Positions 1 through 64,000 of a stretch of 64,000 bases of DNA are shown piece by piece. Each line of letters starts with the position of its first letter. Within the stretch, counting starts at the first letter, position 1. The notes beneath the pieces are model-generated. The model ran no database searches. It saw nothing but the letters and a program-made list of their open reading frames with translations, and was not told the DNA's origin. The translations under genes were made by a program, and so were the position numbers. The stretch is from Ensifer sp. LC11 (GTDB taxonomy: Bacteria > Pseudomonadota > Alphaproteobacteria > Rhizobiales > Rhizobiaceae): NCBI RefSeq assembly GCF_001695835.1, contig NZ_MBSO01000056.1, positions 62,001 to 126,000 of the forward strand. Reading direction: 5' to 3'.

Positions 1-141
1 AACTCCTGGGCGGGCCGCCTGCCTGGGCGAGACACGGAAACTGAGCGATTTCCGTCCACCTCAGGCATTTGCGACATTGCCACTGCTGACTAAGAGCGCG
101 GGGGACGCGATCTCCTGACGTCATCAGGAAGATTTTTCTGC

Positions 142-1092
142 CTAACGGGATTGGACGACGACCATGAGGCCGGACAGCCTGATGACGCGCAGCGGCAGGC
201 TCGCCTCCAGCACCCGCAGGGCGTCGTCGGTATCGTGCAGATCGAAGATGCCGGAGACTTCGAGCGCGCCGGCCGCTTCGTCGATGAGCAGGATGCGGCC
301 GCGACGGTAGCGCTCGAGCGTGGCGAGCACGTCGCGTAAGGGTCGGCGCGAAAAGACGAGCTTGCCGTCACGCCAGGCGGTTCCGGCAGCGACATCCACC
401 TTCGACAGGGATATCCGCCCCTGCTTGTCGATCGTCGCCGCCTCGCCGGCGCCGAGAACCGCTTTCTGGCCGGCCGCCTCGACCTCGACGCGGCCTTCCT
501 CGACCTGCACGCCGGCTGCCCGGTCGGCACCGGCCGTTCCGACCGAATAGCGGGTTCCGAGCGCCATCGCACTCAAGGCGCCATCTTCGACCACGAAGGG
601 CCGCGACGGGTTCTTCGCAACGGCAAAAAAGGCTTCGCCACGCAACAACTGCACCGTTCTGCGGTCCTGCCCGTAGTGAACAACGAGGGCCGTGTCGGTG
701 TTGAGGTCGACCTCGGTTCCGTCCTCCAGCGTGATGCGCCTGATCTCGCCGACGCCGGTATAGTAATCGGCGCGCCAGCGGTCGCCGTAGGGTGTCGTCA
801 GCGACAGGATCGCGACACCCGCCGCCAGACAGAGCCCGACGAAGCCGCCGACCCGGCGGCGGCTTTGCGCACGCAGTTCCCCGAGCCGCCCCTCGGGGAT
901 CGGCACATCTCCGAGATCGCCCCAGAGCGCCCGCAACTCGTCGTAAGCCCGCTGGTGATCCGGATGCTGGCCAACCCAGCGCTCGAATGCCTGGCGATCC
1001 ACTTCCGTCGCATCGTCGGACTGAAGCCGCGCGACCCAGGTCGCAGCCGCTTGCAGAATACTGTCGTCGATGGTCTGGCGACTGCCGCTCAT
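142..1092 (-). CDS. FecR-family anti-sigma/signal transducer
   Basis: 316 aa inner-membrane protein that would receive the signal from a TonB receptor and control the adjacent ECF sigma factor. The N-terminal third has the FecR/DUF4880 pattern (AATWVARLQSDD, then FERWVGQHPDHQRAY), a single hydrophobic segment sits near residues 85-100, and the periplasmic part has the FecR core (ITLEDGTEVDLNTDT, then RGEAFFAV) and the WRDGKLVF segment near residue 240. It lies downstream of the sigma gene on the same strand with a gap of about 100 bp. The partner TonB receptor is not seen and would lie beyond the left edge; the 141 bases to the left hold no convincing gene. Family assignment is secure; the ligand is unknown. 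Confidence 0.9.
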   Translation of the reverse strand: MSGSRQTIDDSILQAAATWVARLQSDDATEVDRQAFERWVGQHPDHQRAYDELRALWGDLGDVPIPEGRLGELRAQSRRRVGGFVGLCLAAGVAILSLTTPYGDRWRADYYTGVGEIRRITLEDGTEVDLNTDTALVVHYGQDRRTVQLLRGEAFFAVAKNPSRPFVVEDGALSAMALGTRYSVGTAGADRAAGVQVEEGRVEVEAAGQKAVLGAGEAATIDKQGRISLSKVDVAAGTAWRDGKLVFSRRPLRDVLATLERYRRGRILLIDEAAGALEVSGIFDLHDTDDALRVLEASLPLRVIRLSGLMVVVQSR

Positions 1093-1190
1093 TCACGTCT
1101 TCCGGTCGAATTGAAAATGCCGTCGGGCGATCCTCAAAGAATCGCTCTCACCATCTTAGAGTTGAAACGACGATTTTGCCTGACGTTCGC

Positions 1191-1697
1191 TCAGAAAATA
1201 ATCTCGGCGCGCATCTTCCGGCATTCAAGCAGCGCCCGGATGATGTGTTTTTCGACCATGTTTCTTGAGATGCCGAGCTGCTCGGCGATCGCGCCGTTGC
1301 TTAAGCCATGCAGGCGGCTGAGGATGAAGACCTGCTGGCAGCGGTTGGGAAGTCCCTGGATGGTGCGCGCCATGATCAACAGGCACTGGCGGGCGTTGAC
1401 GATACGGTCCTGAATGGGGCGATCTTCCGCGTGCTCCATGCCGTCTTCGTCGGCGACAAACAATGCCTGCTCCCGTGCGGCACGCTCGGAGGCGACCCGG
1501 GCAACAGAGCGAGCAACCTGAAACAGATAGGCCTGCGGGTTCTCGATCAGCGTCGAGCGCGATGCCTCAAGCATACGCATGAAGGTCTCCTGGGTGGCAT
1601 CGACCGCGTCTTCGCGATTTCTCAGGCGCCGACTGAAGAAACGGCGGATCCTGCCTTCCTCCCGCTCGTGAAGCCCCTGCACCATCGCATCGGTCAT
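1191..1697 (-). CDS. FecI-type ECF RNA polymerase sigma factor
   Basis: 168 aa ECF sigma factor. Region 2 is visible (RNREDAVDATQETFMRMLE) and region 4 as a helix-turn-helix near the C terminus (NGAIAEQLGISRNMVEKHI). The ATG at 1697 is preferred over a TTG one codon upstream because it has a GGAGAGG ribosome site. A RirA-type operator lies about 70 bp upstream, so expression is probably iron-repressed. It is followed by its FecR partner, the usual fecI-fecR order. The regulated promoter is probably that of a siderophore receptor outside the window. Confidence 0.9.
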   Translation of the reverse strand: MTDAMVQGLHEREEGRIRRFFSRRLRNREDAVDATQETFMRMLEASRSTLIENPQAYLFQVARSVARVASERAAREQALFVADEDGMEHAEDRPIQDRIVNARQCLLIMARTIQGLPNRCQQVFILSRLHGLSNGAIAEQLGISRNMVEKHIIRALLECRKMRAEIIF

Positions 1698-1769
1698 CAA
1701 TCTGCCTCTCCAGCGCGGGCTTTCGCACCGCCATCACAAACGTGCGGCGCCCGGTCGCCGCCGTTATCT

Positions 1770-1784
1770 TGAATACTTTACTCA
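1770..1784. promoter_or_regulatory. Iron-responsive operator (IRO, RirA-type)
   Basis: TGA-ATACTTTAC-TCA matches the TGA-N9-TCA consensus of rhizobial iron-responsive operators. It lies 73 bp upstream of the fecI-like start. Binding by RirA is inferred; the same motif precedes the second sigma operon and the siderophore ABC operon in this window. Confidence 0.7.
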
Positions 1785-1938
1785 TGTTTCATAGGCGAAG
1801 CGGAGGCGCGCTGCAATGCGGCGGCGATGCGGCAGGAAGACCGAAACCGTGACGGAGCAGGTCGAGCCGTACATTAGGAAAGAACTGTTGCATGAGGGCC
1901 ACGGCGACCGACCGTTGGAGCGACCGTGGCCGCCGGCG

Positions 1939-2856
1939 TCAATTTCGTCCGCTGCGCGCGAACATGGTCTCGATGGAACTCAACTCCGAGGCGAGGTGAT
2001 CGATCAGCAGCCGCACCCGGCGCGGCTGGACGCTTGCCGGCGGGTAGACGATTTGCAATCCCGTTTCGCCGGCAGCGAAGGTCGCGAGCAGCTCGACAAG
2101 CGCGCCGGAGGCAAGGTCTTCCGCGATGTCCCAGACGGATTTCAGCGCAATGCCATGACCGGCACGGCACCACTCCGCCACCAGCCCGCCGTCATTGGCA
2201 ACGCGCCTGCCGCGCACCATCACCTTGTGCGGCTTGCCATCGACCTGAAAAGCCCATTCACGGTCGAGATTGGCGCCGAAGCGCATGACGATGCAGTCGT
2301 GGCGGGAGAGATCATTCGGATGCTCCGGCCTGCCTTTGGCCTCCAGGTAGGCCGGAGCTGCGCAAACGACGCGCCGGTTCTCGCCGAGCGTGCGCGCGCG
2401 AAGCGTGCTGTCGGCCAGAACGCCATGGCGGATGGCGAAGTCCATGCCCTGTCCGACGAGGTCGATGTAGCCATCGGTGAGGTTGAGGTCCACCGTCACA
2501 TCTGGATGTTCGGCGAGAAACCGATCAAGGATCGGCACGATGTAACGTCGCCCCATGTCCTCCGGCGCGCTTAAGCGGATCGGTCCGGACACCGTGCGCG
2601 TGCCCGAGCGGATTCCAGTCTCGAGTTCGTCGGCCTCCGCCAGCAGGCGACGGGCGCCATCGACCAGCAAGCGCCCCTCCTCGGTCAGGCTGATCGCCCG
2701 CGTGGTTCTTTTCAGGAGGGCTGCGCCATAGTGCGCTTCGAGTGCCGCCAGCCGCTCCGAAACGGAGGCGGGCGACAAGCCCTTCTCGCGCCCGGCGGCG
2801 GAAAGCCCGCCCTTTTCGACAATCAGAAGAAACAGAGCCAGATTGTCGAGCAGCAT
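1939..2856 (-). CDS. LysR-family transcriptional regulator
   Basis: 305 aa. The N-terminal winged helix is clear (LALFLLIVEKGGLSAAGREK, then SVSERLAALEAHYGAALLKR), followed by a LysR substrate-binding domain (DFAIRHGVL, then AGHGIALKSVWD). The start used is ATG at 2856, which gives the usual LysR N terminus; upstream in-frame sequence does not look coding. It is divergent from the VOC-SDR-OYE operon with a 91 bp gap, so it probably controls that operon. The DsdC/AaeR-like subgroup is likely; the inducer is unknown. Confidence 0.9.
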   Translation of the reverse strand: MLLDNLALFLLIVEKGGLSAAGREKGLSPASVSERLAALEAHYGAALLKRTTRAISLTEEGRLLVDGARRLLAEADELETGIRSGTRTVSGPIRLSAPEDMGRRYIVPILDRFLAEHPDVTVDLNLTDGYIDLVGQGMDFAIRHGVLADSTLRARTLGENRRVVCAAPAYLEAKGRPEHPNDLSRHDCIVMRFGANLDREWAFQVDGKPHKVMVRGRRVANDGGLVAEWCRAGHGIALKSVWDIAEDLASGALVELLATFAAGETGLQIVYPPASVQPRRVRLLIDHLASELSSIETMFARSGRN

Positions 2857-2947
2857 TTTTCGCTTTCTCCGAAATATAATTTTGGAACTAAGCCAATTAT
2901 CCGGATGTGCCGCAATAGCTAATTTCCTCCTCGAAAGGAGACGCGCC

Positions 2948-3355
2948 ATGCAGCTCGACCATGTGACCATCCGCACAGGCGATATCGACGGAACGCGCGC
3001 GTTCTTCGAAACGATCTTCGATTTGACCGTCGGCGAGCGTCCGTCGGCCATCCGCCGTATCCCCGGCCACTGGCTCTACGCCGACGGCAAGCCGATCGTG
3101 CACATCATCGGCAGCTACGGCAGCGGTTGCGACCGCGCGGCCGAAGCGATCGATCACGTCGGCTTCCGGCTTGAAGGCTACGCCGCCTTTCGCGCCAGGC
3201 TCGACCGGCTCGCGATCCCCTATTCGACGATGGACCTTGCCGACATCGGCGAGCGCCGGCTGTTTCTGCGCACACCCGGCGGTCCGTTGCTCGAAGCCGT
3301 CTTTTCCGAACCCGTTCCCCCCATTTCCCCGGAGCATGACCATGACCTTCAATGA
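2948..3355 (+). CDS. VOC/glyoxalase-family protein
   Basis: 135 aa single-domain vicinal-oxygen-chelate protein. The N terminus (LDHVTIRTGDIDGTRAFFET) and the second half (IDHVGFRLEG, then FLRTPGGPLLEAVF) show the paired beta-alpha-beta-beta-beta repeats. Likely metal ligands are His4, a central His and the final Glu of the LLEAVF strand. An AAAGGAG site lies just before the ATG. It is the first gene of the operon and its 3' end overlaps the SDR start. The substrate is unknown; a small reactive carbonyl or dihydroxy compound would fit the neighbours. Confidence 0.82.
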   Translation: MQLDHVTIRTGDIDGTRAFFETIFDLTVGERPSAIRRIPGHWLYADGKPIVHIIGSYGSGCDRAAEAIDHVGFRLEGYAAFRARLDRLAIPYSTMDLADIGERRLFLRTPGGPLLEAVFSEPVPPISPEHDHDLQ

Positions 3356-4013
3356 CAACACCGTCTCCGTCGTCATCGGCGGCACCAGCGGCATCGGCGC
3401 CGCCGTCGCAAGCGCGCTGAGCCAACGCCCTGGCCGGGTCGAGATCGCCAGCCGCGCCACCGGCCTCGACATCGCCGACGCCGCTTCCGTTGCCGCCTAT
3501 TTCCGCAAGCTCGGACCGATCGACCACCTGATCGTCACAGCCGGCTCCGCCGCTCCCGGCGGCGCGGTCGCCGATGTCGATCTGGACGCCGCCAAGGCTG
3601 CCTTCGACGTCAAGTTCTGGGGCTCGCTCGTCCTTGCCCGCGAGGCTGCCAAGATCATGCGCCTCGGCGGCACCATCACCCTCACCTCGGGCTTTCTCGC
3701 CCGCCGGACGGTTCCCGGCACCTTCGTCAAGACGGCGATGAATGCCGCCCTCGAAGCCACGGCGAAAGTGCTTGCCAAGGAGCTGGCGCCGCTGCGCGTC
3801 AATGTCGTCAGCCCCGGGCTCACGCAGACGGAAGCCTATGCCGGCATGGCCGGCGAAGCCCGCGACGCCATGTTCGATCGCGCCGCCTCGACCCTGCCGG
3901 CCCGCCGCCTCGGACGACCTGAAGATATCGCCAGCGGCTATCTCTTCGCCATCGACAACCCCTTCGTCACCGGGTCGGTCGTCGACATCGACGGTGGCGC
4001 CCTCATCAACTGA
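3342..4013 (+). CDS. Short-chain dehydrogenase/reductase
   Basis: 223 aa SDR. The glycine-rich cofactor site is near the N terminus (VVIGGTSGIGAAVA). The usual NNAG position reads VTAGSAAPGG, and the C-terminal part has RVNVVSPGLTQTEAY and VTGSVVDIDGG. The catalytic tyrosine is not obvious: the expected YxxxK is replaced by FVKTAMNAA after LTSGFLARR, which is unusual for an active SDR. The ATG at 3342 is preferred over ATG at 3336 because of spacing from GGAG. It overlaps the VOC gene by 14 bp and so is probably translationally coupled. Confidence 0.85.
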   Translation: MTFNDNTVSVVIGGTSGIGAAVASALSQRPGRVEIASRATGLDIADAASVAAYFRKLGPIDHLIVTAGSAAPGGAVADVDLDAAKAAFDVKFWGSLVLAREAAKIMRLGGTITLTSGFLARRTVPGTFVKTAMNAALEATAKVLAKELAPLRVNVVSPGLTQTEAYAGMAGEARDAMFDRAASTLPARRLGRPEDIASGYLFAIDNPFVTGSVVDIDGGALIN

Positions 4014-4071
4014 CATATCGCCACGCGCCTTGGCCGTTTCCGTACGGCCGCCTTTCACAAAGGATTTGCTG

Positions 4072-5175
4072 ATGTCGCCGACACTCTTCTCCCCGATTTC
4101 TCTCGGTGCGCTAACGTTGCCGAACCGCATCGCGCTTGCGCCGATGACACGGGCGCGCAGCAGCCAGCCGGGCAATGTGCCCAACGCCTTGATGGCCGAA
4201 TATTATGCCCAGCGCGCGTCGGCCGGCCTCATCGTCACCGAGGCCACCCAGATATCGCCGCAGGGGCAGGGATACTCGTTTACACCCGGCATCCACTCTC
4301 CCGAGCAGATTGCCGGATGGCGGCTCGTCACCGACGCCGTGCACCGTGCAGGCGGCCGCATCATGCTGCAGCTCTGGCATGTCGGGCGCATGAGCCACGC
4401 GAGCTTCCACGAAGGTGGTCGCCCGGTTGCGCCGTCGGCCCTCTCCCCAGGTGCCAAGGTCTGGGTGGCCGATCCGAAAACCGGCATCGGTACGATGATC
4501 GATAGCCCGGTGCCACGCGCGCTGGAGGCGGACGAGATCGCCAGCATCGTCGATGATTTCCGCCAGGCGGCCGCCGATGCCATCGCTTCCGGCTTCGATG
4601 GGGTCGAGATCCACGGCGCCAACGGCTATCTGATCGACCAGTTCCTGCGTCGCTCGTCCAACCAGCGCGACGACCGCTATGGCGGCCCGGCCGAGAACCG
4701 AATTCGTTTCCTGGTCGAGGTGGCCGAGGCGGTCGCGGCGAAAATCGGCGCATCGCGCGTCGGCATCCGGCTTTCGCCCTATATCACCCAGCGCAACATG
4801 GAAGACGACGAGATCATCCCGACGATCCTCAAGGCCGCAGTCGAGATTAGCCGTGTCGGCCTTGCCTATATCCATCTGGTGGAGGCCGACTGGGACGATG
4901 CGCCTGAAATCCCCGACAGCTTCCGCCGCGATCTGCGCGCCACCTATTCCGGCCGGATTATCGTCGCCGGTCGCTACGACAAGGCGCGGGCGGAGGCGAT
5001 CCTTGCCGCGGATCTCGCCGACATCGTCGCATTCGGCCGTCCCTTCATCGCCAATCCGGACCTGCCACGCCGGCTGAAGGAGGAGCTGCCACTTGCAAGC
5101 TTCGACGGCGCCAAGCTTTTCGGCGGCAACGCCGAGGGCTACTCTACCTACCCGGCGCTGGAGAACGTCGCATGA
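4072..5175 (+). CDS. Old yellow enzyme family NADH:flavin oxidoreductase
   Basis: 367 aa, full length for the NemA/OYE group. The protein begins LFSPISLGALTLPNRIALAP with the expected MTRARS continuation. The substrate-binding HG-N motif (GVEIHGANGYLIDQFL) and the RSSNQRDDRYGG segment are present, as is the C-terminal phosphate loop (IIVAGRYDKARAE, then VAFGRPFIANPDL). It binds FMN and reduces activated alkenes, quinones or nitro compounds with NAD(P)H. It is central in the operon, and the stop overlaps the start of the cupin gene (ATGA). Confidence 0.93.
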   Translation: MSPTLFSPISLGALTLPNRIALAPMTRARSSQPGNVPNALMAEYYAQRASAGLIVTEATQISPQGQGYSFTPGIHSPEQIAGWRLVTDAVHRAGGRIMLQLWHVGRMSHASFHEGGRPVAPSALSPGAKVWVADPKTGIGTMIDSPVPRALEADEIASIVDDFRQAAADAIASGFDGVEIHGANGYLIDQFLRRSSNQRDDRYGGPAENRIRFLVEVAEAVAAKIGASRVGIRLSPYITQRNMEDDEIIPTILKAAVEISRVGLAYIHLVEADWDDAPEIPDSFRRDLRATYSGRIIVAGRYDKARAEAILAADLADIVAFGRPFIANPDLPRRLKEELPLASFDGAKLFGGNAEGYSTYPALENVA

Positions 5176-5549
5176 CCGGACCATTGACTGAGCGCGAACG
5201 AGCGGAGGCCGCCATCAACGATCGAATCGGAACCGAACTCGTGCACGAAGGAGCGGGTTTGCGCGTCTGGCACCTCAGGCTGCAGCCGGGCGAAACGCTT
5301 GGTCCTCACCGTCACGACCGGCCGTATTTCTGGACGGCCTTGACCGACGGCACGGCGCGCGCGCGCTCGGGCGATGGAAGGACCACCGACGTCATCTACC
5401 GTGCCGGCGACACACGCCATTTCAGCGACCTGACGCCGGCAACCGCCTTCGTGCACGATCTGACCAACACCGGTGACGCCGAACTCGTCTTCGTCACCGT
5501 CGAGTTCGCACCTGAAGACCATTCGCCCGCCAATAGGAGCAAGCCATGA
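5172..5549 (+). CDS. Small cupin-domain protein
   Basis: 125 aa. It is a single cupin barrel with the first metal motif visible as GETLGPHRHDRPYFW (H-x-H) and a second half ending DTRHFSDLTPATAFVHDLTN. It overlaps both neighbours by 4 bp, which indicates tight co-expression with the OYE and quinone reductase genes. The reaction is unknown; small rhizobial cupins of this size are often isomerases or binding proteins. Confidence 0.78.
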   Translation: MTGPLTERERAEAAINDRIGTELVHEGAGLRVWHLRLQPGETLGPHRHDRPYFWTALTDGTARARSGDGRTTDVIYRAGDTRHFSDLTPATAFVHDLTNTGDAELVFVTVEFAPEDHSPANRSKP

Positions 5550-6562
5550 AAGCCGTCGCCCTCACCCGCTATCTGCCGGTTTCCGACCCGGACGCTTTCC
5601 TCGATGTCACCCTGCCGAAACCGGTGCCGCAGGGACAAGACATCCTCGTTGCCGTCGCGGCCGTCGCCGTCAATCCGGTTGACGTCAAGATGCGCGCACC
5701 GAAGGACAAGATCGAGGAAACACCGCGTGTGCTCGGCTGGGATGCAAGCGGCGTGGTCGAGGCGGTCGGCCCTGATGTGACGCTGTTCAAGCCCGGCGAC
5801 CAAGTCTACTACGCCGGCGATCTGACGCGATCGGGCTCCAATCAGCAGTATCAGCTGGTCGACGAACGCATCGTCGGCCGCAAGCCGAAGAGCCTTTCCT
5901 TTGCGGAAGCCGCCGCCCTGCCGCTGACGACGATCACCGCCTACGAGGCTTTCTTCGATCGCCTCGGGATCGACCGGGACGGCGCCGATCGCGGCCAGTC
6001 GATCCTGATCGTCGGCGGTGCCGGCGGCGTCGGCTCGATCGGCATCCAGCTTGCCAAGCGCGCCGGCCTGACCGTCATCGCCACGGCCTCGCGGCCGGAA
6101 ACCATCGCCTGGGTGAAGGAGCTGGGTGCCGACCATGTCGTCAACCATCGCGAGCCGCTGGTCGAACAGGTGCGAGCGCTCGGCTTTACCCATGTCGACC
6201 ACATCGCCATCTTCAACGACATGCGCCATTGGGATGCCGCGGTCGAACTGATCCGCCCGCAAGGGGGCATCGTCTCGATCGACAACACCGACGTGCCGAT
6301 GCCGATGGCCGGCATGAAGACCAAGGCGGCAAGCCTGCACTGGGAGTTCATGTTCGCCCGCCCGATGCATCAGACGCCGGATATGATCGAGCAGCACCGG
6401 CTTCTGTCCTTCGTCGCCGACGAGATCGACGCAGGCCGGCTGAAGACGACGCTGGCCGAGGTGCTGTCGCCGATCAACGCCGCAAACCTGCGCGAAGCCC
6501 ATCGCCGCATCGAGACCGGCGCTGCCAAGGGCAAGATCGTGATCGAAGGTTTTGGCGGCTGA
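5546..6562 (+). CDS. Zinc-type alcohol dehydrogenase-like / quinone oxidoreductase (MDR superfamily)
   Basis: 338 aa medium-chain reductase. The GroES-like half (VAVNPVDVKMRAP, then VLGWDASGVVEAVG) is followed by the Rossmann half with ILIVGGAGGVGSIGIQLAK. Residues typical of the zinc-dependent branch are missing, so it is probably a zinc-free NADPH enzyme of the TIGR02817-like group. It is the last gene of the VOC-SDR-OYE-cupin operon and converges on the sulfoxide reductase gene. Its role with OYE is probably reduction of alpha,beta-unsaturated carbonyls or quinones. Confidence 0.88.
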   Translation: MKAVALTRYLPVSDPDAFLDVTLPKPVPQGQDILVAVAAVAVNPVDVKMRAPKDKIEETPRVLGWDASGVVEAVGPDVTLFKPGDQVYYAGDLTRSGSNQQYQLVDERIVGRKPKSLSFAEAAALPLTTITAYEAFFDRLGIDRDGADRGQSILIVGGAGGVGSIGIQLAKRAGLTVIATASRPETIAWVKELGADHVVNHREPLVEQVRALGFTHVDHIAIFNDMRHWDAAVELIRPQGGIVSIDNTDVPMPMAGMKTKAASLHWEFMFARPMHQTPDMIEQHRLLSFVADEIDAGRLKTTLAEVLSPINAANLREAHRRIETGAAKGKIVIEGFGG

Positions 6563-6610
6563 AGTCTGGTCCAACCGCATCGCCGCCCGCGCGAAACGCT
6601 GGCGGCGCGA

Positions 6611-7105
6611 TTAGGTAAAATCGCTCGCCGCGACATAGATCGCGGCGAGCGCCTCGAAACCGGCCTGGTCTTCAGCACCGAAGCGGTCGGGCGTAGGGCT
6701 GTCGAGGTCGAGCACGCCGAGCACCTTGCCGTCCGTCACCAGTGGCACGACAAGCTCGGATCGAGACGCGGCATCGCAGGCAATATGGCCCGGAAAGGCA
6801 TGAACGTCGGGAACCAGCATCGTCTGCTTCTGCGCCACGGCACTGCCGCAGACGCCCTTGCCGACCGCAATGCGCACGCAGGCGACCTTGCCCTGAAACG
6901 GTCCAAGCACCAGCTCGTCGTTCGACCGCAGGAAGTAGAAACCGGCCCAGTTCAGATCCGGCACCAGATCGAAAACGAGTGCCGAGAGGTTGGCGGCATT
7001 GGCGATGAAGTCGCGCTCGTCGTGCAGGAGGCCGCCGAGCTGGTCGGCAAGCTCACGATAGAATTCGGCCTTGTCACCGGTTGCGATCGTCTTCGAGGCA
7101 AACAC
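6611..7105 (-). CDS. msrC: Free methionine-(R)-sulfoxide reductase (GAF domain)
   Basis: 164 aa, a single GAF domain. The conserved cysteines of the fRMsr/YebR family are all present: KVACVRI, GKGVCGSA and GHIACDAASRSELVVP. It reduces free methionine-R-sulfoxide in the cytoplasm with thioredoxin. The start chosen is GTG at 7105, preceded by AAGGTAGG; the longer in-frame N terminus has no similarity to the family and would add about 40 residues. It is a single gene convergent with the upstream operon. Confidence 0.9.
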   Translation of the reverse strand: MFASKTIATGDKAEFYRELADQLGGLLHDERDFIANAANLSALVFDLVPDLNWAGFYFLRSNDELVLGPFQGKVACVRIAVGKGVCGSAVAQKQTMLVPDVHAFPGHIACDAASRSELVVPLVTDGKVLGVLDLDSPTPDRFGAEDQAGFEALAAIYVAASDFT

Positions 7106-7216
7106 AGTCCTACCTTTCAAATCTGGGCCTGATACCGCTCGCCAAGCGTTGCAGCCCGCCGACAAGATCGCGCCCCATGCCGGATTTGGCTGAGCAATAC
7201 ACCAACCGCGGACACA

Positions 7217-7226
7217 GCAAAATTGC
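7217..7226. repeat. Putative left target-site repeat of the 3.5 kb element
   Basis: GCAAAATTGC lies immediately outside the left inverted repeat. The sequence immediately outside the right inverted repeat at 10744-10753 is GCAGAATTGC, nine of ten identical in direct orientation. IS1595 elements normally make 8 bp duplications, so the exact boundary is uncertain. Confidence 0.45.
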
Positions 7227-7249
7227 GGCATTAGGTAGCAAAAGCCACC
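7227..7249 (+). repeat. Left terminal inverted repeat
   Basis: A 23 bp arm starting GGCATTAGGTAGCAAA that pairs with 10721-10743. It begins with GG, as many IS1595 family ends do. Confidence 0.6.
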
Positions 7250-7303
7250 AGACCTGAAATGGCATCCCGACTACCCTGGTTTCCGGTGAAAACGGAGCCT
7301 CGA

Positions 7304-7765
7304 ATGAGTGTAGCGTACGAGTTGAAGCAGAAACGAGCCGCCTTGACTGACAGGCTGCAGCAGCTTGAGAGAGAGCGGGTCGACATTCAAGAACTGATGA
7401 GAGCGCTGGACGGCGTCATCCTGAGCTACGAGTCCGACTACAAGGCATCTGCGCTAACGGGGTCTGAACAGGGGAACCGCTCTCGAAAGGCCAGACGCTC
7501 GTCGTCCGAGGTGAAAGCGGCCATGAACGGCGTAAACAAGCGCCAGGCCGTCTTGGAGGTTCTGCGCGAAGCAGGGGAACCTATTTCTGTGACTGACTGC
7601 GCTGCGAAGTTCGCCGCCAAGCTCGGCATCCCGAGCGAGCCAGCCGATCTTTCTGACATCGCGCACCGTCTGTCGGCAGTCCTGACCCAATTGACGACTG
7701 CGGGACGCGTGCGGCAGTCCGGCCAGTTTGACGGCCGTAAGGTTCTCTGGGAGATTGCCGTTTAG
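7304..7765 (+). CDS. Hypothetical coiled-coil and winged-helix-like protein
   Basis: 153 aa. The first 50 residues form a predicted coiled coil (LKQKRAALTDRLQQLERERV). A basic linker follows (SRKARRSSSEVKAA), and the C-terminal half looks like a winged helix (NKRQAVLEVLREAGEPISVTD, then HRLSAVLTQLTTAGRVRQ). ATG at 7304 has CGGAG upstream; the longer frame start has no site. It is convergent with the transposase gene and overlaps it by 4 bp, so it is probably a passenger of the element. Not recognised; a DNA-binding accessory role is possible. Confidence 0.65.
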   Translation: MSVAYELKQKRAALTDRLQQLERERVDIQELMRALDGVILSYESDYKASALTGSEQGNRSRKARRSSSEVKAAMNGVNKRQAVLEVLREAGEPISVTDCAAKFAAKLGIPSEPADLSDIAHRLSAVLTQLTTAGRVRQSGQFDGRKVLWEIAV

Positions 7766-8790
7766 CCTTCCCAGATCAGGTCCGGCGGCTTGTTGCCCTG
7801 CCAGTATCCGCACAGATACCGAGATGTCGGGCGAGACAGTGCCCTGCCCAGCACCTGGAACGTATGGCCGCGGTTGCTCCTCACCTGGCGGCAATCCTCA
7901 CGCCACGCGAGCTCGGCCACGTACCAGTCGAAGTATTTCAACGAAAACCGATGGTGGATGCCGACATAGGCCCGTTGGACGCGCGAGAAGAAACTCTCGA
8001 CCTGGTCGGTGTTCGTGCCATCGTCGGTCTGATAGGCCTTTGAGTGGTTGACGCGCTCCAGCTTGTTCAGACCAGCCAGGTCGTTATAGCTACCGTGCTC
8101 GTCCGCGAAGACCGCTGCCTCCCGAGACACGTGATCTCGGACGGCCGCCCAGGCGGCATCGCCGTCCTCGTCTCGGATGATACGGGTGAACGTCTGCCCT
8201 CCCAGTCCGCGTTGGCGGATCGCAAGAGCGCACAGCCGCTTCATGTTCTGGTATTTCTTGAGGCGACGATCGATGCGATCCTCGGCCTTGTTTTCAGGAC
8301 GGATGTGGCCGCCAGCGTACTTGCCGTCAATCTCGACCTCGCCATCGAGTACCATCTCCTCCCTACGCCATACGATGGCCTCTCGCAGCTTCATGAGGAG
8401 GACCCAGGCGGTCTTGTATTGGACGCCGATCTCGCGCGAGAGCTGGAGCGCAGCCTTGCCTTTCACCGAGTTCGCCGAGAACCAGATGGCGATGAGCATC
8501 TTCTTGAAGCTCAGCTTCCGCGCATGAAAGACCGTGCCCGAGGTGACGCTGAACACGGCCTTGCATGTCTTCTCGGCACACTTGAAGCGGTTGCGGCTCA
8601 TCGTGTGGCAGCACAACGTTCCGCACTTGAGGCAGTAAGGCTCGCCCTCCGTCTGGTGCCAGCGCAGGCGCTTAAACCAGTTGTAGGCAGTCGCATCCCG
8701 CATCTTGGCGAGATCGAGCACCGTCAGCGTTCGGCACTCTGGCGAGAGCAGGAAATGCTGGCCCTTGGGCGTGTCGTCGGGGTTCGCCAC
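7762..8790 (-). CDS. IS1595 family (ISXO2-like) transposase
   Basis: 342 aa. The N-terminal zinc ribbon has two CxxC-type pairs (YCLKCGTLC, then RFKCAEKTCKAVFSV). The ISXO2-like DDE core reads EVEIDGKYAGGH, then AVFADEHGSYNDL, then NTDQVESFFSRVQRAYVG, followed by HHRFSLKYFDWYVAELAWR. All catalytic segments are present with no frameshift, so it may be active. The gene lies well inside the inverted repeats rather than filling the element, which is consistent with passenger cargo. Confidence 0.92.
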   Translation of the reverse strand: MANPDDTPKGQHFLLSPECRTLTVLDLAKMRDATAYNWFKRLRWHQTEGEPYCLKCGTLCCHTMSRNRFKCAEKTCKAVFSVTSGTVFHARKLSFKKMLIAIWFSANSVKGKAALQLSREIGVQYKTAWVLLMKLREAIVWRREEMVLDGEVEIDGKYAGGHIRPENKAEDRIDRRLKKYQNMKRLCALAIRQRGLGGQTFTRIIRDEDGDAAWAAVRDHVSREAAVFADEHGSYNDLAGLNKLERVNHSKAYQTDDGTNTDQVESFFSRVQRAYVGIHHRFSLKYFDWYVAELAWREDCRQVRSNRGHTFQVLGRALSRPTSRYLCGYWQGNKPPDLIWEG

Positions 8791-9200
8791 GGCTCAACCC
8801 CTCCGCCATCCGGAAGGCGGCTGGGCGTATTTCCAAGCCCCCGACCAACACACTGACGGTCGACACCTCGGCGCGGGAGCGATGGGCAATGGCAGCGGTG
8901 GCGATGAGGGTCATGTTCAGACTCCAGAGGTCGACGGCAGGCACAGCAGATCGGCGGACGAAAAAGGCCGCGGGAGATCAGAGCTGTATTCGTATCATCC
9001 TGAACATGATCCAGGTTCTTATCTGGACTTCGCGTCGAGGTCGACCGAAGGAGGTCTAAATGATTAATTTTGGCGAGAGATCGAAAGCCTTTTGCTGGAG
9101 ATCCGTGCGACCCGCGATTGCTTTCGGCCCATTGCAGGCATGTGGAAATGAATGCCCAGTTGTCGGGGCTTTCTTCGCAGAAGCCCATTGGGGCCTGATT
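8791..9200. other. Intergenic region upstream of the transposase, no secure gene
   Basis: The stretch contains the likely transposase promoter region and becomes AT-rich toward 9060. A short reading frame with a strong ribosome site starts at 9060 (listed separately). A reading frame on the minus strand overlapping the transposase start was judged non-coding. No inverted-repeat end of the insertion sequence could be found here. Confidence 0.5.
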
Positions 9201-9266
9201 TCAAAACTCGAATTCACATTTCGTCAGATGAGGAATGTTCTCCGGGTTGATGCCTATGTCCCGTAG
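9060..9266 (+). CDS. Possible small ORF with perfect ribosome site
   Basis: 68 codons starting MINFGERSKAF. The reason to list it is a full AAGGAGGT ribosome site five bases before the ATG. The composition (several Trp, Cys and Phe, no clear domain) is not convincing, and the 3' end overlaps the DUF1127 gene on the other strand. It could be the remnant of a gene interrupted by rearrangement inside the element. Confidence 0.25.
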   Translation: MINFGERSKAFCWRSVRPAIAFGPLQACGNECPVVGAFFAEAHWGLISKLEFTFRQMRNVLRVDAYVP

Positions 9267-9404
9267 ACGTTGTTCAGTAAGACGACGCAGGTCTCGCTTG
9301 AGGTAATGCAGTGTCCGCCGCCGGCGCGTTTCATCGTTGAATCGACGCACCAGGTCGTGCATTTTTGAATTAAAAAAATTGAGGGTAATTTTGGTCGAGT
9401 TCAT
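9201..9404 (-). CDS. DUF1127 small arginine-rich protein
   Basis: 67 aa. The C-terminal half carries the DUF1127 pattern (LHYLKRDLRRLTEQRLRDIG, then INPENIPHL). Such proteins are common in Rhizobiales and some affect phosphate, carbon or stress responses through RNA or regulator binding. The start ATG has AAGGAA upstream. It is divergent from the LysR gene with a 127 bp AT-rich gap, so the LysR protein may regulate it. It lies inside the putative transposon. Confidence 0.75.
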   Translation of the reverse strand: MNSTKITLNFFNSKMHDLVRRFNDETRRRRTLHYLKRDLRRLTEQRLRDIGINPENIPHLTKCEFEF

Positions 9405-9531
9405 GGGGAATATTCCTTGCCGCTATCGCGGTGACCTGATATTTCTCGAATAATTGACATACTCGCATATTGAATGCGAGCAGGGAAACGAGTATTCTTG
9501 TTCAGAATTTCAAACTTTCTTTGAAGCAAAA

Positions 9532-10503
9532 ATGAGCATAACTCCTGGAATGCGGGCGCTGAGAGCGCTTGATGCCGCGGGGCGACATCTGAACTTCAGT
9601 CGAGCGGCCGACGAACTTGGCCTGACCCCGGCGGCGGTCAGCTACCAGATCAAGGAAATCGAGGACCAGCTCGGCCTGCCGCTTTTCAAGCGCACCAATC
9701 GCTCGATCCGCATGACGGAGGCGGGATTGATCCTTTGCCGCGCATCCGGTGACGCGCTCGAACTCATGAAGCGTGCCGTCGCGCAGGCCCGCAGGAGCGA
9801 GCGCGGCTCCCGCCACCTGAAAATCACCGTCGATCCGGACTTTGCCGTCAAATGGCTGATGCAGCGGCTGAAACGCTTCCGTGGCGCTTGGCCGGAAATC
9901 GACCTGCGCTTTGATATCTCCCCCGAGGTGCGCGACTTCGAGCTGGACGACATCGATATCGGCATTCGCTTTGGCACGGGAAACTATCCCGGCCTTTGCG
10001 CTGATCGATTGTTTGATGACGTTGTCGTTCCCGTATGCAGTCCTCGGCTACTCTCGTCCGAGAGGCCCATTCGAACGCCGACTGATCTGCTTGATCACAC
10101 CTTGGTCCATATCGAATGGGAGCGACAGGGTGTCGCGTGGCCGAACTGGTCGATGTGGATGGCGGCCGCTGGTATCGACGCCTTCGACGACAATCGTACG
10201 GTTGCGCTCGCCACGTCATCGGAAATGCTTCAAGCCGCGATCAGCGGGGATGCTGTGGCACTTGTGGACCTGACCACTGTCGCAAACGATCTGGCCGAGG
10301 GGCGGCTTGTCAGGCTTTTCGATCTTGGCATCCCGATCCCGTCCGAACTCGCCTATTTCCTCGTGTATCCGCAGGAAACGGCTTCCGATCCCCGTGTCGT
10401 CGCCTTTCGCGAATGGATTCTTGACGAGGCGGAACAGATGCCGGGTCAGGGATCGCGAACACCTGCATCCGATGAAAAGGGGCGCGGGACCAGGGGGGCT
10501 TAG
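9532..10503 (+). CDS. LysR-family regulator, GcvA-like
   Basis: 323 aa. The helix-turn-helix is typical of GcvA-type regulators (LRALDAAGRHLNFSRAADEL, then LTPAAVSYQIKEIEDQLGLP). The ligand domain has DDIDIGIRFGTGNYPGL and ends with the usual YFLVYPQETASDPRV. The start at 9532 puts the helix-turn-helix in the usual place; a longer start would add 26 residues of unlike composition. Downstream on the same strand lies the start of an old yellow enzyme gene that has been truncated, so its regulatory target may be lost. Confidence 0.88.
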   Translation: MSITPGMRALRALDAAGRHLNFSRAADELGLTPAAVSYQIKEIEDQLGLPLFKRTNRSIRMTEAGLILCRASGDALELMKRAVAQARRSERGSRHLKITVDPDFAVKWLMQRLKRFRGAWPEIDLRFDISPEVRDFELDDIDIGIRFGTGNYPGLCADRLFDDVVVPVCSPRLLSSERPIRTPTDLLDHTLVHIEWERQGVAWPNWSMWMAAAGIDAFDDNRTVALATSSEMLQAAISGDAVALVDLTTVANDLAEGRLVRLFDLGIPIPSELAYFLVYPQETASDPRVVAFREWILDEAEQMPGQGSRTPASDEKGRGTRGA

Positions 10504-10545
10504 GCCAGCCCAAGCCGTGCATCGAATTTCCCAACCAGAGGCAAC

Positions 10546-10620
10546 ATGTCCGAAGTATTCACACCCTCCACTCTAAAAAGCGTCACTCTCCGCAATCGCA
10601 TTGCCGTTCCGCCGATGTAG
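10546..10620 (+). pseudogene. Truncated old yellow enzyme N terminus
   Basis: Reads MSEVFTPSTLKSVTLRNRIAVPPM then stops. This is the characteristic start of YqjM/OYE-type NADH:flavin oxidoreductases, which continue with a flavin-binding segment at exactly this point. Only 24 of about 370 residues remain, and the downstream 120 bp up to the inverted repeat shows no continuation in any frame. The break suggests that a deletion or insertion removed the rest. Confidence 0.7.
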
Positions 10621-10720
10621 GCTCCCTGGCATCGTTGTCACAAACCCAATCAACGTCAGTGGCATTCATGGGAATGCTGGCCTGAAATTCTGTTTTGATT
10701 CAGAGGCGTAAGGCGATTTT

Positions 10721-10743
10721 GGTGGTCTTTGCTACCTAATGCC
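10721..10743 (-). repeat. Right terminal inverted repeat
   Basis: Complement reads GGCATTAGGTAGCAAAGACCACC, 21 of 23 identical to the left end. It is followed by the GCAGAATTGC candidate target repeat. Confidence 0.6.
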
Positions 10744-10839
10744 GCAGAATTGCGATCGGCTGGAACTACCGATAGATCCATTGGACCATTCAATTCCACA
10801 TACCACTTTTTCAAGCGCGGGACCGGCGGCGTCCACGCG

Positions 10840-11877
10840 TCAGCCGTCCGTCTCCGGACCGGCCTTCACTGTCGTGATGATTTCGCCGAGCACCAGATGC
10901 AGCGCGTCACGGTAGCCGTTGCGGGCAGATGGCCCGCTCTCGGCCGAGGTCATCACGACTGTCAGATCGAGGCTCGGCACGATGTAAAGCATCTGCCCGC
11001 CATAACCCCAGGCGAAATGCACGGTCTCGCCGGCGATCTGGCGCGCGAACCAGCCGTAGCCGTACTCGTCGCCGGAAAAGCGCGAATTGGTGCGATGCTG
11101 CCACGACGCTGCGACCCATTCCGCCGACACCAGTTGCACGCCTGAAGCCGTGCGGCCGCCATTGCGGTAGAGTTCGCCGAAGGCAAGCAGCGAGCGGGGG
11201 CTCATCGCCATCTGGTTGCCGCCGAGATAGATCCCTTGCGGGTCGCGATCCCAGGCTCCGATGCGGAAACCATCGAGCGGTCCCAGCCAGTCGCGCGCAA
11301 GCGTGAGCGTCGACTTGCCGCTGACCTTCGTCAGGATCGCCGAGAGCAGATGGGTGGAGGCGGTGGAATAGAGCATCTGTCCACCAGGATCATCGTCAAA
11401 CGGCTGAGCCAGTGCGGTGCGCACCCAGTTGCGGCTCACAACCCATCGCCCGTAGTTCGGGCCCGAGAGACGGCCGAGCCCGGCCTGCATCGACAGCAGA
11501 TTGCCGATGGTGATGTCGTTGACGCGCGGATCGGGCGAGGCCGGCAGATCGGCCCTCAGGATCGGCGCAATCTGCTGGTCCGGCCCTTCGAGCAAGCCTT
11601 TGTCGATGGCAATGCCGACGAGCGCCGAGATGATCGATTTCGAGGCCGATTTGATGTTGGTCGCGTCCGTCACGCGGTTGCCGCGATAGCCGCGCTCGAC
11701 GAGGATCTTCCCCTCACGGGCAACGATCACGGTCTTCAGGGGGCTGAGGTCCGGACGTTCTGCCAACGCCTGCAGCAGGGCCGAGACCGGCGCCGGCCCC
11801 TGAGCAGCGGCCGGCAGGGCGAGGAGCGTCAAGGCGAAGAGTGTCCTGGCGAAGACGGCGGCGACAAATCTGATCAT
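10840..11877 (-). CDS. Secreted serine hydrolase (beta-lactamase/class C-like)
   Basis: 345 aa with an N-terminal signal peptide (ARTLFALTLLALPAAAQG). The serine active site SxxK is at residues 77-80 (SASK), the second motif is YSTAS in the middle of the protein, and the C-terminal part reads YGYGWFARQIAG and HFAWGYGGQMLYIVPSLDL. This is the penicillin-binding protein/EstB/class C fold. It probably acts in the periplasm on an ester or amide; true beta-lactamase activity is uncertain. It stands alone, divergent from nothing obvious. Confidence 0.87.
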   Translation of the reverse strand: MIRFVAAVFARTLFALTLLALPAAAQGPAPVSALLQALAERPDLSPLKTVIVAREGKILVERGYRGNRVTDATNIKSASKSIISALVGIAIDKGLLEGPDQQIAPILRADLPASPDPRVNDITIGNLLSMQAGLGRLSGPNYGRWVVSRNWVRTALAQPFDDDPGGQMLYSTASTHLLSAILTKVSGKSTLTLARDWLGPLDGFRIGAWDRDPQGIYLGGNQMAMSPRSLLAFGELYRNGGRTASGVQLVSAEWVAASWQHRTNSRFSGDEYGYGWFARQIAGETVHFAWGYGGQMLYIVPSLDLTVVMTSAESGPSARNGYRDALHLVLGEIITTVKAGPETDG

Positions 11878-11976
11878 GGATCAGCATCTAAGACCACCGC
11901 ACGTCGGCGTCATCCGCCGCAGCGCCATCTCACGGCGATTTGAAAGCCAGGTGATCCGCAAGCCCATGCGGGGATC

Positions 11977-12561
11977 TCAGGCCATTGGCTGCTGCGCAAA
12001 GGCGTCAACGAAACGCCGCAGGCTTTGCTCGACGAACGCGGTCACCGGGACATCTGGGTCGAAACTCCACCACAGCAGCGATCCCTGCCATTGCGACGCC
12101 ATCAGCAGGCCGACACCGGGACCAGCGCCAGGCAACTCCGCGAGGCATTCGTCGAGCACGCCCGAAAGCACGTCGCGCCACTTCGCGCCACGGGCGCGCA
12201 GCAGCGGATCACGCAGGTCCTCGCGCAGAATCCGGAGATCGTCGGCATAGGAATCGATGCCGCCGTAGTCGCCGGAAAGGCCGACCAGCAGCGCGATTGC
12301 ACCCTCAGGGGTGCGCGGCACGCTCGCCATCAATTCCGTCGTCTGCCCGTCCAGGCCATCCCAGGCGTGAACGAGCGCGCTCTGGATCAGACGCGCCTTG
12401 TTGTTGAAGCGTTGCACCAGGGTGGCGCCGGAAAGCCCCGTACGTGTTGCAAGCGCCGCGAAGGTCAGCCCCTCCGGCCCCTCCGCCCGCATGATGGCGA
12501 AAGCGGCCTTCAACACGTCCGCGTCGGGCATCGTCTTTGGTCGGGGCATCTTGACTCTCAT
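11977..12561 (-). CDS. TetR/AcrR-family transcriptional repressor
   Basis: 194 aa (or 190 from an internal ATG at 12549). The N-terminal helix-turn-helix reads ALATRTGLSGATLVQRFNNK. The C-terminal ligand domain contains WQGSLLWWSFDPD, typical of TetR proteins. It is divergent from the SDR gene. The shared promoter carries two CATTTATA direct repeats 18 bp apart (12559 and 12577) that could be operator half-sites. The effector is unknown, likely the substrate of the neighbouring reductase. Confidence 0.85.
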   Translation of the reverse strand: MRVKMPRPKTMPDADVLKAAFAIMRAEGPEGLTFAALATRTGLSGATLVQRFNNKARLIQSALVHAWDGLDGQTTELMASVPRTPEGAIALLVGLSGDYGGIDSYADDLRILREDLRDPLLRARGAKWRDVLSGVLDECLAELPGAGPGVGLLMASQWQGSLLWWSFDPDVPVTAFVEQSLRRFVDAFAQQPMA

Positions 12562-12584
12562 TTATAAACGAACAATCATTTATA
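12559..12584. promoter_or_regulatory. Direct repeats in TetR/SDR intergenic region
   Basis: CATTTATA occurs twice with an 18 bp period in the divergent promoter. It is a candidate TetR binding site, but the first copy overlaps the upstream TetR start codon. Confidence 0.35.
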
Positions 12585-12636
12585 TATCACGATCCAGTGG
12601 AAACGCCAGACATCGATGACCACGAAGGAGGAAATC

Positions 12637-13545
12637 ATGATGCTCGAAGGAAAGGTCGCACTCGTCGCCGGCGCCACCCGTGGCGGTGGCCGCGGCATCG
12701 CCACTGAACTCGGCGCGGCGGGCGCCACCGTCTACGTCACCGGCCGCACCACAAGGCAGCAGCAATCCGAGTACCGCCGGCCCGAGACGATCGAAGAGAC
12801 CGCCGAGATCGTCACCAGCCTCGGCGGCAAGGGTGTCGCGGTCCAGGTCGATCATCTGCAACCGGCTCAGGTAAAGGCACTCATCGACCGCATTCGCACG
12901 GAACAGGGACGGCTCGACATCCTCGTCAATGACGTCTGGGGCGGCGAACTGCTGTTCGAGTGGAACAAGCCCGTCTGGGAACACAATCTCGAAAATGGCC
13001 TGAAGCTTCTGCGCCTCGGCGTCGATACCCACCTGATCACCGCGCACCACGCTCTGCCGCTGATGATCGAAAGGCCGGGCGGCCTGCTTGTCGAGGTCAC
13101 TGACGGCACCGCCGAGTACAATGCCGAGCACTATCGATTGTCGCCCTTCTACGATCTTGCCAAGGTTTCGGCCAACCGCATGGCCTGGGCGCACGCCAAG
13201 GACCTGGCGCCGCATGGCGCGACCGCGGTTTCAATCACCCCCGGCTGGATGCGTTCGGAGATGATGCTCGAACATTATGACGTCAGCGAAGACAACTGGC
13301 GCGACGCGACGAAGGCCCAGCCGCATTTCGTCATCTCGGAAACGCCGCGCTTCGTCGGCCGCGCCGTCGCCGCACTGGCGGCAGATCCGCAGAAGGCCCG
13401 CTGGAACGGCCAGTCGCTTTCGAGCGGCGGGCTGGCGCAGGTTTACGGCTTCAACGATCTCGACGGCTCGCGGCCCGATTGCTGGCGCTACATGCGCGAG
13501 GTGATGGAGGCGAACAAGCCGGCTGACGCCAGCGGATACCGCTGA
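12637..13545 (+). CDS. Short-chain dehydrogenase/reductase
   Basis: 302 aa. The cofactor site reads VALVAGATRGGGRGIA, then TVYVTGRTT. The catalytic YxxxK is present (SPFYDLAKVSANRMAW), and ITPGWMRSEMM follows. The protein is longer than a minimal SDR by about 50 residues at the C terminus. ATG at 12637 follows AAGGAGG; a more upstream ATG lacks a site. Probably repressed by the divergent TetR gene. Substrate unknown. Confidence 0.88.
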   Translation: MMLEGKVALVAGATRGGGRGIATELGAAGATVYVTGRTTRQQQSEYRRPETIEETAEIVTSLGGKGVAVQVDHLQPAQVKALIDRIRTEQGRLDILVNDVWGGELLFEWNKPVWEHNLENGLKLLRLGVDTHLITAHHALPLMIERPGGLLVEVTDGTAEYNAEHYRLSPFYDLAKVSANRMAWAHAKDLAPHGATAVSITPGWMRSEMMLEHYDVSEDNWRDATKAQPHFVISETPRFVGRAVAALAADPQKARWNGQSLSSGGLAQVYGFNDLDGSRPDCWRYMREVMEANKPADASGYR

Positions 13546-13684
13546 GGACACGGCATGCCTCGCTCGCGATCATCCGAAGAGGCGATCTTGAACCCAAAGG
13601 TCGCCTCCTATAATTCGGAGCTCCAGGCAACCAAGTGGCCGTCGCATCGAATGTCCGCGGCGGCGCTGTCGAGTGTGATAGAAA

Positions 13685-13939
13685 ATGGCATCGCGGGATC
13701 GTTATTCGAGAAAACTGGAATGCGCGAAATGCGGGTCCGCCGGCTTCGCCGAAGCGTCGGAAAATGACAAGGCGAAGGGCAGCAATCGCGGCTTTCTCAT
13801 CGATGTCATGCCCAAGGGTTTTTCGACCGAGCGCACCTCTTCCGACCCCGCCAAGCACATGATCCGTTGCCGCTGCGGCAACATCTTTGCGTTCAAGCAG
13901 AAGACCGTCTATGCCCCTGGCAGCGAGCCGCGGGACTGA
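13685..13939 (+). CDS. Small zinc-ribbon-like protein, conserved hypothetical
   Basis: 84 aa. Two cysteine clusters (LECAKCGSAGF near the start and IRCRCGNIF near the end) suggest one zinc site. The protein is hydrophilic, without a signal peptide. Both the order and the spacing of cysteines look deliberate, and the alternative frames in this stretch lack any such pattern. It stands between the SDR and the L,D-transpeptidase cluster. Function unknown. Confidence 0.6.
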   Translation: MASRDRYSRKLECAKCGSAGFAEASENDKAKGSNRGFLIDVMPKGFSTERTSSDPAKHMIRCRCGNIFAFKQKTVYAPGSEPRD

Positions 13940-14198
13940 CGCATCAGTGCCCCCTTTGCGTCCGCGTTGAGAAAAATTTCACCATCTTGTCTCAACATCG
14001 ACCCAATCAGCGGGCAGCTAGGCGCGGACGCGCGTTCAAGTTTTGTTGATCGTAAGGGCCCGCGGCGAAGGCTTGCGGCCGCAGGCGCCACCGCTTAATC
14101 GCTGAAGTTGAGCCGGCCGCTGCACGTTGATTTGCAGACTGCCGACACCCACGCCGCATGAAGGATGCTTGGCGGCAAAGCATTTTCCAGGAGCCCGC

Positions 14199-15263
14199 AT
14201 GCGGCGCGAGACGACAAAGAGCCCTTCTTCCGATACGCCCTATGCAGGCAAGGTTTTCGCGCAACTGCGGCGGATGCGGCATGCTGTGGCGATCGGCGCG
14301 GTGGCGCTTGCGCTGTCGGGCTGCATGGCGCTCGATGCCGACGACGTGCGCGAGCCTCCGCCGATCCCGGCCAAGTTGATTGCGGCGATGGCGAAGAACG
14401 GAAGCAAGCCGGAAAGCCCGGTGCTGGTGCGCATCTTCAAACAGGAAAGCGAACTGGAGGTCTGGAAGCAGAACAGCCGAGGTCAGTACGCGCTCTTGAA
14501 GACCTACCCCATGTGCCGCTGGTCGGGAAAGCTCGGACCGAAGATGAAGTCGGGCGACCGCCAGGCGCCGGAAGGCTTCTATCATGTCTCCGCCGGCATG
14601 CTGAACCCGAAATCGCAATATTTCCTGTCGTTTAACCTCGGATACCCGAACCGGCTGGAATCGGCGCTCGGCTATACCGGCGAAGCGCTGATGGTGCATG
14701 GCGCCTGCTCGTCGTCAGGCTGCTACGCCTTGACCGATCAGGGCGTCGGCGAGATCTACTCCGTCGTCCAGCGCGCGCTTGCCGGCGGCCAGGGCACCTT
14801 CCAGGTGCAGGCCTATCCGTTCCGCATGACGGCGCAGAACATGGCCAAGCATCGCGGCGATCCGAATTTCGACTTCTGGAAGAACATCAAGCAGGGCTAC
14901 GATATCTTCGAAGCGACGAAGCGCCAACCGAAGGTTTCGGCCTGCGGTCGCCGCTATGTCTTCAACACCGAGTTCGCCAATGGCGAGCCGACCGATCCGC
15001 TCGCCGCCTGCCCTCCGGCGCTGTCGACGCCGGACGTCGGTCTCGTCGCGAAGCTGCAATCGGAAGACGCGAAGCTCGCCGGCCTGATGGCAAACCAGAC
15101 GCCGGCCCCGCTCAACGCCTATGTCGACGGTGGCATGCATCCGAGTTTCCGGACGCTTCTCGAGAAAAACGGCGCGGAAAAGCTGGCCGCAAAGATCTCG
15201 GGAACTAAGTATCCTATCAGCCGACCCGAAGCGGCACTGGCAGACCCCTACGCCGGCCTGTGA
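14199..15263 (+). CDS. YafK-type L,D-transpeptidase lipoprotein
   Basis: 354 aa. The lipobox is LALSGC after a hydrophobic stretch (RHAVAIGAVALALSGC), so it is probably an outer or inner membrane lipoprotein. The catalytic motif is the YafK variant MVHGACSSSGCYAL. An AGGAG site precedes the ATG. The family acts in the periplasm on peptidoglycan or on the Braun-type linkage; YafK itself cleaves the linkage between lipoprotein and murein. First of four related genes in 4 kb; the next starts 82 bp downstream on the same strand. Confidence 0.87.
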   Translation: MRRETTKSPSSDTPYAGKVFAQLRRMRHAVAIGAVALALSGCMALDADDVREPPPIPAKLIAAMAKNGSKPESPVLVRIFKQESELEVWKQNSRGQYALLKTYPMCRWSGKLGPKMKSGDRQAPEGFYHVSAGMLNPKSQYFLSFNLGYPNRLESALGYTGEALMVHGACSSSGCYALTDQGVGEIYSVVQRALAGGQGTFQVQAYPFRMTAQNMAKHRGDPNFDFWKNIKQGYDIFEATKRQPKVSACGRRYVFNTEFANGEPTDPLAACPPALSTPDVGLVAKLQSEDAKLAGLMANQTPAPLNAYVDGGMHPSFRTLLEKNGAEKLAAKISGTKYPISRPEAALADPYAGL

Positions 15264-15345
15264 TCGCTCCTCGGCTGGAGACACGCAATCGGCATCCCGG
15301 TCGAGCGCGTTGCCACGAGCGAATACGAGGGCGATCGAGGGTTCC

Positions 15346-16158
15346 ATGCCTGAACGAGAAATCCGCCGCCGCACCTTCCTGCAACTCTCCGCCGGGTTTG
15401 CGGTCGCCGGGCTTGCGGGCTGTGCCTCGAGCCGCCCAACCGTGATGCGCACCTACGCGCCGGAGCCGGTCGCCTACGGCGGCAACACCGTCCTCTCGGA
15501 CATGTATGGCGAGAAGCCGAACGAACCCTATCCGCTGCCGGCCATTCCCTACGAGAAGATCGAGCCCCGCTTCTACCGCCAGATGGTGGCCGATCCGACC
15601 GGCGAGAAGCCGGGAACGCTGGTCGTCGACGTCGGCGGCCATTTTCTCTATCGGGTCTACGAAAACGGCCAGGCGATGCGCTATGGCGTCGGGCTCGGGC
15701 GTGCGGGCTTTGCCTGGGCCGGCCGCGGCGTCATCCAGTACAAACGCGAATGGCCGCGCTGGAACCCGCCGAACGAGATGGTGGCGCGCCAGCCGGAGCT
15801 GCAGCAATACAGCATCGACGCCGGCGGCATGGATCCAGGCCTCAGGAATCCGCTCGGCGCCCGCGCCATGTACATCTTCCAGAACGGCGAGGACACGCTC
15901 TACCGCATTCACGGCTCGCCGGAATGGTGGACGATCGGCAAGTCGGTGTCGTCGGGTTGCGTGCGCATGATCAACCAGGACGTCGTCGATCTCTACAACC
16001 GCGTGCCGAACGGCACGCCGATCGTCGTTACCGACCTCTCGGGCGGCGGCATGGTGCAATCGCAGCCACAGGTCCAGCCGGAAGCACAGCCGCTGCCGCA
16101 GTCGCCGGACTATATGCAGATGGGACCGGACGGACTGCCGCTTCCACAGCCGCTGTAA
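15346..16158 (+). CDS. L,D-transpeptidase (ErfK/YbiS family)
   Basis: 270 aa. A twin-arginine-like start (IRRRTFLQLSAGF) precedes the lipobox LAGC. The YkuD domain is clear: GTLVVDVGGHFLYRVYENG, then IHGSPEWW, then the catalytic SSGCVRMINQDVVDLYNR with cysteine in the SxGC motif. The C-terminal tail is rich in Gln and Pro. It would form 3-3 peptidoglycan cross-links in the periplasm. Paralogous to the two genes on the opposite strand that follow. Confidence 0.92.
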   Translation: MPEREIRRRTFLQLSAGFAVAGLAGCASSRPTVMRTYAPEPVAYGGNTVLSDMYGEKPNEPYPLPAIPYEKIEPRFYRQMVADPTGEKPGTLVVDVGGHFLYRVYENGQAMRYGVGLGRAGFAWAGRGVIQYKREWPRWNPPNEMVARQPELQQYSIDAGGMDPGLRNPLGARAMYIFQNGEDTLYRIHGSPEWWTIGKSVSSGCVRMINQDVVDLYNRVPNGTPIVVTDLSGGGMVQSQPQVQPEAQPLPQSPDYMQMGPDGLPLPQPL

Positions 16159-16206
16159 AGCAATCCGTCCGGCAAAGGCTGGGAAATTACGCCAAACTGT
16201 CGCCCA

Positions 16207-16923
16207 TCACAGGACGAGCAGCGGCGTCTTGCCTCTGACGCGATCATAGAGATCGATCGCGTCCTGCTGCAGCATGCGCACGCAGCCGGCTGACGCGTTC
16301 TTGCCGATCGAGCGCCACTGCGGCGAGCCGTGAATGCGATAAAGCGTATCCTGGCCATCCTGGAAGATGTACATGGCGCGCGCGCCGAGCGGGTTGTCGA
16401 GGCCCGGGTCCATGCCGCCGGCATCGATGCCGTATTTCTTGAGGTGCGGCTGGCGCGCGACCATGTCGTCAGGCACGGTCCAGCGCGGCCATTTGCGCTT
16501 CCAGTGCACCACGGCGCGTCCCTTCCAGGCGCGACCCGCAGCGCCGAGACCGACGCCGTAGCGGATGGCGCGGCCGCCCGGCAGCACGTAGTAGAGGAAC
16601 ATCGTCTGGGTATCGACGACGATCGAATAGGGCGGCTCATTCGTGGCATAGGCCACTTCCTGGCGCAGGAACTGCGGCTTGATCTCCGTATACTGGACGC
16701 CTGGAACGTCGTAGCCTTCGTCCTTCACCGGTGCGTAGACCTTTGCGTAATCGAAGGTCTTCGTCGGGACACCCGCCGCATCCGCAGCCTTTTCCGGCGA
16801 ACCGCCGTCGCCCGTGATCGGCTCGATCAGCTTCGGCTTCGGTTCGGGTTTCGGGATCTGCGTGCAGGCGCTCAAGACAGAGCTGGCGATCACCGCGAGC
16901 AGCGACCGGCGGGACAAATTCAT
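16207..16923 (-). CDS. L,D-transpeptidase (ErfK/YbiS family)
   Basis: 238 aa with a lipobox (LLAVIASSVLSAC). The YkuD domain runs YSIVVDTQTMFLYYVLPGG to the catalytic region IHGSPQWRSIGK, then SAGCVRMLQQDAIDLYDRV. ATG at 16923 puts the signal peptide at the N terminus; the upstream extension is not signal-like. Convergent with the previous paralog with a gap of 48 bp. The whole segment from ARQP to SIGK is highly similar among the three ErfK-type members, which indicates tandem duplication. Confidence 0.92.
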   Translation of the reverse strand: MNLSRRSLLAVIASSVLSACTQIPKPEPKPKLIEPITGDGGSPEKAADAAGVPTKTFDYAKVYAPVKDEGYDVPGVQYTEIKPQFLRQEVAYATNEPPYSIVVDTQTMFLYYVLPGGRAIRYGVGLGAAGRAWKGRAVVHWKRKWPRWTVPDDMVARQPHLKKYGIDAGGMDPGLDNPLGARAMYIFQDGQDTLYRIHGSPQWRSIGKNASAGCVRMLQQDAIDLYDRVRGKTPLLVL

Positions 16924-17109
16924 CGACACTTTAATTCTATTCCAGGTTGGAGATTTCGGTGGGAAACGGTCCGAGGGGAGGCCCAAGGCTGTTGGGCCGA
17001 ACCGTGACCGAAATGTGGTGAAAACCATTCTTTGACGTGGATCGATTGCGGCCGCGGCCACTCGATCGGACAGTGTTGCAGAATTCCCGCGCTGCTCGTC
17101 ATCACCACC

Positions 17110-17877
17110 CTATCCGACCGCCAGATCGCCCTTGGCCGGATCCGGAATGACGACGATGGCGCTGCCGTCGCGGACCTGATCATGGAGGTAGACGACGTCC
17201 TGATTGAGCAGGCGGATGCAGCCCGATGAGACCGCCTTGCCGATCGAGTGCGCCTCGGGACTGCCGTGGATGCGGTAGAGCGTGTCCCGGCCGTCCTTGT
17301 GGATGTAGAGCGCACGGGCTCCGAGCGGGTTCTTTATCCCCGGCGGCATGCCGCCATTGGCGATGCTGTAGGGGGCGAGTTTCGGCTGGCGCGCCACCAT
17401 TTCGTCGGGCGGCGTCCAGCGCGGCCATTTGCGCTTGTAGGCGACGATCGCCCGTCCCGACCAGGCAAAGCCTTCGCGGCCGACGCCGATGCCGTAGCGC
17501 ATGGCCCGCCCGCCGGGCAGCACGTGATAGAGATACTTCGCCGGCGTATCGACGATCAGCGTGCCCGGCTTCTCATCGGTCGGATAGTCCACCTCCTGCC
17601 GCCAGAACTTCGGATCCACCTCGGCGATTTTGACCTCGGGGATCGGAAACTCTTCGTCCGGCATCGCATAGTACATCGGCGGTACGGTCGACCCGGCGGC
17701 GGGGCGAACGGGTGTCGCCGCCACCGGCACCACCGCGGGCGTCGGGCGCGTGGTCGCACAGCCGGTGACGAAGAGCGATGCGGCACCGACGAAAAGGCTG
17801 CGGCGGGTGAGCGTGATGCCGCTCTTGTGATCGGCCGCAGGTGAAGAAAGCTCGTTTGGTTCGGTCATATCGGGCAT
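17110..17877 (-). CDS. L,D-transpeptidase (ErfK/YbiS family)
   Basis: 255 aa. A twin-arginine-type motif (LTRRSLFVGAASLF) leads to the lipobox VTGC. Then come a Pro/Ala linker and the YkuD domain, with GTLIVDTPAKYLYHVLPGG and catalytic IHGSPEAHSIGK, then SSGCIRLLNQDVVYLHD. It is divergent from the response-regulator gene, and a PmrA-type box lies in the shared 105 bp promoter, so this paralog may be under direct control of the two-component system. Confidence 0.92.
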   Translation of the reverse strand: MPDMTEPNELSSPAADHKSGITLTRRSLFVGAASLFVTGCATTRPTPAVVPVAATPVRPAAGSTVPPMYYAMPDEEFPIPEVKIAEVDPKFWRQEVDYPTDEKPGTLIVDTPAKYLYHVLPGGRAMRYGIGVGREGFAWSGRAIVAYKRKWPRWTPPDEMVARQPKLAPYSIANGGMPPGIKNPLGARALYIHKDGRDTLYRIHGSPEAHSIGKAVSSGCIRLLNQDVVYLHDQVRDGSAIVVIPDPAKGDLAVG

Positions 17878-17921
17878 TCAACGATTCGATTGTTGCAATG
17901 CCGCCTTCAGGGAAGTCCTAC

Positions 17922-17938
17922 CTTAAGGCTGCCTTAAG
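17922..17938. promoter_or_regulatory. PmrA/QseB-type response-regulator box
   Basis: CTTAAG-GCTGC-CTTAAG, an exact pair of half-sites with 5 bp spacing, matching the PmrA-box consensus (YTTAAK-N5-YTTAAK). It lies between the divergent L,D-transpeptidase and response-regulator genes and probably serves autoregulation and the transpeptidase promoter. Confidence 0.7.
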
Positions 17939-17982
17939 GGAGGGATCCAAGAGTTCCGCTCTCAAAAATGTGAGGAAAAGCA

Positions 17983-18642
17983 ATGCGGATCCTGATCGTC
18001 GAAGACGACGATATCCTGCGCGACGGCTTGAAGGTCGGCCTGGCGCTCGCCGGCTTTACCACCGATGCCGTCGGCAGCTGCGATGCGGCGGCAACGGCGC
18101 TTGCCGCCAACGGTTTCGACGCTGTCGTGCTCGACCTCATGCTGCCGGATGGTTCCGGCCTCGATATCCTGCGCGACCTGCGCGCCGGCCAGAACGATGT
18201 CCCGGTGCTGCTTCTGACCGCCCGCGATACCGTTCGCGACCGGGTGGCCGGCCTCGATACGGGCGCGGACGATTACCTCGGCAAGCCCTTCGATCTGGAC
18301 GAGGTCGCCGCACGGCTGCGGGCGCTGGCGCGACGGTCGTATGGCCGCGCGACCGCAGCACTCGAATGGTCGACGCTGAAACTCGACCCGGCCCGGCAAT
18401 CGGTGGAGCAGGCGGGCAAGCCGGTGCAGCTCTCGCGGCGCGAATATTCGATCCTGCACATGCTGATGGCGCATCCGGGCGTCATCTTCTCCAAGGCCAA
18501 GCTGGAGGACAAGCTCTATGGCTGGCAGGAGGAAATCGAGAGCAACGCCGTCGAAGTGCACATCCATCACCTGCGTAACAAACTCGGCCCCGGCTTGATC
18601 GAGACCGTCCGGGGCATCGGCTATCGGCTGGGCGGCGGCTGA
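17983..18642 (+). CDS. OmpR-family response regulator (PmrA/QseB-like)
   Basis: 219 aa. The receiver domain has the acidic pocket VEDDD, phospho-acceptor Asp51 (VVLDLMLPDG) and Lys101 (DDYLGKPFDL). The C-terminal winged helix has SRREYSILHMLMAHPG and ends VRGIGYRLGGG, as in PmrA, QseB and TctD. It is cotranscribed with the sensor kinase, overlapping by one base. A PmrA-type box 45 bp upstream supports autoregulation. Confidence 0.95.
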   Translation: MRILIVEDDDILRDGLKVGLALAGFTTDAVGSCDAAATALAANGFDAVVLDLMLPDGSGLDILRDLRAGQNDVPVLLLTARDTVRDRVAGLDTGADDYLGKPFDLDEVAARLRALARRSYGRATAALEWSTLKLDPARQSVEQAGKPVQLSRREYSILHMLMAHPGVIFSKAKLEDKLYGWQEEIESNAVEVHIHHLRNKLGPGLIETVRGIGYRLGGG

Positions 18643-20009
18643 TGCGGTCGCTGCGCACCAGGCTCTTTGCCATCCTGCTGATCACGACCGGCCTGCTCTG
18701 GTTGTCGGCGACGGTCTGGATTTTCCTCAGCACCCGCGCCGAGGTCGAACGGGTGCTCGACGCGCGGCTGATGGAGGCGGCGCGCATGGTGAACTCGCTG
18801 ATCGTCAGCCAGGACATGATGCCGGAGGGCGGCGACAAGGACCGGCCGGCACAGAGCGCGATGAAGATCCCGGTTCTCGATCACCCGCACTACGACCGCC
18901 AGCTCTCCTGTCAGATCTGGTCGCTGGACGGCACGCTGATCGGCAAGTCAGACAGTGCCCCCGATGCGACGCTCGCTGCCCACGCGACCGGGTTTTCCGA
19001 AACCGTCATCAACGGCGAGACTTGGCGGGTCTTTGCCGTCGAAAATGCCGGGCTTGGCGTACGCGTGCTCGTCGGCGACAACCTGCGCATCCGCGACCGG
19101 CTGGTCAACGATCTGGTGAAGGGGTTGTTATTCCCGGCCCTGTTGATCATCCCGCTGCTCGCCGTCTTGATCTGGCTCAGCGTCGGGCGCGGACTGGCGC
19201 CGCTGAGAAAGCTCGCCGGCGACCTCGAAAGACGCGAGGCCTCGGACCTGCACGCGATCGAAGATATCGGCACGACACGCGAGATCAGCCCGGTGCTGAA
19301 ATCGCTGAACGGCCTCTTTGCCCGTGTCGCCGGCGCGCGCGAACGCGAACAGAACTTCATCGCCTTTGCCGCCCACGAACTGCGCACGCCGCTTGCCGGC
19401 CTGAAGACCCAGGCCCAGGTTGCTCTGGCCAGCGACGACGGTGCGACCCGTGAAAAGGCGCTCGGCCAGATCGTCGCCGGCGTCGACCGCACCGGCAAGC
19501 TGGTGCGGCAATTGCTCGATATCGCTTCGGTCGAGGCCTCCGAGAGCGCCAAGCCCGTGGGAACCGTCAATGTCGGCGACATACTGGCGGGTCTGCGGAC
19601 CGAGCTCGCCGGCCAGGCTCACCGGGTCGACGTCGCCATCGACCGGCGGCTTTTCGATCTGAAGATCGGCATGGACCCGGACCTTTTCCGGCTGGCGGCG
19701 CGCAACCTCCTGGAAAACGCCATCAACCATTCGCCGCCTGGCGCAACTGTCAACTGCACCTGTGAGCTGGATGCCGGAAGCCTCGTCATCACCATTAACG
19801 ACATGGGGCCCGGCATCCCCGACGAGGAGATGGCGCACGTGACCGAGCGCTTCTTCCGCGGTCGCTTCAAGACATCGGCCGGAAGCGGACTGGGCCTCAG
19901 CATCGTCGAGCGGGCGCTCGATCGCGCCGGTGCGGATCTCGAACTGTGCAATCGCCCTGGAGGCGGGCTGTCCGCCCGCATCGTATTGCCGCAAGCCCTC
20001 GTGCAGTGA
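18642..20009 (+). CDS. Sensor histidine kinase
   Basis: 455 aa. Two membrane segments (residues about 8-29, LFAILLITTGLLWLSATVW, and about 158-180, LLFPALLIIPLLAVLIWL) enclose a periplasmic domain of about 130 residues. The H box is FAAHELRTPLAGL with His245. The N box (AARNLLENAINHS), G1 box (NDMGPGIPDEE) and G2 box (GSGLGLSIVERA) are intact. It is the QseC/PmrB-like partner of the upstream regulator. The signal is unknown; cell-envelope stress or cations fit the transpeptidase neighbours. Confidence 0.94.
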   Translation: MRSLRTRLFAILLITTGLLWLSATVWIFLSTRAEVERVLDARLMEAARMVNSLIVSQDMMPEGGDKDRPAQSAMKIPVLDHPHYDRQLSCQIWSLDGTLIGKSDSAPDATLAAHATGFSETVINGETWRVFAVENAGLGVRVLVGDNLRIRDRLVNDLVKGLLFPALLIIPLLAVLIWLSVGRGLAPLRKLAGDLERREASDLHAIEDIGTTREISPVLKSLNGLFARVAGAREREQNFIAFAAHELRTPLAGLKTQAQVALASDDGATREKALGQIVAGVDRTGKLVRQLLDIASVEASESAKPVGTVNVGDILAGLRTELAGQAHRVDVAIDRRLFDLKIGMDPDLFRLAARNLLENAINHSPPGATVNCTCELDAGSLVITINDMGPGIPDEEMAHVTERFFRGRFKTSAGSGLGLSIVERALDRAGADLELCNRPGGGLSARIVLPQALVQ

Positions 20010-20045
20010 GCAGCTGCCCCTCGATCACGATTGTTTCACGTCAGT

Positions 20046-20097
20046 TAGAGCGGGATGCCGGCTGATTGCCGCGCGCAGTTTTCCTCATCCCGCTCTA
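20046..20097. repeat. Inverted repeat between convergent genes
   Basis: Arms TAGAGCGGGATG and CATCCCGCTCTA (12 bp, perfect) enclose 28 bp. The right arm includes the stop codon of the ABC ATPase gene. The core CATCCCGCTCT recurs in the larger mosaic repeats at 33185 and 42120. It may act as a two-way terminator, or it may be a fragment of that repeat family. Confidence 0.6.
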
Positions 20098-21762
20098 GGC
20101 GCTCTTTCTCATCGCCGGGTCCGGTAGCGGCACCGCCGCCATCAACGCTTTGGTATAGGCGTCCTGCGGATCCTCGAAAACAGCGCGGCGCGTTCCCATC
20201 TCGACGATCCGGCCGCCGCGCATGACGGCGACATGGTGCGACATGCGTTCGATCACCGCCATGTCGTGCGAGACGAAAAGATAGGCGAGACCCATCGTCT
20301 CCTGCAGTTCGAGCATCAGGTCGAGCACGCGGGCGCGAACCGAGACGTCGAGCGCCGCCACGCTTTCGTCGGCGACGATCAGCTTCGGATTGACCGCAAG
20401 CGCGCGGGCGATGCAGATGCGCTGCCGCTGTCCGCCGGAGAACTCGTGCGGATAGCGGCTGGCGGCGTCGGGCTGAAGGCCGACGCGGCGCAGCAGTTCG
20501 GCGACGCGATCGGTGCGTTCGCTCCGGTTGCCGATGCCGTGGATGACGAGCGGCTCGGCGATCGCGGCGCCGACCGCCATGCGCGGATCGAGCGAAGCGT
20601 AGGGATCCTGGAAGATCATCTGCGCCGACCGGCGCACCGGCCGCATCTGGCGCTGCGAAAGCGCCCCGATATCCTGGCCGTCGATCGTGACATCACCACT
20701 GAAGGGGATGAGGCCGAGCACGGCCTTGCCGGTCGTCGACTTGCCTGACCCGCTTTCACCAACGAGACCCAGCGTTTCGCCCGGGAAGATGTCGAAGGAG
20801 ACGTCGCTGACCGCGGCCGTCTGTTTCTTCCCGCCGAGCAAGCCAGTGGGTTTCTTGCCATAGTGGACAACAAGGTCGCGGACCGACAGGACAGGCCCGC
20901 TGACCGGCGTGAAAGGCGTTGCCGTCGCCGGGCCGACGCGTGGCGGACCGTCGGTGCCGGCATGCGCCCCCAGCCGCGGCACGGCGGCGAGCAGATCCTG
21001 CGTGTAGCGCTCGCGCGGCGCGCGAAAGATCGGCGAGACATCGCCCTGTTCGATGACGCGGCCCTGCTGCATGATCACCACGCGATCAGCCATCTGCGCC
21101 ACGACGCCCATGTCGTGGGTGATCAGGATGATGGAGGCGCCGAATTCCTGTTTCAGCTCCTTCATCAGCGTCAGGATCTGCGCCTGGACGGTGACATCAA
21201 GCGCGGTGGTCGGCTCATCGGCGATCAGCACCTTGGGACGGCAGGAGAGCGCCATGGCGATCATCACGCGCTGCCGCATGCCACCGGAAAGCTCATGCGG
21301 ATATTGCGTCAACCGCCGGGCAGGTTCGGTGATGTGCACCGCGTCGAGCATGCGCAACGCGACCGCGCCGGCCGTCGTCCCCTCCGACCCCTGATGTTCG
21401 CGGATCGCCTCGGTCAGCTGCTCGCCGATCGACATGACCGGATTGAGCGATGTCATCGGCTCCTGGAAGACCATGGCAACATCGCCGCCGCGCACGCTGC
21501 GCATCGCGCTGTTCGAAAGCTTCGAGAGTTCGCGCCCCTGAAGCCTGATACTGCCGGAGGCGATCCGCAGCGACGTCTTCGGCAAGAGCCCCATGACGGC
21601 AAGCGAGGTCACGGATTTCCCGGACCCGCTCTCGCCGGCGATGCAGAGCGTTTCCCCGCTCAAAAGGTCGAAGCTGACCGCATCGAGGACCCGCCGCGGT
21701 CCCTCAGGTGTCAGCGCATCGACCGAGAGCCCGTCGATGCTGAGCACGGGTGTAGCTGTCAT
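20095..21762 (-). CDS. Dual ABC transporter ATPase, dipeptide/oligopeptide type (DppD-DppF fused)
   Basis: 555 aa with two complete nucleotide-binding domains: Walker [12 protein letters not shown] near residue 40 and [12 protein letters not shown] near residue 350, with signature segments [15 protein letters not shown] and [15 protein letters not shown]. This is the fused GsiA-like ATPase of a peptide-family importer. Its ATG overlaps the stop of the amidase gene. It is the last gene of the amide operon and would drive both permeases encoded upstream. Confidence 0.93.
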
Positions 21763-22706
21763 CACGAAAAGACGATCCTCGGGAAGTAGAAGGAAACCAC
21801 CCAGTTCGGCTGGTCGACGATCTCGCTGATGCGGAGATCGCCGCAGACCGAGCACAGCAGATAGGCATCGACCGGGCTCAGACCGTGTTCGGCGCCGAGC
21901 AGGTCGATCATGCGCATCAGGCTCTCGCGGGCGCCGGTCATCAGGTCCGGGCCGATGCCGGTCGTCACCTCGTAGCCGGCCGTGTCGAGATGACGGGTCA
22001 CCGGCCCCGGCGTGGTGAAGCGCGGGCTGACGAGACGCGCATCCTTGACGAGTTCGATCGTCGCTTCGACCTCCATCTGGCTTTCGATGGCCGTGCCGCA
22101 GACTTCGCCGTCGCCTTGCGCCGCGTGGGTGTCGCCGATCGAAAACAGCGCGCCCTCCACTTCAACAGGCAGATAGAGCGTGACGCCTGACGTGAGGTCG
22201 CGAATGTCGAGATTGCCGCCAACCCGGCGCGGCGGCACCACCGAGTGCAGGCCGGGTTCTGCCGGCGCGACGCCGATCGTGCCGGCGAAAGGCTTCAGCG
22301 GCACGCGGCCGCCCGGACCATAAAGCGCCGGCGCCATCGTGCTGGCGTCATAGGACCACATGTGCAGGGCCGGATCGGTGAACTGGTCGGCAAGCAGCCC
22401 GAAGCCCGGAATGTTGGCGGTCCAGCCCACACCCGAGGGGATGAAGCGGCGGATCGTGACCTTCAGCGCATCGCCAGGCTTTGCCCCTTCGACATAGACC
22501 GGCCCCGTCACCGGATTGATTTTCTCGAAATCGAGCGAAGCCAGCGTTTCGAGCGTCGAGCCGGCTCCGAGCTGCCCGCCGGAGGAATCCAGGCATTCGA
22601 AGTGGATGGTCTCCCCGGGCTTGGCGATCAGCGTCGGCTCGAAATCGCGGTTCCAGCCGAAATGGTGCTTGGCGCGGTGAATGGTGTGTGTGCAGGCAAC
22701 GCACAT
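21762..22706 (-). CDS. Acetamidase/formamidase family protein
   Basis: 314 aa. The family fold is shown by HFGWNRDFEPTLIAKPGETI near the start, the core AALYGPGGRVPLKPFAGTIG-like segment, IGDTHAAQGDGEVCGTAIE and the C-terminal CSVCGDLRISEIVDQPNW. It would hydrolyse a small amide to acid and ammonia. Start ATG at 22706 has GGGAGAG upstream. The context, behind an AmiC/AmiR-type regulator pair and an amide or peptide importer, strongly suggests nitrogen scavenging. Confidence 0.9.
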   Translation of the reverse strand: MCVACTHTIHRAKHHFGWNRDFEPTLIAKPGETIHFECLDSSGGQLGAGSTLETLASLDFEKINPVTGPVYVEGAKPGDALKVTIRRFIPSGVGWTANIPGFGLLADQFTDPALHMWSYDASTMAPALYGPGGRVPLKPFAGTIGVAPAEPGLHSVVPPRRVGGNLDIRDLTSGVTLYLPVEVEGALFSIGDTHAAQGDGEVCGTAIESQMEVEATIELVKDARLVSPRFTTPGPVTRHLDTAGYEVTTGIGPDLMTGARESLMRMIDLLGAEHGLSPVDAYLLCSVCGDLRISEIVDQPNWVVSFYFPRIVFS

Positions 22707-22726
22707 GTACTCTCTCCCAAACCTAA

Positions 22727-22759
22727 GAAAAGGCTCCCCGGAGACGCGCCCGGGGAGCC
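22727..22759 (-). terminator. Intrinsic terminator/attenuator between SBP and amidase genes
   Basis: A perfect 10 bp stem (GGCTCCCCGG against CCGGGGAGCC, loop 8) is followed in the reading direction by TTTTCTT. It lies just after the stop of the binding-protein gene and before the amidase start. It would lower expression of the two distal genes relative to the binding protein. Confidence 0.75.
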
Positions 22760-22765
22760 CGACGC

Positions 22766-24385
22766 TTATTGCTTCACGAAGATGGCGTCGTAATTGATCA
22801 CCCGAGTGGGATCGACATAGATGTCGCCGTCGCCGCCCATGCGCGGCGACTTGGCGACGACGCGACGCTCGTTGGTGACGGGAACCCAGGGCGCATCGGC
22901 CATGATGTCGGTGAAGATCTTGCCCCACTCCGCCTGGCGCTCGGCCGCCTGTGCCGGATCGGACATGGAATCAGCTGCAACCGCGCGCTTGTCGAGCGCC
23001 TCGTTGCAGTACCACGACCAGTTCCAGCCGCCCTGGACGGCGCCGGAGCAACCGAGGATGGGCCCGTAGAAGTTGGACGGATCCGGGAAGTCGGCAATCC
23101 AGGCCATGCCACCCGACCAGATCATCGGCGCTTCGCCTTCCGTACCGCCGGCGGCGATCACATTGGCCTGGGCGAGAGCGCGGACTTCCGCCTTGATGCC
23201 GATGGCAGCCAGATCCTGCTGGATCGCCTGGGCAATGCGCGGCTGCGGATCGGTGTTGGTCGAATAGAGCACCGTCTCGAAACCGTCGGCATGACCAGCG
23301 TCGGCGAGGAGTGCCTTTGCCTTTTCGACATCATAGGCATAGCCGGGGAACGCCTTGTCATAACCCGGCATCAGCGGCGGCAGCGGCTGGTTGGCGGCCG
23401 TCGCCCGGCCGTTGAGGATGCGGGTGATGCGCTCCTTGTTGATCGCCATGTTGACCGCCTGGCGCACCTTGACGTCGTCGAAGGGCTTCACCTTGGTGTT
23501 GAGCGTGACATAGCCGGTGTGCAGCTGCTGGCCGTCGACGATGATCTCGGCACCTTCGGCCGAGTTCTTGATTTCGAGGAACTTTGCCGGCGGAATGCCG
23601 TCACCGGCGATATCGATCTCGCCCTTCTGCAGCCGCAGGAGTGCCACCAGCGGCTCCTGGCCGACCTCGACGGTGAACTTGTCGATATGCGGCATGTCCT
23701 TGACGAAATAGTCGGGGTTGCGCTCGAAGGTCAGGCTCTGGCCGACGGTCCAGTCCTTGAGGATGAAAGTGCCCGAGCCGACAGGCTTCTTGCCGAAATC
23801 GCCGGCGGCCGCCTCGACCGCTTCCTTCGGCACGACCGAGGCGAAGTTGACTGCGAGCACGTGCAGGAAGGTGGCGTCCGGACGCGACAGGCGGAAGACC
23901 ACGGTCGCATCGTCCGGCGCCTCGATGCCTTCGAGCGTCGTCGCCTTGCCGCCCGACAGATCGTCAAAGCCCTTGATCGCGCCGAAGAAGCCGGCACCCG
24001 GCCCTTGTGTTTTCGGGTCGACCGCGCGCTCGATCGAGTACTTCACATCCGATGCGACGATTTCACGGCCGTTGGTGAATTTGACGCTCTTGCGCAGCTT
24101 GAAAGTATAGGTGAGGCCGTCGGGCGCGACCTCGAAGCTCTCGGCCAAGGACGGCACCAGTTCGGTGGTGCCGGGCTTGTAGTCCATCAGCCGCGAGAAC
24201 AGGCTCTTGATCATCGACCAGTTGACCCAGTCGTAGCCGATGGCAGGATCGAGCGTGGCAATGTCGTCCTTGTAGGTGATGACGATCTCGCCGCCCTGTT
24301 TCGGCGAATCCTGCGCCAGCACAGTGAACGGTGACAGAGCGAGCGCTGCGGCGACAGTTGAAGTTCGAAGCCAGCTTTTGAACAT
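22766..24385 (-). CDS. ABC transporter substrate-binding protein, peptide/amide (family 5)
   Basis: 539 aa with a signal peptide (STVAAALALSPFTVLAQDS). Typical SBP_bac_5 segments are seen: GEIVITYKDDIATLDPAIG, then LAESFEVAPDGLTYTFKLRK, and near the C terminus GWNWSWYCNEALDKR. It would bind a peptide, amide or related solute in the periplasm and feed the two permeases encoded upstream in the transcript. The ligand is not predictable, but an amide compound fits the AmiC-like sensor and formamidase. Confidence 0.93.
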   Translation of the reverse strand: MFKSWLRTSTVAAALALSPFTVLAQDSPKQGGEIVITYKDDIATLDPAIGYDWVNWSMIKSLFSRLMDYKPGTTELVPSLAESFEVAPDGLTYTFKLRKSVKFTNGREIVASDVKYSIERAVDPKTQGPGAGFFGAIKGFDDLSGGKATTLEGIEAPDDATVVFRLSRPDATFLHVLAVNFASVVPKEAVEAAAGDFGKKPVGSGTFILKDWTVGQSLTFERNPDYFVKDMPHIDKFTVEVGQEPLVALLRLQKGEIDIAGDGIPPAKFLEIKNSAEGAEIIVDGQQLHTGYVTLNTKVKPFDDVKVRQAVNMAINKERITRILNGRATAANQPLPPLMPGYDKAFPGYAYDVEKAKALLADAGHADGFETVLYSTNTDPQPRIAQAIQQDLAAIGIKAEVRALAQANVIAAGGTEGEAPMIWSGGMAWIADFPDPSNFYGPILGCSGAVQGGWNWSWYCNEALDKRAVAADSMSDPAQAAERQAEWGKIFTDIMADAPWVPVTNERRVVAKSPRMGGDGDIYVDPTRVINYDAIFVKQ

Positions 24386-24460
24386 TGTTGTTCCCCTTTT
24401 TGGTTGCTGTGCGAAATGAGCTTTTCCGGAAAAGTGCGAAGCAGTTTTCGGTGCCAACTC

Positions 24461-25381
24461 CTAGCGGGCGCGAATGCGCGGATCGATGAGCGGCGCGACG
24501 AGATCGGCGATGAGATTGCCGATGACGATTGCGAGCGCCGAAACGAGCGTCACCCCCATGATGATTGGAATGTCGACCTGCTGGATCGCCTGCCAGGCGA
24601 GCTGGCCGATGCCCGGCCAGCCGTAGACCGCCTCGACGACGACAACGCCGCTCATGAACTGGCCGATATCGATGCCGATCATCGCGACGACGGGCAAAAG
24701 CGCGTTGGGAAGCGCATGGCGGAAGACGATGCGAAACGAGGACAGGCCCTTGGCGCGCGCCGTGCGCACATAGTCCTGATTGAGCACGTCGATCATCGCC
24801 GAGCGCACCATGCGCGCATACCAGCCAGCGCCGAGGATGCCGAGCGTCAGGGCGGGCAGCACCACATGGGCGAAGGTGCCAAAGCCGCTCATCGGGAACC
24901 AGGCAAGCGTGACGGCAAAAACGTAGAGGAGCAGCAGGGCAGCGACAAACTGCGGCGCCGACACCCCGACGAAGGATGCCATCATCACCAACCGATCGAT
25001 AAAACCGCCCCGCCGGACAGCCGCGAGGACGCCAAGGGCGATGCCGAGCAGCACTTCGACGAAGATGCCGGCGGCCATCAGGATCAGCGTTGCCGGCAGG
25101 CGCGCCGCAATCAGCGCGCCGACATCGGTCTTCTGCGCGTAGGAGCGCCCGAGATCACCCTGCACGAGACCTTGCAGATAGGTCCAGAACTGCACGAGCA
25201 GCGGCTGGTCGAGCCCGAGTTCGCGGCGGATATTGGCGACCGTCTGTGCCGTCGCACTGCGCCCGGCGATCATGCGGGCAGGATCGGCAGGAAGCGCATA
25301 GAGCAGCAGGAAGGTGATGGCCGCAACGCCGAGGAGAATGAGCGCGGTCTGGACGAGACGGCGCAGCAGAAGGAATGCCAT
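24461..25381 (-). CDS. ABC transporter permease, DppB type
   Basis: 306 aa with six membrane helices; the family mark near the C-terminal third reads YVRTARAKGLSSFRIVFRHA, the EAA loop that contacts the ATPase. The N terminus AFLLLRRLVQTALILLGV is typical of DppB. It sits between the second permease gene and the binding protein gene on the same strand. Confidence 0.94.
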   Translation of the reverse strand: MAFLLLRRLVQTALILLGVAAITFLLLYALPADPARMIAGRSATAQTVANIRRELGLDQPLLVQFWTYLQGLVQGDLGRSYAQKTDVGALIAARLPATLILMAAGIFVEVLLGIALGVLAAVRRGGFIDRLVMMASFVGVSAPQFVAALLLLYVFAVTLAWFPMSGFGTFAHVVLPALTLGILGAGWYARMVRSAMIDVLNQDYVRTARAKGLSSFRIVFRHALPNALLPVVAMIGIDIGQFMSGVVVVEAVYGWPGIGQLAWQAIQQVDIPIIMGVTLVSALAIVIGNLIADLVAPLIDPRIRAR

Positions 25382-25382
25382 C

Positions 25383-26231
25383 TCAGCCCCTCCCGCGCTG
25401 TGTCGGATCGAGAAGGTCGCGCAGCGCATCGCCGACCAGATTGAAGGACAGCGCGGTCAAGAGGATGACGGCGCCGGGGATGAAGACCAGCCAGGGTGCG
25501 GCCTGGAAATAGCTTTGGCTCTCAAAGATGATGTTGCCCCAGGAGGGGGTCGGCGGCTGAACGCCGATGCCGAGGAAGGAAAGCGTCGCCTCCAGCAGCA
25601 CCGTCGTTGCGATGCCGAGCGTACCCCAGACGATCGCCGTCGGGATGAGATGCGGCAGGATGTGGTAAAACAGGATGCGGCCGTGACCGGCACCGAGCGA
25701 GCGCTCGGCCAGGATGAAGTCGCGTTCGACGAGGCCGCGCGTTTCGGTATAGACGATGCGGGCGACCTGCACCCAGTTGACGAGCGCGATGACCATCGCG
25801 ACGATCCAAAGGCTCGGGCGAAGGAGAGCGGCAAGCACGATCGCAAGCAGCAGTGCCGGAAAGGCCATCATCAGGTCGGTGAAGCGCATCAGCGCATTGC
25901 CGACGAGCCCGCGCATGTAGCCCGAGAGAATGCCGATCAGGAGACCGATCGTAACAGCGATACCATTGGCGACGAGGCCGATGACGAGCGAGGTGCGTGC
26001 GCCGTAGAGCAGTCGGGACAGGAGATCACGGCCGAGCGCGTCGGTGCCGAGCAGGAACTGCGCGCTTGGCGGCAACGGCGCCCCTTCGAGCGTCAAGCCG
26101 TCGAACATCTGTTCATCCGGGCTATAGGGGGCAACAAGGGGCGCTGCCAAAGCGAGCAAAACGACCAGCGCGACGACGACGAGGCCGAACAGCGCTGCCG
26201 GCTGCCTGATCATGGATTTCAGCACATGCAT
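25383..26231 (-). CDS. ABC transporter permease, DppC type
   Basis: 282 aa. The N terminus (LKSMIRQPAALFGLVVVALV) and LLGTDALGRDLLSRLLYGAR are hallmarks of DppC permeases; the EAA loop reads FILAERSLGAGHGRILFYHI. The start at 26231 overlaps the stop of the AmiR-like gene. It pairs with the DppB-type permease that follows after one base. Confidence 0.94.
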   Translation of the reverse strand: MHVLKSMIRQPAALFGLVVVALVVLLALAAPLVAPYSPDEQMFDGLTLEGAPLPPSAQFLLGTDALGRDLLSRLLYGARTSLVIGLVANGIAVTIGLLIGILSGYMRGLVGNALMRFTDLMMAFPALLLAIVLAALLRPSLWIVAMVIALVNWVQVARIVYTETRGLVERDFILAERSLGAGHGRILFYHILPHLIPTAIVWGTLGIATTVLLEATLSFLGIGVQPPTPSWGNIIFESQSYFQAAPWLVFIPGAVILLTALSFNLVGDALRDLLDPTQRGRG

Positions 26232-26812
26232 CAGCCGGCCTCCGGCAACGGCTCGGCGCCGCCGAGGATGGAGCCGGCGACCTGCTCCATCGACAGACGC
26301 TTTTTCATCGCGCAATTGCGCAGGATGCCGTAGGCCCGCTCCTCGTCGACATGGCAGGCCTGCCCGATTTTTTGCACCGCGGCGTGCACGAGCGGGCGCA
26401 TCCGCACCCGTTCTTCGAGATGCGCGATCTTGTCGGCGACGGCGCGACGTTCCTGATGAACCCCGACTGCCATGACCAGGGCCGGGTAGACCGCCGAGGA
26501 CGCCAAGGGCTTGGCGAGGATCGCCGCCGCCCCCTGTCCCATGGCCCAGGCGACGCGCCCCGGCGCTTCCGAGCCGAGCAGGGCGATCAACGGCCGCGGA
26601 GCTTGCTCATCCTTCCAGGGCAGGAGCCCGCTCCAGCCCTGGTCGGCGTCGACCAGGATGATCTCGGGCAGGTGGCGCTCATCGAGCGGCTGCCACTGGA
26701 CTGTGACCTCGAACCCGAAGAGCCGGAGCTGCCGGACGAGGCGTTCGGTCGTTTGATCTTCGCGGTGCAGGATCGTCGCGCGCCAGCCGGTGAAGTTCGG
26801 TGTTTCCCTCAT
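26231..26812 (-). CDS. AmiR-like ANTAR-domain antiterminator
   Basis: 193 aa. The N-terminal two-thirds looks like a pseudo-receiver without the phosphorylatable Asp motif (EIILVDADQGWSGLL), then a coiled coil (HQERRAVADKIAHLEERV) and a C-terminal three-helix ANTAR domain (KIGQACHVDEERAYGILRNC, then SMEQVAGSI). ANTAR proteins bind paired hairpins in RNA and prevent termination. It overlaps the AmiC-like gene by 4 bp. The terminator hairpin in the operon leader is its probable target. Confidence 0.88.
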   Translation of the reverse strand: MRETPNFTGWRATILHREDQTTERLVRQLRLFGFEVTVQWQPLDERHLPEIILVDADQGWSGLLPWKDEQAPRPLIALLGSEAPGRVAWAMGQGAAAILAKPLASSAVYPALVMAVGVHQERRAVADKIAHLEERVRMRPLVHAAVQKIGQACHVDEERAYGILRNCAMKKRLSMEQVAGSILGGAEPLPEAG

Positions 26813-27945
26813 GAGACGATCCGCAATTGGGGCGCCTTGCGCTTGCGCTGGCCGGTCAGGTAGGGGTCGGCGACGATCGACGGCTGCGAGGTGACGATGT
26901 CGAAACCGCCGTCGTCGCTAATGCGACCGAGATGGAACGGCAGTGCCGCGTGATGGGTCTGCGGATCGATCCTGAGCGGGCCGAGCACGCTCGGTCGCGC
27001 CACCGACGTAACGCGGTGCACGATCGCGGCAGGATCATCGTCGCCCGCCTCGATGATCGCTTCGGCGCAGAGCTCGACCGAGGCATAGGCGCTGGCAAAC
27101 AGGCTCGAAATGCGTCGGCCTGGACCAAACCGCCTGGCGACGCGCAGCTTGAACGCGGCATTGGCGGGCGAAACCACGGTGTCGAAATAGGCGGCGGCAC
27201 AGAGCTGGCCGGTTGCAACGCCGAGACCGATATCGGTCAGCTCGCATTCCTGCAGGTCGCAACTGACGACGGGGCAATTTTCCGGACGGAACGCCGGATC
27301 GCGCTCGGCGAGCGCCCGGATGGCCGCATGAAAGGCGTAGCTCGAGGGACCGACGAGATTGTTGAGGATGAAACTCGGCCGCCGCTGCTCGATTTCGGCG
27401 ACGATGCGCTCGACCGCGGTTTCCTCGAGCGGCAGGTAGCGTTCGCCAAGGATGGCGCCGCAGGCCTCTTCCACGAGTTCGCGCGCCAGCCGGTTCATTT
27501 CCCAACCCCAGACATAGTTGGCGCCGACCAGATAGGGGCGGTTGCCGAAGCGCGGCAGCAGATAGTCGAGCAAGGGCAGCAGATGCTGGTTCGGGCAACC
27601 GCCCGTGTAGATCACGTTGTCATTGGCCTCGAAGCCCTCGTAGGGGCACATGTACCAGAGCAGGCCGTCGTGCTTTTCGACGAGCGGAATGACTTCCTTT
27701 CGGGCGAGCGAGGTGATGGTGCCGATGATGTGGCGGCAGCCGTGATCGCGCAGCAGCGACCGGGCGCCTTCGAGATAGCGGTCGATATTGGCTTCGGGAT
27801 CGACGAAGACCGGTTCGATCCGGCCGGGATGAGCGGCGGCGATATCCTCGATCGCCAATTCCGCGCCGTCGCGGCAGTCGCGCCCCATCGCCCCATAGGG
27901 CCCGGTTGTCGAATAGAGGATGCCGATCTTTATCGCGTCGCTCAT
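26809..27945 (-). CDS. AmiC-like amide-binding negative regulator (periplasmic-binding fold)
   Basis: 378 aa without a signal peptide, so it is cytoplasmic although it has the fold of a periplasmic binding protein. It begins IKIGILYSTTGPYGAMGRDC, and contains NVIYTGGCPNQHLLPLLDYL and NYVWGWEMNRLARELV, as in AmiC and UrtA-like proteins. AmiC senses short amides and releases AmiR. The intrinsic terminator ends about 10 bp upstream of the ATG, which fits control by antitermination at the start of the operon. Confidence 0.9.
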   Translation of the reverse strand: MSDAIKIGILYSTTGPYGAMGRDCRDGAELAIEDIAAAHPGRIEPVFVDPEANIDRYLEGARSLLRDHGCRHIIGTITSLARKEVIPLVEKHDGLLWYMCPYEGFEANDNVIYTGGCPNQHLLPLLDYLLPRFGNRPYLVGANYVWGWEMNRLARELVEEACGAILGERYLPLEETAVERIVAEIEQRRPSFILNNLVGPSSYAFHAAIRALAERDPAFRPENCPVVSCDLQECELTDIGLGVATGQLCAAAYFDTVVSPANAAFKLRVARRFGPGRRISSLFASAYASVELCAEAIIEAGDDDPAAIVHRVTSVARPSVLGPLRIDPQTHHAALPFHLGRISDDGGFDIVTSQPSIVADPYLTGQRKRKAPQLRIVS

Positions 27946-27954
27946 GTACCCGCC

Positions 27955-28008
27955 AAAAACCAAAAACCCCATGACGCCGCACCCATCATGGATGGGGGGA
28001 TCATGGGG
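27955..28008 (-). terminator. Leader terminator, probable target of AmiR antitermination
   Basis: In the reading direction: CCCCATGA, a 26-base apical region with an inner CCCATC/GATGGG hairpin, then TCATGGGG and a U tract (TTTTTGGTTTTT). It lies between the promoter and amiC-like gene, so it can only serve as a regulated stop. Confidence 0.78.
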
Positions 28009-28214
28009 CCAAGCTGCCCGTCGACCATCGAGGTCATGTGAAAGGGATTGATGCTGCTCAATCTGAGAGCATGATTAAGATACGGGCAGCCGGACGCTGT
28101 CAAGCAAGGATTGGCAAGCAGCGAGCCTATTCTGCGCAACTTTGTACATGGAAACTGGCAGGTCGCAGCAACCACGGGCACCCCTACTCCCGGCGAGGCG
28201 AGCGCAAGTCTGGC

Positions 28215-28239
28215 GACCGGCCCGCGTGCAGGGCCGGTC
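28215..28239. terminator. Hairpin downstream of the TonB receptor gene
   Basis: Perfect 9 bp stem GACCGGCCC / GGGCCGGTC with a 7-base loop, about 20 bp past the receptor stop codon. There is no U tract, so it may end transcription with Rho help or protect the mRNA 3' end. Confidence 0.5.
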
Positions 28240-28259
28240 GGGTTCAGATTCCAGCTAAA

Positions 28260-30752
28260 TTAGAACTTGCGGCTGATCGCGATCTTGAAGTTCCGGCCCG
28301 GCATCGCCGAAATCCCGTCGCTGAGATAGGGCTCGTAGTACTTGTCGAAGATGTTGTCGACGGCGAGATGCACTTCGCCGCCTTCCATGAAACCCGATGT
28401 CGGCGTCCAATCGAGGAAGAGGCCGTGCACCGCATAGCCGGCGCTCGGCGGACGGGCATAGGTCTGTCCGCCCTGATTGTAGGGCGTGCGGTTCTGGTCG
28501 TCGACGAAGGTGCCCGTCCAGCCAAAAGAAAGGTCGCGATCCGGCACCTTGATCCCGGCGGCGGCGATCACGGTCAGCGGCGCCAGATCGTTGATGTAGG
28601 TGTCGGGTCCCCAAATGTTGTTGACGGCTCCGGTGCGCTCGCCCGTCATCCAGGACACGCCGAGATCGGCAAACGTGCGCTCGGTCTCGTAATGCGCTTG
28701 CCACTCGATGCCCCTGATATCGTAGGACGGCGTGTTCCAGTAGAACGGCACATTGCCGGTCACACCAGCAAGGTTGGCCGTGCCGAACCGGCGCGTCACC
28801 GGGTTGGAGACATGGTTGTTGTAGGCCGAGATGCGTGTCGACAGCATGTCATCGGTCGTCAGCACGTCGTTGAAGCTCAGGTCGACGCCAAGGTTGAAGG
28901 TGCTGTTGCGCTCGACCTCCATGTCCCGGCTGGTGCCGGAAGCCTTGGTGAGCGCGCTCTGCGTCGAATAGAGTTCGTCGATGTTGGGCACCCGCATCGC
29001 ATAGGCCCAGTCGGCAAAGAACCGCACCGAAGGCGTCGCCTCCCATGACAGGCTGACCGCCGGCGTCACGCCCTGGTGCGAGACGGCGGAATAGTCGTGG
29101 CCGGCCAGCGGATTGTTGAAGCGTGGCGCCTGGTTCGGCACGCCCTTGGAGCGCACGTGGTCATAGCGCAGACCTGGCGTCACGGCGACCGTGTCGGTCA
29201 GCTCGATCCGGTCGCGAACGAAGGCGGCAAAGGTCTTCTGCGTACCTTCGGGCATGAACCAGGGGGCGTAATAGCCGTAATTGTACTGTGCCTGGGTGCG
29301 GTTGGCGATGTCGTACATCCAGATGTCGCGGTCATGGTCGAGATATTGCACGCCGTAGTTCAGGCTGTGCGACAGGCCGCCAAGCGTGAAGTTGGAGGTA
29401 TTCTCCGCTTCAAATTTGATATCGGTATAGGCGGCATCGTTTTCGTAGCCGCCGACGGATGCGCTCGGATTGAGCCCTAAAATGTCGGGCCGCGTCGCAT
29501 GCTGGCTGGTCGACGAGAAGCTCGCCATCATGCGGTAGTTCACCAGGTCGCTGTCGCCCGCATAGCTATAGGTCAGCGTCGAGGTGAAATCCTCGATCTC
29601 GCGCCAGGTGAGAAGCCGGCGCATCGCTTCCTTGTAGCCGTAACGGTCGATGTTGAATTCCGAGGGCGCCGACTGGCCGCGGATGGCGGCCACAGGCCCC
29701 CAATTGTCGTTCTGGCCATAGGCGACCGTGCCCCTGATCTCGTGGCCGTCATATTCGGCGCCGACATTGGCAAGCAGAGTGGTCAGCTTCGAGTTGGAGT
29801 AGTTGTAGATCTCGCCGCCGCCGACGCGCATGTCGCCGCTCTTGCGCCAGGTCGCCGCCAGAAGGCCATCGTAGGTGATGGGACCGCCGAAATCCGATTG
29901 TCCGTAAAGCGCGCCGGTTTCGAGAAACTGCTTGTTGGCGCTCTGGAAACCGGACTTGGCCCAGACACCCCATTCTTCGCCCGGCCGCAACATGTCGGCC
30001 GCATCCTTGGTTTCCATCAGCACCGTGCCGCCGAAGCCGCCATTGCCGTAACGCACCGAGGTTGCACCCTTTTCGATCTCGACGCGCTTCAGCAATTCGG
30101 GCTCGATGAAGACCGTGCCCTGGTCGTACTTCTCGAAATTCTTCGGCGCGCCGTCGAGGATGATGCGGACATCCGACTGCCGGGCGAAGCCGCGGATGGC
30201 GAGCGTCTGTCCTTCGATGCGCACGCCACCGCCCATCGACACGCCGGGCGTCTTCTGCAGCAGTTCCGGAAGGCTCGACGCCTGCGCCTTTTCGATGTCC
30301 TCGGCGTCGAGAACGGCAACATTCGGCGCGCGGTCGCCGCGCCTGGCATCACTGCGAGCGACGATCGGCGCCAACTTCGTGCCGTCACCCTCTACCGGTG
30401 CCGTTGCTTCGGTTGCGCCCATCAGCTTCACCGTCGCGCCGTCGACGAAGCGATAGCGGACGCCGGTGCCGGTCAACAGCCGCGCGAGCGCCTCGTCCGC
30501 CGTCATCTCGCCGGAAAGGCCTGACGTGCTCACGCCTGATGCGACCGAGCTATCGAACACGACCTGAAGCTTGAGCTGGCTCGCCAGACGGTTGACGGCG
30601 GCAGTCAACCTGCCGGCGGGCACATCGACGTGATGCAGCGATGCATTCTGAGCGAAGGCGCCGGTGGTTGCCAGGGCAAACACGGTCCCTGCCATCAGCA
30701 GGTTGAAAATAGCGGAATGACGGCGTGTGCCGGTCTTGTTCGAATATGGCAT
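28260..30752 (-). CDS. TonB-dependent siderophore receptor with STN signalling domain
   Basis: 830 aa. The signal peptide (LLMAGTVFALATTGAFAQ) is followed by the secretin/TonB N-terminal domain (AGRLTAAVNRLASQLKLQVV) used to signal to FecR. The plug (VRIEGQTLAIRGFARQSDVR, then RVEIEKGATSVRYGNGGFGG) and a beta-barrel end with aromatic F (FKIAISRKF). The ATG at 30752 is chosen over a TTG 15 bases upstream. It lies downstream of its FecR and sigma genes; the hemin/Tla-like or siderophore substrate is not known. Confidence 0.93.
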   Translation of the reverse strand: MPYSNKTGTRRHSAIFNLLMAGTVFALATTGAFAQNASLHHVDVPAGRLTAAVNRLASQLKLQVVFDSSVASGVSTSGLSGEMTADEALARLLTGTGVRYRFVDGATVKLMGATEATAPVEGDGTKLAPIVARSDARRGDRAPNVAVLDAEDIEKAQASSLPELLQKTPGVSMGGGVRIEGQTLAIRGFARQSDVRIILDGAPKNFEKYDQGTVFIEPELLKRVEIEKGATSVRYGNGGFGGTVLMETKDAADMLRPGEEWGVWAKSGFQSANKQFLETGALYGQSDFGGPITYDGLLAATWRKSGDMRVGGGEIYNYSNSKLTTLLANVGAEYDGHEIRGTVAYGQNDNWGPVAAIRGQSAPSEFNIDRYGYKEAMRRLLTWREIEDFTSTLTYSYAGDSDLVNYRMMASFSSTSQHATRPDILGLNPSASVGGYENDAAYTDIKFEAENTSNFTLGGLSHSLNYGVQYLDHDRDIWMYDIANRTQAQYNYGYYAPWFMPEGTQKTFAAFVRDRIELTDTVAVTPGLRYDHVRSKGVPNQAPRFNNPLAGHDYSAVSHQGVTPAVSLSWEATPSVRFFADWAYAMRVPNIDELYSTQSALTKASGTSRDMEVERNSTFNLGVDLSFNDVLTTDDMLSTRISAYNNHVSNPVTRRFGTANLAGVTGNVPFYWNTPSYDIRGIEWQAHYETERTFADLGVSWMTGERTGAVNNIWGPDTYINDLAPLTVIAAAGIKVPDRDLSFGWTGTFVDDQNRTPYNQGGQTYARPPSAGYAVHGLFLDWTPTSGFMEGGEVHLAVDNIFDKYYEPYLSDGISAMPGRNFKIAISRKF

Positions 30753-30848
30753 GATGGTCCCAGACAATGAGAGATGGCCGAGAAAGGGCCGGGTCTGGTT
30801 TCTGGACGAACGAGGTGCCGGTTCAGGGACACCTCGCGTGACGTTTTT

Positions 30849-31844
30849 TTAGCGCAGGATCGTGACGTAGGGCCCGATCCGGGTGACCTTGACGTCGAAG
30901 GCTTCGGCAAGCCCCTGCAGTGCTCTGACGGGATCGGAAAGATCGAAGCTGCCGGACACTCGTCTGGCGCCGATGGCAGCATCGGCGATCAGGATCTTCC
31001 CCGGAACATACCGCCCGATTTCCTCGACGACGGACGCGATGGTGCGCTCGTCGAAGACGAGCCGGCCGTCGCGCCAGGCGGCCGCCAACAGGGGATCGAC
31101 CGGCATGATATCGCCAAGCCTGCCCCGGTGGTTGTAGCTCACCTGCTCGTTGACCTCGACGCGACGCGGCGGTTCCGCGATGTCTGTTGCAACCGACACC
31201 GCATGTTCGAGAACCGTTACGCTGGTGCCGTCGTCGGTCAGGTTGACGTCGAAAGCGGTCCCCAGTGCAGTCGTTGTGCCCCCTCCGGCTTCGACGACGA
31301 AAGGCCTGTCTTTATCGGCCGCGACCTGGACGAACGCCTCGCCGCGCAACAGCACGATCCGCCGTTCGCCTGGGGTGAACGCATAGGCGACAGCCGATTG
31401 GGCGTTGAGCTGCAGCGTCGAGCCATCGTCAAGCGTGAGGATTGGTCTTTCGCCCTTGCCGGCGATGACGTCTGCCCGCATCCACATCGCGCCGTCGAGC
31501 GCAAGAAAGACGCCGCCGCCGACGATGACCATGGCTGCAAGCGATGCCATGGTCTTCCGCCGGTTTCCGGTCGCCTTCACCGCCCTTTGCGCAAACTCCG
31601 GTTCGCGTTTGATCAACAGGGTGGCATCGCCGACCGCCCGTTGGGCGCGCGCAAAAACCTCGGCATGCGCAGGGTCTTGCGCCCGCCAGCGTTCGAAGGC
31701 GACACGCAGCTCTTCATCCTCGGGGTCTCCCGTCAGGCGGACCAGCCAGTCCACCGCTTGCTCGCGCACCCGCTTGTCACGCGCCTTGCGGCCGCGTTCA
31801 AGCGTGCCTCCGGCTGGTGCAGGCCGTCCGTCGGGCGCGGTCAC
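30849..31844 (-). CDS. FecR-family signal transducer
   Basis: 331 aa. The N-terminal FecR domain (AVDWLVRLTGDPEDEELRVA) is followed by one membrane segment near residue 100 (MASLAAMVIVGGGVFLALD) and the periplasmic FecR core (LTLDDGSTLQLNAQSAVAYA, then LLRGEAFVQVAADKDRPF), ending WRDGRLVFDERT. GTG start at 31844 overlaps the sigma-factor stop (GTGA). It connects the STN domain of the receptor to the sigma factor. Confidence 0.92.
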   Translation of the reverse strand: MTAPDGRPAPAGGTLERGRKARDKRVREQAVDWLVRLTGDPEDEELRVAFERWRAQDPAHAEVFARAQRAVGDATLLIKREPEFAQRAVKATGNRRKTMASLAAMVIVGGGVFLALDGAMWMRADVIAGKGERPILTLDDGSTLQLNAQSAVAYAFTPGERRIVLLRGEAFVQVAADKDRPFVVEAGGGTTTALGTAFDVNLTDDGTSVTVLEHAVSVATDIAEPPRRVEVNEQVSYNHRGRLGDIMPVDPLLAAAWRDGRLVFDERTIASVVEEIGRYVPGKILIADAAIGARRVSGSFDLSDPVRALQGLAEAFDVKVTRIGPYVTILR

Positions 31845-32365
31845 AACGCCTCCTCCAGCCGGTCGAGGCAATGCAGATAGGCCTTGCGAAGATGCCGGTC
31901 GACCATGTTGCGGCTGATGCCGGTGCGCATGGCGATTTCATCCGAGGTGAGGTTGCCGATGCGGCTGGCGAGAAACACACGCCGTCGCTGCAGCGACATT
32001 TCCATGATCGCCCTCTTGAGGATCGAGAGCCGGCGGCGAAGATCGACGTTGGCGTCAGGAGCGGCGACATCGCTGGCGACAGCCAGGGCCTCCTCTTCGC
32101 TGCCGGAGAAAAGCTTGAGCTCAAAGCGATCGCGTCGCAGCCGGTCGATGCCGAGATTGGCGCAGGCGCGACGCAGAAACGCCCTCAGCGAAGACTTGCC
32201 TTCAAGCGCCGTGCGCCGGTCCACCAGCCGAACGTAGAGCTCGTGAACGACGTCGTTTGCCGTTGCCGGCGTGTGACCGCGCCGGCGCGTCATCGCGCAA
32301 AGCTCGTCGTAGTAGGCCACGATCGCGTCGTCGAGCATCAAATGCGAAGCTGATTTCTCTGGCAT
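31841..32365 (-). CDS. ECF sigma factor (FecI-type)
   Basis: 174 aa. Region 2 reads ATANDVVHELYVRLVDR and region 4 SDEIAMRTGISRNMVDRHLR. ATG at 32365 is chosen because it gives the usual length; upstream sequence is not sigma-like. A RirA-type operator lies 118 bp upstream. First gene of the sigma-FecR-receptor operon and paralogous in role to the pair at the left end of the window. Confidence 0.9.
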   Translation of the reverse strand: MPEKSASHLMLDDAIVAYYDELCAMTRRRGHTPATANDVVHELYVRLVDRRTALEGKSSLRAFLRRACANLGIDRLRRDRFELKLFSGSEEEALAVASDVAAPDANVDLRRRLSILKRAIMEMSLQRRRVFLASRIGNLTSDEIAMRTGISRNMVDRHLRKAYLHCLDRLEEAL

Positions 32366-32683
32366 GGTTGTTTTCAGGGCCGATCCGGAACCGTCGGCGG
32401 AACGAAGATGGACGAGAGGGCGCGGGCAGATGCGCCGGCGCCGGCGTTCATTAGCGCGTCCTCGCGGTACGCACAATAAATATGAGCATAATACTCATCT
32501 TTTATTTTGAAGACATGTCTTCCCTGCTTCGATGGCAGCAGACTTCGATGCCGGCTGCTCGGCGCCACCGCCCGAAAGGATGCCGTTGACCTCAGAAACA
32601 GGAGGGACATGCTGAAGTGTCATTCACACCGGTCATCCGCGAGGACCTGATCTCCGGACAACTTGAACCGGAAGGAGGAAATC
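32366..32683. other. Divergent promoter region between sigma factor and GFA gene
   Basis: Holds the iron operator at 32483-32497 and an AT-rich promoter core near 32470-32515. The rest shows no gene. A strong AAGGAGG site for the GFA gene lies at the right end. Confidence 0.55.
32483..32497. promoter_or_regulatory. Iron-responsive operator (IRO, RirA-type)
   Basis: TGA-GCATAATAC-TCA, with the palindrome extending to ATGAG...CTCAT. Same class as the elements at 1770 and 46436. Confidence 0.75.
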
Positions 32684-33118
32684 ATGGCAGCGAACGGCAG
32701 CTACAACGGAAAGTGCTTCTGCGGCGCAGTCGAGATCGAAGTGAGCGGCGACCCGGCCGCCATGGGCTATTGCCACTGCGCCTCCTGCCGCAGCTGGTCA
32801 GCGGGACCGGTCAATGCCTTCACGCTCTGGCCGCCGGATAAAGTCAAGATCGCCAAAGGCGCCGACAATTTCATCGGCTATCAGAAGACCGCGACAAGCG
32901 TACGCAAGTGGTGCAAGGCCTGCGGCGGGCATCTTCTCAACGAGCATCCGCTCTGGGGCGTGACCGATGTCTATGCGGCCGTGCTCCCGCAGCTCGCGTT
33001 CAAGCCCATGCTGCATGTCAACTATCAGGAAACGGTGCTGCCGATGAAGGACGGCCTGCCGAAGTATCGCGACTTCCCGCCCGCCTTCGGCGGCACGGGA
33101 GAACTGATGGCCGAGTGA
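32684..33118 (+). CDS. GFA-family (glutathione-dependent formaldehyde-activating enzyme-like) protein
   Basis: 144 aa. The CENP-V/GFA zinc residues are visible: GKCFCGAVEIEV, then GYCHCASCRSW and KWCKACGGHLLNEHP. The AAGGAGGAAATC site before the ATG is strong. GFA domain proteins bind zinc and act on small thiol adducts, though most have no measured activity. It stands alone between a divergent sigma operon and a mosaic repeat. Confidence 0.88.
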   Translation: MAANGSYNGKCFCGAVEIEVSGDPAAMGYCHCASCRSWSAGPVNAFTLWPPDKVKIAKGADNFIGYQKTATSVRKWCKACGGHLLNEHPLWGVTDVYAAVLPQLAFKPMLHVNYQETVLPMKDGLPKYRDFPPAFGGTGELMAE

Positions 33119-33184
33119 GCTCGCTCTTTGAACCGACGCATTCCGAACGGAAAACCGCTTCACACTTTTCCTGGACTTGCTCCC

Positions 33185-33286
33185 GAGCATCCCGCTCCCA
33201 AGTCGACACGTGAGGCGGAGAGATGCTCTGGAGTCAAAGTGCTTGAGTGTCCTTGGTGCGTTCAGTTGAACGCACGGCGCTCTAAG
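33185..33286. repeat. Mosaic palindromic intergenic repeat, copy 1 (RIME-like)
   Basis: About 100 bp made of an outer inverted pair (GAGCATC / GATGCTC), a spacer ACAC-type segment and a perfect inner palindrome GTGCGTTCAGTTGAACGCAC at 33256-33275, ending GGCGCTCTA. A second copy is at 42120-42223 with roughly 85 percent identity by eye. It resembles the Rhizobium-specific intergenic mosaic elements. Confidence 0.75.
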
Positions 33287-34958
33287 CCTGAGCTGGAGCA
33301 GTGCTTGCCAGATAGCGCTGCAGAGCGGTGCGCGTGTTGGCGAACAGGCGATCGGGGCCGAGCTGATCGGCAAATCCCGATGCGCGCACATAGGCGAGCA
33401 CGTCCGGGTTCAGCTCAGCCAGCCAGACGGTCACCCCGTGTTCGCTGATACGACGCTCGCCTTCCATCATCATCTGGAGCGCAGAGTACTCGATGTCGAA
33501 GACCCGGCTCATGTCGAGCACAAGAACCCGCGGCTTTTGCTTGGCCACAAGCGCCTGCGCCTGATCGGCGACCTGCTGGGCGTTGGCGAAGAACAGGCGC
33601 CCTTCCGGCCTGAGGATCAGCAGGCCCTCAAAGGTTTCGTCATCCGGATGGTCGGCCGACAGCGGTCGCAGCCGGTCGGTCCCGCGCTTGCGGCCGACCA
33701 CATAGACCTTCGCCGACGCCGCCTGGCGCGCAAGCCCTATGAACGAAAGGATGATCGCGACGATGATGCCCTGGAGCGTGCCGAAGAAAAGCACGCCGAG
33801 GAAGGCGGCAAGCGCCCACTGGAACTCCATCCGCCGGCCCTTGCGGACGGACCAGAAATCCGCGGGCCTGATGAGGCCGACCGAGTAGACGATCACGATC
33901 GCCGCAAGAACCGCCTGCGGCAACAGGCCGAGCAGTGGCGCCAGCACCAGCATGGTGGCGGCCGCAGCGGCCGCCGTGACGAGCGATGCCACTTGCGAAT
34001 GGCCGCCAACGGCGCGAACGACCGCCGTCTGTGACGTGCCGCCACCGGCGCTCATTGCGCCGAAGAACCCACCGGCGAGGTTCGCAGCACCCGTCGCAAG
34101 CAACTCGCGATTGGGCCGGATCGGCGGGTCGGACGGAGCGGCGAAGGCCCGGCCGGCGGCAATGGTTTCGGTGAAGCTCATCAGCGCGATCCCGAGCGCG
34201 CCAGGCAGAAGCTCCTGCGCTAGGCTGAGGCTTGGCAGGGTGATCGAGGGCAGCGAGCGCGGAATGAAGCCGACGGTAGAGACCCCCAGCGCCTCCAAGC
34301 CGGCAAACCAGGAAAGCGCAATACCCGCGGCCACCGCCAGGAGCGGTGCTGGCGAATGCGGCCAGAGCCGTTCCAACGCCAGAAGTGCCACCAGCGCCAC
34401 GGCGCCGATCGCAAGGGTCAGAAAGGATGTATCGGGGAGGTGGCCGACGATGCTGAGAATGTCGCGAAAGAAGCCTTCCTTGGCGATGTGAAGGCCGAGC
34501 AGCTTCGGCACCTGGTCAAGCACGATGACGAGACCGATACCGGCCTTGAAGCCGATCAGGACCGGCGACGAAATGAAGTTGGCGACAAATCCGAAGCGTA
34601 GCACCGACGCAAGCACCAGAAGCACGCCGGTTAGCGCGGCAAGCGTCGCCGTTGCCGTGATCAGCTTGCCCGGATCGCCATCGGGGACGGCAAGTCCGAG
34701 CTGCGTGCCGGCGAGGATGGCAAGGGTTGTCGTCGACGAGACGCTCAGCACCCTCGACGTGCCGAGCAACGCATAGACGATCATTGGCACGAAGGCGGTG
34801 TAGAGGCCGATGCTGACGGGAAGACCGGCAACCGTGGCATAGGCCATGGCCTTGGGAAGCACCACGGCGGCAGCTGTCAGCCCCGCAATCACATCCAGGC
34901 GGAAACCTACAGCAAGGCCGCGATCGTCGCCGACAAACGGGTGCTCGTTCGATGCCAT
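33282..34958 (-). CDS. SulP-family anion transporter with STAS domain
   Basis: 558 aa. About eleven membrane helices carry SulP marks (LDVIAGLTAAAVVLPKAMAY, then LLATGAANLAGGFFGAMSAG with GGGTSQTAV) and a C-terminal STAS domain (RLFFANAQQVADQAQALV, then LDMSRVFDIEYSAL). It moves sulfate, bicarbonate or another anion, with the STAS domain on the cytoplasmic side. A pair of TATCATAA direct repeats 11 bp apart (34982 and 34993) in its upstream region could be a regulator site. Confidence 0.92.
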   Translation of the reverse strand: MASNEHPFVGDDRGLAVGFRLDVIAGLTAAAVVLPKAMAYATVAGLPVSIGLYTAFVPMIVYALLGTSRVLSVSSTTTLAILAGTQLGLAVPDGDPGKLITATATLAALTGVLLVLASVLRFGFVANFISSPVLIGFKAGIGLVIVLDQVPKLLGLHIAKEGFFRDILSIVGHLPDTSFLTLAIGAVALVALLALERLWPHSPAPLLAVAAGIALSWFAGLEALGVSTVGFIPRSLPSITLPSLSLAQELLPGALGIALMSFTETIAAGRAFAAPSDPPIRPNRELLATGAANLAGGFFGAMSAGGGTSQTAVVRAVGGHSQVASLVTAAAAAATMLVLAPLLGLLPQAVLAAIVIVYSVGLIRPADFWSVRKGRRMEFQWALAAFLGVLFFGTLQGIIVAIILSFIGLARQAASAKVYVVGRKRGTDRLRPLSADHPDDETFEGLLILRPEGRLFFANAQQVADQAQALVAKQKPRVLVLDMSRVFDIEYSALQMMMEGERRISEHGVTVWLAELNPDVLAYVRASGFADQLGPDRLFANTRTALQRYLASTAPAQA

Positions 34959-34981
34959 CCGGATGCGTTCTCCGGCAGGAA

Positions 34982-35000
34982 TATCATAAAGTTATCATAA
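34982..35000. promoter_or_regulatory. Tandem direct repeat upstream of SulP gene
   Basis: TATCATAA occurs twice with 11 bp period in an AT-rich stretch 24 bp before the SulP start. The helical-turn spacing suggests a regulator site; the protein is unknown. Confidence 0.35.
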
Positions 35001-35238
35001 GCGATAACATCGGGTCCGAGCCGTTGCAAGGAATGATCGCGGCCCGATATCGAGGGCGGCACGTCACCTGCCGGCACCGATGCTGGCGGCCTGCTTGACT
35101 TGCCGCTATCTTGAAATATCCGGGGGTAGGCCGAGAGAAGATGTCGGCTGCCAGGGCGGAAATCCGGGCTTCCTCATCGCGGCTGTGCGGGATGTGGTGC
35201 TATGACAATTCCTCCCGTCCAAGCAGAAGGAGAATTGC

Positions 35239-35592
35239 GTGGCGGAGACACGTGGCAGAGCCCATTCGAGGCGGATGAGACGCCGGTTTTTCTCCAACCT
35301 CTACCAGCAATTGCGCGTGCTGTGGCCGATCTTCTCGGCGATCCTCATCGTGATGGCCGGATGTGGAATTGTCATCGGGCGCATAGAAGGCTGGCGGCTC
35401 GACGAGGCGCTCTACTTCACCTTCGTTACCGGACTTACGATCGGCTACGGCGACATTACACCGAAACATCTAAGCGCCCGGCTGCTGGCGCTCGTCATCG
35501 GCTTTTCCGGTATTGTACTCACGGGCCTTGTCGCGGCGGTCAGCGTCCATGCCTTGAACGCAACGAACAGGGACGACGCGAGCGAACGCTGA
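35239..35592 (+). CDS. Two-helix potassium channel protein
   Basis: 117 aa. Two membrane segments (LWPIFSAILIVMAGCGIVIG and LLALVIGFSGIVLTGLVAAV) flank a pore loop with the selectivity filter TIGYGDI. GTG start with AAGGAGA upstream. Unlike KcsA or KvAP relatives, no cytoplasmic RCK or sensor domain is attached. Likely a simple K+ channel or an ion-channel 2 family protein. Confidence 0.88.
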   Translation: MAETRGRAHSRRMRRRFFSNLYQQLRVLWPIFSAILIVMAGCGIVIGRIEGWRLDEALYFTFVTGLTIGYGDITPKHLSARLLALVIGFSGIVLTGLVAAVSVHALNATNRDDASER

Positions 35593-35645
35593 AGACCGCG
35601 GAGCGGGAGCGGACGTTCCCCTCCCCTCTCCGGCACACCCACAAC

Positions 35646-36248
35646 TCAACCCGCCACGAACCGGCCTTCGGAAACGATCTCGGACAGCGCCTTGCGCGGA
35701 CTCGGCTGCTCGCGCTGCTGCAAGGCTTCGGGAAGCTGCGTCTTGTCGCCGGGCCGACCGATCGCAACGGCCGCCTCGATCCGGTAGCTCTCGGGAACCT
35801 CAAGCTCGGTGCGAGCACGGTCATAGTCGAGGCCGGCCATGCCGTGAGCCTGCCAGCCGGAATGCGCCGCCTGCAGAGCAAGCGCGCCCCAGGCGGCACC
35901 CGCATCGAAGGAATGGGTGTAGGAAGGCACCTCTTTGCTGGCACCGGGCGGCAGCAAAGAGGTCTTCGACAGCACGAAGATCAGGGCCGAAGCCTGTTGC
36001 GCCCAGCTGCGGTTGAACTCGTTCAAGAGCCCGAGAAGCCTGTCCCAGCCCTCTTCGCCGCGGCGCGCATAGACAAAATGCCACGGCTGGGCGTTGTAGG
36101 CCGACGGCGCCCAGCGCGCAGCTTCAAGGATTTCGAACAGCTCGGCCTTGGAGATCTCTGCGCCGGAATAGGCCCGCGGCGACCAGCGTTCGAGGAAGAG
36201 CGGATTGATCACGTGATCCGCAATCCGTGAATTCACATGCAACGTCAT
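35646..36248 (-). CDS. Nitroreductase-family protein
   Basis: 200 aa. The FMN-binding pattern is clear: NPLFLERWSPRAYSG, then ARWAPSAYNAQPWHFVYARR, with GAAWGALALQAAHSG in the middle and AAVAIGRPGD near the end. It is the HBN/NfsB-like group of FMN oxidoreductases. The ATG at 36248 gives the standard N terminus. Substrate unknown. Confidence 0.9.
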   Translation of the reverse strand: MTLHVNSRIADHVINPLFLERWSPRAYSGAEISKAELFEILEAARWAPSAYNAQPWHFVYARRGEEGWDRLLGLLNEFNRSWAQQASALIFVLSKTSLLPPGASKEVPSYTHSFDAGAAWGALALQAAHSGWQAHGMAGLDYDRARTELEVPESYRIEAAVAIGRPGDKTQLPEALQQREQPSPRKALSEIVSEGRFVAG

Positions 36249-36294
36249 CTTGAAATTCCATTCATCGACGGCATCCTGCCGCCATTCAGGGTGG

Positions 36295-36507
36295 TCACTG
36301 GCGGCCGAAACTCTCATACCGGTCGCAACGACTTCTCAGGGTCGAAATCTCGTCGGAAAGTTCGGCGATACGGTCCCGCAGTTCATTGACCGTGCCGTCC
36401 TCGATTTCATCGAAACCGAAACAGTCGCGTGCCTCATGAAGCTCCAACCGGCCCTGCAGGACCTCCCGGATCGCGCTCAAACGCTCATATTGCCGCAGCA
36501 TGCTCAT
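36295..36507 (-). CDS. Small coiled-coil protein, hypothetical
   Basis: 70 aa. Mostly charged with heptad-like leucines (ELRDRIAELSDEISTLRSRC). ATG at 36507 has GAGG upstream. Located 46 bp upstream of the nitroreductase gene on the same strand. No known family recognised. Confidence 0.5.
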   Translation of the reverse strand: MSMLRQYERLSAIREVLQGRLELHEARDCFGFDEIEDGTVNELRDRIAELSDEISTLRSRCDRYESFGRQ

Positions 36508-36820
<313 letters not shown>

Positions 36821-37015
36821 TCAAATGGAACGGACGTTCTTCACATCGGGGCGGTTGCCATCAAGGAAACCCATGTCCCGCTTCAGGTGATCCGACAGAT
36901 CCCTGACGTCGACGACCTCGGATGCTGGGCGCTTGCGGGTAAACAAAAGCGCCAGCCACGAACGCGCAGAAAAATCGTTTGTCGACGAAAAACTACGTAC
37001 TTGAATGGTTGTCAT
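36821..37015 (-). CDS. DUF1127-like small protein
   Basis: 64 aa. The C-terminal half (VRDLSDHLKRDMGFLDGNRP) matches the DUF1127 end pattern, and the N-terminal half is basic (SWLALLFTRKRPAS). ATG at 37015 has GAGG nine bases upstream. It is divergent from the LysR gene, like the DUF1127/LysR pair at 9201-10503. That repeated pairing is worth noting. Confidence 0.6.
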   Translation of the reverse strand: MTTIQVRSFSSTNDFSARSWLALLFTRKRPASEVVDVRDLSDHLKRDMGFLDGNRPDVKNVRSI

Positions 37016-37104
37016 AGCTGTCATCCTCTTCATCAGTCCGTCTAATGGACGCACCTTGAAAGTGGTTATGAACAGCATCACCTTCCAATCGAATATCGCG
37101 TATC

Positions 37105-37130
37105 ATGCATAAGGCCAATTAATGCATAAG
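37105..37130. promoter_or_regulatory. Direct repeat at the LysR start
   Basis: ATGCATAAG occurs at 37105-37113 and again at 37122-37130, where it includes the LysR start codon. The 17 bp period suggests a binding site used in autoregulation, or a duplicated start. Confidence 0.4.
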
Positions 37131-38021
37131 ACACTTCCCCTTCCGCCATTGACGGCCATGCGCGTCTTTGAGGCCGTGGCCCGGCACGCAAGCTTCACCA
37201 AGGCCGCAAACGAGCTCGGCATGACCCAGGCCGCGGTCAGCTATCAGATCAAGGTTCTCGAGGATCGGGTCGGAGCGCCGCTGTTCCTGCGCCGGCCGCG
37301 CCAGATCGCCCTGACGGAGGTAGGGCAGCGGCTGGCGCCGGCCGTCACGCAAGCCTTCGAACAGCTGAGCGAAGCTTACGTCGCGGCGCGCGGCGGTGCC
37401 CAGGGAACGCTTGTGATCAGCACGATCGCAACCTTTGCCTCCAACTGGCTGGCGCGGCGCCTCGGATCCTTCCAGATCGCCCACCCTTCCCTGGCCGTCC
37501 GACTTCAGACGGAACCGCATCTGGTCGACTTTACCCGCGAAGAAGTGGACATCGGCATTCGCTCGGGCAGCGGAGATTGGCCGGGGCTTGCTGCTCACCG
37601 GCTCATCGATGCCGATTTCACCCCGATGCTCAGCCCAAGCCTGGCGGCGAGCATCGGCGGGATAAAGGAGCCGGCCGATCTCCTGCGCCTACCGCTGCTC
37701 GATACCGCCGACCCCTGGTGGGCGAAGTGGTTCAAGGCCGCTGATGTGTCGGTGGAAGGGCTTGCCAGCCGGCCGGGCAGCAGCATGGGCGCCCAGGTTT
37801 ACGAGGGCAATGCGGCGGCGGCCGGCCAGGGTGTCGCAATCCTGACACCGGCCTTTTTCGCCGCCGAACTGGCGGACGGGCGCCTCGTCCAACCTTTCGA
37901 CCTTCTCTGCAACGACGACCACGCCTATTGGCTTGTCTATCCGGAGACGCGGCGGAATTCGCCGAAGATCAGCGCCTTCCGGCAATGGATCCTCGGCGAG
38001 CTTGCGGCATCGTCGAGCTGA
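37122..38021 (+). CDS. LysR-family regulator, GcvA-like
   Basis: 299 aa. The N terminus reads PPLTAMRVFEAVARHASFTK and MTQAAVSYQIKVLEDRVGAP, a GcvA-type helix-turn-helix. The ligand domain has EEVDIGIRSGSGDWPGLAA and the end DDHAYWLVYPETRRNSPKI. Divergent from a DUF1127-like gene. It precedes the N-formylglutamate amidohydrolase gene by 118 bp on the same strand but need not be its regulator. Confidence 0.9.
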   Translation: MHKTLPLPPLTAMRVFEAVARHASFTKAANELGMTQAAVSYQIKVLEDRVGAPLFLRRPRQIALTEVGQRLAPAVTQAFEQLSEAYVAARGGAQGTLVISTIATFASNWLARRLGSFQIAHPSLAVRLQTEPHLVDFTREEVDIGIRSGSGDWPGLAAHRLIDADFTPMLSPSLAASIGGIKEPADLLRLPLLDTADPWWAKWFKAADVSVEGLASRPGSSMGAQVYEGNAAAAGQGVAILTPAFFAAELADGRLVQPFDLLCNDDHAYWLVYPETRRNSPKISAFRQWILGELAASSS

Positions 38022-38139
38022 GGCGTGACCACGCCCCGCGCCTGCATCGTTGGTTCGCGCAGAGGATTTTTGGCTTGCCTCCGGAACCCGGAAGCGTGAT
38101 GAGGAGTTGAGCTCCCAGACGAGGCGTCCGGGAGAAAAC

Positions 38140-38964
38140 ATGCAGCGCGAGCCGACGGATCAATTCCATTCTTCCACCGAAAACGCCTGGTGGAGCATCC
38201 ACCGCGGCGACGGCCCCATCGTCGGCTCCGCGATCCACAACGGACACGCCATGCGGCGTGACGCGCGCGCGCTCGTTGCGCTCTCGGACGAGGAACGGCT
38301 GCGCGAGGAAGACCCTTTCACGGAGTTCATCATCCGCGATCTCGCCAACCGCGTCGTCGTCCACCGCTCCCGTTTCGAGGTCGATCTCAACCGCGCCCGT
38401 TCGGGCGCTGTCTATATCGAACCGGCACAGGCCTGGGGCCTGACGGTGTGGAACGGGCGTCCGCCGCCTGATCTGATCGAGGCTTCGCTCGCAGTGCACG
38501 ACGAGTATTACGCGATGCTTCTGCCCATGCTGACGGCCATCGAACGGCGCTACGGGCATTTCATCGTCCTCGACGTGCATAGCTACAATTATCGGCGCGG
38601 CGGCCCGCACGCCGAGCCAGCCGATGCCATCGACACGCCGGAGATCAACATCGGGACCTATACGATGGACCGGTGCAAATGGGCCGGTGTCATCGATGCC
38701 CTGATGGCCGCCCTCAGCACGGCAAAGGTCTCCGGCCGTCTGCTGGACGTGCGCGAGAACGTTGCTTTCCAGGGACGCGGGGAGCACACGCGCTTCATTC
38801 ACGAGCACTTCCCGGAGACTGGCTGCGCGCTCGCGATCGAGTTCAAGAAGACCTTCATGGACGAGTGGACCGGCAAGCCGGATCTTGAGGCCCTGCGGTC
38901 GTTGCGCGCGCTGGTCGGCTCGCTCGTCCCGACCCTGACCGAGGCGCTCGTGAGGCAGCAGTGA
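38140..38964 (+). CDS. N-formylglutamate amidohydrolase family protein
   Basis: 274 aa. The zinc-amidohydrolase pattern is seen (VGSAIHNGHAMRRDARA, then IVLDVHSYNYRRGGP and TRFIHEHFPETGCALAIEFK). GGGAGA precedes the ATG. The stop overlaps the GTG start of the QEGLA gene. N-formylglutamate deformylase (HutG-type) normally sits in histidine catabolism, but here no hut gene is near; the substrate is therefore probably a different acyl amino acid or peptide-like compound. Confidence 0.88.
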   Translation: MQREPTDQFHSSTENAWWSIHRGDGPIVGSAIHNGHAMRRDARALVALSDEERLREEDPFTEFIIRDLANRVVVHRSRFEVDLNRARSGAVYIEPAQAWGLTVWNGRPPPDLIEASLAVHDEYYAMLLPMLTAIERRYGHFIVLDVHSYNYRRGGPHAEPADAIDTPEINIGTYTMDRCKWAGVIDALMAALSTAKVSGRLLDVRENVAFQGRGEHTRFIHEHFPETGCALAIEFKKTFMDEWTGKPDLEALRSLRALVGSLVPTLTEALVRQQ

Positions 38965-40844
38965 CGGAGCGTGAACACACCCTTGCCGATCCGCTCGGGG
39001 ATTGGCTCGATGACGCCGTTGCCCGCTTGAGGGATGGTCGGGCCGTGCGAAGGGATTTTGGCGAAGGCGGACGGCTGCACGTCGACCGGCTGCTTCCCTT
39101 TCTTTGCGTGCACATCGCCGAGGATCGCGAGCAGCCTGTCGCCCGCGACATCGCACAGGCCAACGCCGCCTATCTTCTGGCGCCGACCATGGTGGCGGCC
39201 GTCACCATCATCGAGCGGATCGGCCGCGTGATCAAAGAGCGCCTGGGCATGTTCATCGTGCTCGAATTCGCGGAGCTCGAAAGCGACGATCCGCCGGCGA
39301 AGGACGCGCCCTTCCTGCCGCCCTTCCTGATCGAGGTGGTGACGGGAACGCGGCCCAGCGAGCAGATGGCTGCGAAAGCCCTGGTCGAGACGGCTGCGAC
39401 AATCGAAGGCAAATTCCGGACGCCGCATGTGACGCTCGTCTCACGCGACCCTGATCCGGCGGCAAGCGGCAAGCGCTTGGCGATCGACTTTCCCCATCTG
39501 ACCGTTCGCTTCGCCCCGATCTATTGCGAGCCGGGCACGCGCCGTATCTACCCGCAACTGCGCGAGCGACTGGTCGCAAGCATGTTTGATGCGGGCCTGC
39601 GAGCCGTTGCCGCCTTCGCCCGTGCCAAATCCGACAAGCTGCCACTGCCGACGCACCGTGCCTTTGGCCGCAAGGCGTTCGTTGACGCGGTGGTGCGTGC
39701 CGATCGCGGCATCGACGAGATCGCTTCGAGCTTCGATTTCCTGCTGGCGGTGACGCCGATCAACGCCGAGAGCGCCTGGGCGGAGTTTGCGTCGAACGGC
39801 TTTTCCCGCAGCCCCCGCCTCTACTATCGGCCGCTGACGCTGCAGATCGAGACGGCCAAGCGCAAGCTTTTCTCGCTCGGCTTCGAACACCTCGAAGACC
39901 CGCTGCTTTATGCGCTCTACCGGGAAAAGCAGCAGGAAGTCGACCTGCAGCTCTCGATGATTTCGGCGCGAGAGGCCCGCACGTTCGTCGAGCTTGGCCG
40001 CGCGCTCTATGGTCCGGTGGAAGCCGAGCTTCTGGACACGGCCTGCGCCATCCTTGCGCAAACCGCAGCCGCCGGCGACGCGAAGCCTATCGCCGAAGAC
40101 AGGCGCGACTGCCACTACATAAGGGAGCGCGCACAGGCGATGGTGGCCGCCTATCGGCGGCAGTCGGCCGATTTCACCGCATCCATCGAGCTGCGCGACG
40201 ATCTGCCCGCCGGCCTCCTCGTCTCCCGTGGCCAGCTGTTGATTGCCCGCAGCTCGGCGCTCGATGCCGGTCGCGTCGAAGCACTGCTCAATCATGAAGT
40301 CGGCGTTCATCTGCTGACCTATTTCAACGGCTCGGCCCAGGGGCTGAGGATCTTTCGCTCCGGCCTTGCAGGCTACGAGGGCATGCAGGAAGGGCTCGCA
40401 GTCTTTGCCGAATATCTGAGCGCAGGCATGACGCCGGAACGATTGCGGGTCCTCGCAGCCAGGGTCGTCGGCTGCGCCTCTATGCTTGACGGCGCCCTGT
40501 TTTCGGAAACCTACCGGCTTTTGACGGACGGTCACGGCTTTGCCGCCTCCGAGGCCTTCAACATCACGCTGCGCATCTATCGCGGCGGCGGACTGGTCAA
40601 GGACGCGATCTATCTGCGCGGGCTCATGCAGCTCCTCGACCATCTCGCCGCCGGCGGCAGCCTCGAGCCCTTCTGGATGGGCAAGATTGCCGCGTCGCAC
40701 TTCGCCGCAATCCAGGAACTCAACTTGCGTGGCCTGCTTGGTCCGGCCGCCATTCGCCCTATCTTCCTTGATGACGTCAAAGCGGGCGACCGCCTTCAGC
40801 GAGCGCATAGGGGAATGACCCCGCTCGACATGGTCGCAGACTAG
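38961..40844 (+). CDS. QEGLA-motif protein (DUF1704), putative zinc metallopeptidase
   Basis: 627 aa. Annotated in related genomes as flavohemoglobin expression-modulating QEGLA protein. The C-terminal half carries HEVGVH (445-450), a zinc HExxH motif, and QEGLA (476-480), with Glu477 as possible third ligand. This pattern is shared with the DUF1704/MATCAP family, whose eukaryotic members are tyrosine carboxypeptidases. GTG start with GTGA overlap of the previous stop. It would act as a peptidase on a modified peptide or amino acid, but the bacterial substrate is unknown. Confidence 0.85.
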   Translation: MTEREHTLADPLGDWLDDAVARLRDGRAVRRDFGEGGRLHVDRLLPFLCVHIAEDREQPVARDIAQANAAYLLAPTMVAAVTIIERIGRVIKERLGMFIVLEFAELESDDPPAKDAPFLPPFLIEVVTGTRPSEQMAAKALVETAATIEGKFRTPHVTLVSRDPDPAASGKRLAIDFPHLTVRFAPIYCEPGTRRIYPQLRERLVASMFDAGLRAVAAFARAKSDKLPLPTHRAFGRKAFVDAVVRADRGIDEIASSFDFLLAVTPINAESAWAEFASNGFSRSPRLYYRPLTLQIETAKRKLFSLGFEHLEDPLLYALYREKQQEVDLQLSMISAREARTFVELGRALYGPVEAELLDTACAILAQTAAAGDAKPIAEDRRDCHYIRERAQAMVAAYRRQSADFTASIELRDDLPAGLLVSRGQLLIARSSALDAGRVEALLNHEVGVHLLTYFNGSAQGLRIFRSGLAGYEGMQEGLAVFAEYLSAGMTPERLRVLAARVVGCASMLDGALFSETYRLLTDGHGFAASEAFNITLRIYRGGGLVKDAIYLRGLMQLLDHLAAGGSLEPFWMGKIAASHFAAIQELNLRGLLGPAAIRPIFLDDVKAGDRLQRAHRGMTPLDMVAD

Positions 40845-41007
40845 TGGAACGAATTTGACGATTGCGCCCCGTTTACCGCACGCGTTCTGCTCAAATGTCA
40901 AATTCGGAATTTCCACTGGCATCATAGCGTTACGAGTGGTCCTCGAGAATCGGACATTTGCTCTCGAGGACGCTGAGATCACATGCAAATGTCGGAATCG
41001 GACCACT
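40843..41007. repeat. Nested palindromic intergenic element
   Basis: Two imperfect inverted repeats in tandem. The first (40843-40917) pairs AGTGGAACGAATTTGAC with GTCAAATTCGGAATTTCCACT. The second (40935-41007) pairs AGTGGTCC...GACATTTGC with GCAAATGTC...GGACCACT, with an inner TCCTCGAG/CTCGAGGA pair. Both use AGTGG outer arms. It lies between the QEGLA and ATP-grasp genes and resembles a rhizobial palindromic repeat. Confidence 0.65.
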
Positions 41008-41017
41008 GGGAAACCGG

Positions 41018-42064
41018 ATGCGCATTGCCTTTCTCGTCAACTCCATCGAAGGCGAAGAAACATTTTACGCAACGACCTCGCTTGCGCTCGCCGGCCTCGC
41101 ACGCGGCCACGAGGTGCTCTACGTCACGCCGGGCGATTTCGCGCTGAGGGCCGACGGGCGGCTGATGATCCATGCTTTAAGCCTGGGGGCGGCGAAGCCG
41201 CGCAAGGCCGAGACCTTCATCGCCGCGCTCAAGGGCGATCACACCCGGCGGGAAGTCCTCGACATAGCCGACGTCCAGGTCCTGTTTTTGAGAAACGACC
41301 CGTCGGAAGACACCGGCCCGCGGCCTTGGGCCGCCCAAGCCGGCGTGATCTTCGGCAGGCTCGCGGCCGAACGCGGAGCAATCGTCGTCAACGATGCCGA
41401 CGGCCTGGCTCTGGCGCAGAACAAGCTCTATCTCCAGGACTTTCCGGAAGTCGTGCGGCCGACAACGCTGATATCGAAGCATATCGAGGAGGTCAGAGCC
41501 TTCGTCGACGAGCATCCCGAGGGCGTCATCCTGAAACCGCTGCAGGGTTCCGGCGGCCGGAATGTCTTCAAGGTCAGTTCCAGCCACGAAACCAACCTCA
41601 ACCAGATTTTCGAGGCTGTCAGCGAAATGGGCTACGTCATCGCTCAGGAATATCTGCCCGCAGCATCCGAGGGCGATGTCAGGCTGTTCCTCATGAACGG
41701 CCGGCCGCTCAAGCGCGGCGATACCTATGCTGCCGTCCGGCGTGTCCCTGCGGAAGGGGATCTGCGTTCCAACATGCATGCCAACGGCACGGCCGCGCCG
41801 GCGGTGATCACACCCGAGATGCTCGCCGTCGCGGAACAGATGCGGCCCAAACTCGTGCGCGACGGCATGTTCCTCGTCGGCCTCGACGTCGTCGGCGACA
41901 GGCTCGTCGAGGTCAATGTCTTTACCCCCGGCGCACTGCCTGAAATCGCCGAGCTGACCTCGGTCGATTTCAGCGAGGATATCGTGGCAGCGCTCGAACG
42001 GAAGCTCTCTATCAAGCAGGCTTACGCAGGCGCGCTCTCCAATCGCGAGCTTGCCACGCTCTGA
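41018..42064 (+). CDS. Glutathione synthetase-like ATP-grasp ligase
   Basis: 348 aa. It begins MRIAFLVNSIEGEETFYATT like GshB-type ATP-grasp proteins. The central domain has EGVILKPLQGSGGRNVFKV (nucleotide-lysine region) and DVRLFLMNGRPLK, and the metal site is DRLVEVNVFTPGALPEI (Glu and Asn ligands). These enzymes activate a carboxylate as acyl phosphate and join it to an amine. ATG at 41018 is chosen for the start. It lies 174 bp after the QEGLA gene; the gap is a palindromic element, so cotranscription is likely but not certain. Confidence 0.85.
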   Translation: MRIAFLVNSIEGEETFYATTSLALAGLARGHEVLYVTPGDFALRADGRLMIHALSLGAAKPRKAETFIAALKGDHTRREVLDIADVQVLFLRNDPSEDTGPRPWAAQAGVIFGRLAAERGAIVVNDADGLALAQNKLYLQDFPEVVRPTTLISKHIEEVRAFVDEHPEGVILKPLQGSGGRNVFKVSSSHETNLNQIFEAVSEMGYVIAQEYLPAASEGDVRLFLMNGRPLKRGDTYAAVRRVPAEGDLRSNMHANGTAAPAVITPEMLAVAEQMRPKLVRDGMFLVGLDVVGDRLVEVNVFTPGALPEIAELTSVDFSEDIVAALERKLSIKQAYAGALSNRELATL

Positions 42065-42119
42065 ACGGAGACGACATTTGCACCAATCCGCTCCACCGGC
42101 AGGAAAACGTCGCCGCCTA

Positions 42120-42223
42120 GTGCATCCCGCTCTCAAGTGGGTCCACGTGAGGCGGAAAGATGCTCTAGAATCAAAGTGCTAGAGCGTCCTTAGTGCGTTC
42201 ATATGAACGCACGGCGCTCTAGG
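42120..42223. repeat. Mosaic palindromic intergenic repeat, copy 2 (RIME-like)
   Basis: Second copy of the element at 33185-33286. It has GCATCCCGCTCT, AGGCGGAAAGATGCTCTAG, then the perfect palindrome GTGCGTTCATATGAACGCAC at 42193-42212 and GGCGCTCTAG. The gap sits between the ATP-grasp and iron ABC operons. Confidence 0.75.
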
Positions 42224-42248
42224 CAGCGACATCTTTCATTTCTGGCGC

Positions 42249-43001
42249 CTACAGGGACTCGTCGACGATCACGACCGGACGACCCATCGAGCACGCCTCG
42301 ACGCGGGCCTCGACCCGGTAGACCGAGCGCAGCATCGCCGCCGTGATGACCTCTTGGGTCGGTCCGCTTGCCAGCACGGAGCCGCCGCTAATGACGATCG
42401 TATCATCGCAGTAACGCAGGGCGTGATTGAGATCGTGCAGAGCGATCAGCACCGCCATGCCGGCCTCAGCCGACAGACGCTTCATGAAGCCGAGCACCTC
42501 GATCTGGCGAAAGAGATCGAGCGCCGAGGTCGGCTCATCCATCAGCAGCACTTCGGGCTTGCGCACCAGAGCCTGAGCGATCGAGACCAGCTGCCGCTGG
42601 CCACCGGAAAGCTCGCCGAGACCGCGAAAGGCAAGGTCGGCGATCCGCAGTTCCGAAAGCACCCGATCGATCTCGGCGAGCTCGGCGTCCTTCACCTTCC
42701 AGCTCGACCCCTGCTTGGCCGAGAGCAGCACCGACTCGTAGACGGTGAGCACGGCGTTGGCGCCGGTATCCTGCGGCATATAACAGATACCCTGCGGTCC
42801 CTTGGCCGTGTCCGCCAGGTGCACGGTACCCGGCCCTGACGTGAGCCCGGCGATGCGCTTGAACAGCGTCGATTTGCCGGCCGCATTCGGGCCGATGACC
42901 GCCGTCAGGCCGCCACCGCGCAGGACCCCGGTGTCGACGTCGGATAGCACCACGCGCCGGCCATAGTTCGCGCCGACCTTTTCGAGCGCCAGGCTTACCA
43001 T
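42249..43001 (-). CDS. Iron-siderophore ABC transporter ATPase (FepC type)
   Basis: 250 aa. Walker A (VIGPNAAGKSTL), ABC signature (ELSGGQRQLVSIAQAL), Walker B (EVLLMDEPTSALDL) and H loop (IALHDLNHAL). Last gene of the leftward operon. Overlaps the permease gene by 7 bp. ATG at 43001 starts the normal FecE-type N terminus. Confidence 0.94.
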   Translation of the reverse strand: MVSLALEKVGANYGRRVVLSDVDTGVLRGGGLTAVIGPNAAGKSTLFKRIAGLTSGPGTVHLADTAKGPQGICYMPQDTGANAVLTVYESVLLSAKQGSSWKVKDAELAEIDRVLSELRIADLAFRGLGELSGGQRQLVSIAQALVRKPEVLLMDEPTSALDLFRQIEVLGFMKRLSAEAGMAVLIALHDLNHALRYCDDTIVISGGSVLASGPTQEVITAAMLRSVYRVEARVEACSMGRPVVIVDESL

Positions 43002-44065
43002 GCGCGCCTCCTGTTGGTGAAAATCAGCACGAAGAAGAAGGGCACGCCGACAAGCGCCGTGATGACGCCGATCGGCAGCACCGCGCCCGGGATCAGCATC
43101 TTGCTGACGACGGAGGTGACCGAAAGCAGCAGCGCGCCGCACAGCACCGAGGCGGGCAGGAAGAAGCGCTGATCTTCACCCACAAGCATGCGGGCGATGT
43201 GCGGGCCGACGAGGCCGACGAAGCCGATCGTGCCGACGAAGGAGACGGGGATCGCCGCCAGCAGGCTCACCGTCATCATCGCCTCGAGCCGAAGGCGACG
43301 AACGTTGATGCCGAAGCTCGCAGCCTTGTCGTCGCCGAGCCGAAGTGCTGTTAGTGCCCAGGCGTGTCTTGCAAAGAGCGGCAAGGCAAAAACAAGCACA
43401 GCGCCGGTGATCCAGACCTTGGGCCAGGTCGCCTTGGTGAGGCTGCCCATTGTCCAGAAGACGACCGCGGCAAGCGCCTGCTCAGAGGCGAGATATTCGA
43501 GCAACGACAATGCGGCGTTGAAAGTGAAGACGAGCGCGATGCCGAGCAGCACGATGGTCTCAACCGTGACGCCGCGCATGGTAGAGGCAAAGTGGATGAA
43601 CAGCGCGGCCAGCATCGCCATCAGGAAAGCGTTGATCGGCACCATATATTGAACCGCGACAGGAAAGATCGCGACGCCGGCGACGAGGCCGAGGGCTGCA
43701 CCAAAGCTGGCGGCGGCGGAGATGCCGAGCGTGAAGGGGCTCGCAAGCGGATTGGCGAGGATCGTCTGCATCTGCGCGCCGGCGACCGACAGCGAGGCGC
43801 CGACCGTGACGGCCATCAGCGCGATCGGCATGCGGATATCCCAGATGACCACGCGCAGCTGGTCGCTCACCGTCTCGGCGCGAAAGAGCGCCGTCAGCAC
43901 GTCCGACAGCGGATAGTTTGCGGGCCCGAGCGCCATGTCGACCGCAACCGACGCAAAGAGCGCGGCGACGAGACAGAAGATCAGCACCAGGCGACGCAGA
44001 ACGAGGGCGCGGTAGCGTCCCCGTCCCTCGGCCCCGGCGAGTGCGTCAGCCATGGCGACCATCAC
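42995..44065 (-). CDS. Iron-siderophore ABC transporter permease (FecCD family)
   Basis: 356 aa, about nine to ten membrane helices. FecCD marks: SVAGAQMQTILANPLASPFTLG and GTIGFVGLVGPHIARMLVGED. A single permease, so it probably works as a homodimer with the ATPase that follows. Its start overlaps the stop of the adjacent binding-protein gene. Confidence 0.94.
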   Translation of the reverse strand: MMVAMADALAGAEGRGRYRALVLRRLVLIFCLVAALFASVAVDMALGPANYPLSDVLTALFRAETVSDQLRVVIWDIRMPIALMAVTVGASLSVAGAQMQTILANPLASPFTLGISAAASFGAALGLVAGVAIFPVAVQYMVPINAFLMAMLAALFIHFASTMRGVTVETIVLLGIALVFTFNAALSLLEYLASEQALAAVVFWTMGSLTKATWPKVWITGAVLVFALPLFARHAWALTALRLGDDKAASFGINVRRLRLEAMMTVSLLAAIPVSFVGTIGFVGLVGPHIARMLVGEDQRFFLPASVLCGALLLSVTSVVSKMLIPGAVLPIGVITALVGVPFFFVLIFTNRRRAW

Positions 44066-45201
44066 TCCCCACCTTTCGGTAGCGAGACGAAATAGCCCGG
44101 GCGATAGGTTACCGGCAGGAATTTATCGTGGAGCTCGCGGAATGTTCTATCCGGATCAATATCGGCAAAGAGCTGCGGATGGAACCATTTGGCAAATTGC
44201 TGGATCGGCACGAACTCATAGGGAGCACCGTAGAACTGGTGCCAGACGGCATGCACATTGCCTTCCCTTACCGCCTTCAGGCCGGGAAAGCCCGGGCGCT
44301 GCATCAGGCCACGCAGCCGTTCCTGCGCCGCTGCCGCATCGGCACCGCGCCCGACGCTGACGAACTGGTTGAGATCGGATTCCGCCGACCAGTTGCTGCC
44401 GGTGATGATGACATGATCCGGGTCGCTGACGATCAGCTGTTCGGGATTGAGGTCGCCGAAGGTGCCCTTGATCACGTCGGAACCGATATTGTGGCCTCCG
44501 GCCTTTTCCACCATCTCGCCGAAGTTTGCAGGGCCGAATGTCCGGCAGCAGACGACGTCGCCGGTGATGCCGGGAGAGCGCTCGATGAACACCTTGGGAC
44601 GCGTGATGGCACCGGCCTTCTGCAGGCGATCGGTGACAAGCGCGATCTGGGCACTGCGGTAGGCGATGAATTCCCGCGCCTTTTCTTCGGCACCGAAGAT
44701 CTGACCGAGGATTTCGACGGACTTTTCGCTGTTGGCGGCCGGATCCACCCGGAAGTCGAGATAGACGACCGCGATGCCGGCGGCGGCGGCCTTTTCGATG
44801 AAGCCCGATTCCTCGACCGCCTTTTCAGCCTCGAGGTTCAGCGTCAGCACATCGGGCTTCAGCGCGATCGCCGCTTCGAGGCTGAAATCGCCCGAGGGGA
44901 TGTAGCCGAAGCGCGGCAGTTTCTCGATCTCGGGGAAGCGCTCGACATAGGCCCTGTAGGAGTCCGGATCCTTCTTCACGAGATCGTCGCGCCAGCCGAC
45001 GATCGTGTCGAAGAGGTGCTCGCCTTTGAGTGCCGCAGCGACATGAATCTGCCGCGCTTCGCCGAGCAGGATGCGCTTGGCCGGCAGGTCGATTTCGACC
45101 CTGCGCCCGGTCACATCGACGATTTCCGCGGCATCGGCTGGCAGTGCGGCCAACACCACAGCAGCCATGATCGCCGAGGCGATTTTCCTGTAGATCGACA
45201 T
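44062..45201 (-). CDS. Iron-siderophore ABC substrate-binding protein A
   Basis: 379 aa with a signal peptide (IMAAVVLAALPADAAE). TroA-like fold: VTGRRVEIDLPAKRILLGEA, then NPEQLIVSDPDHVIITGSNW. Odd feature: two adjacent cysteines (218 and 219, VVCCRTFG) in the second lobe, kept in the paralog. ATG at 45201 follows AAAGGA. Overlaps the permease by 4 bp. Likely ligand: ferric siderophore. Confidence 0.9.
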   Translation of the reverse strand: MSIYRKIASAIMAAVVLAALPADAAEIVDVTGRRVEIDLPAKRILLGEARQIHVAAALKGEHLFDTIVGWRDDLVKKDPDSYRAYVERFPEIEKLPRFGYIPSGDFSLEAAIALKPDVLTLNLEAEKAVEESGFIEKAAAAGIAVVYLDFRVDPAANSEKSVEILGQIFGAEEKAREFIAYRSAQIALVTDRLQKAGAITRPKVFIERSPGITGDVVCCRTFGPANFGEMVEKAGGHNIGSDVIKGTFGDLNPEQLIVSDPDHVIITGSNWSAESDLNQFVSVGRGADAAAAQERLRGLMQRPGFPGLKAVREGNVHAVWHQFYGAPYEFVPIQQFAKWFHPQLFADIDPDRTFRELHDKFLPVTYRPGYFVSLPKGGE

Positions 45202-45257
45202 TTCCAATCCTTTCAATCAGGGCGCCAGAAGCCTCCTTCTTCCGGCCACCGAATGCC

Positions 45258-46391
45258 TTATTTGCCGGCGGCCAGCGAGACGAAGTAGCCGCTCTTGTAG
45301 GGGAGCGGCAGGAAGCGCTCGTGCAACTCCTTGAAGGTCGCCTCCGGGTCGAGGTCGGCGAAGAGGTCCGGATGCAGCCACTTGGCGATCTGCTGGATGG
45401 CGACGAACTGGTAGGGGTTGTTGTAGAACTGGTGCCAGATGGCGTGCACCTGACCGTCCTTGACTGCCTTGACGCCGGTAAAGGCCGGCCGCTTGGTGAG
45501 GTTGTCGAGCTTGCGCGCCGCTTCCTTTTCATCGGCACCATAGCCGACGCCAACCCAGTTGCCGCCGGGCACATAGCCCTGCCAGTTGCCGCCGGTGATG
45601 ATGATCTGGTCGGGATTGGACGCGATGATCTGCTCCGGGTTGACCGTTCCGAAGGTGCCGGGAATGATGTCCTTGGCCATGTTCACGCCGCCGGCGAACT
45701 CGACCATCTTGCCGAAGTTCTCGTTGCCGAAGGACATGCAGCAATCATCGGAATAGCCGCCAGCGCGCTCGACGAAGACGAGCGGTTTCTTCGGGTTGGC
45801 CTTGGCGAGAACGTCGGTCACCCTGGCGATGCTGTCGGCGCGGAACTTGATGAATTCCTCGGCTTTTTCTTCCTTGCCGAGCAGCTTGCCCATCAGCCGC
45901 ATGCTCGGCTCGGTGTTTTCCATCGGCTTCTCGCGGAAGTCGACATAGACGAGCGGGATGCCGACCTTGGCGAGCTTTTCGATGTAACCGGCCTCTTCCG
46001 TCGCCGTCTTCGCGTCGACATTCATCAACACGACGTCAGGCTTCAGTGCCACGGCCTGCTCGATGTCGAACGTGCCGTCCTTCATGCCGCCAAAGGTCGG
46101 CAGCTTGGCGATGTCTGGATACTTGGCGAGATAGGCCGCGTAGCTTTCCGGGTCGGCCTTGGAAAGATCGTCGCGCCAGCCGACGATGCGCTTGAACGGT
46201 TCTTCACGGTCAAGCGCGCCGAGGAAATAGATCTGGCGGCCTTCGCCGAGGATCACATGTTCGACCGGCACGTTGACCTCGACGTCGCGGCCCGTGACGT
46301 CCTTCAGTTTCACGACGTCAGCGAAGGCGGCCGTGGAGAAAAGCGCACAAAAGCCCGTGGCGGCCAGAGCCACCCTGTTGAAAAACCGCAT
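45258..46391 (-). CDS. Iron-siderophore ABC substrate-binding protein B
   Basis: 377 aa with a signal peptide (VALAATGFCALFSTAAFADV). Same fold and order as the neighbour (VTGRDVEVNVPVEHVILGEG, then NPEQIIASNPDQIIITGGNW) and 50-60 percent identity by eye in aligned segments. It has the same adjacent cysteines (217 and 218, DDCCMSFG). First gene of the operon, directly under the iron operator. Duplication before the single permease suggests two ligand specificities. Confidence 0.9.
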   Translation of the reverse strand: MRFFNRVALAATGFCALFSTAAFADVVKLKDVTGRDVEVNVPVEHVILGEGRQIYFLGALDREEPFKRIVGWRDDLSKADPESYAAYLAKYPDIAKLPTFGGMKDGTFDIEQAVALKPDVVLMNVDAKTATEEAGYIEKLAKVGIPLVYVDFREKPMENTEPSMRLMGKLLGKEEKAEEFIKFRADSIARVTDVLAKANPKKPLVFVERAGGYSDDCCMSFGNENFGKMVEFAGGVNMAKDIIPGTFGTVNPEQIIASNPDQIIITGGNWQGYVPGGNWVGVGYGADEKEAARKLDNLTKRPAFTGVKAVKDGQVHAIWHQFYNNPYQFVAIQQIAKWLHPDLFADLDPEATFKELHERFLPLPYKSGYFVSLAAGK

Positions 46392-46435
46392 CGTTTTCTG
46401 CTCCGCTGGGAAAATCGTGGCGATCTAATGTTTCA

Positions 46436-46450
46436 TGACTTTATTAGTCA
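46436..46450. promoter_or_regulatory. Iron-responsive operator (IRO, RirA-type)
   Basis: TGA-CTTTATTAG-TCA, an exact TGA-N9-TCA palindrome in the divergent promoter of the ABC operon and the methyltransferase gene, about 45 bp from each start. Confidence 0.82.
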
Positions 46451-46497
46451 ACATTTATCTTTTAGAACGGCTCCAAACAGACAAGAGCGGCAACGGT

Positions 46498-47301
46498 ATG
46501 AGCGACGCGCTTAATCGGCAGAACTACAACCTGCGGGATGAAATCAAGGCCTACTGGTCGGCGCGCGCAGCGACTTTCGACCTGTCGCCGGGCCACGAGA
46601 TTTTCTCCGACGAGGAGCGCGCCGCCTGGCATCAGCTGTTCCTCAAGCACTTCGGCCCGGGCAACGGTCGCGGTGCACTCGACCTTGCCAGCGGTACGGG
46701 TGTCATTTCCCATCTGCTCGACGATCTCGGTTTCAAGGTGCAGGGGCTCGACTGGGCCGAGCCGATGCTCGAACGCGCGCGAGAGAAGGCGGTAAAACGG
46801 GGGCGGACCATCCGCTTCGATCTCGGCGACGCCGAAAACACCATGGAGCCGGACAACCGCTACGATGTTGTCGTCACCCGGCATCTGGTGTGGACGCTGG
46901 TCGACCCGGCCGCAGCCTTCCGGGAATGGCTGCGCGTGCTGAAGCCCGGCGGCACGCTGCTGGTCGTCGATGGTGACTTCGTCAATACGAGCGCACTTGA
47001 ACGGCTGTTTTCGAAGCTCAGCGCCTGGGGTCAGCGCCTGCGGCTGCTCAAGGCAGAAACGCCTGTTGGCACGCCGCAGATGATGGAAACCCATCGGAGC
47101 ATTCTCTCCCGCGTCCACTTTTCCGGCGGCGCGCGTGCCGAGGATGTCGCTGGCCTGCTCAACGAAGCCGGCTTTGCCGACGTCCACATCGATACCGATC
47201 TTCGCGATATCCATCGGACGCAGGCCAAGAACTGGAACGTCTTCAAAGGCCTGGCGCGGCAGAGCCAGCACCGCTACGCGATCCGTGCCATGAAACCGTA
47301 G
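46498..47301 (+). CDS. SAM-dependent class I methyltransferase
   Basis: 267 aa. Motif I is LDLASGTGVISHLL and the following DWAEPMLERAREKA; motif post I RFDLGDAENTM; then YDVVVTRHLVWTLVDP and LKPGGTLLVVDGDFV. ATG at 46498 is chosen over an ATG that overlaps the iron operator. It is divergent from the siderophore ABC operon, so iron control is likely. It may modify a siderophore or related metabolite. Confidence 0.88.
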   Translation: MSDALNRQNYNLRDEIKAYWSARAATFDLSPGHEIFSDEERAAWHQLFLKHFGPGNGRGALDLASGTGVISHLLDDLGFKVQGLDWAEPMLERAREKAVKRGRTIRFDLGDAENTMEPDNRYDVVVTRHLVWTLVDPAAAFREWLRVLKPGGTLLVVDGDFVNTSALERLFSKLSAWGQRLRLLKAETPVGTPQMMETHRSILSRVHFSGGARAEDVAGLLNEAGFADVHIDTDLRDIHRTQAKNWNVFKGLARQSQHRYAIRAMKP

Positions 47302-47437
47302 CCCAGGCACGGGACCGGTCAGCGCACGACGGCACGAGCGCTCTGGCGTGGGTCACCTTTCTGTTGGCGCCGCTCGGGATCTCCCTGGTGCTTGCGGAGC
47401 CCATCACCGAAAGGCCTTTCTACTCGATCCGCAGTCA

Positions 47438-48325
47438 TCACGGCGCGAGCAGGTCGAGAAACCGTCCGACCTGCTTCTGGCAGAAATCGAGATAGGCGCG
47501 CACGATGCTCGATGGGTGGCGATGCAGCGGATAGAGCAGGCTGACCTGCTGTTCAGGCATCGGGTGATCGATCAGCACGGCCCGCAACCGTCCATTGCGG
47601 ATCGGCTCCGCCGCGAGAAACGGCGGCAATTCGGCGATGACTTCGCCTGCGAGTGCCCGTGCGCGCAGTTGCAGATAGTCGTTGGTCGTCAGCATCGGCC
47701 GCGGCTCGAATTTGTATTCTCCGAGTTGCCAGGCGGGATGGATGTTGGCGTCGCGGCTCCAGGCGGCGAGCGGAAAATCGTGAAGTTTCTCGGGCGTCAG
47801 CGGCTCGCCGATCTTCGTGAGCAGTTCGGGCGCGCCCACCAGCAAGTGCCGGTAGCTCAGCAATCGCCGCGCCACCATTGCCTCGTGCACGATCGCGCCG
47901 ATGCGCAAGGCGACATCGATGCCATCCTGGGTCAGATCGACGCGACGATCGGTCGTGTACACGTTGAGCTGGATATCAGGATATTGCCGCTGAAAGGCGG
48001 CAAGCAGGTCCCACCAGGGCTCGAAGGCCGTTGGCAAAGATAGCCGCAACCGCCCCTTGAGGCGCGTCTGGTCGCTTTTCACCGCCTCCTCCGCCTCGCC
48101 GAGGGCCTCTATGCCGCGCGCGGCGTGTTCGTAGAGCCGTGTGCCAGCGTCCGTCAGCCGGGTTCCGCGGGCTGAACGCTCCAGCAGTTGCACCTTCAGA
48201 GCCTGCTCGAGTTCGCGGATTCGCCGGCTCAGCGTCGGCAACGGAGTGTCGAGACGCAAAGCGGCCGCCGACAGGCTGCCGGCTTGTACGACGGCGACAA
48301 ACATCCGCGCAGCGTTCAGATCCAT
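47438..48325 (-). CDS. LysR-family regulator
   Basis: 295 aa. N-terminal MDLNAARMFVAVVQAGSLSA and LPTLSRRIRELEQALKVQLL. Ligand domain YTTDRRVDLTQDGIDVALRI. C-terminal HRHPSSIVRAYLDFCQKQV. Divergent from the NTF2-quinone reductase-NTF2 genes, its likely target. Related to the CrgA/YafC group. Confidence 0.9.
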   Translation of the reverse strand: MDLNAARMFVAVVQAGSLSAAALRLDTPLPTLSRRIRELEQALKVQLLERSARGTRLTDAGTRLYEHAARGIEALGEAEEAVKSDQTRLKGRLRLSLPTAFEPWWDLLAAFQRQYPDIQLNVYTTDRRVDLTQDGIDVALRIGAIVHEAMVARRLLSYRHLLVGAPELLTKIGEPLTPEKLHDFPLAAWSRDANIHPAWQLGEYKFEPRPMLTTNDYLQLRARALAGEVIAELPPFLAAEPIRNGRLRAVLIDHPMPEQQVSLLYPLHRHPSSIVRAYLDFCQKQVGRFLDLLAP

Positions 48326-48449
48326 GGGCATCCCTCTCATTTTTGAGAGTAATCTTATCATTTGTCCATCTACTACGACAAGATTGAGCGGAATACCTTC
48401 GGATCAACCTCTTGAGGAGGCCAAACCCAGCGATCCAGGAGCTATCGCA

Positions 48450-48827
48450 ATGTCCATCGAAACGACAATCAAGGCTTACGAGAAGGCCCTTAACGCCAAC
48501 GATATCGACGCCATTCTCAACCTTTACGGCGAGGAACCGATCTTCATGCCGCAACACGCCCCGGCGCTGATCGGGCGCGCGGCGGTACGGGCGGGCTACG
48601 CCCAGGTGTTCGACACCATCAAGCTCGAGATCCGCTTCGACATCCACGAGATAGAGGTGACAGGTGACTGGGCCTGGGTCCGCACGAGCTCTGCCGGCAA
48701 GACCCGCATTCTGGCGGCCGACGTCACGATCGAGGAAGGCAACAACGAGATCTTCGTGTTCCGTCGCGAGGCCGGCGCCTGGAAGATCCACCGCTACCTG
48801 TTCTCAACCAATCGCCCGCGCGCATAA
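48450..48827 (+). CDS. NTF2-like (SgcJ/EcaC) protein, cytoplasmic
   Basis: 125 aa, one NTF2-like cone fold: YEKALNANDIDAILNLYGEE, then FMPQHAPALIGRAAVRAGYA and VTGDWAWVRTSSAGKTR. AGGAG precedes the ATG. It is clearly paralogous to the secreted protein at 49857. Such proteins bind or turn over small molecules; the function is unknown. Confidence 0.85.
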   Translation: MSIETTIKAYEKALNANDIDAILNLYGEEPIFMPQHAPALIGRAAVRAGYAQVFDTIKLEIRFDIHEIEVTGDWAWVRTSSAGKTRILAADVTIEEGNNEIFVFRREAGAWKIHRYLFSTNRPRA

Positions 48828-48846
48828 GACGGGGGGAAGAACGACC

Positions 48847-49833
48847 ATGAAAGCCTATGTCATCGAGAGAGCCGGTGGCCCTGAAGTCCTCGAACTGAGG
48901 GACATTCCCTCTCCCGAAATCCAGGCCGGCGAAGTGAAGATCCGCGTGCGTGCCTTGGGCCTCAACCGCGCCGAAGTCTATCTGCGCGCCGGCAAGATGG
49001 GGGCGATCACCGGGCCGCGCGTGCCCGGTATCGAGGCCGTCGGCGAGATCATTGCCGATCCGTCCGGCACGTTCCGGGCCGGCCAGCGGGTCGCAACCGC
49101 GATGGGTGGAATGCAGTTTTCCCGCTTCGGCAGCTACGCGGAGGAGGTCACGGTGCTGCGCAACAACGTCATCGACATGAGCGGCAGCGATCTCTCCTGG
49201 GAGGAGCTTGCGGCCTTGCCCGAGGCCTACCTCACTGTCTGGGGGGCGTTGACGAGAAGTCTCGCAATCACCAAGGGACAGGCGTTGCTCGTGCGCGGCG
49301 CAACGTCTTCTGTTGGCCTCGCTGCAATCGCCTACGCCAAAGCACGTGGCCTTTCGGTGGTTGCCACGACCCGGTCATCGCAAAACGAAACCCGATTGCG
49401 CGCGGTTGGCGCTGACCATGTCGTCGTCGATGGCGGCGAGGTGGCCGGGAGGGTTCGCTCGCTTCTGCCCGACGGCGTCGATGCCGCCCTCGAAGTGGTC
49501 GGTGCCGCGACCGTTCGCGACACGATCAAAGCCTTGAAGCCGTTTGGCGGCGTCACGGTCATCGGCCTGCTCGGCGGCCCCCCGGTCCTGGAGCAACTCA
49601 ACCTGATGCAGGACCTGCCGGGTGCGACCCGGCTTGGCTTCTTCTCGAGCGGTCTTCTTGGGACAGCTACCCTGCCAATGTCCGCCGCACCACTGCCGTG
49701 GCTTTCAAAGGAGATTGCGGCCGGCCGCATTCCGTCGCTCCGCAGCCGGACCTTCGAGTTCGACCGCGTTCCCGACGCGCACCGCCTGATGGAAGACGAC
49801 CAAGCGCTCGGCAAGCTGGTCGTCAGGCTCTGA
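48847..49833 (+). CDS. Quinone oxidoreductase/zinc-binding dehydrogenase (MDR superfamily)
   Basis: 328 aa. GroES half: GGPEVLELRDIPSPEIQAGE and VRALGLNRAEVYLRAG. Rossmann half: QALLVRGATSSVGLAAIAYA, then ATTRSSQNETRLRAVGADHV. The catalytic zinc ligands are absent, so it is likely a NADPH:quinone or enone reductase. It stands between the two NTF2-like genes with gaps of 19 and 23 bp, so the three are probably one operon. Confidence 0.9.
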   Translation: MKAYVIERAGGPEVLELRDIPSPEIQAGEVKIRVRALGLNRAEVYLRAGKMGAITGPRVPGIEAVGEIIADPSGTFRAGQRVATAMGGMQFSRFGSYAEEVTVLRNNVIDMSGSDLSWEELAALPEAYLTVWGALTRSLAITKGQALLVRGATSSVGLAAIAYAKARGLSVVATTRSSQNETRLRAVGADHVVVDGGEVAGRVRSLLPDGVDAALEVVGAATVRDTIKALKPFGGVTVIGLLGGPPVLEQLNLMQDLPGATRLGFFSSGLLGTATLPMSAAPLPWLSKEIAAGRIPSLRSRTFEFDRVPDAHRLMEDDQALGKLVVRL

Positions 49834-49856
49834 TTTCGCTCATCAAGGAGAATGTC

Positions 49857-50351
49857 ATGCGCCGATCTCTCGATGCCAAACTCGCCGCTGCAGGATTGTC
49901 CGTACTTTCGCTGCTGGCGTTCACTGGCCCCGCCCGCTCGGATGAAGCCGCCACAGCAGCGATTGGACGGCAGCTGCGGGACTACGAGGCGGCGCTGAAC
50001 GCGGGCGATGTCGGAGCCGTCATGAAGCTCTACGCCACCGATGCCGTGTTCATGCCCCAAAACAGCCTGCCCGCTGTCGGTCGCGATGCCATCAGAAGCG
50101 CGTATCGACGTGTGTTCGGCACGATCAAGCTCGATGTCCGCTTCGAGGTTGATGAAGTTCGCGCCTTGTCGAAAGACTGGGCCTATGCGCGAACCCGCTC
50201 GAATGGCACCGTCAAGGTGCTGGCGCCCGGTGGGGCGACGATGCCCGAAGCAAATCAGGAACTGTTCGTCCTGCATCGCGAGACGGATGGCGTCTGGCGG
50301 TTCGCCCGCTACATCTTCGCAACCACCAACCCGACGCCGCAGCAACAATAG
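49857..50351 (+). CDS. NTF2-like (SgcJ/EcaC) protein, exported
   Basis: 164 aa. A signal peptide (LAAAGLSVLSLLAFTGPARS) precedes an NTF2-like domain (YEAALNAGDVGAVMKLYATD, then AVFMPQNSLPAVGRDAIRSA) that matches the cytoplasmic paralog two genes upstream. AAGGAGA site. The same fold in two compartments around one reductase is unusual. Confidence 0.85.
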   Translation: MRRSLDAKLAAAGLSVLSLLAFTGPARSDEAATAAIGRQLRDYEAALNAGDVGAVMKLYATDAVFMPQNSLPAVGRDAIRSAYRRVFGTIKLDVRFEVDEVRALSKDWAYARTRSNGTVKVLAPGGATMPEANQELFVLHRETDGVWRFARYIFATTNPTPQQQ

Positions 50352-50471
50352 CGGCGGCGTGGTCACCGCTCACGACACCAGCCGCTGTCGCGCCAACTGG
50401 GCCCGGCAGCGGTATTGGGCGTGAGCGCCAGGACGCTCAAGCGGCATGGATGGAGGCCCGCCGTGTGAGGC

Positions 50472-50942
50472 TCAGGCCGCCTCGCCCCAATGGTTGGCGG
50501 GCGGCACGACGCCCTTGGTGAACAGGAAGCAACCGTGAAGGCGCGGTTCCCCGGTCACGATGATGCAATAGGCACGCTTGGCTTCCTCGTAGAAGGCGAA
50601 GCGTTCGACGGCATACATCTGCGGCACGTCGCCTTCGGCGCGGGCGATCTCAGCCTGGACCTCACGCTGGACATCCGGCAACGCACCCACCTTTCCGCTC
50701 GGGGCCATGCGTGCCGCCGATGGCTGCAGCGGCGTGTCGAGCGGCATGACGGAGAGTATGGCTCTGACGGCTCGCGCCGCCGAGACATTGGCGATGTGCA
50801 GCGGCAGGCCGAGCCGGGTGTGGCGGGCGATCGTGTCGGCCGGGAAATTTGCGTCGACCAGCGCGATGCGGTCTCCGTGCCCCATGGAGCGCAGCGCATG
50901 CAGCACGTCGGCATTCAGCGCCGGATCAATGTTCTTGAGCAT
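50472..50942 (-). CDS. RbsD/FucU-family sugar mutarotase
   Basis: 156 aa. N-terminal MLKNIDPALNADVLHALRSM and GHGDRIALVDANFPA; C-terminal FYEEAKRAYCIIVTGEPRLH. It interconverts sugar anomers for a pentose or fucose-type sugar. ATG at 50942 has AAAGGA upstream. Last gene of the sugar operon, separated from the permease by 148 bp with a strong hairpin. Confidence 0.9.
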   Translation of the reverse strand: MLKNIDPALNADVLHALRSMGHGDRIALVDANFPADTIARHTRLGLPLHIANVSAARAVRAILSVMPLDTPLQPSAARMAPSGKVGALPDVQREVQAEIARAEGDVPQMYAVERFAFYEEAKRAYCIIVTGEPRLHGCFLFTKGVVPPANHWGEAA

Positions 50943-51052
50943 CAGGCTTCCTTTCATCAGACAGCTTTCGCCCGCGGAAATCCGGGCATGAGAGCGCGGC
51001 GCGCGCAGGCCCTGTCAGCCCAAGCGCGTGAGGGAGATCGTCTCCGTCGATT

Positions 51053-51078
51053 TGTGCGGGCGGCGCGCCGCCCGCACA
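51053..51078. repeat. Perfect 26 bp palindrome upstream of the mutarotase gene
   Basis: TGTGCGGGCGGCG and its complement back to back with no loop bases. It lies between permease and mutarotase genes and could stabilise the upstream mRNA or attenuate the last gene. No U tract follows. Confidence 0.6.
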
Positions 51079-51090
51079 GGCGTTGGGTTC

Positions 51091-52104
51091 TCAGACGCCG
51101 GTCAGCCGCTCGCGATACTTGTCGATGATGACGGCGAGGATGATGACGACGCCTGTTATCATCTGGCGCATGAAGTCGCTGAGCCCGAACAGAATGAGGC
51201 CGTTGGCAAGGACGCCCGTGATGCAGGCGCCGAGCAAAGTGCCGATCACCGTGCCGCGGCCGCCATTGAGGCTCGTGCCGCCGATGATGACCGCCGCAAT
51301 CGCGTTGAGCTCGAAGCCGATGCCGATGATCGGGCTCGCGATGTTGAGCCGCGCCATGTAGACCATCGCGGCGATGCCGACGAGCGCACCGGCAATGGTG
51401 AAGGCGGCCACCTTGTAGAACATCAGCGAATGGCCGGCGAGGCGCACGGCCTCCTCGTTGTTGCCGATGCCGTAGAGCAGCCGGCCGAACACCGTCTTCG
51501 ACAAGACAAACCAGGCGATGGCGACGAGCACCAGCGCAATCAGGAAGACCACGGGAATGCCGAAGATCATCTGCGAACCGAAGGCGTTGAAGCTCGGCGG
51601 GAAGGAGTAGATCGTGCGCGCGTCCGTCACCTGCAGCGCCGCGCCGCGGGCGATGTTGAGCATGCCAAGCGTGACGATGAAGGAGGGCAGGCCCCAGAAG
51701 GCGCTGATCCAGCCATTGAGGAAACCGCAGACGACGCCGGTGCCGACGGCAGCAAGGGTCGCAAGCGCCACCGCCTGAAACACCGGGAGATCGGGGATCG
51801 TCAGCACCGTGCCGCCGACCACGGCGCAGAAAGCGAGCATCGAGCCGACGGAGAGATCGATACCGCCGATCAGGATGACGAAGGTCATGCCGACGGCGAG
51901 GATCAGGTTGATGGTGATCTGCGTCAGGATGTTGGAAATGTTGTTGGGCGTCAGGAAGTGCTCGGTGCCGAGCGAGAAGAAGACGATCAGCAACAACAGC
52001 GCCAGGCCGATGCCGGCGTCGCGCAGGAGCACTTTTGGCGACCAGCCCGTCAGCCGGCGCGTATCGATGGTTTCGCTGGCTTGTGTCTTTTCGAGTGCTT
52101 GCAT
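51091..52104 (-). CDS. Sugar ABC transporter permease (RbsC type)
   Basis: 337 aa, eight to ten helices. ILIGGIDLSVGSMLAFCAVV and GFLNGWISAFWGLPSFIVTL are the RbsC marks; the loop IGNNEEAVRLAGHSLMFYKV also fits. Start 2 bp downstream of the ATPase stop, so coupled. Confidence 0.94.
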   Translation of the reverse strand: MQALEKTQASETIDTRRLTGWSPKVLLRDAGIGLALLLLIVFFSLGTEHFLTPNNISNILTQITINLILAVGMTFVILIGGIDLSVGSMLAFCAVVGGTVLTIPDLPVFQAVALATLAAVGTGVVCGFLNGWISAFWGLPSFIVTLGMLNIARGAALQVTDARTIYSFPPSFNAFGSQMIFGIPVVFLIALVLVAIAWFVLSKTVFGRLLYGIGNNEEAVRLAGHSLMFYKVAAFTIAGALVGIAAMVYMARLNIASPIIGIGFELNAIAAVIIGGTSLNGGRGTVIGTLLGACITGVLANGLILFGLSDFMRQMITGVVIILAVIIDKYRERLTGV

Positions 52105-52106
52105 CT

Positions 52107-53672
52107 TCAGTGCCTCGCCTGTTGCTGCTCGCCCTGGTAGGCATATTGCAGGATACGTTCTTCGGAGAATTCCGGCCGCGACAGTTCGCCGACGACGCGG
52201 TGCTGCGACATGACGATGATCCGATCCGATAGCGTCATCAGTTCCGGCAGCTCGGACGAGACGATCAGGAGCGCGAGACCACGTTCGGCAAATTGGCGAA
52301 TGAGCGCATAGATCTCGGCCTTTGCGCCGACGTCGACGCCGCGGGTCGGCTCGTCGAGCAAAAGCACTTTCGGATTGCGCGCCAGCCATTTGGCGAGCAC
52401 GACCTTCTGCTGGTTGCCGCCGGAAAGTGTTGCGGCATTCTTGGCCGGTCCGCCATATTTCAGCTTGAGCTCGGCGCCGAGCCTCTGTGTCACCTCGATC
52501 TCGGCTTTACTGTCGAGAATGCCTGCGCGCGAGACGTCCGACAGTGACGCGAGCGTCACATTGGCGGCGATCGGCATGTTGAGGATCAGCCCCTCCTCCT
52601 TGCGGTCTTCGGTCACAAAACCGATGCCGGCATTGATCGCCTCGCGCGGCGAGCGGAAGGAAACAGGTGCGCCTTCAAGGCGAAGCGCGCCGGAAAGCGG
52701 CAGTTCCGCTGCCGCGATCGCGCGCAAAAGTTCGGTACGTCCCGAGCCGACGAGGCCGGCGATCCCGAGGATCTCGCCCTTGTGCAATTGCAGCGAGATG
52801 CCTTCGGCATGCGGCGACTGCGGGTGGCGAAACTGGACGAGCGACAGCGCTTCTTCCGGCCGCGCCAGCGACACCATTTCGCTTGCCATCTGCTGTTGCA
52901 GCTTGCGGCCGACCATGGCGCGCACCAGTTCGTCCTGGTTGGTCTCAGCAATCGGCCGGGAGAACACGGTCTCGCCGTTGCGCAGCACCGTTACCCGGTC
53001 GCAAATGCGGAAGACCTCGTCGAGGTGATGCGAAACGAAGATGATCGAGACACCGCGGCTGCGAAGGTCATTTACGATCGTAAACAGCCGCTCGGTCTCG
53101 CGCGAGGTCAGCGTTGCCGTCGGCTCGTCGAGGATCAGGATGCGGCTTTGCGTCATCAACGCCCGCGCCACTTCGACAAGCTGGCGATGGGCGATGCCCA
53201 GCCGCTCGACCGGCCAGCGCACATCGATGTCGCTAAGCCCGATGGCATCGAGTGCGGCTCGTGCGCCAACGTTCATCTCCTGCCGTTTGACCACGCCGAA
53301 GGCGTTGCGCGGCAGATGTTCGATGAAGATGTTTTCCGCCACCGACAGATAGGGCAGCAGATTGAATTCCTGATGCACCACCTGCAGGCCATTGGCCTTG
53401 GCCTCGCGCGGCGTCGTCGGCGCGTAAGCGCGGCCGGAAAGGTTGATGGCGCCTTCGTCCGGGCGAACGATGCCGCAGAGCACCTTGATCAGCGTCGATT
53501 TTCCGGCGCCGTTTTCACCGATCAGGCCGTGCACTTCGCCCGGCTGGACGGACAGGCTGACGCCGTTCAGCGCCTTGGTACCGCCGAAAGCCTTCTTCAC
53601 GTCGTGCAGCTCCAGGACCGGCGGCGTCAAAACGCCGGCCGCATCCGCGCGCACGGTTTCCACATTGATCAT
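52107..53672 (-). CDS. Sugar ABC transporter ATPase, double-domain (RbsA type)
   Basis: 521 aa with two nucleotide-binding domains: the first has Walker A GENGAGKSTLIKVL and IAHRQLVEVARAL in place of the usual signature; the second has degenerate Walker A (GLVGSGRTELLRAI) and LSGGNQQKVVLAKWL with LLLDEPTRGVDVG. Both features are normal for RbsA/MglA proteins. Confidence 0.94.
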   Translation of the reverse strand: MINVETVRADAAGVLTPPVLELHDVKKAFGGTKALNGVSLSVQPGEVHGLIGENGAGKSTLIKVLCGIVRPDEGAINLSGRAYAPTTPREAKANGLQVVHQEFNLLPYLSVAENIFIEHLPRNAFGVVKRQEMNVGARAALDAIGLSDIDVRWPVERLGIAHRQLVEVARALMTQSRILILDEPTATLTSRETERLFTIVNDLRSRGVSIIFVSHHLDEVFRICDRVTVLRNGETVFSRPIAETNQDELVRAMVGRKLQQQMASEMVSLARPEEALSLVQFRHPQSPHAEGISLQLHKGEILGIAGLVGSGRTELLRAIAAAELPLSGALRLEGAPVSFRSPREAINAGIGFVTEDRKEEGLILNMPIAANVTLASLSDVSRAGILDSKAEIEVTQRLGAELKLKYGGPAKNAATLSGGNQQKVVLAKWLARNPKVLLLDEPTRGVDVGAKAEIYALIRQFAERGLALLIVSSELPELMTLSDRIIVMSQHRVVGELSRPEFSEERILQYAYQGEQQQARH

Positions 53673-53746
53673 GATCTAGCCCTTTGAAATTCAGGCAGCC
53701 CGACAGAGAAGCGCTTTGCTTCGCCAAGACCGCTGTCCTGCCTAGG

Positions 53747-53771
53747 CCGCACCGGGCGTCGCCCGGCGCGG
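53747..53771 (-). terminator. Strong hairpin between sugar-binding protein and ATPase genes
   Basis: 11 bp stem with one G-U pair (CCGCGCCGGGC / GCCCGGTGCGG in the reading direction), loop GAC. No U tract. Typical of a 3' stabiliser that raises the level of binding protein over the ATPase. Confidence 0.6.
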
Positions 53772-53789
53772 TTCGAAGCCGGCTAAGGG

Positions 53790-54722
53790 CTACTTCACGT
53801 CGTCCTTGGTCACGAGCTTGATGTCGGTCTTAACCCAGCCTTCGAGCTTGGGGCCGCCGGCAACGACGGCGAGCGCCTTGTCGATCGCGTTGGCCGCCAT
53901 CTCGGAACCGAACTGGTCAACTGTTGCCAGCAGCTTGCCGTCCTTCAGCATGGGGGCAACAGCCGGCACGTTGTCAAAGCCGACGACCTTGATGTCGCTG
54001 CGGCCGGCAGCATCGAGCGCCTTGACCACGCCGATCGCCATGGAATCGTTGGCGGCGAGAACACCTTGAATGTCGGGATGTGCCGTCAGCATCGTCGAGA
54101 ACACCGCATTCGCCTCTTCCGTTTCCCAATGGGCCGTGCGGGAATCGAGCAGATCGAGCTTGCCGGCGGCAATCGCGTCTTCAAAGCCGAGCTTGCGCTG
54201 CGCGGCGTTGTCAGCGCCCGGATTGCCTTCGAGGATGACGACCTTGCCGCCGTTGCCCAGATCCTTGGCGAGCGCATCGCCAACCAGCTTAGCGCCGCCG
54301 CGATTGTCCGGCCCGACGAAGGCGAGATCGACGCCGGCATCCTTCTTCGCCTGCTCGTCGAGTGAGACGTCGAAATTGACGACGACGATGCCGGCATCCA
54401 TCGCCTTCTTCAGCGGCGCGACCATGGCGCGAGAGTCCGCCGGCGCAATGACGATCGCATCGACGCCCTGGGTGATGAAGTTCTCGACGCCGTTCAGCTG
54501 GCTCTCGAAATCGGTCTCGTTCTGCATGCCGATGGCCTTGAGCTCATAGTCGCCGCGCTTTTTGGCATGCGCTTCGGCCCCTTCGAGCATGTTCTTGAAG
54601 AAGTCGTTGGCAAGCGACTTCATGACCAGACCAACAACGGGCTTGTCGGCAGCAACAGCGATCGTCGGCAGCGCGGTGGCGACGGTAAGCGCGACGATGG
54701 ATGCGAATCGGGAAAGTTTCAT
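53790..54722 (-). CDS. Sugar ABC transporter substrate-binding protein (RbsB type)
   Basis: 310 aa with a signal peptide (SIVALTVATALPTIAVAAD). Periplasmic binding fold family 1 (KPVVGLVMKSLANDFFKNML, then FITQGVDAIVIAPADS and VKALDAAGRSDIKVVGFDNV). CGGAGGAG site before the ATG. First gene of the operon, under two LacI-type operators. The likely ligand is a pentose or related sugar or sugar alcohol. Confidence 0.94.
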   Translation of the reverse strand: MKLSRFASIVALTVATALPTIAVAADKPVVGLVMKSLANDFFKNMLEGAEAHAKKRGDYELKAIGMQNETDFESQLNGVENFITQGVDAIVIAPADSRAMVAPLKKAMDAGIVVVNFDVSLDEQAKKDAGVDLAFVGPDNRGGAKLVGDALAKDLGNGGKVVILEGNPGADNAAQRKLGFEDAIAAGKLDLLDSRTAHWETEEANAVFSTMLTAHPDIQGVLAANDSMAIGVVKALDAAGRSDIKVVGFDNVPAVAPMLKDGKLLATVDQFGSEMAANAIDKALAVVAGGPKLEGWVKTDIKLVTKDDVK

Positions 54723-54762
54723 GGGTTCTCCTCCGGTGAAACGATGGTCCTCCAACCATCGA

Positions 54763-54774
54763 TGAAACGTTTCA
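54763..54774. promoter_or_regulatory. LacI-type operator O1
   Basis: TGAAACGTTTCA, a perfect 12 bp palindrome with the central CG typical of LacI/GalR sites, downstream of the promoter of the sugar-binding protein gene. An identical site is at 54839. Confidence 0.82.
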
Positions 54775-54807
54775 TCGCGAAGTTACGCGAAAGCCGCTTC
54801 AAGCGTT

Positions 54808-54836
54808 AGAAGATCGAAACGTAACATCATTGTCAA
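54808..54836 (-). promoter_or_regulatory. Candidate sigma-70 promoter of the sugar operon
   Basis: TTGACA (54836-54831), 17 bp spacer, TCTTCT (54813-54808). It is bracketed by the two identical operators, which would block it when bridged by one repressor tetramer. Confidence 0.55.
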
Positions 54837-54838
54837 TA

Positions 54839-54850
54839 TGAAACGTTTCA
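54839..54850. promoter_or_regulatory. LacI-type operator O2
   Basis: TGAAACGTTTCA, identical to the site at 54763, with 76 bp between centres (about seven helical turns). It lies upstream of the -35 box. Confidence 0.82.
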
Positions 54851-55017
54851 TCATCCCACATTTTGTGCTGGCGGGCGCTACCGGTTCGCGGCATTCTCTG
54901 ATCTAACAGGAGATGCGATGCCGGCTGCTCAAGGCGCCGACATTTGCCGTAAGATCTTGATCCGCTGCACGATTTCATCTGCTGCCGGTTCAAAACACGA
55001 GACTGGGAGCCAACCGT

Positions 55018-56019
55018 TTGAACCCGACGATCAAGGATGTTGCCCAGCGTGCCGGCGTTTCGGTCGGCACCGTTTCGCGCGTGCTTGCCAAGAACAAGAC
55101 GGTGAACGAGGACATCCGGGTAAAGGTCGAGGCGACGATCGAGGCGATCGGCTACCGCCCGAACATCCTTGGCCGCAGCCTCCGGCTCGCCAAGACGGAC
55201 ATCATCGGCCTTGTCGTCCCTGACATTACCAACCCCTTCTTCGCCGAACTGGCCAAACACGTCGAAATGCTGGCCTCCGCCGAGGGCTATTCGGTCCTGC
55301 TCGCCAACACCCACGACGACCCGGAAGCGGAGAAGCAGCAGATCGAGACGCTGCTCGGCCGGCTTCCCGCCGGCCTGATCCTCGTCCCGGTCAGCAACAG
55401 CCTCGTCGACGGCCTGGTGGCCGGCACGCGGACGGTGACCGTCGACCGGCCCTTGAGCGGTCATGCACTCGTTGCCGTCGACAACCGGCAGGGCGGCTAT
55501 CTGGCGGCAGACCATCTGCTCTCACTCGGCCATCGCCGGCTCGGCTATATCAGCGGACCGGGTACGACCGAAGTGTCGTCGGAACGGCGAGAGGGCTTTC
55601 TTCGCCGGCTCGAAGCGTTCAGGCAAACCCATGCCGGGGACTATGTCGCCCCGCAGATCGTCGAAGGCCACTTCGATTACCGGTCGGGCGAAGAGCTCGG
55701 CAAGCGGCTTTTGATGCAGCCCGCCGCCACCCGTCCGACGGCGATCGCCACCGCCAGTGACCAGCAGGCAATCGGCCTCTTGCGCGCCGCCGGCGACATG
55801 GGCGTGCGGGTGCCGAACGACCTGTCGATCGTCGGCTTCGACGACATCCCGCTCGCCTCGCTGGTGCTGCCGCGCCTGACGACCATCCGCCAGCCGATCG
55901 ACGAGATGGCCCGCCTTGCGCTGGATGGCGTGCTCGGCAGCCACGCGCTGGAGGAGGAATACAAGCTGCAGCCGGTGCTGATGCGCCGCGGGTCCTGTGC
56001 CGCACCCTCAGGATCCTGA
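55018..56019 (+). CDS. LacI-family transcriptional repressor
   Basis: 333 aa. N-terminal TIKDVAQRAGVSVGTVSRVL and IEAIGYRPNILGRSLR, the LacI helix-turn-helix and hinge; ligand domain DIIGLVVPDITNPFFAELAK. TTG start at 55018 with GGGAG upstream matches the usual MxPTIKDVA start. Divergent from the sugar operon; it very likely binds both TGAAACGTTTCA sites. Confidence 0.92.
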   Translation: MNPTIKDVAQRAGVSVGTVSRVLAKNKTVNEDIRVKVEATIEAIGYRPNILGRSLRLAKTDIIGLVVPDITNPFFAELAKHVEMLASAEGYSVLLANTHDDPEAEKQQIETLLGRLPAGLILVPVSNSLVDGLVAGTRTVTVDRPLSGHALVAVDNRQGGYLAADHLLSLGHRRLGYISGPGTTEVSSERREGFLRRLEAFRQTHAGDYVAPQIVEGHFDYRSGEELGKRLLMQPAATRPTAIATASDQQAIGLLRAAGDMGVRVPNDLSIVGFDDIPLASLVLPRLTTIRQPIDEMARLALDGVLGSHALEEEYKLQPVLMRRGSCAAPSGS

Positions 56020-56088
56020 CAACGGGTGCACGGCGGCAGGAGCGGCTGCAAAAATCCGCGCGGCTTTGCGGCAGCGCTGCACGCCAAG

Positions 56089-57078
56089 CTAGAGCCCGAA
56101 CACCACCGCTCCTCCCGTGAGGCCGGCACCTGCCGCCGTCAACAGCAGATTTTCCCCGGCAACAAACGGCCTGGCCCGGTGCGCCAGCGAAAGTGACAGC
56201 GGGATCGTGGCCGCGGACGAGTTGCCATAGTCGGCAATTGTGCGCACCGTTCTTGACGGCTCGATGCCGAGGCGATCACAGACGGCGTCAAAGATCCGGG
56301 CATTGGCCTGATGCGGCACGAAGCGGCTGATCTCCACAGCAGCGCAGCCAGCCGCGTCCATGGCGCGCACAGCGCAGTCCGCCATCATCTCCACCGCCTG
56401 GGCGAACATTTCCCGCCCGTCGCGCATGGTCATCAGGACATCCTCGGCCGCCATGCCCGGCGAAAAAGGTTTGCTGCTGCCGCCGGCGGCGATCGAAATC
56501 AGGTCGTAGCGGCTGCCATCGGCTGCGAGATCGACACCGAGCAGCCCCGTTTTAGGATCGTCGGAAGGGGCAATGACGACGGCACCGGCCGCATCGGCAA
56601 AAAGCACGGCGCTTGCCCGCTCCGCCGGATTGATCCGGCGGCTGAGGATATTGGCGGCCACCACCAGGACCGGCTTTCCCTGTGAACGGACGAAACCGTC
56701 GGCAAGCGTCAGCGCGTAGAGAAAGCCCGAGCAGGCACCGGCAAGATCGATCGCGCCGGATTTGGCGAGACCGAGACGATAGGCGAGCAAGGGCGCTGAA
56801 GGCGGCAGCAGGTGATCGGGCGTCGAGGTCGCAAGCAAGGTCAGGGCGATATCGCTGCGCGGTATACCGGCATCATCGAGCGCCGCTGCCCCGGCGCCTG
56901 CGGCAAGCCCCGTCAGCGTCTCGCCGTCCTCGACCCAGCGTCGTTCGCGAATGCCGGTGCGCCGTTCGATCCAGCCGGGTTCCAGACCAAGCTTCGCCTC
57001 AATCTCGGCGTTGGCGACACGGCGCGCCGGCACCGCATGGCCGAAGCCTATCAGGCGTGACGATCGCGCGCCGCTCAC
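56089..57078 (-). CDS. bioZ: BioZ, KASIII-type synthase for pimelate precursor
   Basis: 329 aa, FabH-like. Cys116 ([13 protein letters not shown]), His256 ([11 protein letters not shown]) and Asn286 ([13 protein letters not shown]) form the catalytic triad. In Agrobacterium and Mesorhizobium bioZ makes a pimeloyl-ACP precursor by condensing glutaryl-CoA, replacing bioC/bioH. Overlaps bioA by 4 bp and is last in the bioBFDAZ order, which supports bioZ over fabH. Confidence 0.9.
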
Positions 57079-58343
57079 GGCCGCCCCGCCGCAAACAGAG
57101 TTGCCGCCTCGTCGATGGCGTCGTAAGCCCGCCCCAGATCAGCCTCCGTGACGCAATAGGGCGGCATCAGGTAGATGACGTTGCCAAGCGGGCGGATCAG
57201 CAATCGGCGCTCGCGGAAAAAGGCGCGAAGCCTTGGCCCGACCTCGGAGAGGTAGCCGCCTGTCGGCACCCTGAGGTCAAGCGCGGCGATGGTTCCGGCC
57301 TGGCGGGCACCGCTGAACCTTGGGTCTCCGGCAAAGCGCGCCAGGAACCGGCGCTGCAGTTCGACCACGGTGTCGATGCGCGCGGACACCGGCTCTTTCG
57401 CCCACACCTGAAGATTGGCGAGTGCCGCAGCGCAGGCGATCGGGTTGGCGGTATAGGAGCTCGAATGAAAGAAGGTCTTGCGCCGATCTGCCGAAAGATG
57501 CGCCTCGAAGATCGCCACCGTGCAAAGCGTGGCAGCCAGCGGCAAGGCGCCGCCGGTCAGTCCCTTCGAGGTACAGAGAATATCCGGCGAAATGCAGGCT
57601 TGCTCGCAAGCAAACAGGCTGCCCGTCCGGCCCCAACCGGTCATCACCTCGTCGGCGATCAGCAGGCTGCCATGCCGTTCGGCGATCCGCTTCAACTCGG
57701 CAAGCACAGAAGCCGGGTAGGTCCTCATGCCGCCCGCGCCAAGCAGCAAAGGCTCGATCAACAGTGCTGCGACATCGCCTGCGGCGCAGAGCGCCGCGAA
57801 GGCATCGAGGGTCGCCTGTTCCTGACCCGGCTCCGGAAACGGCAGCCGGTCGACACTAAACAGCAACGGCGCGTAGGCGGCATTGAAAACACCGCGTTCG
57901 CCCACGGACATGGTGCCGATCGTGTCGCCATGGTAGCCATGTTCCAGCACGCAGATCCGGCGACGCGGCTGGCCCATATTGTGGAAGTAGCCGAGCGCCA
58001 TTTTCAGCGCGACCTCCACTGCCGTCGAGCCGCTGTCGGAGTAGAACACGTGCGCGAGCCCGCCGGGGGCGATCTCGATCAACCCCTTGGCAAGCGCTTC
58101 GGCTGGCGCATGTGTATACTCGGAAAAGATGATCTGATCGTAAGCTTCCGTCGCTTCGCGGATCGCCTCCATGATGACGGGATGGCGATGGCCATGCGTG
58201 ATCACCCACCAGGAAGAGATCGCATCGAGGATGCGCGCGCCGTCCTGATCGATAAGATCGGCCCCCTCAGTCCTTAAGATTTGCCGCATCGCCGGCTCCA
58301 GCGCATGCTGGGTGAAGGGATACCACACGGTGGCGTTTTTCAT
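57075..58343 (-). CDS. bioA: Adenosylmethionine-8-amino-7-oxononanoate aminotransferase
   Basis: 422 aa, class III aminotransferase. [18 protein letters not shown] and [18 protein letters not shown] are typical; the PLP lysine is Lys260 ([14 protein letters not shown]). It uses SAM as the amino donor in biotin synthesis. Overlaps bioD and bioZ by 4 bp each. Confidence 0.96.
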
Positions 58344-58978
58344 GCCGGCACCTCGCGAAAGTCGGTGATGTCGAAGTTTTCACGGAACGCCTGCCGCAGA
58401 CGATCCGGCGTCAGGGGATCGAGCCGCGGCAGCCGCCCCAGCCGCCGAACGGCGCCCAGCTGTGAGATGACGGCCTCGCTGTCCGCCTGCTCATCGCCGA
58501 TGAAGGCAACGCCGAAAACCGGGATCGCACGGCGAGCCAGCGCCTCGAGCGACAGCAGCGTGTGGTTGATGGTGCCGAGCCCGGTTCGGGCGCAGAGGAT
58601 CACCGGCATTTGCCAGCGCGCAAAGACGTCAGCGTAGACTGTCCGCTCCGTGAGCGGCACCATGAGGCCGCCCGCGCCCTCGATGACGAGCGGCCGATCG
58701 ACCGCGGGTGGCGAAAGCCGTTCGCACCGGATCTCGACGCCATCGATCCGCGCCGACAGATGCGGCGAGACGGGCGTGTTCAGCCGATAGACCTCCGGCA
58801 GAATACGGTCGGACGGGATACGGCCGAGGCGTTGCACGGTCTCGCTGTCGGTTTCCTCGTCGAGGCCCGATTGCACCGGCTTCCAGTAGCAGGCGCCAAG
58901 CGCATCGGTCAGCGCCGCTGAAAATATGGTCTTGCCGATGCCGGTATCCGTGCCGGTGACCACGAAACGGTGTGTCAT
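58340..58978 (-). CDS. bioD: Dethiobiotin synthetase
   Basis: 212 aa. The P-loop [15 protein letters not shown] is near the N terminus and the catalytic region [13 protein letters not shown] follows. [14 protein letters not shown] marks the substrate loop. ATP-dependent ureido ring closure. Overlaps bioF by 4 bp. Confidence 0.95.
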
Positions 58979-60120
58979 GATCGCTCCTCTGCCATCGCGA
59001 TCTTCAAGCGCTGCAGCATGCGTGCGATCATCGCCTCATCGACATTGAGCGTGATCGCCACTCGCAGCCGCGCCGTGCCTTCCGGAACGGTCGGCGGCCG
59101 GATCGCCCGGAGATCGAAACCCTCGGTCCGCAGGCGCGCGGCGATCCGGACGGCCCGATCGTTGTCGCCAACAAGGACCGGGAGAATTTGCGAGCCGCTG
59201 CCTTCGAACCCGAGCACTTCGGCCAGCATTCGGTTGGCGAAGGCCCGAAGACGATCGAACTCGGCCCGTCGCTCGGGCTCGTCCGCGACCATCGCCAGAG
59301 CCTCGCGGACGGCGGCAGCGATGAGAGGTGATGGCGCCGTCGAATAGATGAAACTGCGGGCGCGGTTGACGAGGTAGTCGCACAGAACAGCGCTCGCGCA
59401 CACAAATGCGCCTGACACACCGAGGGCCTTGCCGCAGGTGTGCAGCATCACGACATTGTCTCGGCCCTCCAGCGCTGCCGTCAGACCGCGACCGTCGGGC
59501 CCGAACACACCGGTCGCATGCGCTTCATCGACGACCAGAAAGCCATCGTGCCGGTCCGCGAGCGCCGCAAGCGCGGGAAGCGGCGCCCGGTCGCCATCCA
59601 TCGAATAGAGGCTTTCAACGGCAATCCACGGATGGCCGGTGCCTCCGCTGCCGCGCCACTTGCAAATCGCATCGTCGAATGCGTCGACATCGTTGTGGGC
59701 GACGGCCAGAGCGCGCGCTCTGCTCGCGGCAATGCCTTCATGCGCGCTCGCGTGAATGAGGGCGTCATGGACGATGATGTCGTCGCGCTGCGGCAATGTT
59801 GAAAACAAGGCCGCGTTGGCGGCGTAACCGCTGCCGAAGAAAAGCGCGCGTTCCGCTCCAAAGAACGCAGCCGCCTCCGCTTCCAGCATCTCGTGCTCCG
59901 CATGATTGCCACGCAGCAACCGTGAACCGCCTGACCCGACCGGCACGCCGCGCCCGATTGCAGCTGCCGTCGCCGCCTTGAGACGCAGCGAGCCGGCAAT
60001 CGCCAGATAGTCGTTGGAGGTGAAGTCGATGCCGCTCGCGGCGATGAGTGCGCGGCGACGCCCCTTGCGATCGAGGCCGTGAAGCGTTTTCTCATAGTGG
60101 CTGAAGAGGCTCGCGGTCAT
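58975..60120 (-). CDS. bioF: 8-amino-7-oxononanoate synthase
   Basis: 381 aa, PLP-dependent. Pyridoxal lysine is Lys231 ([15 protein letters not shown]). [12 protein letters not shown] and [16 protein letters not shown] are characteristic. Joins pimeloyl-ACP (or analog) and alanine. Overlaps bioB and bioD by 4 bp. Confidence 0.95.
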
Positions 60121-61133
60121 TTGGCCGCGGCCTCCTTTTGCGCAAGCGCCATCGGCCTCAAACCGAGGCGGTGCAAGAGCGAGGCATCGTGGTCTTCTCC
60201 GGGATTGTCGGCGGTCAGCAGCGTCTCGCCGACGAAGATCGAATTGGCGCCGGCAAAAAAACAGAGCGCCTGCATCTCGTCGCTCATGTCGGTGCGGCCG
60301 GCCGAGAGGCGGACATCAGACGTAGGCATCAGGATGCGTGCAAGCGCAATGGTGCGAACGAAGTCGATCGGATCGACCGGCGCCGCATCGGCAAGTTTGG
60401 AGCCCGGAATGGGGATCAGCATATTGATCGGCACACTTTCGGGCGGCGCCGGCAGATTGGCGAGCGTCACCAGCATCGAGACCCGGTCGTCTGTCGTCTC
60501 GCCCATGCCTAAAATACCGCCGGCGCAGACCTTGATGCCGGCATCGCGGACGTTCGCCAGCGTCTCCAACCGGTCGGCAAAGCTGCGGGTGGTAATGATC
60601 TCGCCGTAGAAGCGTTCCGACGTGTCGACATTGTGGTTGTAGTAATCGAGACCGGCGTCTGCGAGCCGCTCGGACTGCTCAGGCGACAGCATGCCGAGCG
60701 TCATGCACGTCTCCAGCCCAAGCGCCCGGACGCCCCGGACCATGGCGACGATCGCATCCATGTCGCGTTCCTTCGGGCTGCGCCAGGCGGCCCCCATGCA
60801 GTAACGCGTGGCGCCACCGTCCTTCGCCTTTCGCGCCTCGGCCAGAACCCGCTCGACCTCCATCAACTTCGACGCCTTGAGCCCGGTCGGGTAATGCGCC
60901 GACTGGCTGCAATAGCCGCAATCCTCCGCGCAACCGCCGGTCTTGATCGATAGCAGACGGCTCATCTGGATGGCGTTTGGATCGAAATGCGCCCGATGAA
61001 CGGAATGGGCGCGGAAGATGAGGTCGTTGAATGGCAGATTATAGATTTTCTGCGCCTCGGTCAGGCTCCAACCGATTTTTGTCGTTTCGACGGCCGCCAA
61101 GGCTGGCTCGATCGTCCTGTTTGCATCCAGCAT
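60117..61133 (-). CDS. bioB: Biotin synthase
   Basis: 338 aa radical SAM enzyme. The CxxxCxxC cluster site is Cys68, Cys72 and Cys75 ([13 protein letters not shown]). Other marks are [20 protein letters not shown] and the C-terminal [20 protein letters not shown]. First gene of the operon; a BioR-type operator lies 51 bp upstream. Confidence 0.97.
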
Positions 61134-61183
61134 GTTCCGTTCACTCCCCTGCTTGCGGCAAGCACTATCGATAGAATTTCATA

Positions 61184-61193
61184 TTATCTATAA
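61184..61193. promoter_or_regulatory. BioR-type operator
   Basis: TTATCTATAA, the consensus box of the GntR-family biotin repressor BioR of alphaproteobacteria, in the bioB promoter. Confidence 0.8.
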
Positions 61194-61480
61194 TTTCTTT
61201 CGCGGCGATTGCGAGCAACCACCCAGCGGGGGAATTTATAAATCAACCCGCAATTAAAACGTGCATTCATATGACAGAACGAAGCGAAAGAGCAGTGAGA
61301 GCGCGGGGCAAGCGGATCGTCCAGATGCTCATTCGTTTTCGCAACACCCCGCGCAAGGCGCTGCAAATCGGCGCAATCACTGGCTTTCGGCATCCCAACA
61401 GGCTTGCGGATCACCGTTCTTTCGGCCATCCGGCGCCCGGTCCACAACATCAAAACACAACCATATTTAGCATCGACATT

Positions 61481-61490
61481 TTATAGATAA
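61481..61490. promoter_or_regulatory. Second BioR-type operator, inverted
   Basis: TTATAGATAA, the exact reverse complement of the box in front of bioB. It is 288 bp away from the first (start to end), just before the thiamine leader. No bioR gene is seen in the window. Confidence 0.65.
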
Positions 61491-61572
61491 TTTCGATTTT
61501 GGAGCGGCGCGTCCAGTGTTTACAACGGCACCTCTTGACAAGAACCGGTCCTGGCGCTCAGTTTGCAGCATT

Positions 61573-61673
61573 CACCAGGGGTGTCCCGACAAGGGGCTGA
61601 GATTCTGCTAGGCGTTTGCGCAGCGCAGTGACCCGTTGAACCTGATCCAGTTCATGCTGGCGTAGGGACGGTG
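61573..61673 (+). ncRNA. TPP riboswitch (THI element)
   Basis: The conserved parts are present in order: CAGGGGTGTCCC, GGGGCTGAGATT, ACCCGTTGAACCTGATCC, AGTTCATGCTGGCGTAGGGA. It would sense thiamine pyrophosphate and shut off the thiO-S-G-E genes. It is followed by a 170 bp leader, longer than usual. Confidence 0.92.
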
Positions 61674-61840
61674 CAGACATCGCTGCCGCAATCGCCGCAT
61701 TTCGTGCGCGCATCGATCGGCAAGGCGTTCTTCCCTCCCTTCCGGTCCGTACTGGGTCTCCAACACTGGAGCCTCGGCATGCCTATCGCGACCCCGCCAC
61801 CCTCACGCCGACGTCCCGCACGCCGCATGTGGATGCATCG

Positions 61841-62815
61841 ATGAAGCGTATCCTCATCAAAGGCGCCGGCGTCGCCGGGCTGACATTGGCGCATGAATTG
61901 AGCGCCCGCGGCATCCAGGTGACAGTTACCGAGCGGCAGCCGGGGTTCGCAGGGGCGGCATCCTGGTTTGCCGGCGGCATGCTTGCGCCCTGGTGCGAAC
62001 GCGAGAGCGCGGAGGAAGCCGTGCTGACGCGCGGCATCGGCGCGATAGACTGGTGGGACCGTACACTTCCGGGCGCAGTCTCCCGCAGCGGCACGCTCGT
62101 CATCGCTCCGCCGCGAGACGCGGCCGAACTCAAGCGCTTTGCCGCACGCACCTGCGGCTTCGAATGGCTTGACGCCGAGGCGATTGCGAAACTGGAGCCG
62201 GCGCTCGCCGGACGCTTCCAGCAGGCGCTGTTCTTTCCGGGAGAGGCGCATCTCGACCCGCGTCGGGCGCTTGTCCTGCTGCGGCAAAAACTGGCCGAGC
62301 GCGGCGTCAACTTCATTGGCGTGTCTGAGGACGACGGCGCACACGATCTGATCGCCGACTGCACCGGCGCGTCAAGCATCGACAGCATCAGCGGCCTGCG
62401 CGGAGTGCGGGGCGAAATGCTCTATCTTCAGACCGGCGAGGTGGCGCTGTCGCGACCGGTCCGGTTCATCCATCCGCGCATCCCGCTCTACATAGTGCCG
62501 CGCGGCAACGGTCTTTTCATGTGCGGCGCGACCATGATCGAAACGGCCGACGACGGACCGATTGCCGCCCGCTCGCTGATGGAGCTCTTGAACGCCGCCT
62601 ATGCGCTGCATCCAGCCTTCGGCGAGGCGCGCCTCGTCGAAGCCGGAACCGGCGTCCGGCCCGCCTTTGCCGACAACCTGCCGCGCGTCACGCGCACCGG
62701 AAACACGATCACGATCAACGGGCTCTACCGTCACGGCTTTCTGCTTTCGCCTGCCATGGCTGCGGAAGCGGCCGACCTTGCCCTCGCCAGCGACCTGAAG
62801 GGAGATGCTGCATGA
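61841..62815 (+). CDS. thiO: Glycine oxidase ThiO
   Basis: 324 aa FAD enzyme. The dinucleotide site is ILIKGAGVAGLTLAHELS, then ASWFAGGMLAPWCERESAEE. The C-terminal part reads GLFMCGATMIE and NGLYRHGFLLSPAMAAEAAD. It supplies iminoglycine for the thiazole ring. ATG at 61841 is favoured by alignment with other ThiO starts; no strong ribosome site is seen, and an ATG 12 bases upstream is possible. Confidence 0.9.
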   Translation: MKRILIKGAGVAGLTLAHELSARGIQVTVTERQPGFAGAASWFAGGMLAPWCERESAEEAVLTRGIGAIDWWDRTLPGAVSRSGTLVIAPPRDAAELKRFAARTCGFEWLDAEAIAKLEPALAGRFQQALFFPGEAHLDPRRALVLLRQKLAERGVNFIGVSEDDGAHDLIADCTGASSIDSISGLRGVRGEMLYLQTGEVALSRPVRFIHPRIPLYIVPRGNGLFMCGATMIETADDGPIAARSLMELLNAAYALHPAFGEARLVEAGTGVRPAFADNLPRVTRTGNTITINGLYRHGFLLSPAMAAEAADLALASDLKGDAA

Positions 62816-63009
62816 AACTGACCGTCAACGGCGAGGACCATGATCTCGCTGTCACCACGCTTGCCGAGCTCTTGGCCGCGCTCGACTTTGAAGGGGATTG
62901 GCTTGCCACCGCCATCAACGGCGAGCTGGTGCACCGAGCAGACCGGTCGGCACACCCGCTCAACGATCGCGATCGGATCGAGATCCTCTCGCCGATGAAG
63001 GGGGGTTGA
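62812..63009 (+). CDS. thiS: Thiamine sulfur-carrier protein ThiS
   Basis: 65 aa, ubiquitin-like, ending in the Gly-Gly needed for thiocarboxylate formation (IEILSPMKGG). Overlaps thiO by 4 bp. Precedes thiG by 3 bp. Confidence 0.93.
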   Translation: MKLTVNGEDHDLAVTTLAELLAALDFEGDWLATAINGELVHRADRSAHPLNDRDRIEILSPMKGG

Positions 63010-63012
63010 GAC

Positions 63013-63786
63013 ATGCTGACGCTTTATGGCCAGGAACTGCGCTCGCGCCTGCTTCTGGGGACCGCGCGCTACCCCTCCCCCGCCGTGCTCGAAGACGCCG
63101 TTCGATCCTCCGGCACCGAGATCGTCACGGTATCGCTTCGCCGCGAAACCGCCGGCGGCCGCCAGGGCGGCGCCTTTTTCGAACTGATCCGTGCGCTTGG
63201 CGTCAACGTGTTGCCGAACACTGCCGGCTGTCATTCGGCGTCGGAGGCGGTGCTGACGGCCAAAATGGCGCGCGAGGTTTTCGCCACCAACTGGATCAAG
63301 CTCGAAGTCATCGGCCACCACGACACATTGCAGCCCGACGTCTTCGCGCTGGTCGAGGCGGCGCGCATCCTCAGCGCGGAAGGTTTTGAGGTCTTTCCCT
63401 ATACGACCGACGATCTGGTCGTGGCCGAGCGCCTGGTCGAGGCGGGATGCAAGGTGTTGATGCCCTGGTGCGCGCCGATCGGCAGCGCCATGGGCCCGCA
63501 GAACGTCCCAGGCCTCAGAGCGATACGGGCGCAGTTCCCCGATATCCCACTGATCGTCGATGCCGGCATCGGTCGTCCTTCACATGCAACGACGGTGATG
63601 GAACTCGGTTTCGATGCGGTTCTGCTCAACACCGCCGTCGCCGGGGCGGTCAAGCCTGCCCTGATGGCCTCGGCCTTCGCACGCGCGGTCGAGGCCGGCC
63701 GCGAAGCATTCGAAGCCGGCATGCTCGAACCGCGCGATTTCGCCGTTCCCTCCACACCCGTCATCGGAAAGGCGGTATTTGCGTGA
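63013..63786 (+). CDS. thiG: Thiazole synthase ThiG
   Basis: 257 aa. The Schiff-base lysine sits in [18 protein letters not shown] is replaced by [20 protein letters not shown] as usual, with [15 protein letters not shown] and [20 protein letters not shown]. Joins DXP, ThiS thiocarboxylate and iminoglycine. Overlaps thiE by 4 bp. Confidence 0.96.
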
Positions 63787-64000
63787 AACTCGATCCCTTC
63801 TACCTCATCGTCGACAGCGCGGACTGGATCGAGCGGCTGGTGCCGCTCGGCGTCAAGCTGGTGCAACTTCGTATCAAGGACCGCCCGGAAGCGGAACTGC
63901 GCCGCGAGATCGGCGCGGCCAAGGCAGTTTGCGACCTGCATGGCTGCCAGCTCATCGTCAACGACTACTGGCGCCTTGCGATCGAGGAAGGCTGCGACTT
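63783..64000 (+). CDS. thiE: Thiamine-phosphate synthase ThiE (partial)
   Basis: First 72 codons of a TIM-barrel protein ([20 protein letters not shown], then [19 protein letters not shown] and [16 protein letters not shown]). GTG start overlaps the thiG stop. It runs off the right edge. Couples the pyrimidine and thiazole moieties. Confidence 0.88.

Follow-up and report, generated by a model that had tools for sequence, protein, structure and literature searches.

A conserved FGase–QEGLA–GRASP gene set in Ensifer and other bacteria, with a predicted MATCAP-type metallo-carboxypeptidase domain

Introduction

The ligases of the tubulin code, TTL/TTLL, are ATP-grasp enzymes, and its CCPs have the M14 fold. 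Its MATCAP/TMCP enzymes (human KIAA0895L, structure 7z5g) process tubulin C-terminal tails and deglutamylate, according to one report (PMC10499314). For the bacterial MATCAP relatives, the sole annotation is 'flavohemoglobin expression-modulating', which is silent on chemistry. The locus described here encodes the same trio, an ATP-grasp ligase, an M14-fold hydrolase and a MATCAP protein. It differs from the tubulin code in that the three form one gene cluster and belong to different subfamilies. A dedicated study of this set was not found in the open-access literature searched; nearly all matches to PF08014 in that literature are malaria papers.

The partners, domain anatomy and natural loss experiment reported below suggest a specific ligase/hydrolase logic for an orphan family, in tractable hosts (Sinorhizobium, Ensifer). 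The substrate, once found, would explain that family and might bear on the origin of eukaryotic tail-trimming enzymes.

Gene organization and neighbours

The set lies in a window of 64,000 nucleotides from Ensifer sp. LC11, by which we mean the whole stretch of DNA analysed, and comprises three genes on the + strand. FGase (38140..38964; 274 aa; PF05013, E 2e-21) encodes an N-formylglutamate-amidohydrolase-like M14-fold hydrolase, and its reading frame shares 4 bp with that of QEGLA (38961..40844), which has a GTG start and encodes a two-domain protein of 627 aa matching PF08014 and TIGR02421. GRASP (41018..42064; 348 aa) encodes a GshB-like ATP-grasp ligase of the NF009110 subfamily. Its frame reaches back to a TTG at 40958, which is doubtful as the ligase start because the NF009110 alignment begins at residue 21, the ATG at 41018. 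These coordinates and family matches bear out the original prediction of three genes in one direction, the first two overlapping by 4 bp, and the motif positions that it gave, HEVGVH at residues 445-450 and QEGLA at 476-480, are likewise correct. It had further stated that no hut or gsh genes are near, and none was seen among the seven annotated neighbours of the set.

A LysR regulator of the GcvA type (37122..38021, +; PF03466/PF00126; NF008352, 292.9 vs a cut-off of 288) lies 118 bp upstream of the set and is a possible local regulator of it. Among the 83 loci compared, LysR has this position in five (L029, L030, L031, L036 and L111), all from the closest relatives. It was rejected as a general regulator, with matches in 18 of the 83 loci and window-like placement in those five. 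Two further candidate members were also rejected. A fixed fourth gene was sought by clustering, across the 83 loci, the ORFs of at least 35 aa that lie no more than 4 kb from the set, and no cluster extended beyond 28 of 83. A 70-aa protein 5' of FGase in Sinorhizobium meliloti (L110) was considered as a RiPP-like precursor; it neighbours the set in 23 of the 83 loci in both orientations, which led to its rejection as an obligate substrate, and no match to it was found in the window.

Domain structure of the QEGLA protein

QEGLA passes the cut-offs of both of its families (PF08014, E 8.5e-88 and 295.2 bits vs 27; TIGR02421, 348.6 bits vs 338.65). The predicted models of QEGLA (pLDDT 84.6, pTM 0.66) and FGase (pLDDT 88.9) were built from 42 and 31 sequences, respectively, all of them rather closely related. 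Residues 261-624 of QEGLA (39741..40832, +) form a predicted MATCAP metallo-carboxypeptidase domain, the model of which matches human MATCAP 7z5g with a Z of 24.6 and an rmsd of 3.2 over 295 residues; the profile match to 7z5g has an E of 4.6e-6. In this profile alignment HEVGVH (H445, E446, H450; 40293..40310, +), the predicted HExxxH zinc helix, aligns with human HEIGTH, and the QEGLA motif (residues 476-480; 40386..40400, +) aligns with human EEGLA. Conservation and the human alignment make E477 the presumed third zinc ligand. Residues H445, E446, H450, Q476 and E477 are invariant in all 90 aligned long QEGLA proteins (the window, six distant and 83 near). QEGLA thus shares with MATCAP/TMCP the fold, the HExxxH, the E of (Q/E)EG and the R..KD..YL region. 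It differs in being bacterial, in carrying an FGase-like pseudo-domain, or else an FGase domain, in the same protein, and in overall sequence (19% identity). The earlier proposal of a MATCAP relative with a possible zinc site is supported by the alignment of the HExxxH helix and the Glu with human MATCAP. We conclude that the C-terminal domain, as modelled, is of the MATCAP fold with its zinc motif intact, and that carboxypeptidase activity is predicted.

The N-terminal third of QEGLA (residues ~28-225; 39042..39635, +) looks like a degenerate FGase/M14-type domain on the basis of profile and fold matches. Local hhalign comparison with the cluster FGase profile gave a probability of 82.5 and a pairwise E of 1e-5; global mode gave a weak 37.8, and the C-terminal part of QEGLA, compared with the same profile as a control, gave 0.2. 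By VIA-align, the fold of the N-domain matches FGase 2q7s (Z 11.4), an M14 carboxypeptidase (Z 11.9) and amidase-3 enzymes (Z ~11). The FGase-type metal His is missing, the position aligned to H147 of FGase being His in 0 of the 90 proteins.

The hydrolase and the ligase

The model of FGase matches 2q7s, an N-formylglutamate amidohydrolase, at a Z of 24.4 (rmsd 2.8 over 241), and the protein passes the Pfam cut-off of PF05013 (77.6 bits vs 28.9). Residues H33, E56, E57, D58, R78, D82, N84, R85, D145, H147 and E234 are invariant in 88 of 88 aligned sequences. The cluster FGase differs from the five further FGase-family genes of the window genome, which score 137-257 bits on PF05013 against its 78, and belongs to a separate, lower-scoring subfamily. 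Profile A3 recovered the cluster copy alone from this genome, and a sister FGase profile gave one other match, a weak one of 28 bits.

GRASP shares the GSH-S_N and GSH-S_ATP domains with GshB/RimK ATP-grasp ligases and aligns to most of E. coli GshB 1gsa (E 4.5e-39, residues 24-313 of 316), with a further match to the RimK S6 ligase 4iwx (E 1.9e-10). In contrast to GshB, it falls within its own subfamily, passing NF009110 (464.3 bits vs 408), and in the window it scores too low for either glutathione synthase equivalog (TIGR01380, 196.8 vs a cut-off of 299.05; NF003573, 208.9 vs 272). Canonical GshB is encoded elsewhere in the window genome (G000:C17). For the ligase, the separation of GRASP from the genome's ordinary GshB agrees with the original claim that the usual roles do not explain the set.

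Conservation, fusion and loss

The FGase–QEGLA–GRASP order, strand and contiguity are identical in all 83 loci read; the contig loci are the best 80 of 175 confirmed, with one best match or ORF per locus. In Sinorhizobium meliloti 1021 the three genes lie on pSymB (L109). L196, a duplicate of L170, is excluded from the counts and the tree, and L028, a fragment, is excluded. Among 151 genomes of the Rhizobiaceae, the family of the window, the set of 14 genomes with QEGLA is identical to the set with the GshB-like NF009110 ligase. NF009110 exceeds its cut-off in eight of 249 genomes of the phylum; in seven of these the ligase adjoins a long-class MATCAP, and in the eighth it lies at a contig edge. 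We conclude that the three genes are a real, widely conserved unit. The co-occurrence of the three families in other genomes, proposed at the outset as a check, was found, and their treatment as one set holds on the grounds of linkage, co-occurrence and the presence of a fusion elsewhere.

Other arrangements also occur. At L114 QEGLA stands without GRASP and an AstE/AspA-type deacylase occupies the position of FGase; at L117 QEGLA and GRASP are present with no FGase up to the contig end. The window genome has a second NF009110 copy (C21) away from MATCAP, with TIGR02587/TIGR02588 genes, and an NF009110 ligase is also found away from MATCAP in genome G318. MATCAP is also found without FGase and the ligase, so that its role need not depend on them. 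For other MATCAP forms, at nine loci (L121–L129) in eight of 15 such phylum genomes, the FGase and GRASP profiles had no matches in the stretches examined. The sixteenth genome (G240) has only a MATCAP fragment with an internal stop and no partners on its stretch; the fragment scores 111.7 bits on the long-class profile, above the forms of the L121–L129 type. The idea of phage cargo was set aside, 50,697 phage records having given one weak match, to Pseudomonas phage Y1, which covers 27% of the query at 27% identity.

In a second family, which we infer to be Vibrionaceae, FGase and QEGLA are fused and lie behind the ligase. Of 121 genomes of this family, 40 are NF009110-positive, and all but one of these (39) have the fusion; at L147–L176 the 1.5-kb flanks show the ligase partly, and the NF009110 genome search places the whole gene there. 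The FGase signature is intact in all 40 fused proteins with an adjacent ligase and broken in all three long proteins without one, which take three separate tree positions (long branches were flagged in this tree, including L112, L119, L114, L185 and L181). With the signature kept beside the ligase and broken without it, FGase and ligase look co-dependent in this family, and MATCAP can stand alone. In this family the FGase site and the ligase have been lost jointly, with MATCAP staying, in three cases. Three is a small number, and one of them, L144, is known only from a plasmid record; its ligase could sit on a chromosome outside that record. At L185 no FGase was detected, and its N-terminal part, outside the signature alignment, was judged degenerate by eye.

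Relocation of either partner was considered and rejected. Profile A3 had no match in G399, G435, G440, G441, G449, G471 and G474 and found the broken copy alone in G459; six of the second-family genomes so searched carry short MATCAP alone. NF009110 exceeded its cut-off in none of these eight genomes. The short MATCAP genes at L149 and L186 are additional copies, in genomes (G452, G414) in which a fused copy with its ligase is present too. The N-domain, the family fusion and the joint loss were absent from the original prediction.

Proposed function

From linkage, predicted folds, conserved sites, fusion and joint loss, we infer the reactions of GRASP, FGase and MATCAP and the nature of the substrate. 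The reading that we favour, with moderate confidence, is a three-enzyme unit acting on one peptide-like substrate, in which the ligase would write, FGase would erase or deprotect, and MATCAP would trim. The unit would probably be cytoplasmic. GRASP, being of the GshB/RimK type, would spend ATP to join a carboxylate to an amino acid through an amide bond, and FGase, as an M14-fold metal hydrolase, would cut this bond or strip an adjoining acyl group; the two may form a writer/eraser or ligate/deprotect pair around one glutamyl-type amide. The MATCAP domain of QEGLA would remove a C-terminal residue. The N-domain of QEGLA would descend from an FGase and have lost the metal site, with the free-standing FGase providing the activity and possibly pairing with that domain. 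Of the candidate substrates, a small peptide of the glutamyl type is likelier than a protein C-terminus, which is the bolder option. The original prediction, a pathway making and trimming a glutamate- or peptide-conjugated metabolite, is supported in part: the substrate may be a small metabolite or the C-terminus of a peptide or protein.

With a protein substrate, the set would be a write-and-erase system for a C-terminal tail and would parallel the tubulin code in bacteria: the ligase would add residues, in the manner of TTL/TTLL, and MATCAP and the M14-type hydrolase, the latter like the CCPs, would take them off. This reading draws on the predicted MATCAP fold of the QEGLA C-domain, on the M14 fold of FGase, the model of which weakly matches CCP5 8v3p (Foldseek rank 16, E 8e-3, probability 0.60), and on the relation of GRASP to RimK S6 ligases. 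However, GRASP is nearer to GshB, a small-molecule enzyme, than to RimK, and a target protein was not seen beside the set, where the 70-aa neighbour varies in presence and orientation; we regard such a system as unlikely. Also unlikely is a bacterial code written and erased on the C-terminus of a protein or a peptide, in which an ATP-grasp ligase and an FGase eraser, retained and lost as a pair, work with a MATCAP carboxypeptidase, so that one gene cluster would unite the three folds that edit tubulin tails in eukaryotes.

More doubtful still is a pathway, induced at low osmolarity, that degrades or salvages N-acylated or gamma-glutamyl peptides and uses the ligase merely to re-activate a product. 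The set has two hydrolases to one ligase, and a Photobacterium damselae study reports low-salt rises (1% vs 3% NaCl) of 38.4-fold for 'GshB' A0J47_RS17020 and 27.5-fold for QEGLA A0J47_RS17025, consecutive locus tags (PMC10308900). This transcriptome is one data set from a different lineage, however, and in the second family the loci lacking the ligase are precisely those with a broken FGase site, so that the ligase seems central. It is very improbable that the genes are ordinary paralogues in standard jobs (a spare glutathione synthase, a histidine-degradation deformylase and an unrelated QEGLA) and neighbours by chance: automatic annotation names match those jobs, and the second-family ligase at L113 passes NF003573 (280.2 vs 272) while staying below the TIGR01380 cut-off (248.5), but linkage, fusion and joint loss contradict this reading, canonical GshB lies elsewhere and the cluster FGase is outscored on PF05013 by the genome's five others.

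Conservation of the FGase–QEGLA–GRASP genes

The original prediction placed three co-directional genes here, the first two overlapping by 4 bp, and the open reading frames of the window agree. An N-formylglutamate-amidohydrolase-like gene (FGase; 38140–38964; Pfam PF05013) overlaps by 4 bp the gene for the two-domain QEGLA protein (38961–40844; PF08014 MATCAP in Pfam, TIGR02421 in NCBIfam), and a GshB-like ATP-grasp ligase gene (GRASP; GSH-S in Pfam, NF009110 in NCBIfam) ends at 42064 on the same strand. The ligase probably starts at ATG 41018 rather than TTG 40958, since the NF009110 alignment begins there. Because no obvious signal peptide was seen by eye in the three sequences, the proteins are taken as cytoplasmic. 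Convergent with these genes, on the minus strand at 42249-46391, lies an ABC importer of the iron-siderophore type; its two substrate-binding proteins are encoded in tandem, belong to one family and both have PRK14048 as best NCBIfam match, below cut-off.

The long QEGLA alignment was scanned against one genome per species (84,980 species), and the best 80 of 175 confirmed loci, plus three plasmid records, were used as the near-relative set. The order FGase–QEGLA–GRASP on one strand is found in 83/83 of these loci, so that the predicted grouping of the three families holds in other genomes; the taxa are related (mostly Rhizobiaceae, plus Devosia and a few others), and the 83 loci therefore should not be counted as independent. 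PF08014 occurs in 14/151 genomes of the window's family, and NF009110 above cut-off likewise in 14/151. These are the same 14, with both genes adjacent in every one, and the pair is thus patchy in distribution yet always complete. A conserved 70-aa protein (as at L110:6862-7074), with no Pfam or NCBIfam match, lies next to the set in 23 of the 83 loci, in either orientation.

In a phylum sample of 249 genomes, 23 carry PF08014 and eight carry NF009110 above cut-off. A long-class (QEGLA-type) MATCAP adjoins the ligase in seven of the eight; in the last, G109, which is without a PF08014 match, the ligase match lies at contig base 48. NF009110 above cut-off was absent from the other 16 PF08014 genomes, 15 of which have other, mostly shorter MATCAP forms, the remaining one (G240) having a broken fragment. 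Among nine long-class loci (L112–L120), GRASP adjoins QEGLA in eight, and FGase is present in five (L112, L115, L116, L119 and, fused, L113), a count limited by stretches ending at the contig end in L118 and L120; none was found in L117 up to the contig end. Two additional genes separate FGase from QEGLA in L116 and L119. The exception without GRASP, L114 (8161-11110), is a second QEGLA copy with no ligase, overlapping an AstE/AspA-type deacylase gene (PF24827, E 1.2e-36) in the place of FGase. The G240 fragment (L130:8842-9336) is long-class-like, has an internal stop and no partners on its stretch, and is perhaps a decaying copy. Pseudomonas phage Y1 (H41, OQ572403.1 63506-64048) has a stretch with weak similarity (27% identity, E 1e-6) to the MATCAP core.

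Fusion and joint loss in a second family

We infer that a second family, f39, is Vibrionaceae, because the fused protein of its genome G243 shares 62.8% identity over 99% of its length with a counterpart in Vibrio sp. HDW18, and the tree of this family includes records named as Vibrio and Photobacterium. PF08014 is present in 49/121 f39 genomes (48 above cut-off) and NF009110 above cut-off in 40/121, with none in the remaining nine PF08014 genomes. The ligase is immediately upstream of FGase-MATCAP in all 40, and FGase-MATCAP is one fused protein of ~660–700 residues in 39; in G406 (L181:2950-4940) two ORFs abut where relatives have the fusion, as a true split or an assembly error. At L144:6507-9965 the MATCAP gene is closely preceded by an annotated LysR gene and an annotated DUF413 (maoP-type) gene. 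The same pair lies just upstream of the ligase/MATCAP genes at L146:5507-9980 and L113:7423-12465, the L146 DUF413 gene being assigned by Pfam and the rest by eye.

As an FGase signature we took eleven residues that do not vary among the cluster's stand-alone FGases (88/88). All eleven are kept in 40/40 fused proteins with an adjoining ligase (39 from the f39 sample and the Photobacterium record L146). Three long f39 proteins are without a ligase: L144 has the presumed metal His H147 changed to Tyr and D58 to Ala, L170 has six of the eleven residues changed, and L185 has no detectable signature. The MATCAP motif is retained in all three, which stand at separate places in a maximum-likelihood tree; its well-supported branches require three changes. 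Within f39, a clade of short MATCAPs with one origin (8 rows) is without the FGase domain and an adjoining cluster ligase. Searches for a cluster-type FGase and for NF009110 above cut-off elsewhere in G399 and in six short-form-only genomes found neither; in G459 the sole cluster-type FGase is a broken copy, with no NF009110 above cut-off elsewhere. Since the signature is intact with the ligase and broken without it, and the MATCAP motif is kept, FGase site and ligase appear to depend on each other in f39 and MATCAP to be able to persist alone, on losses that are few (n=3), in a tree flagged for long branches, and with L144 represented by a plasmid record.

Structure and relatives of the three proteins

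The FGase model (pLDDT 88.9) matches 2q7s (Z 24.4) and 2odf (22.4), followed by M14 carboxypeptidases and poly-gamma-glutamate hydrolases (Z ~11–12). In the QEGLA model (pLDDT 84.6), residues 261–624 superpose on human MATCAP (Z 24.6, rmsd 3.2, 295 residues), and H445, E446, H450 and E477 align in sequence with its HEIGTH and EEGLA motifs. The objection that the two motifs might be too far apart for a single metal is therefore not supported. The counterpart of E446 in TMCP1 is E281, whose change to Ala inactivates the enzyme according to PMC10499314.

Residues ~28–225 of QEGLA match M14-type enzymes: N-formylglutamate amidohydrolase superposes over 173 residues with Z 11.4, carboxypeptidases reach Z 11.9 and amidase-3 enzymes about 11; because these are tied within one Z unit, fold alone does not single out FGase. 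Local comparison of the N-terminal part with the cluster FGase profile gave probability 82.5 (pairwise E 1e-5; 77.6 in reverse), global mode only 37.8 and 28.6, and the C-terminal control 0.2. In the alignment, none of 90 proteins has a His opposite FGase H147. As FGase occupies this same place in the f39 fusions and is decayed there in L185, we read the N-terminal domain, together with the profile and fold data, as a former FGase.

The ligase aligns over most of E. coli GshB, and the window copy scores below the GshB equivalog cut-offs; a canonical GshB is encoded elsewhere in the genome (contig C17, 454 bits on NF003573). On contig C21 (L141:7989-10401) another NF009110 ligase is followed by a TIGR02587 gene and a TIGR02588-type gene, both of uncharacterised families, the second scoring just below cut-off (94.2 vs 95). 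No MATCAP was found elsewhere in this genome. Given these second copies, in C21 and also in G318, the NF009110 subfamily has contexts outside the set.

Proposed function

We conclude that FGase–QEGLA–GRASP is a real, conserved and uncharacterised unit; no study of it was found in the open-access literature searched. GshB/RimK ligases form glutamyl- or acyl-amino-acid amide bonds, FGase and its fold relatives cleave them, and MATCAPs remove C-terminal Tyr or Glu, so that family knowledge suggests this amide chemistry as the common theme. GRASP would be the writer and FGase the eraser of one bond, as an eraser is useless without a writer, which would account for their joint loss, and MATCAP would act at the C-terminus of the same molecule. 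The other order, in which FGase prepares the substrate of GRASP, fits equally well. For the target molecule, we prefer a small peptide to a protein C-terminal tail. That the three enzymes work on one peptide-like substrate, with chemistry read from their families, seems to us somewhat better than an even proposition, our confidence being slightly reduced by the weak global profile match and the other contexts of the ligase subfamily.

We take COG3930 to be the QEGLA family. Vibrio vulnificus VV2_1203 (COG3930) and VV2_1204 (glutathione synthetase) carry consecutive tags in PMC3091676. In Photobacterium damselae at 1% vs 3% NaCl, PMC10308900 gives A0J47_RS17020 (GshB) as up 38.4-fold and A0J47_RS17025 (QEGLA) as up 27.5-fold; their consecutive tags suggest that they are neighbours. 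The same source connects this "GshB", induced at low salt, with phenotypes of V. cholerae gshB; judged from its place next to QEGLA, A0J47_RS17020 is more likely the NF009110 paralogue.
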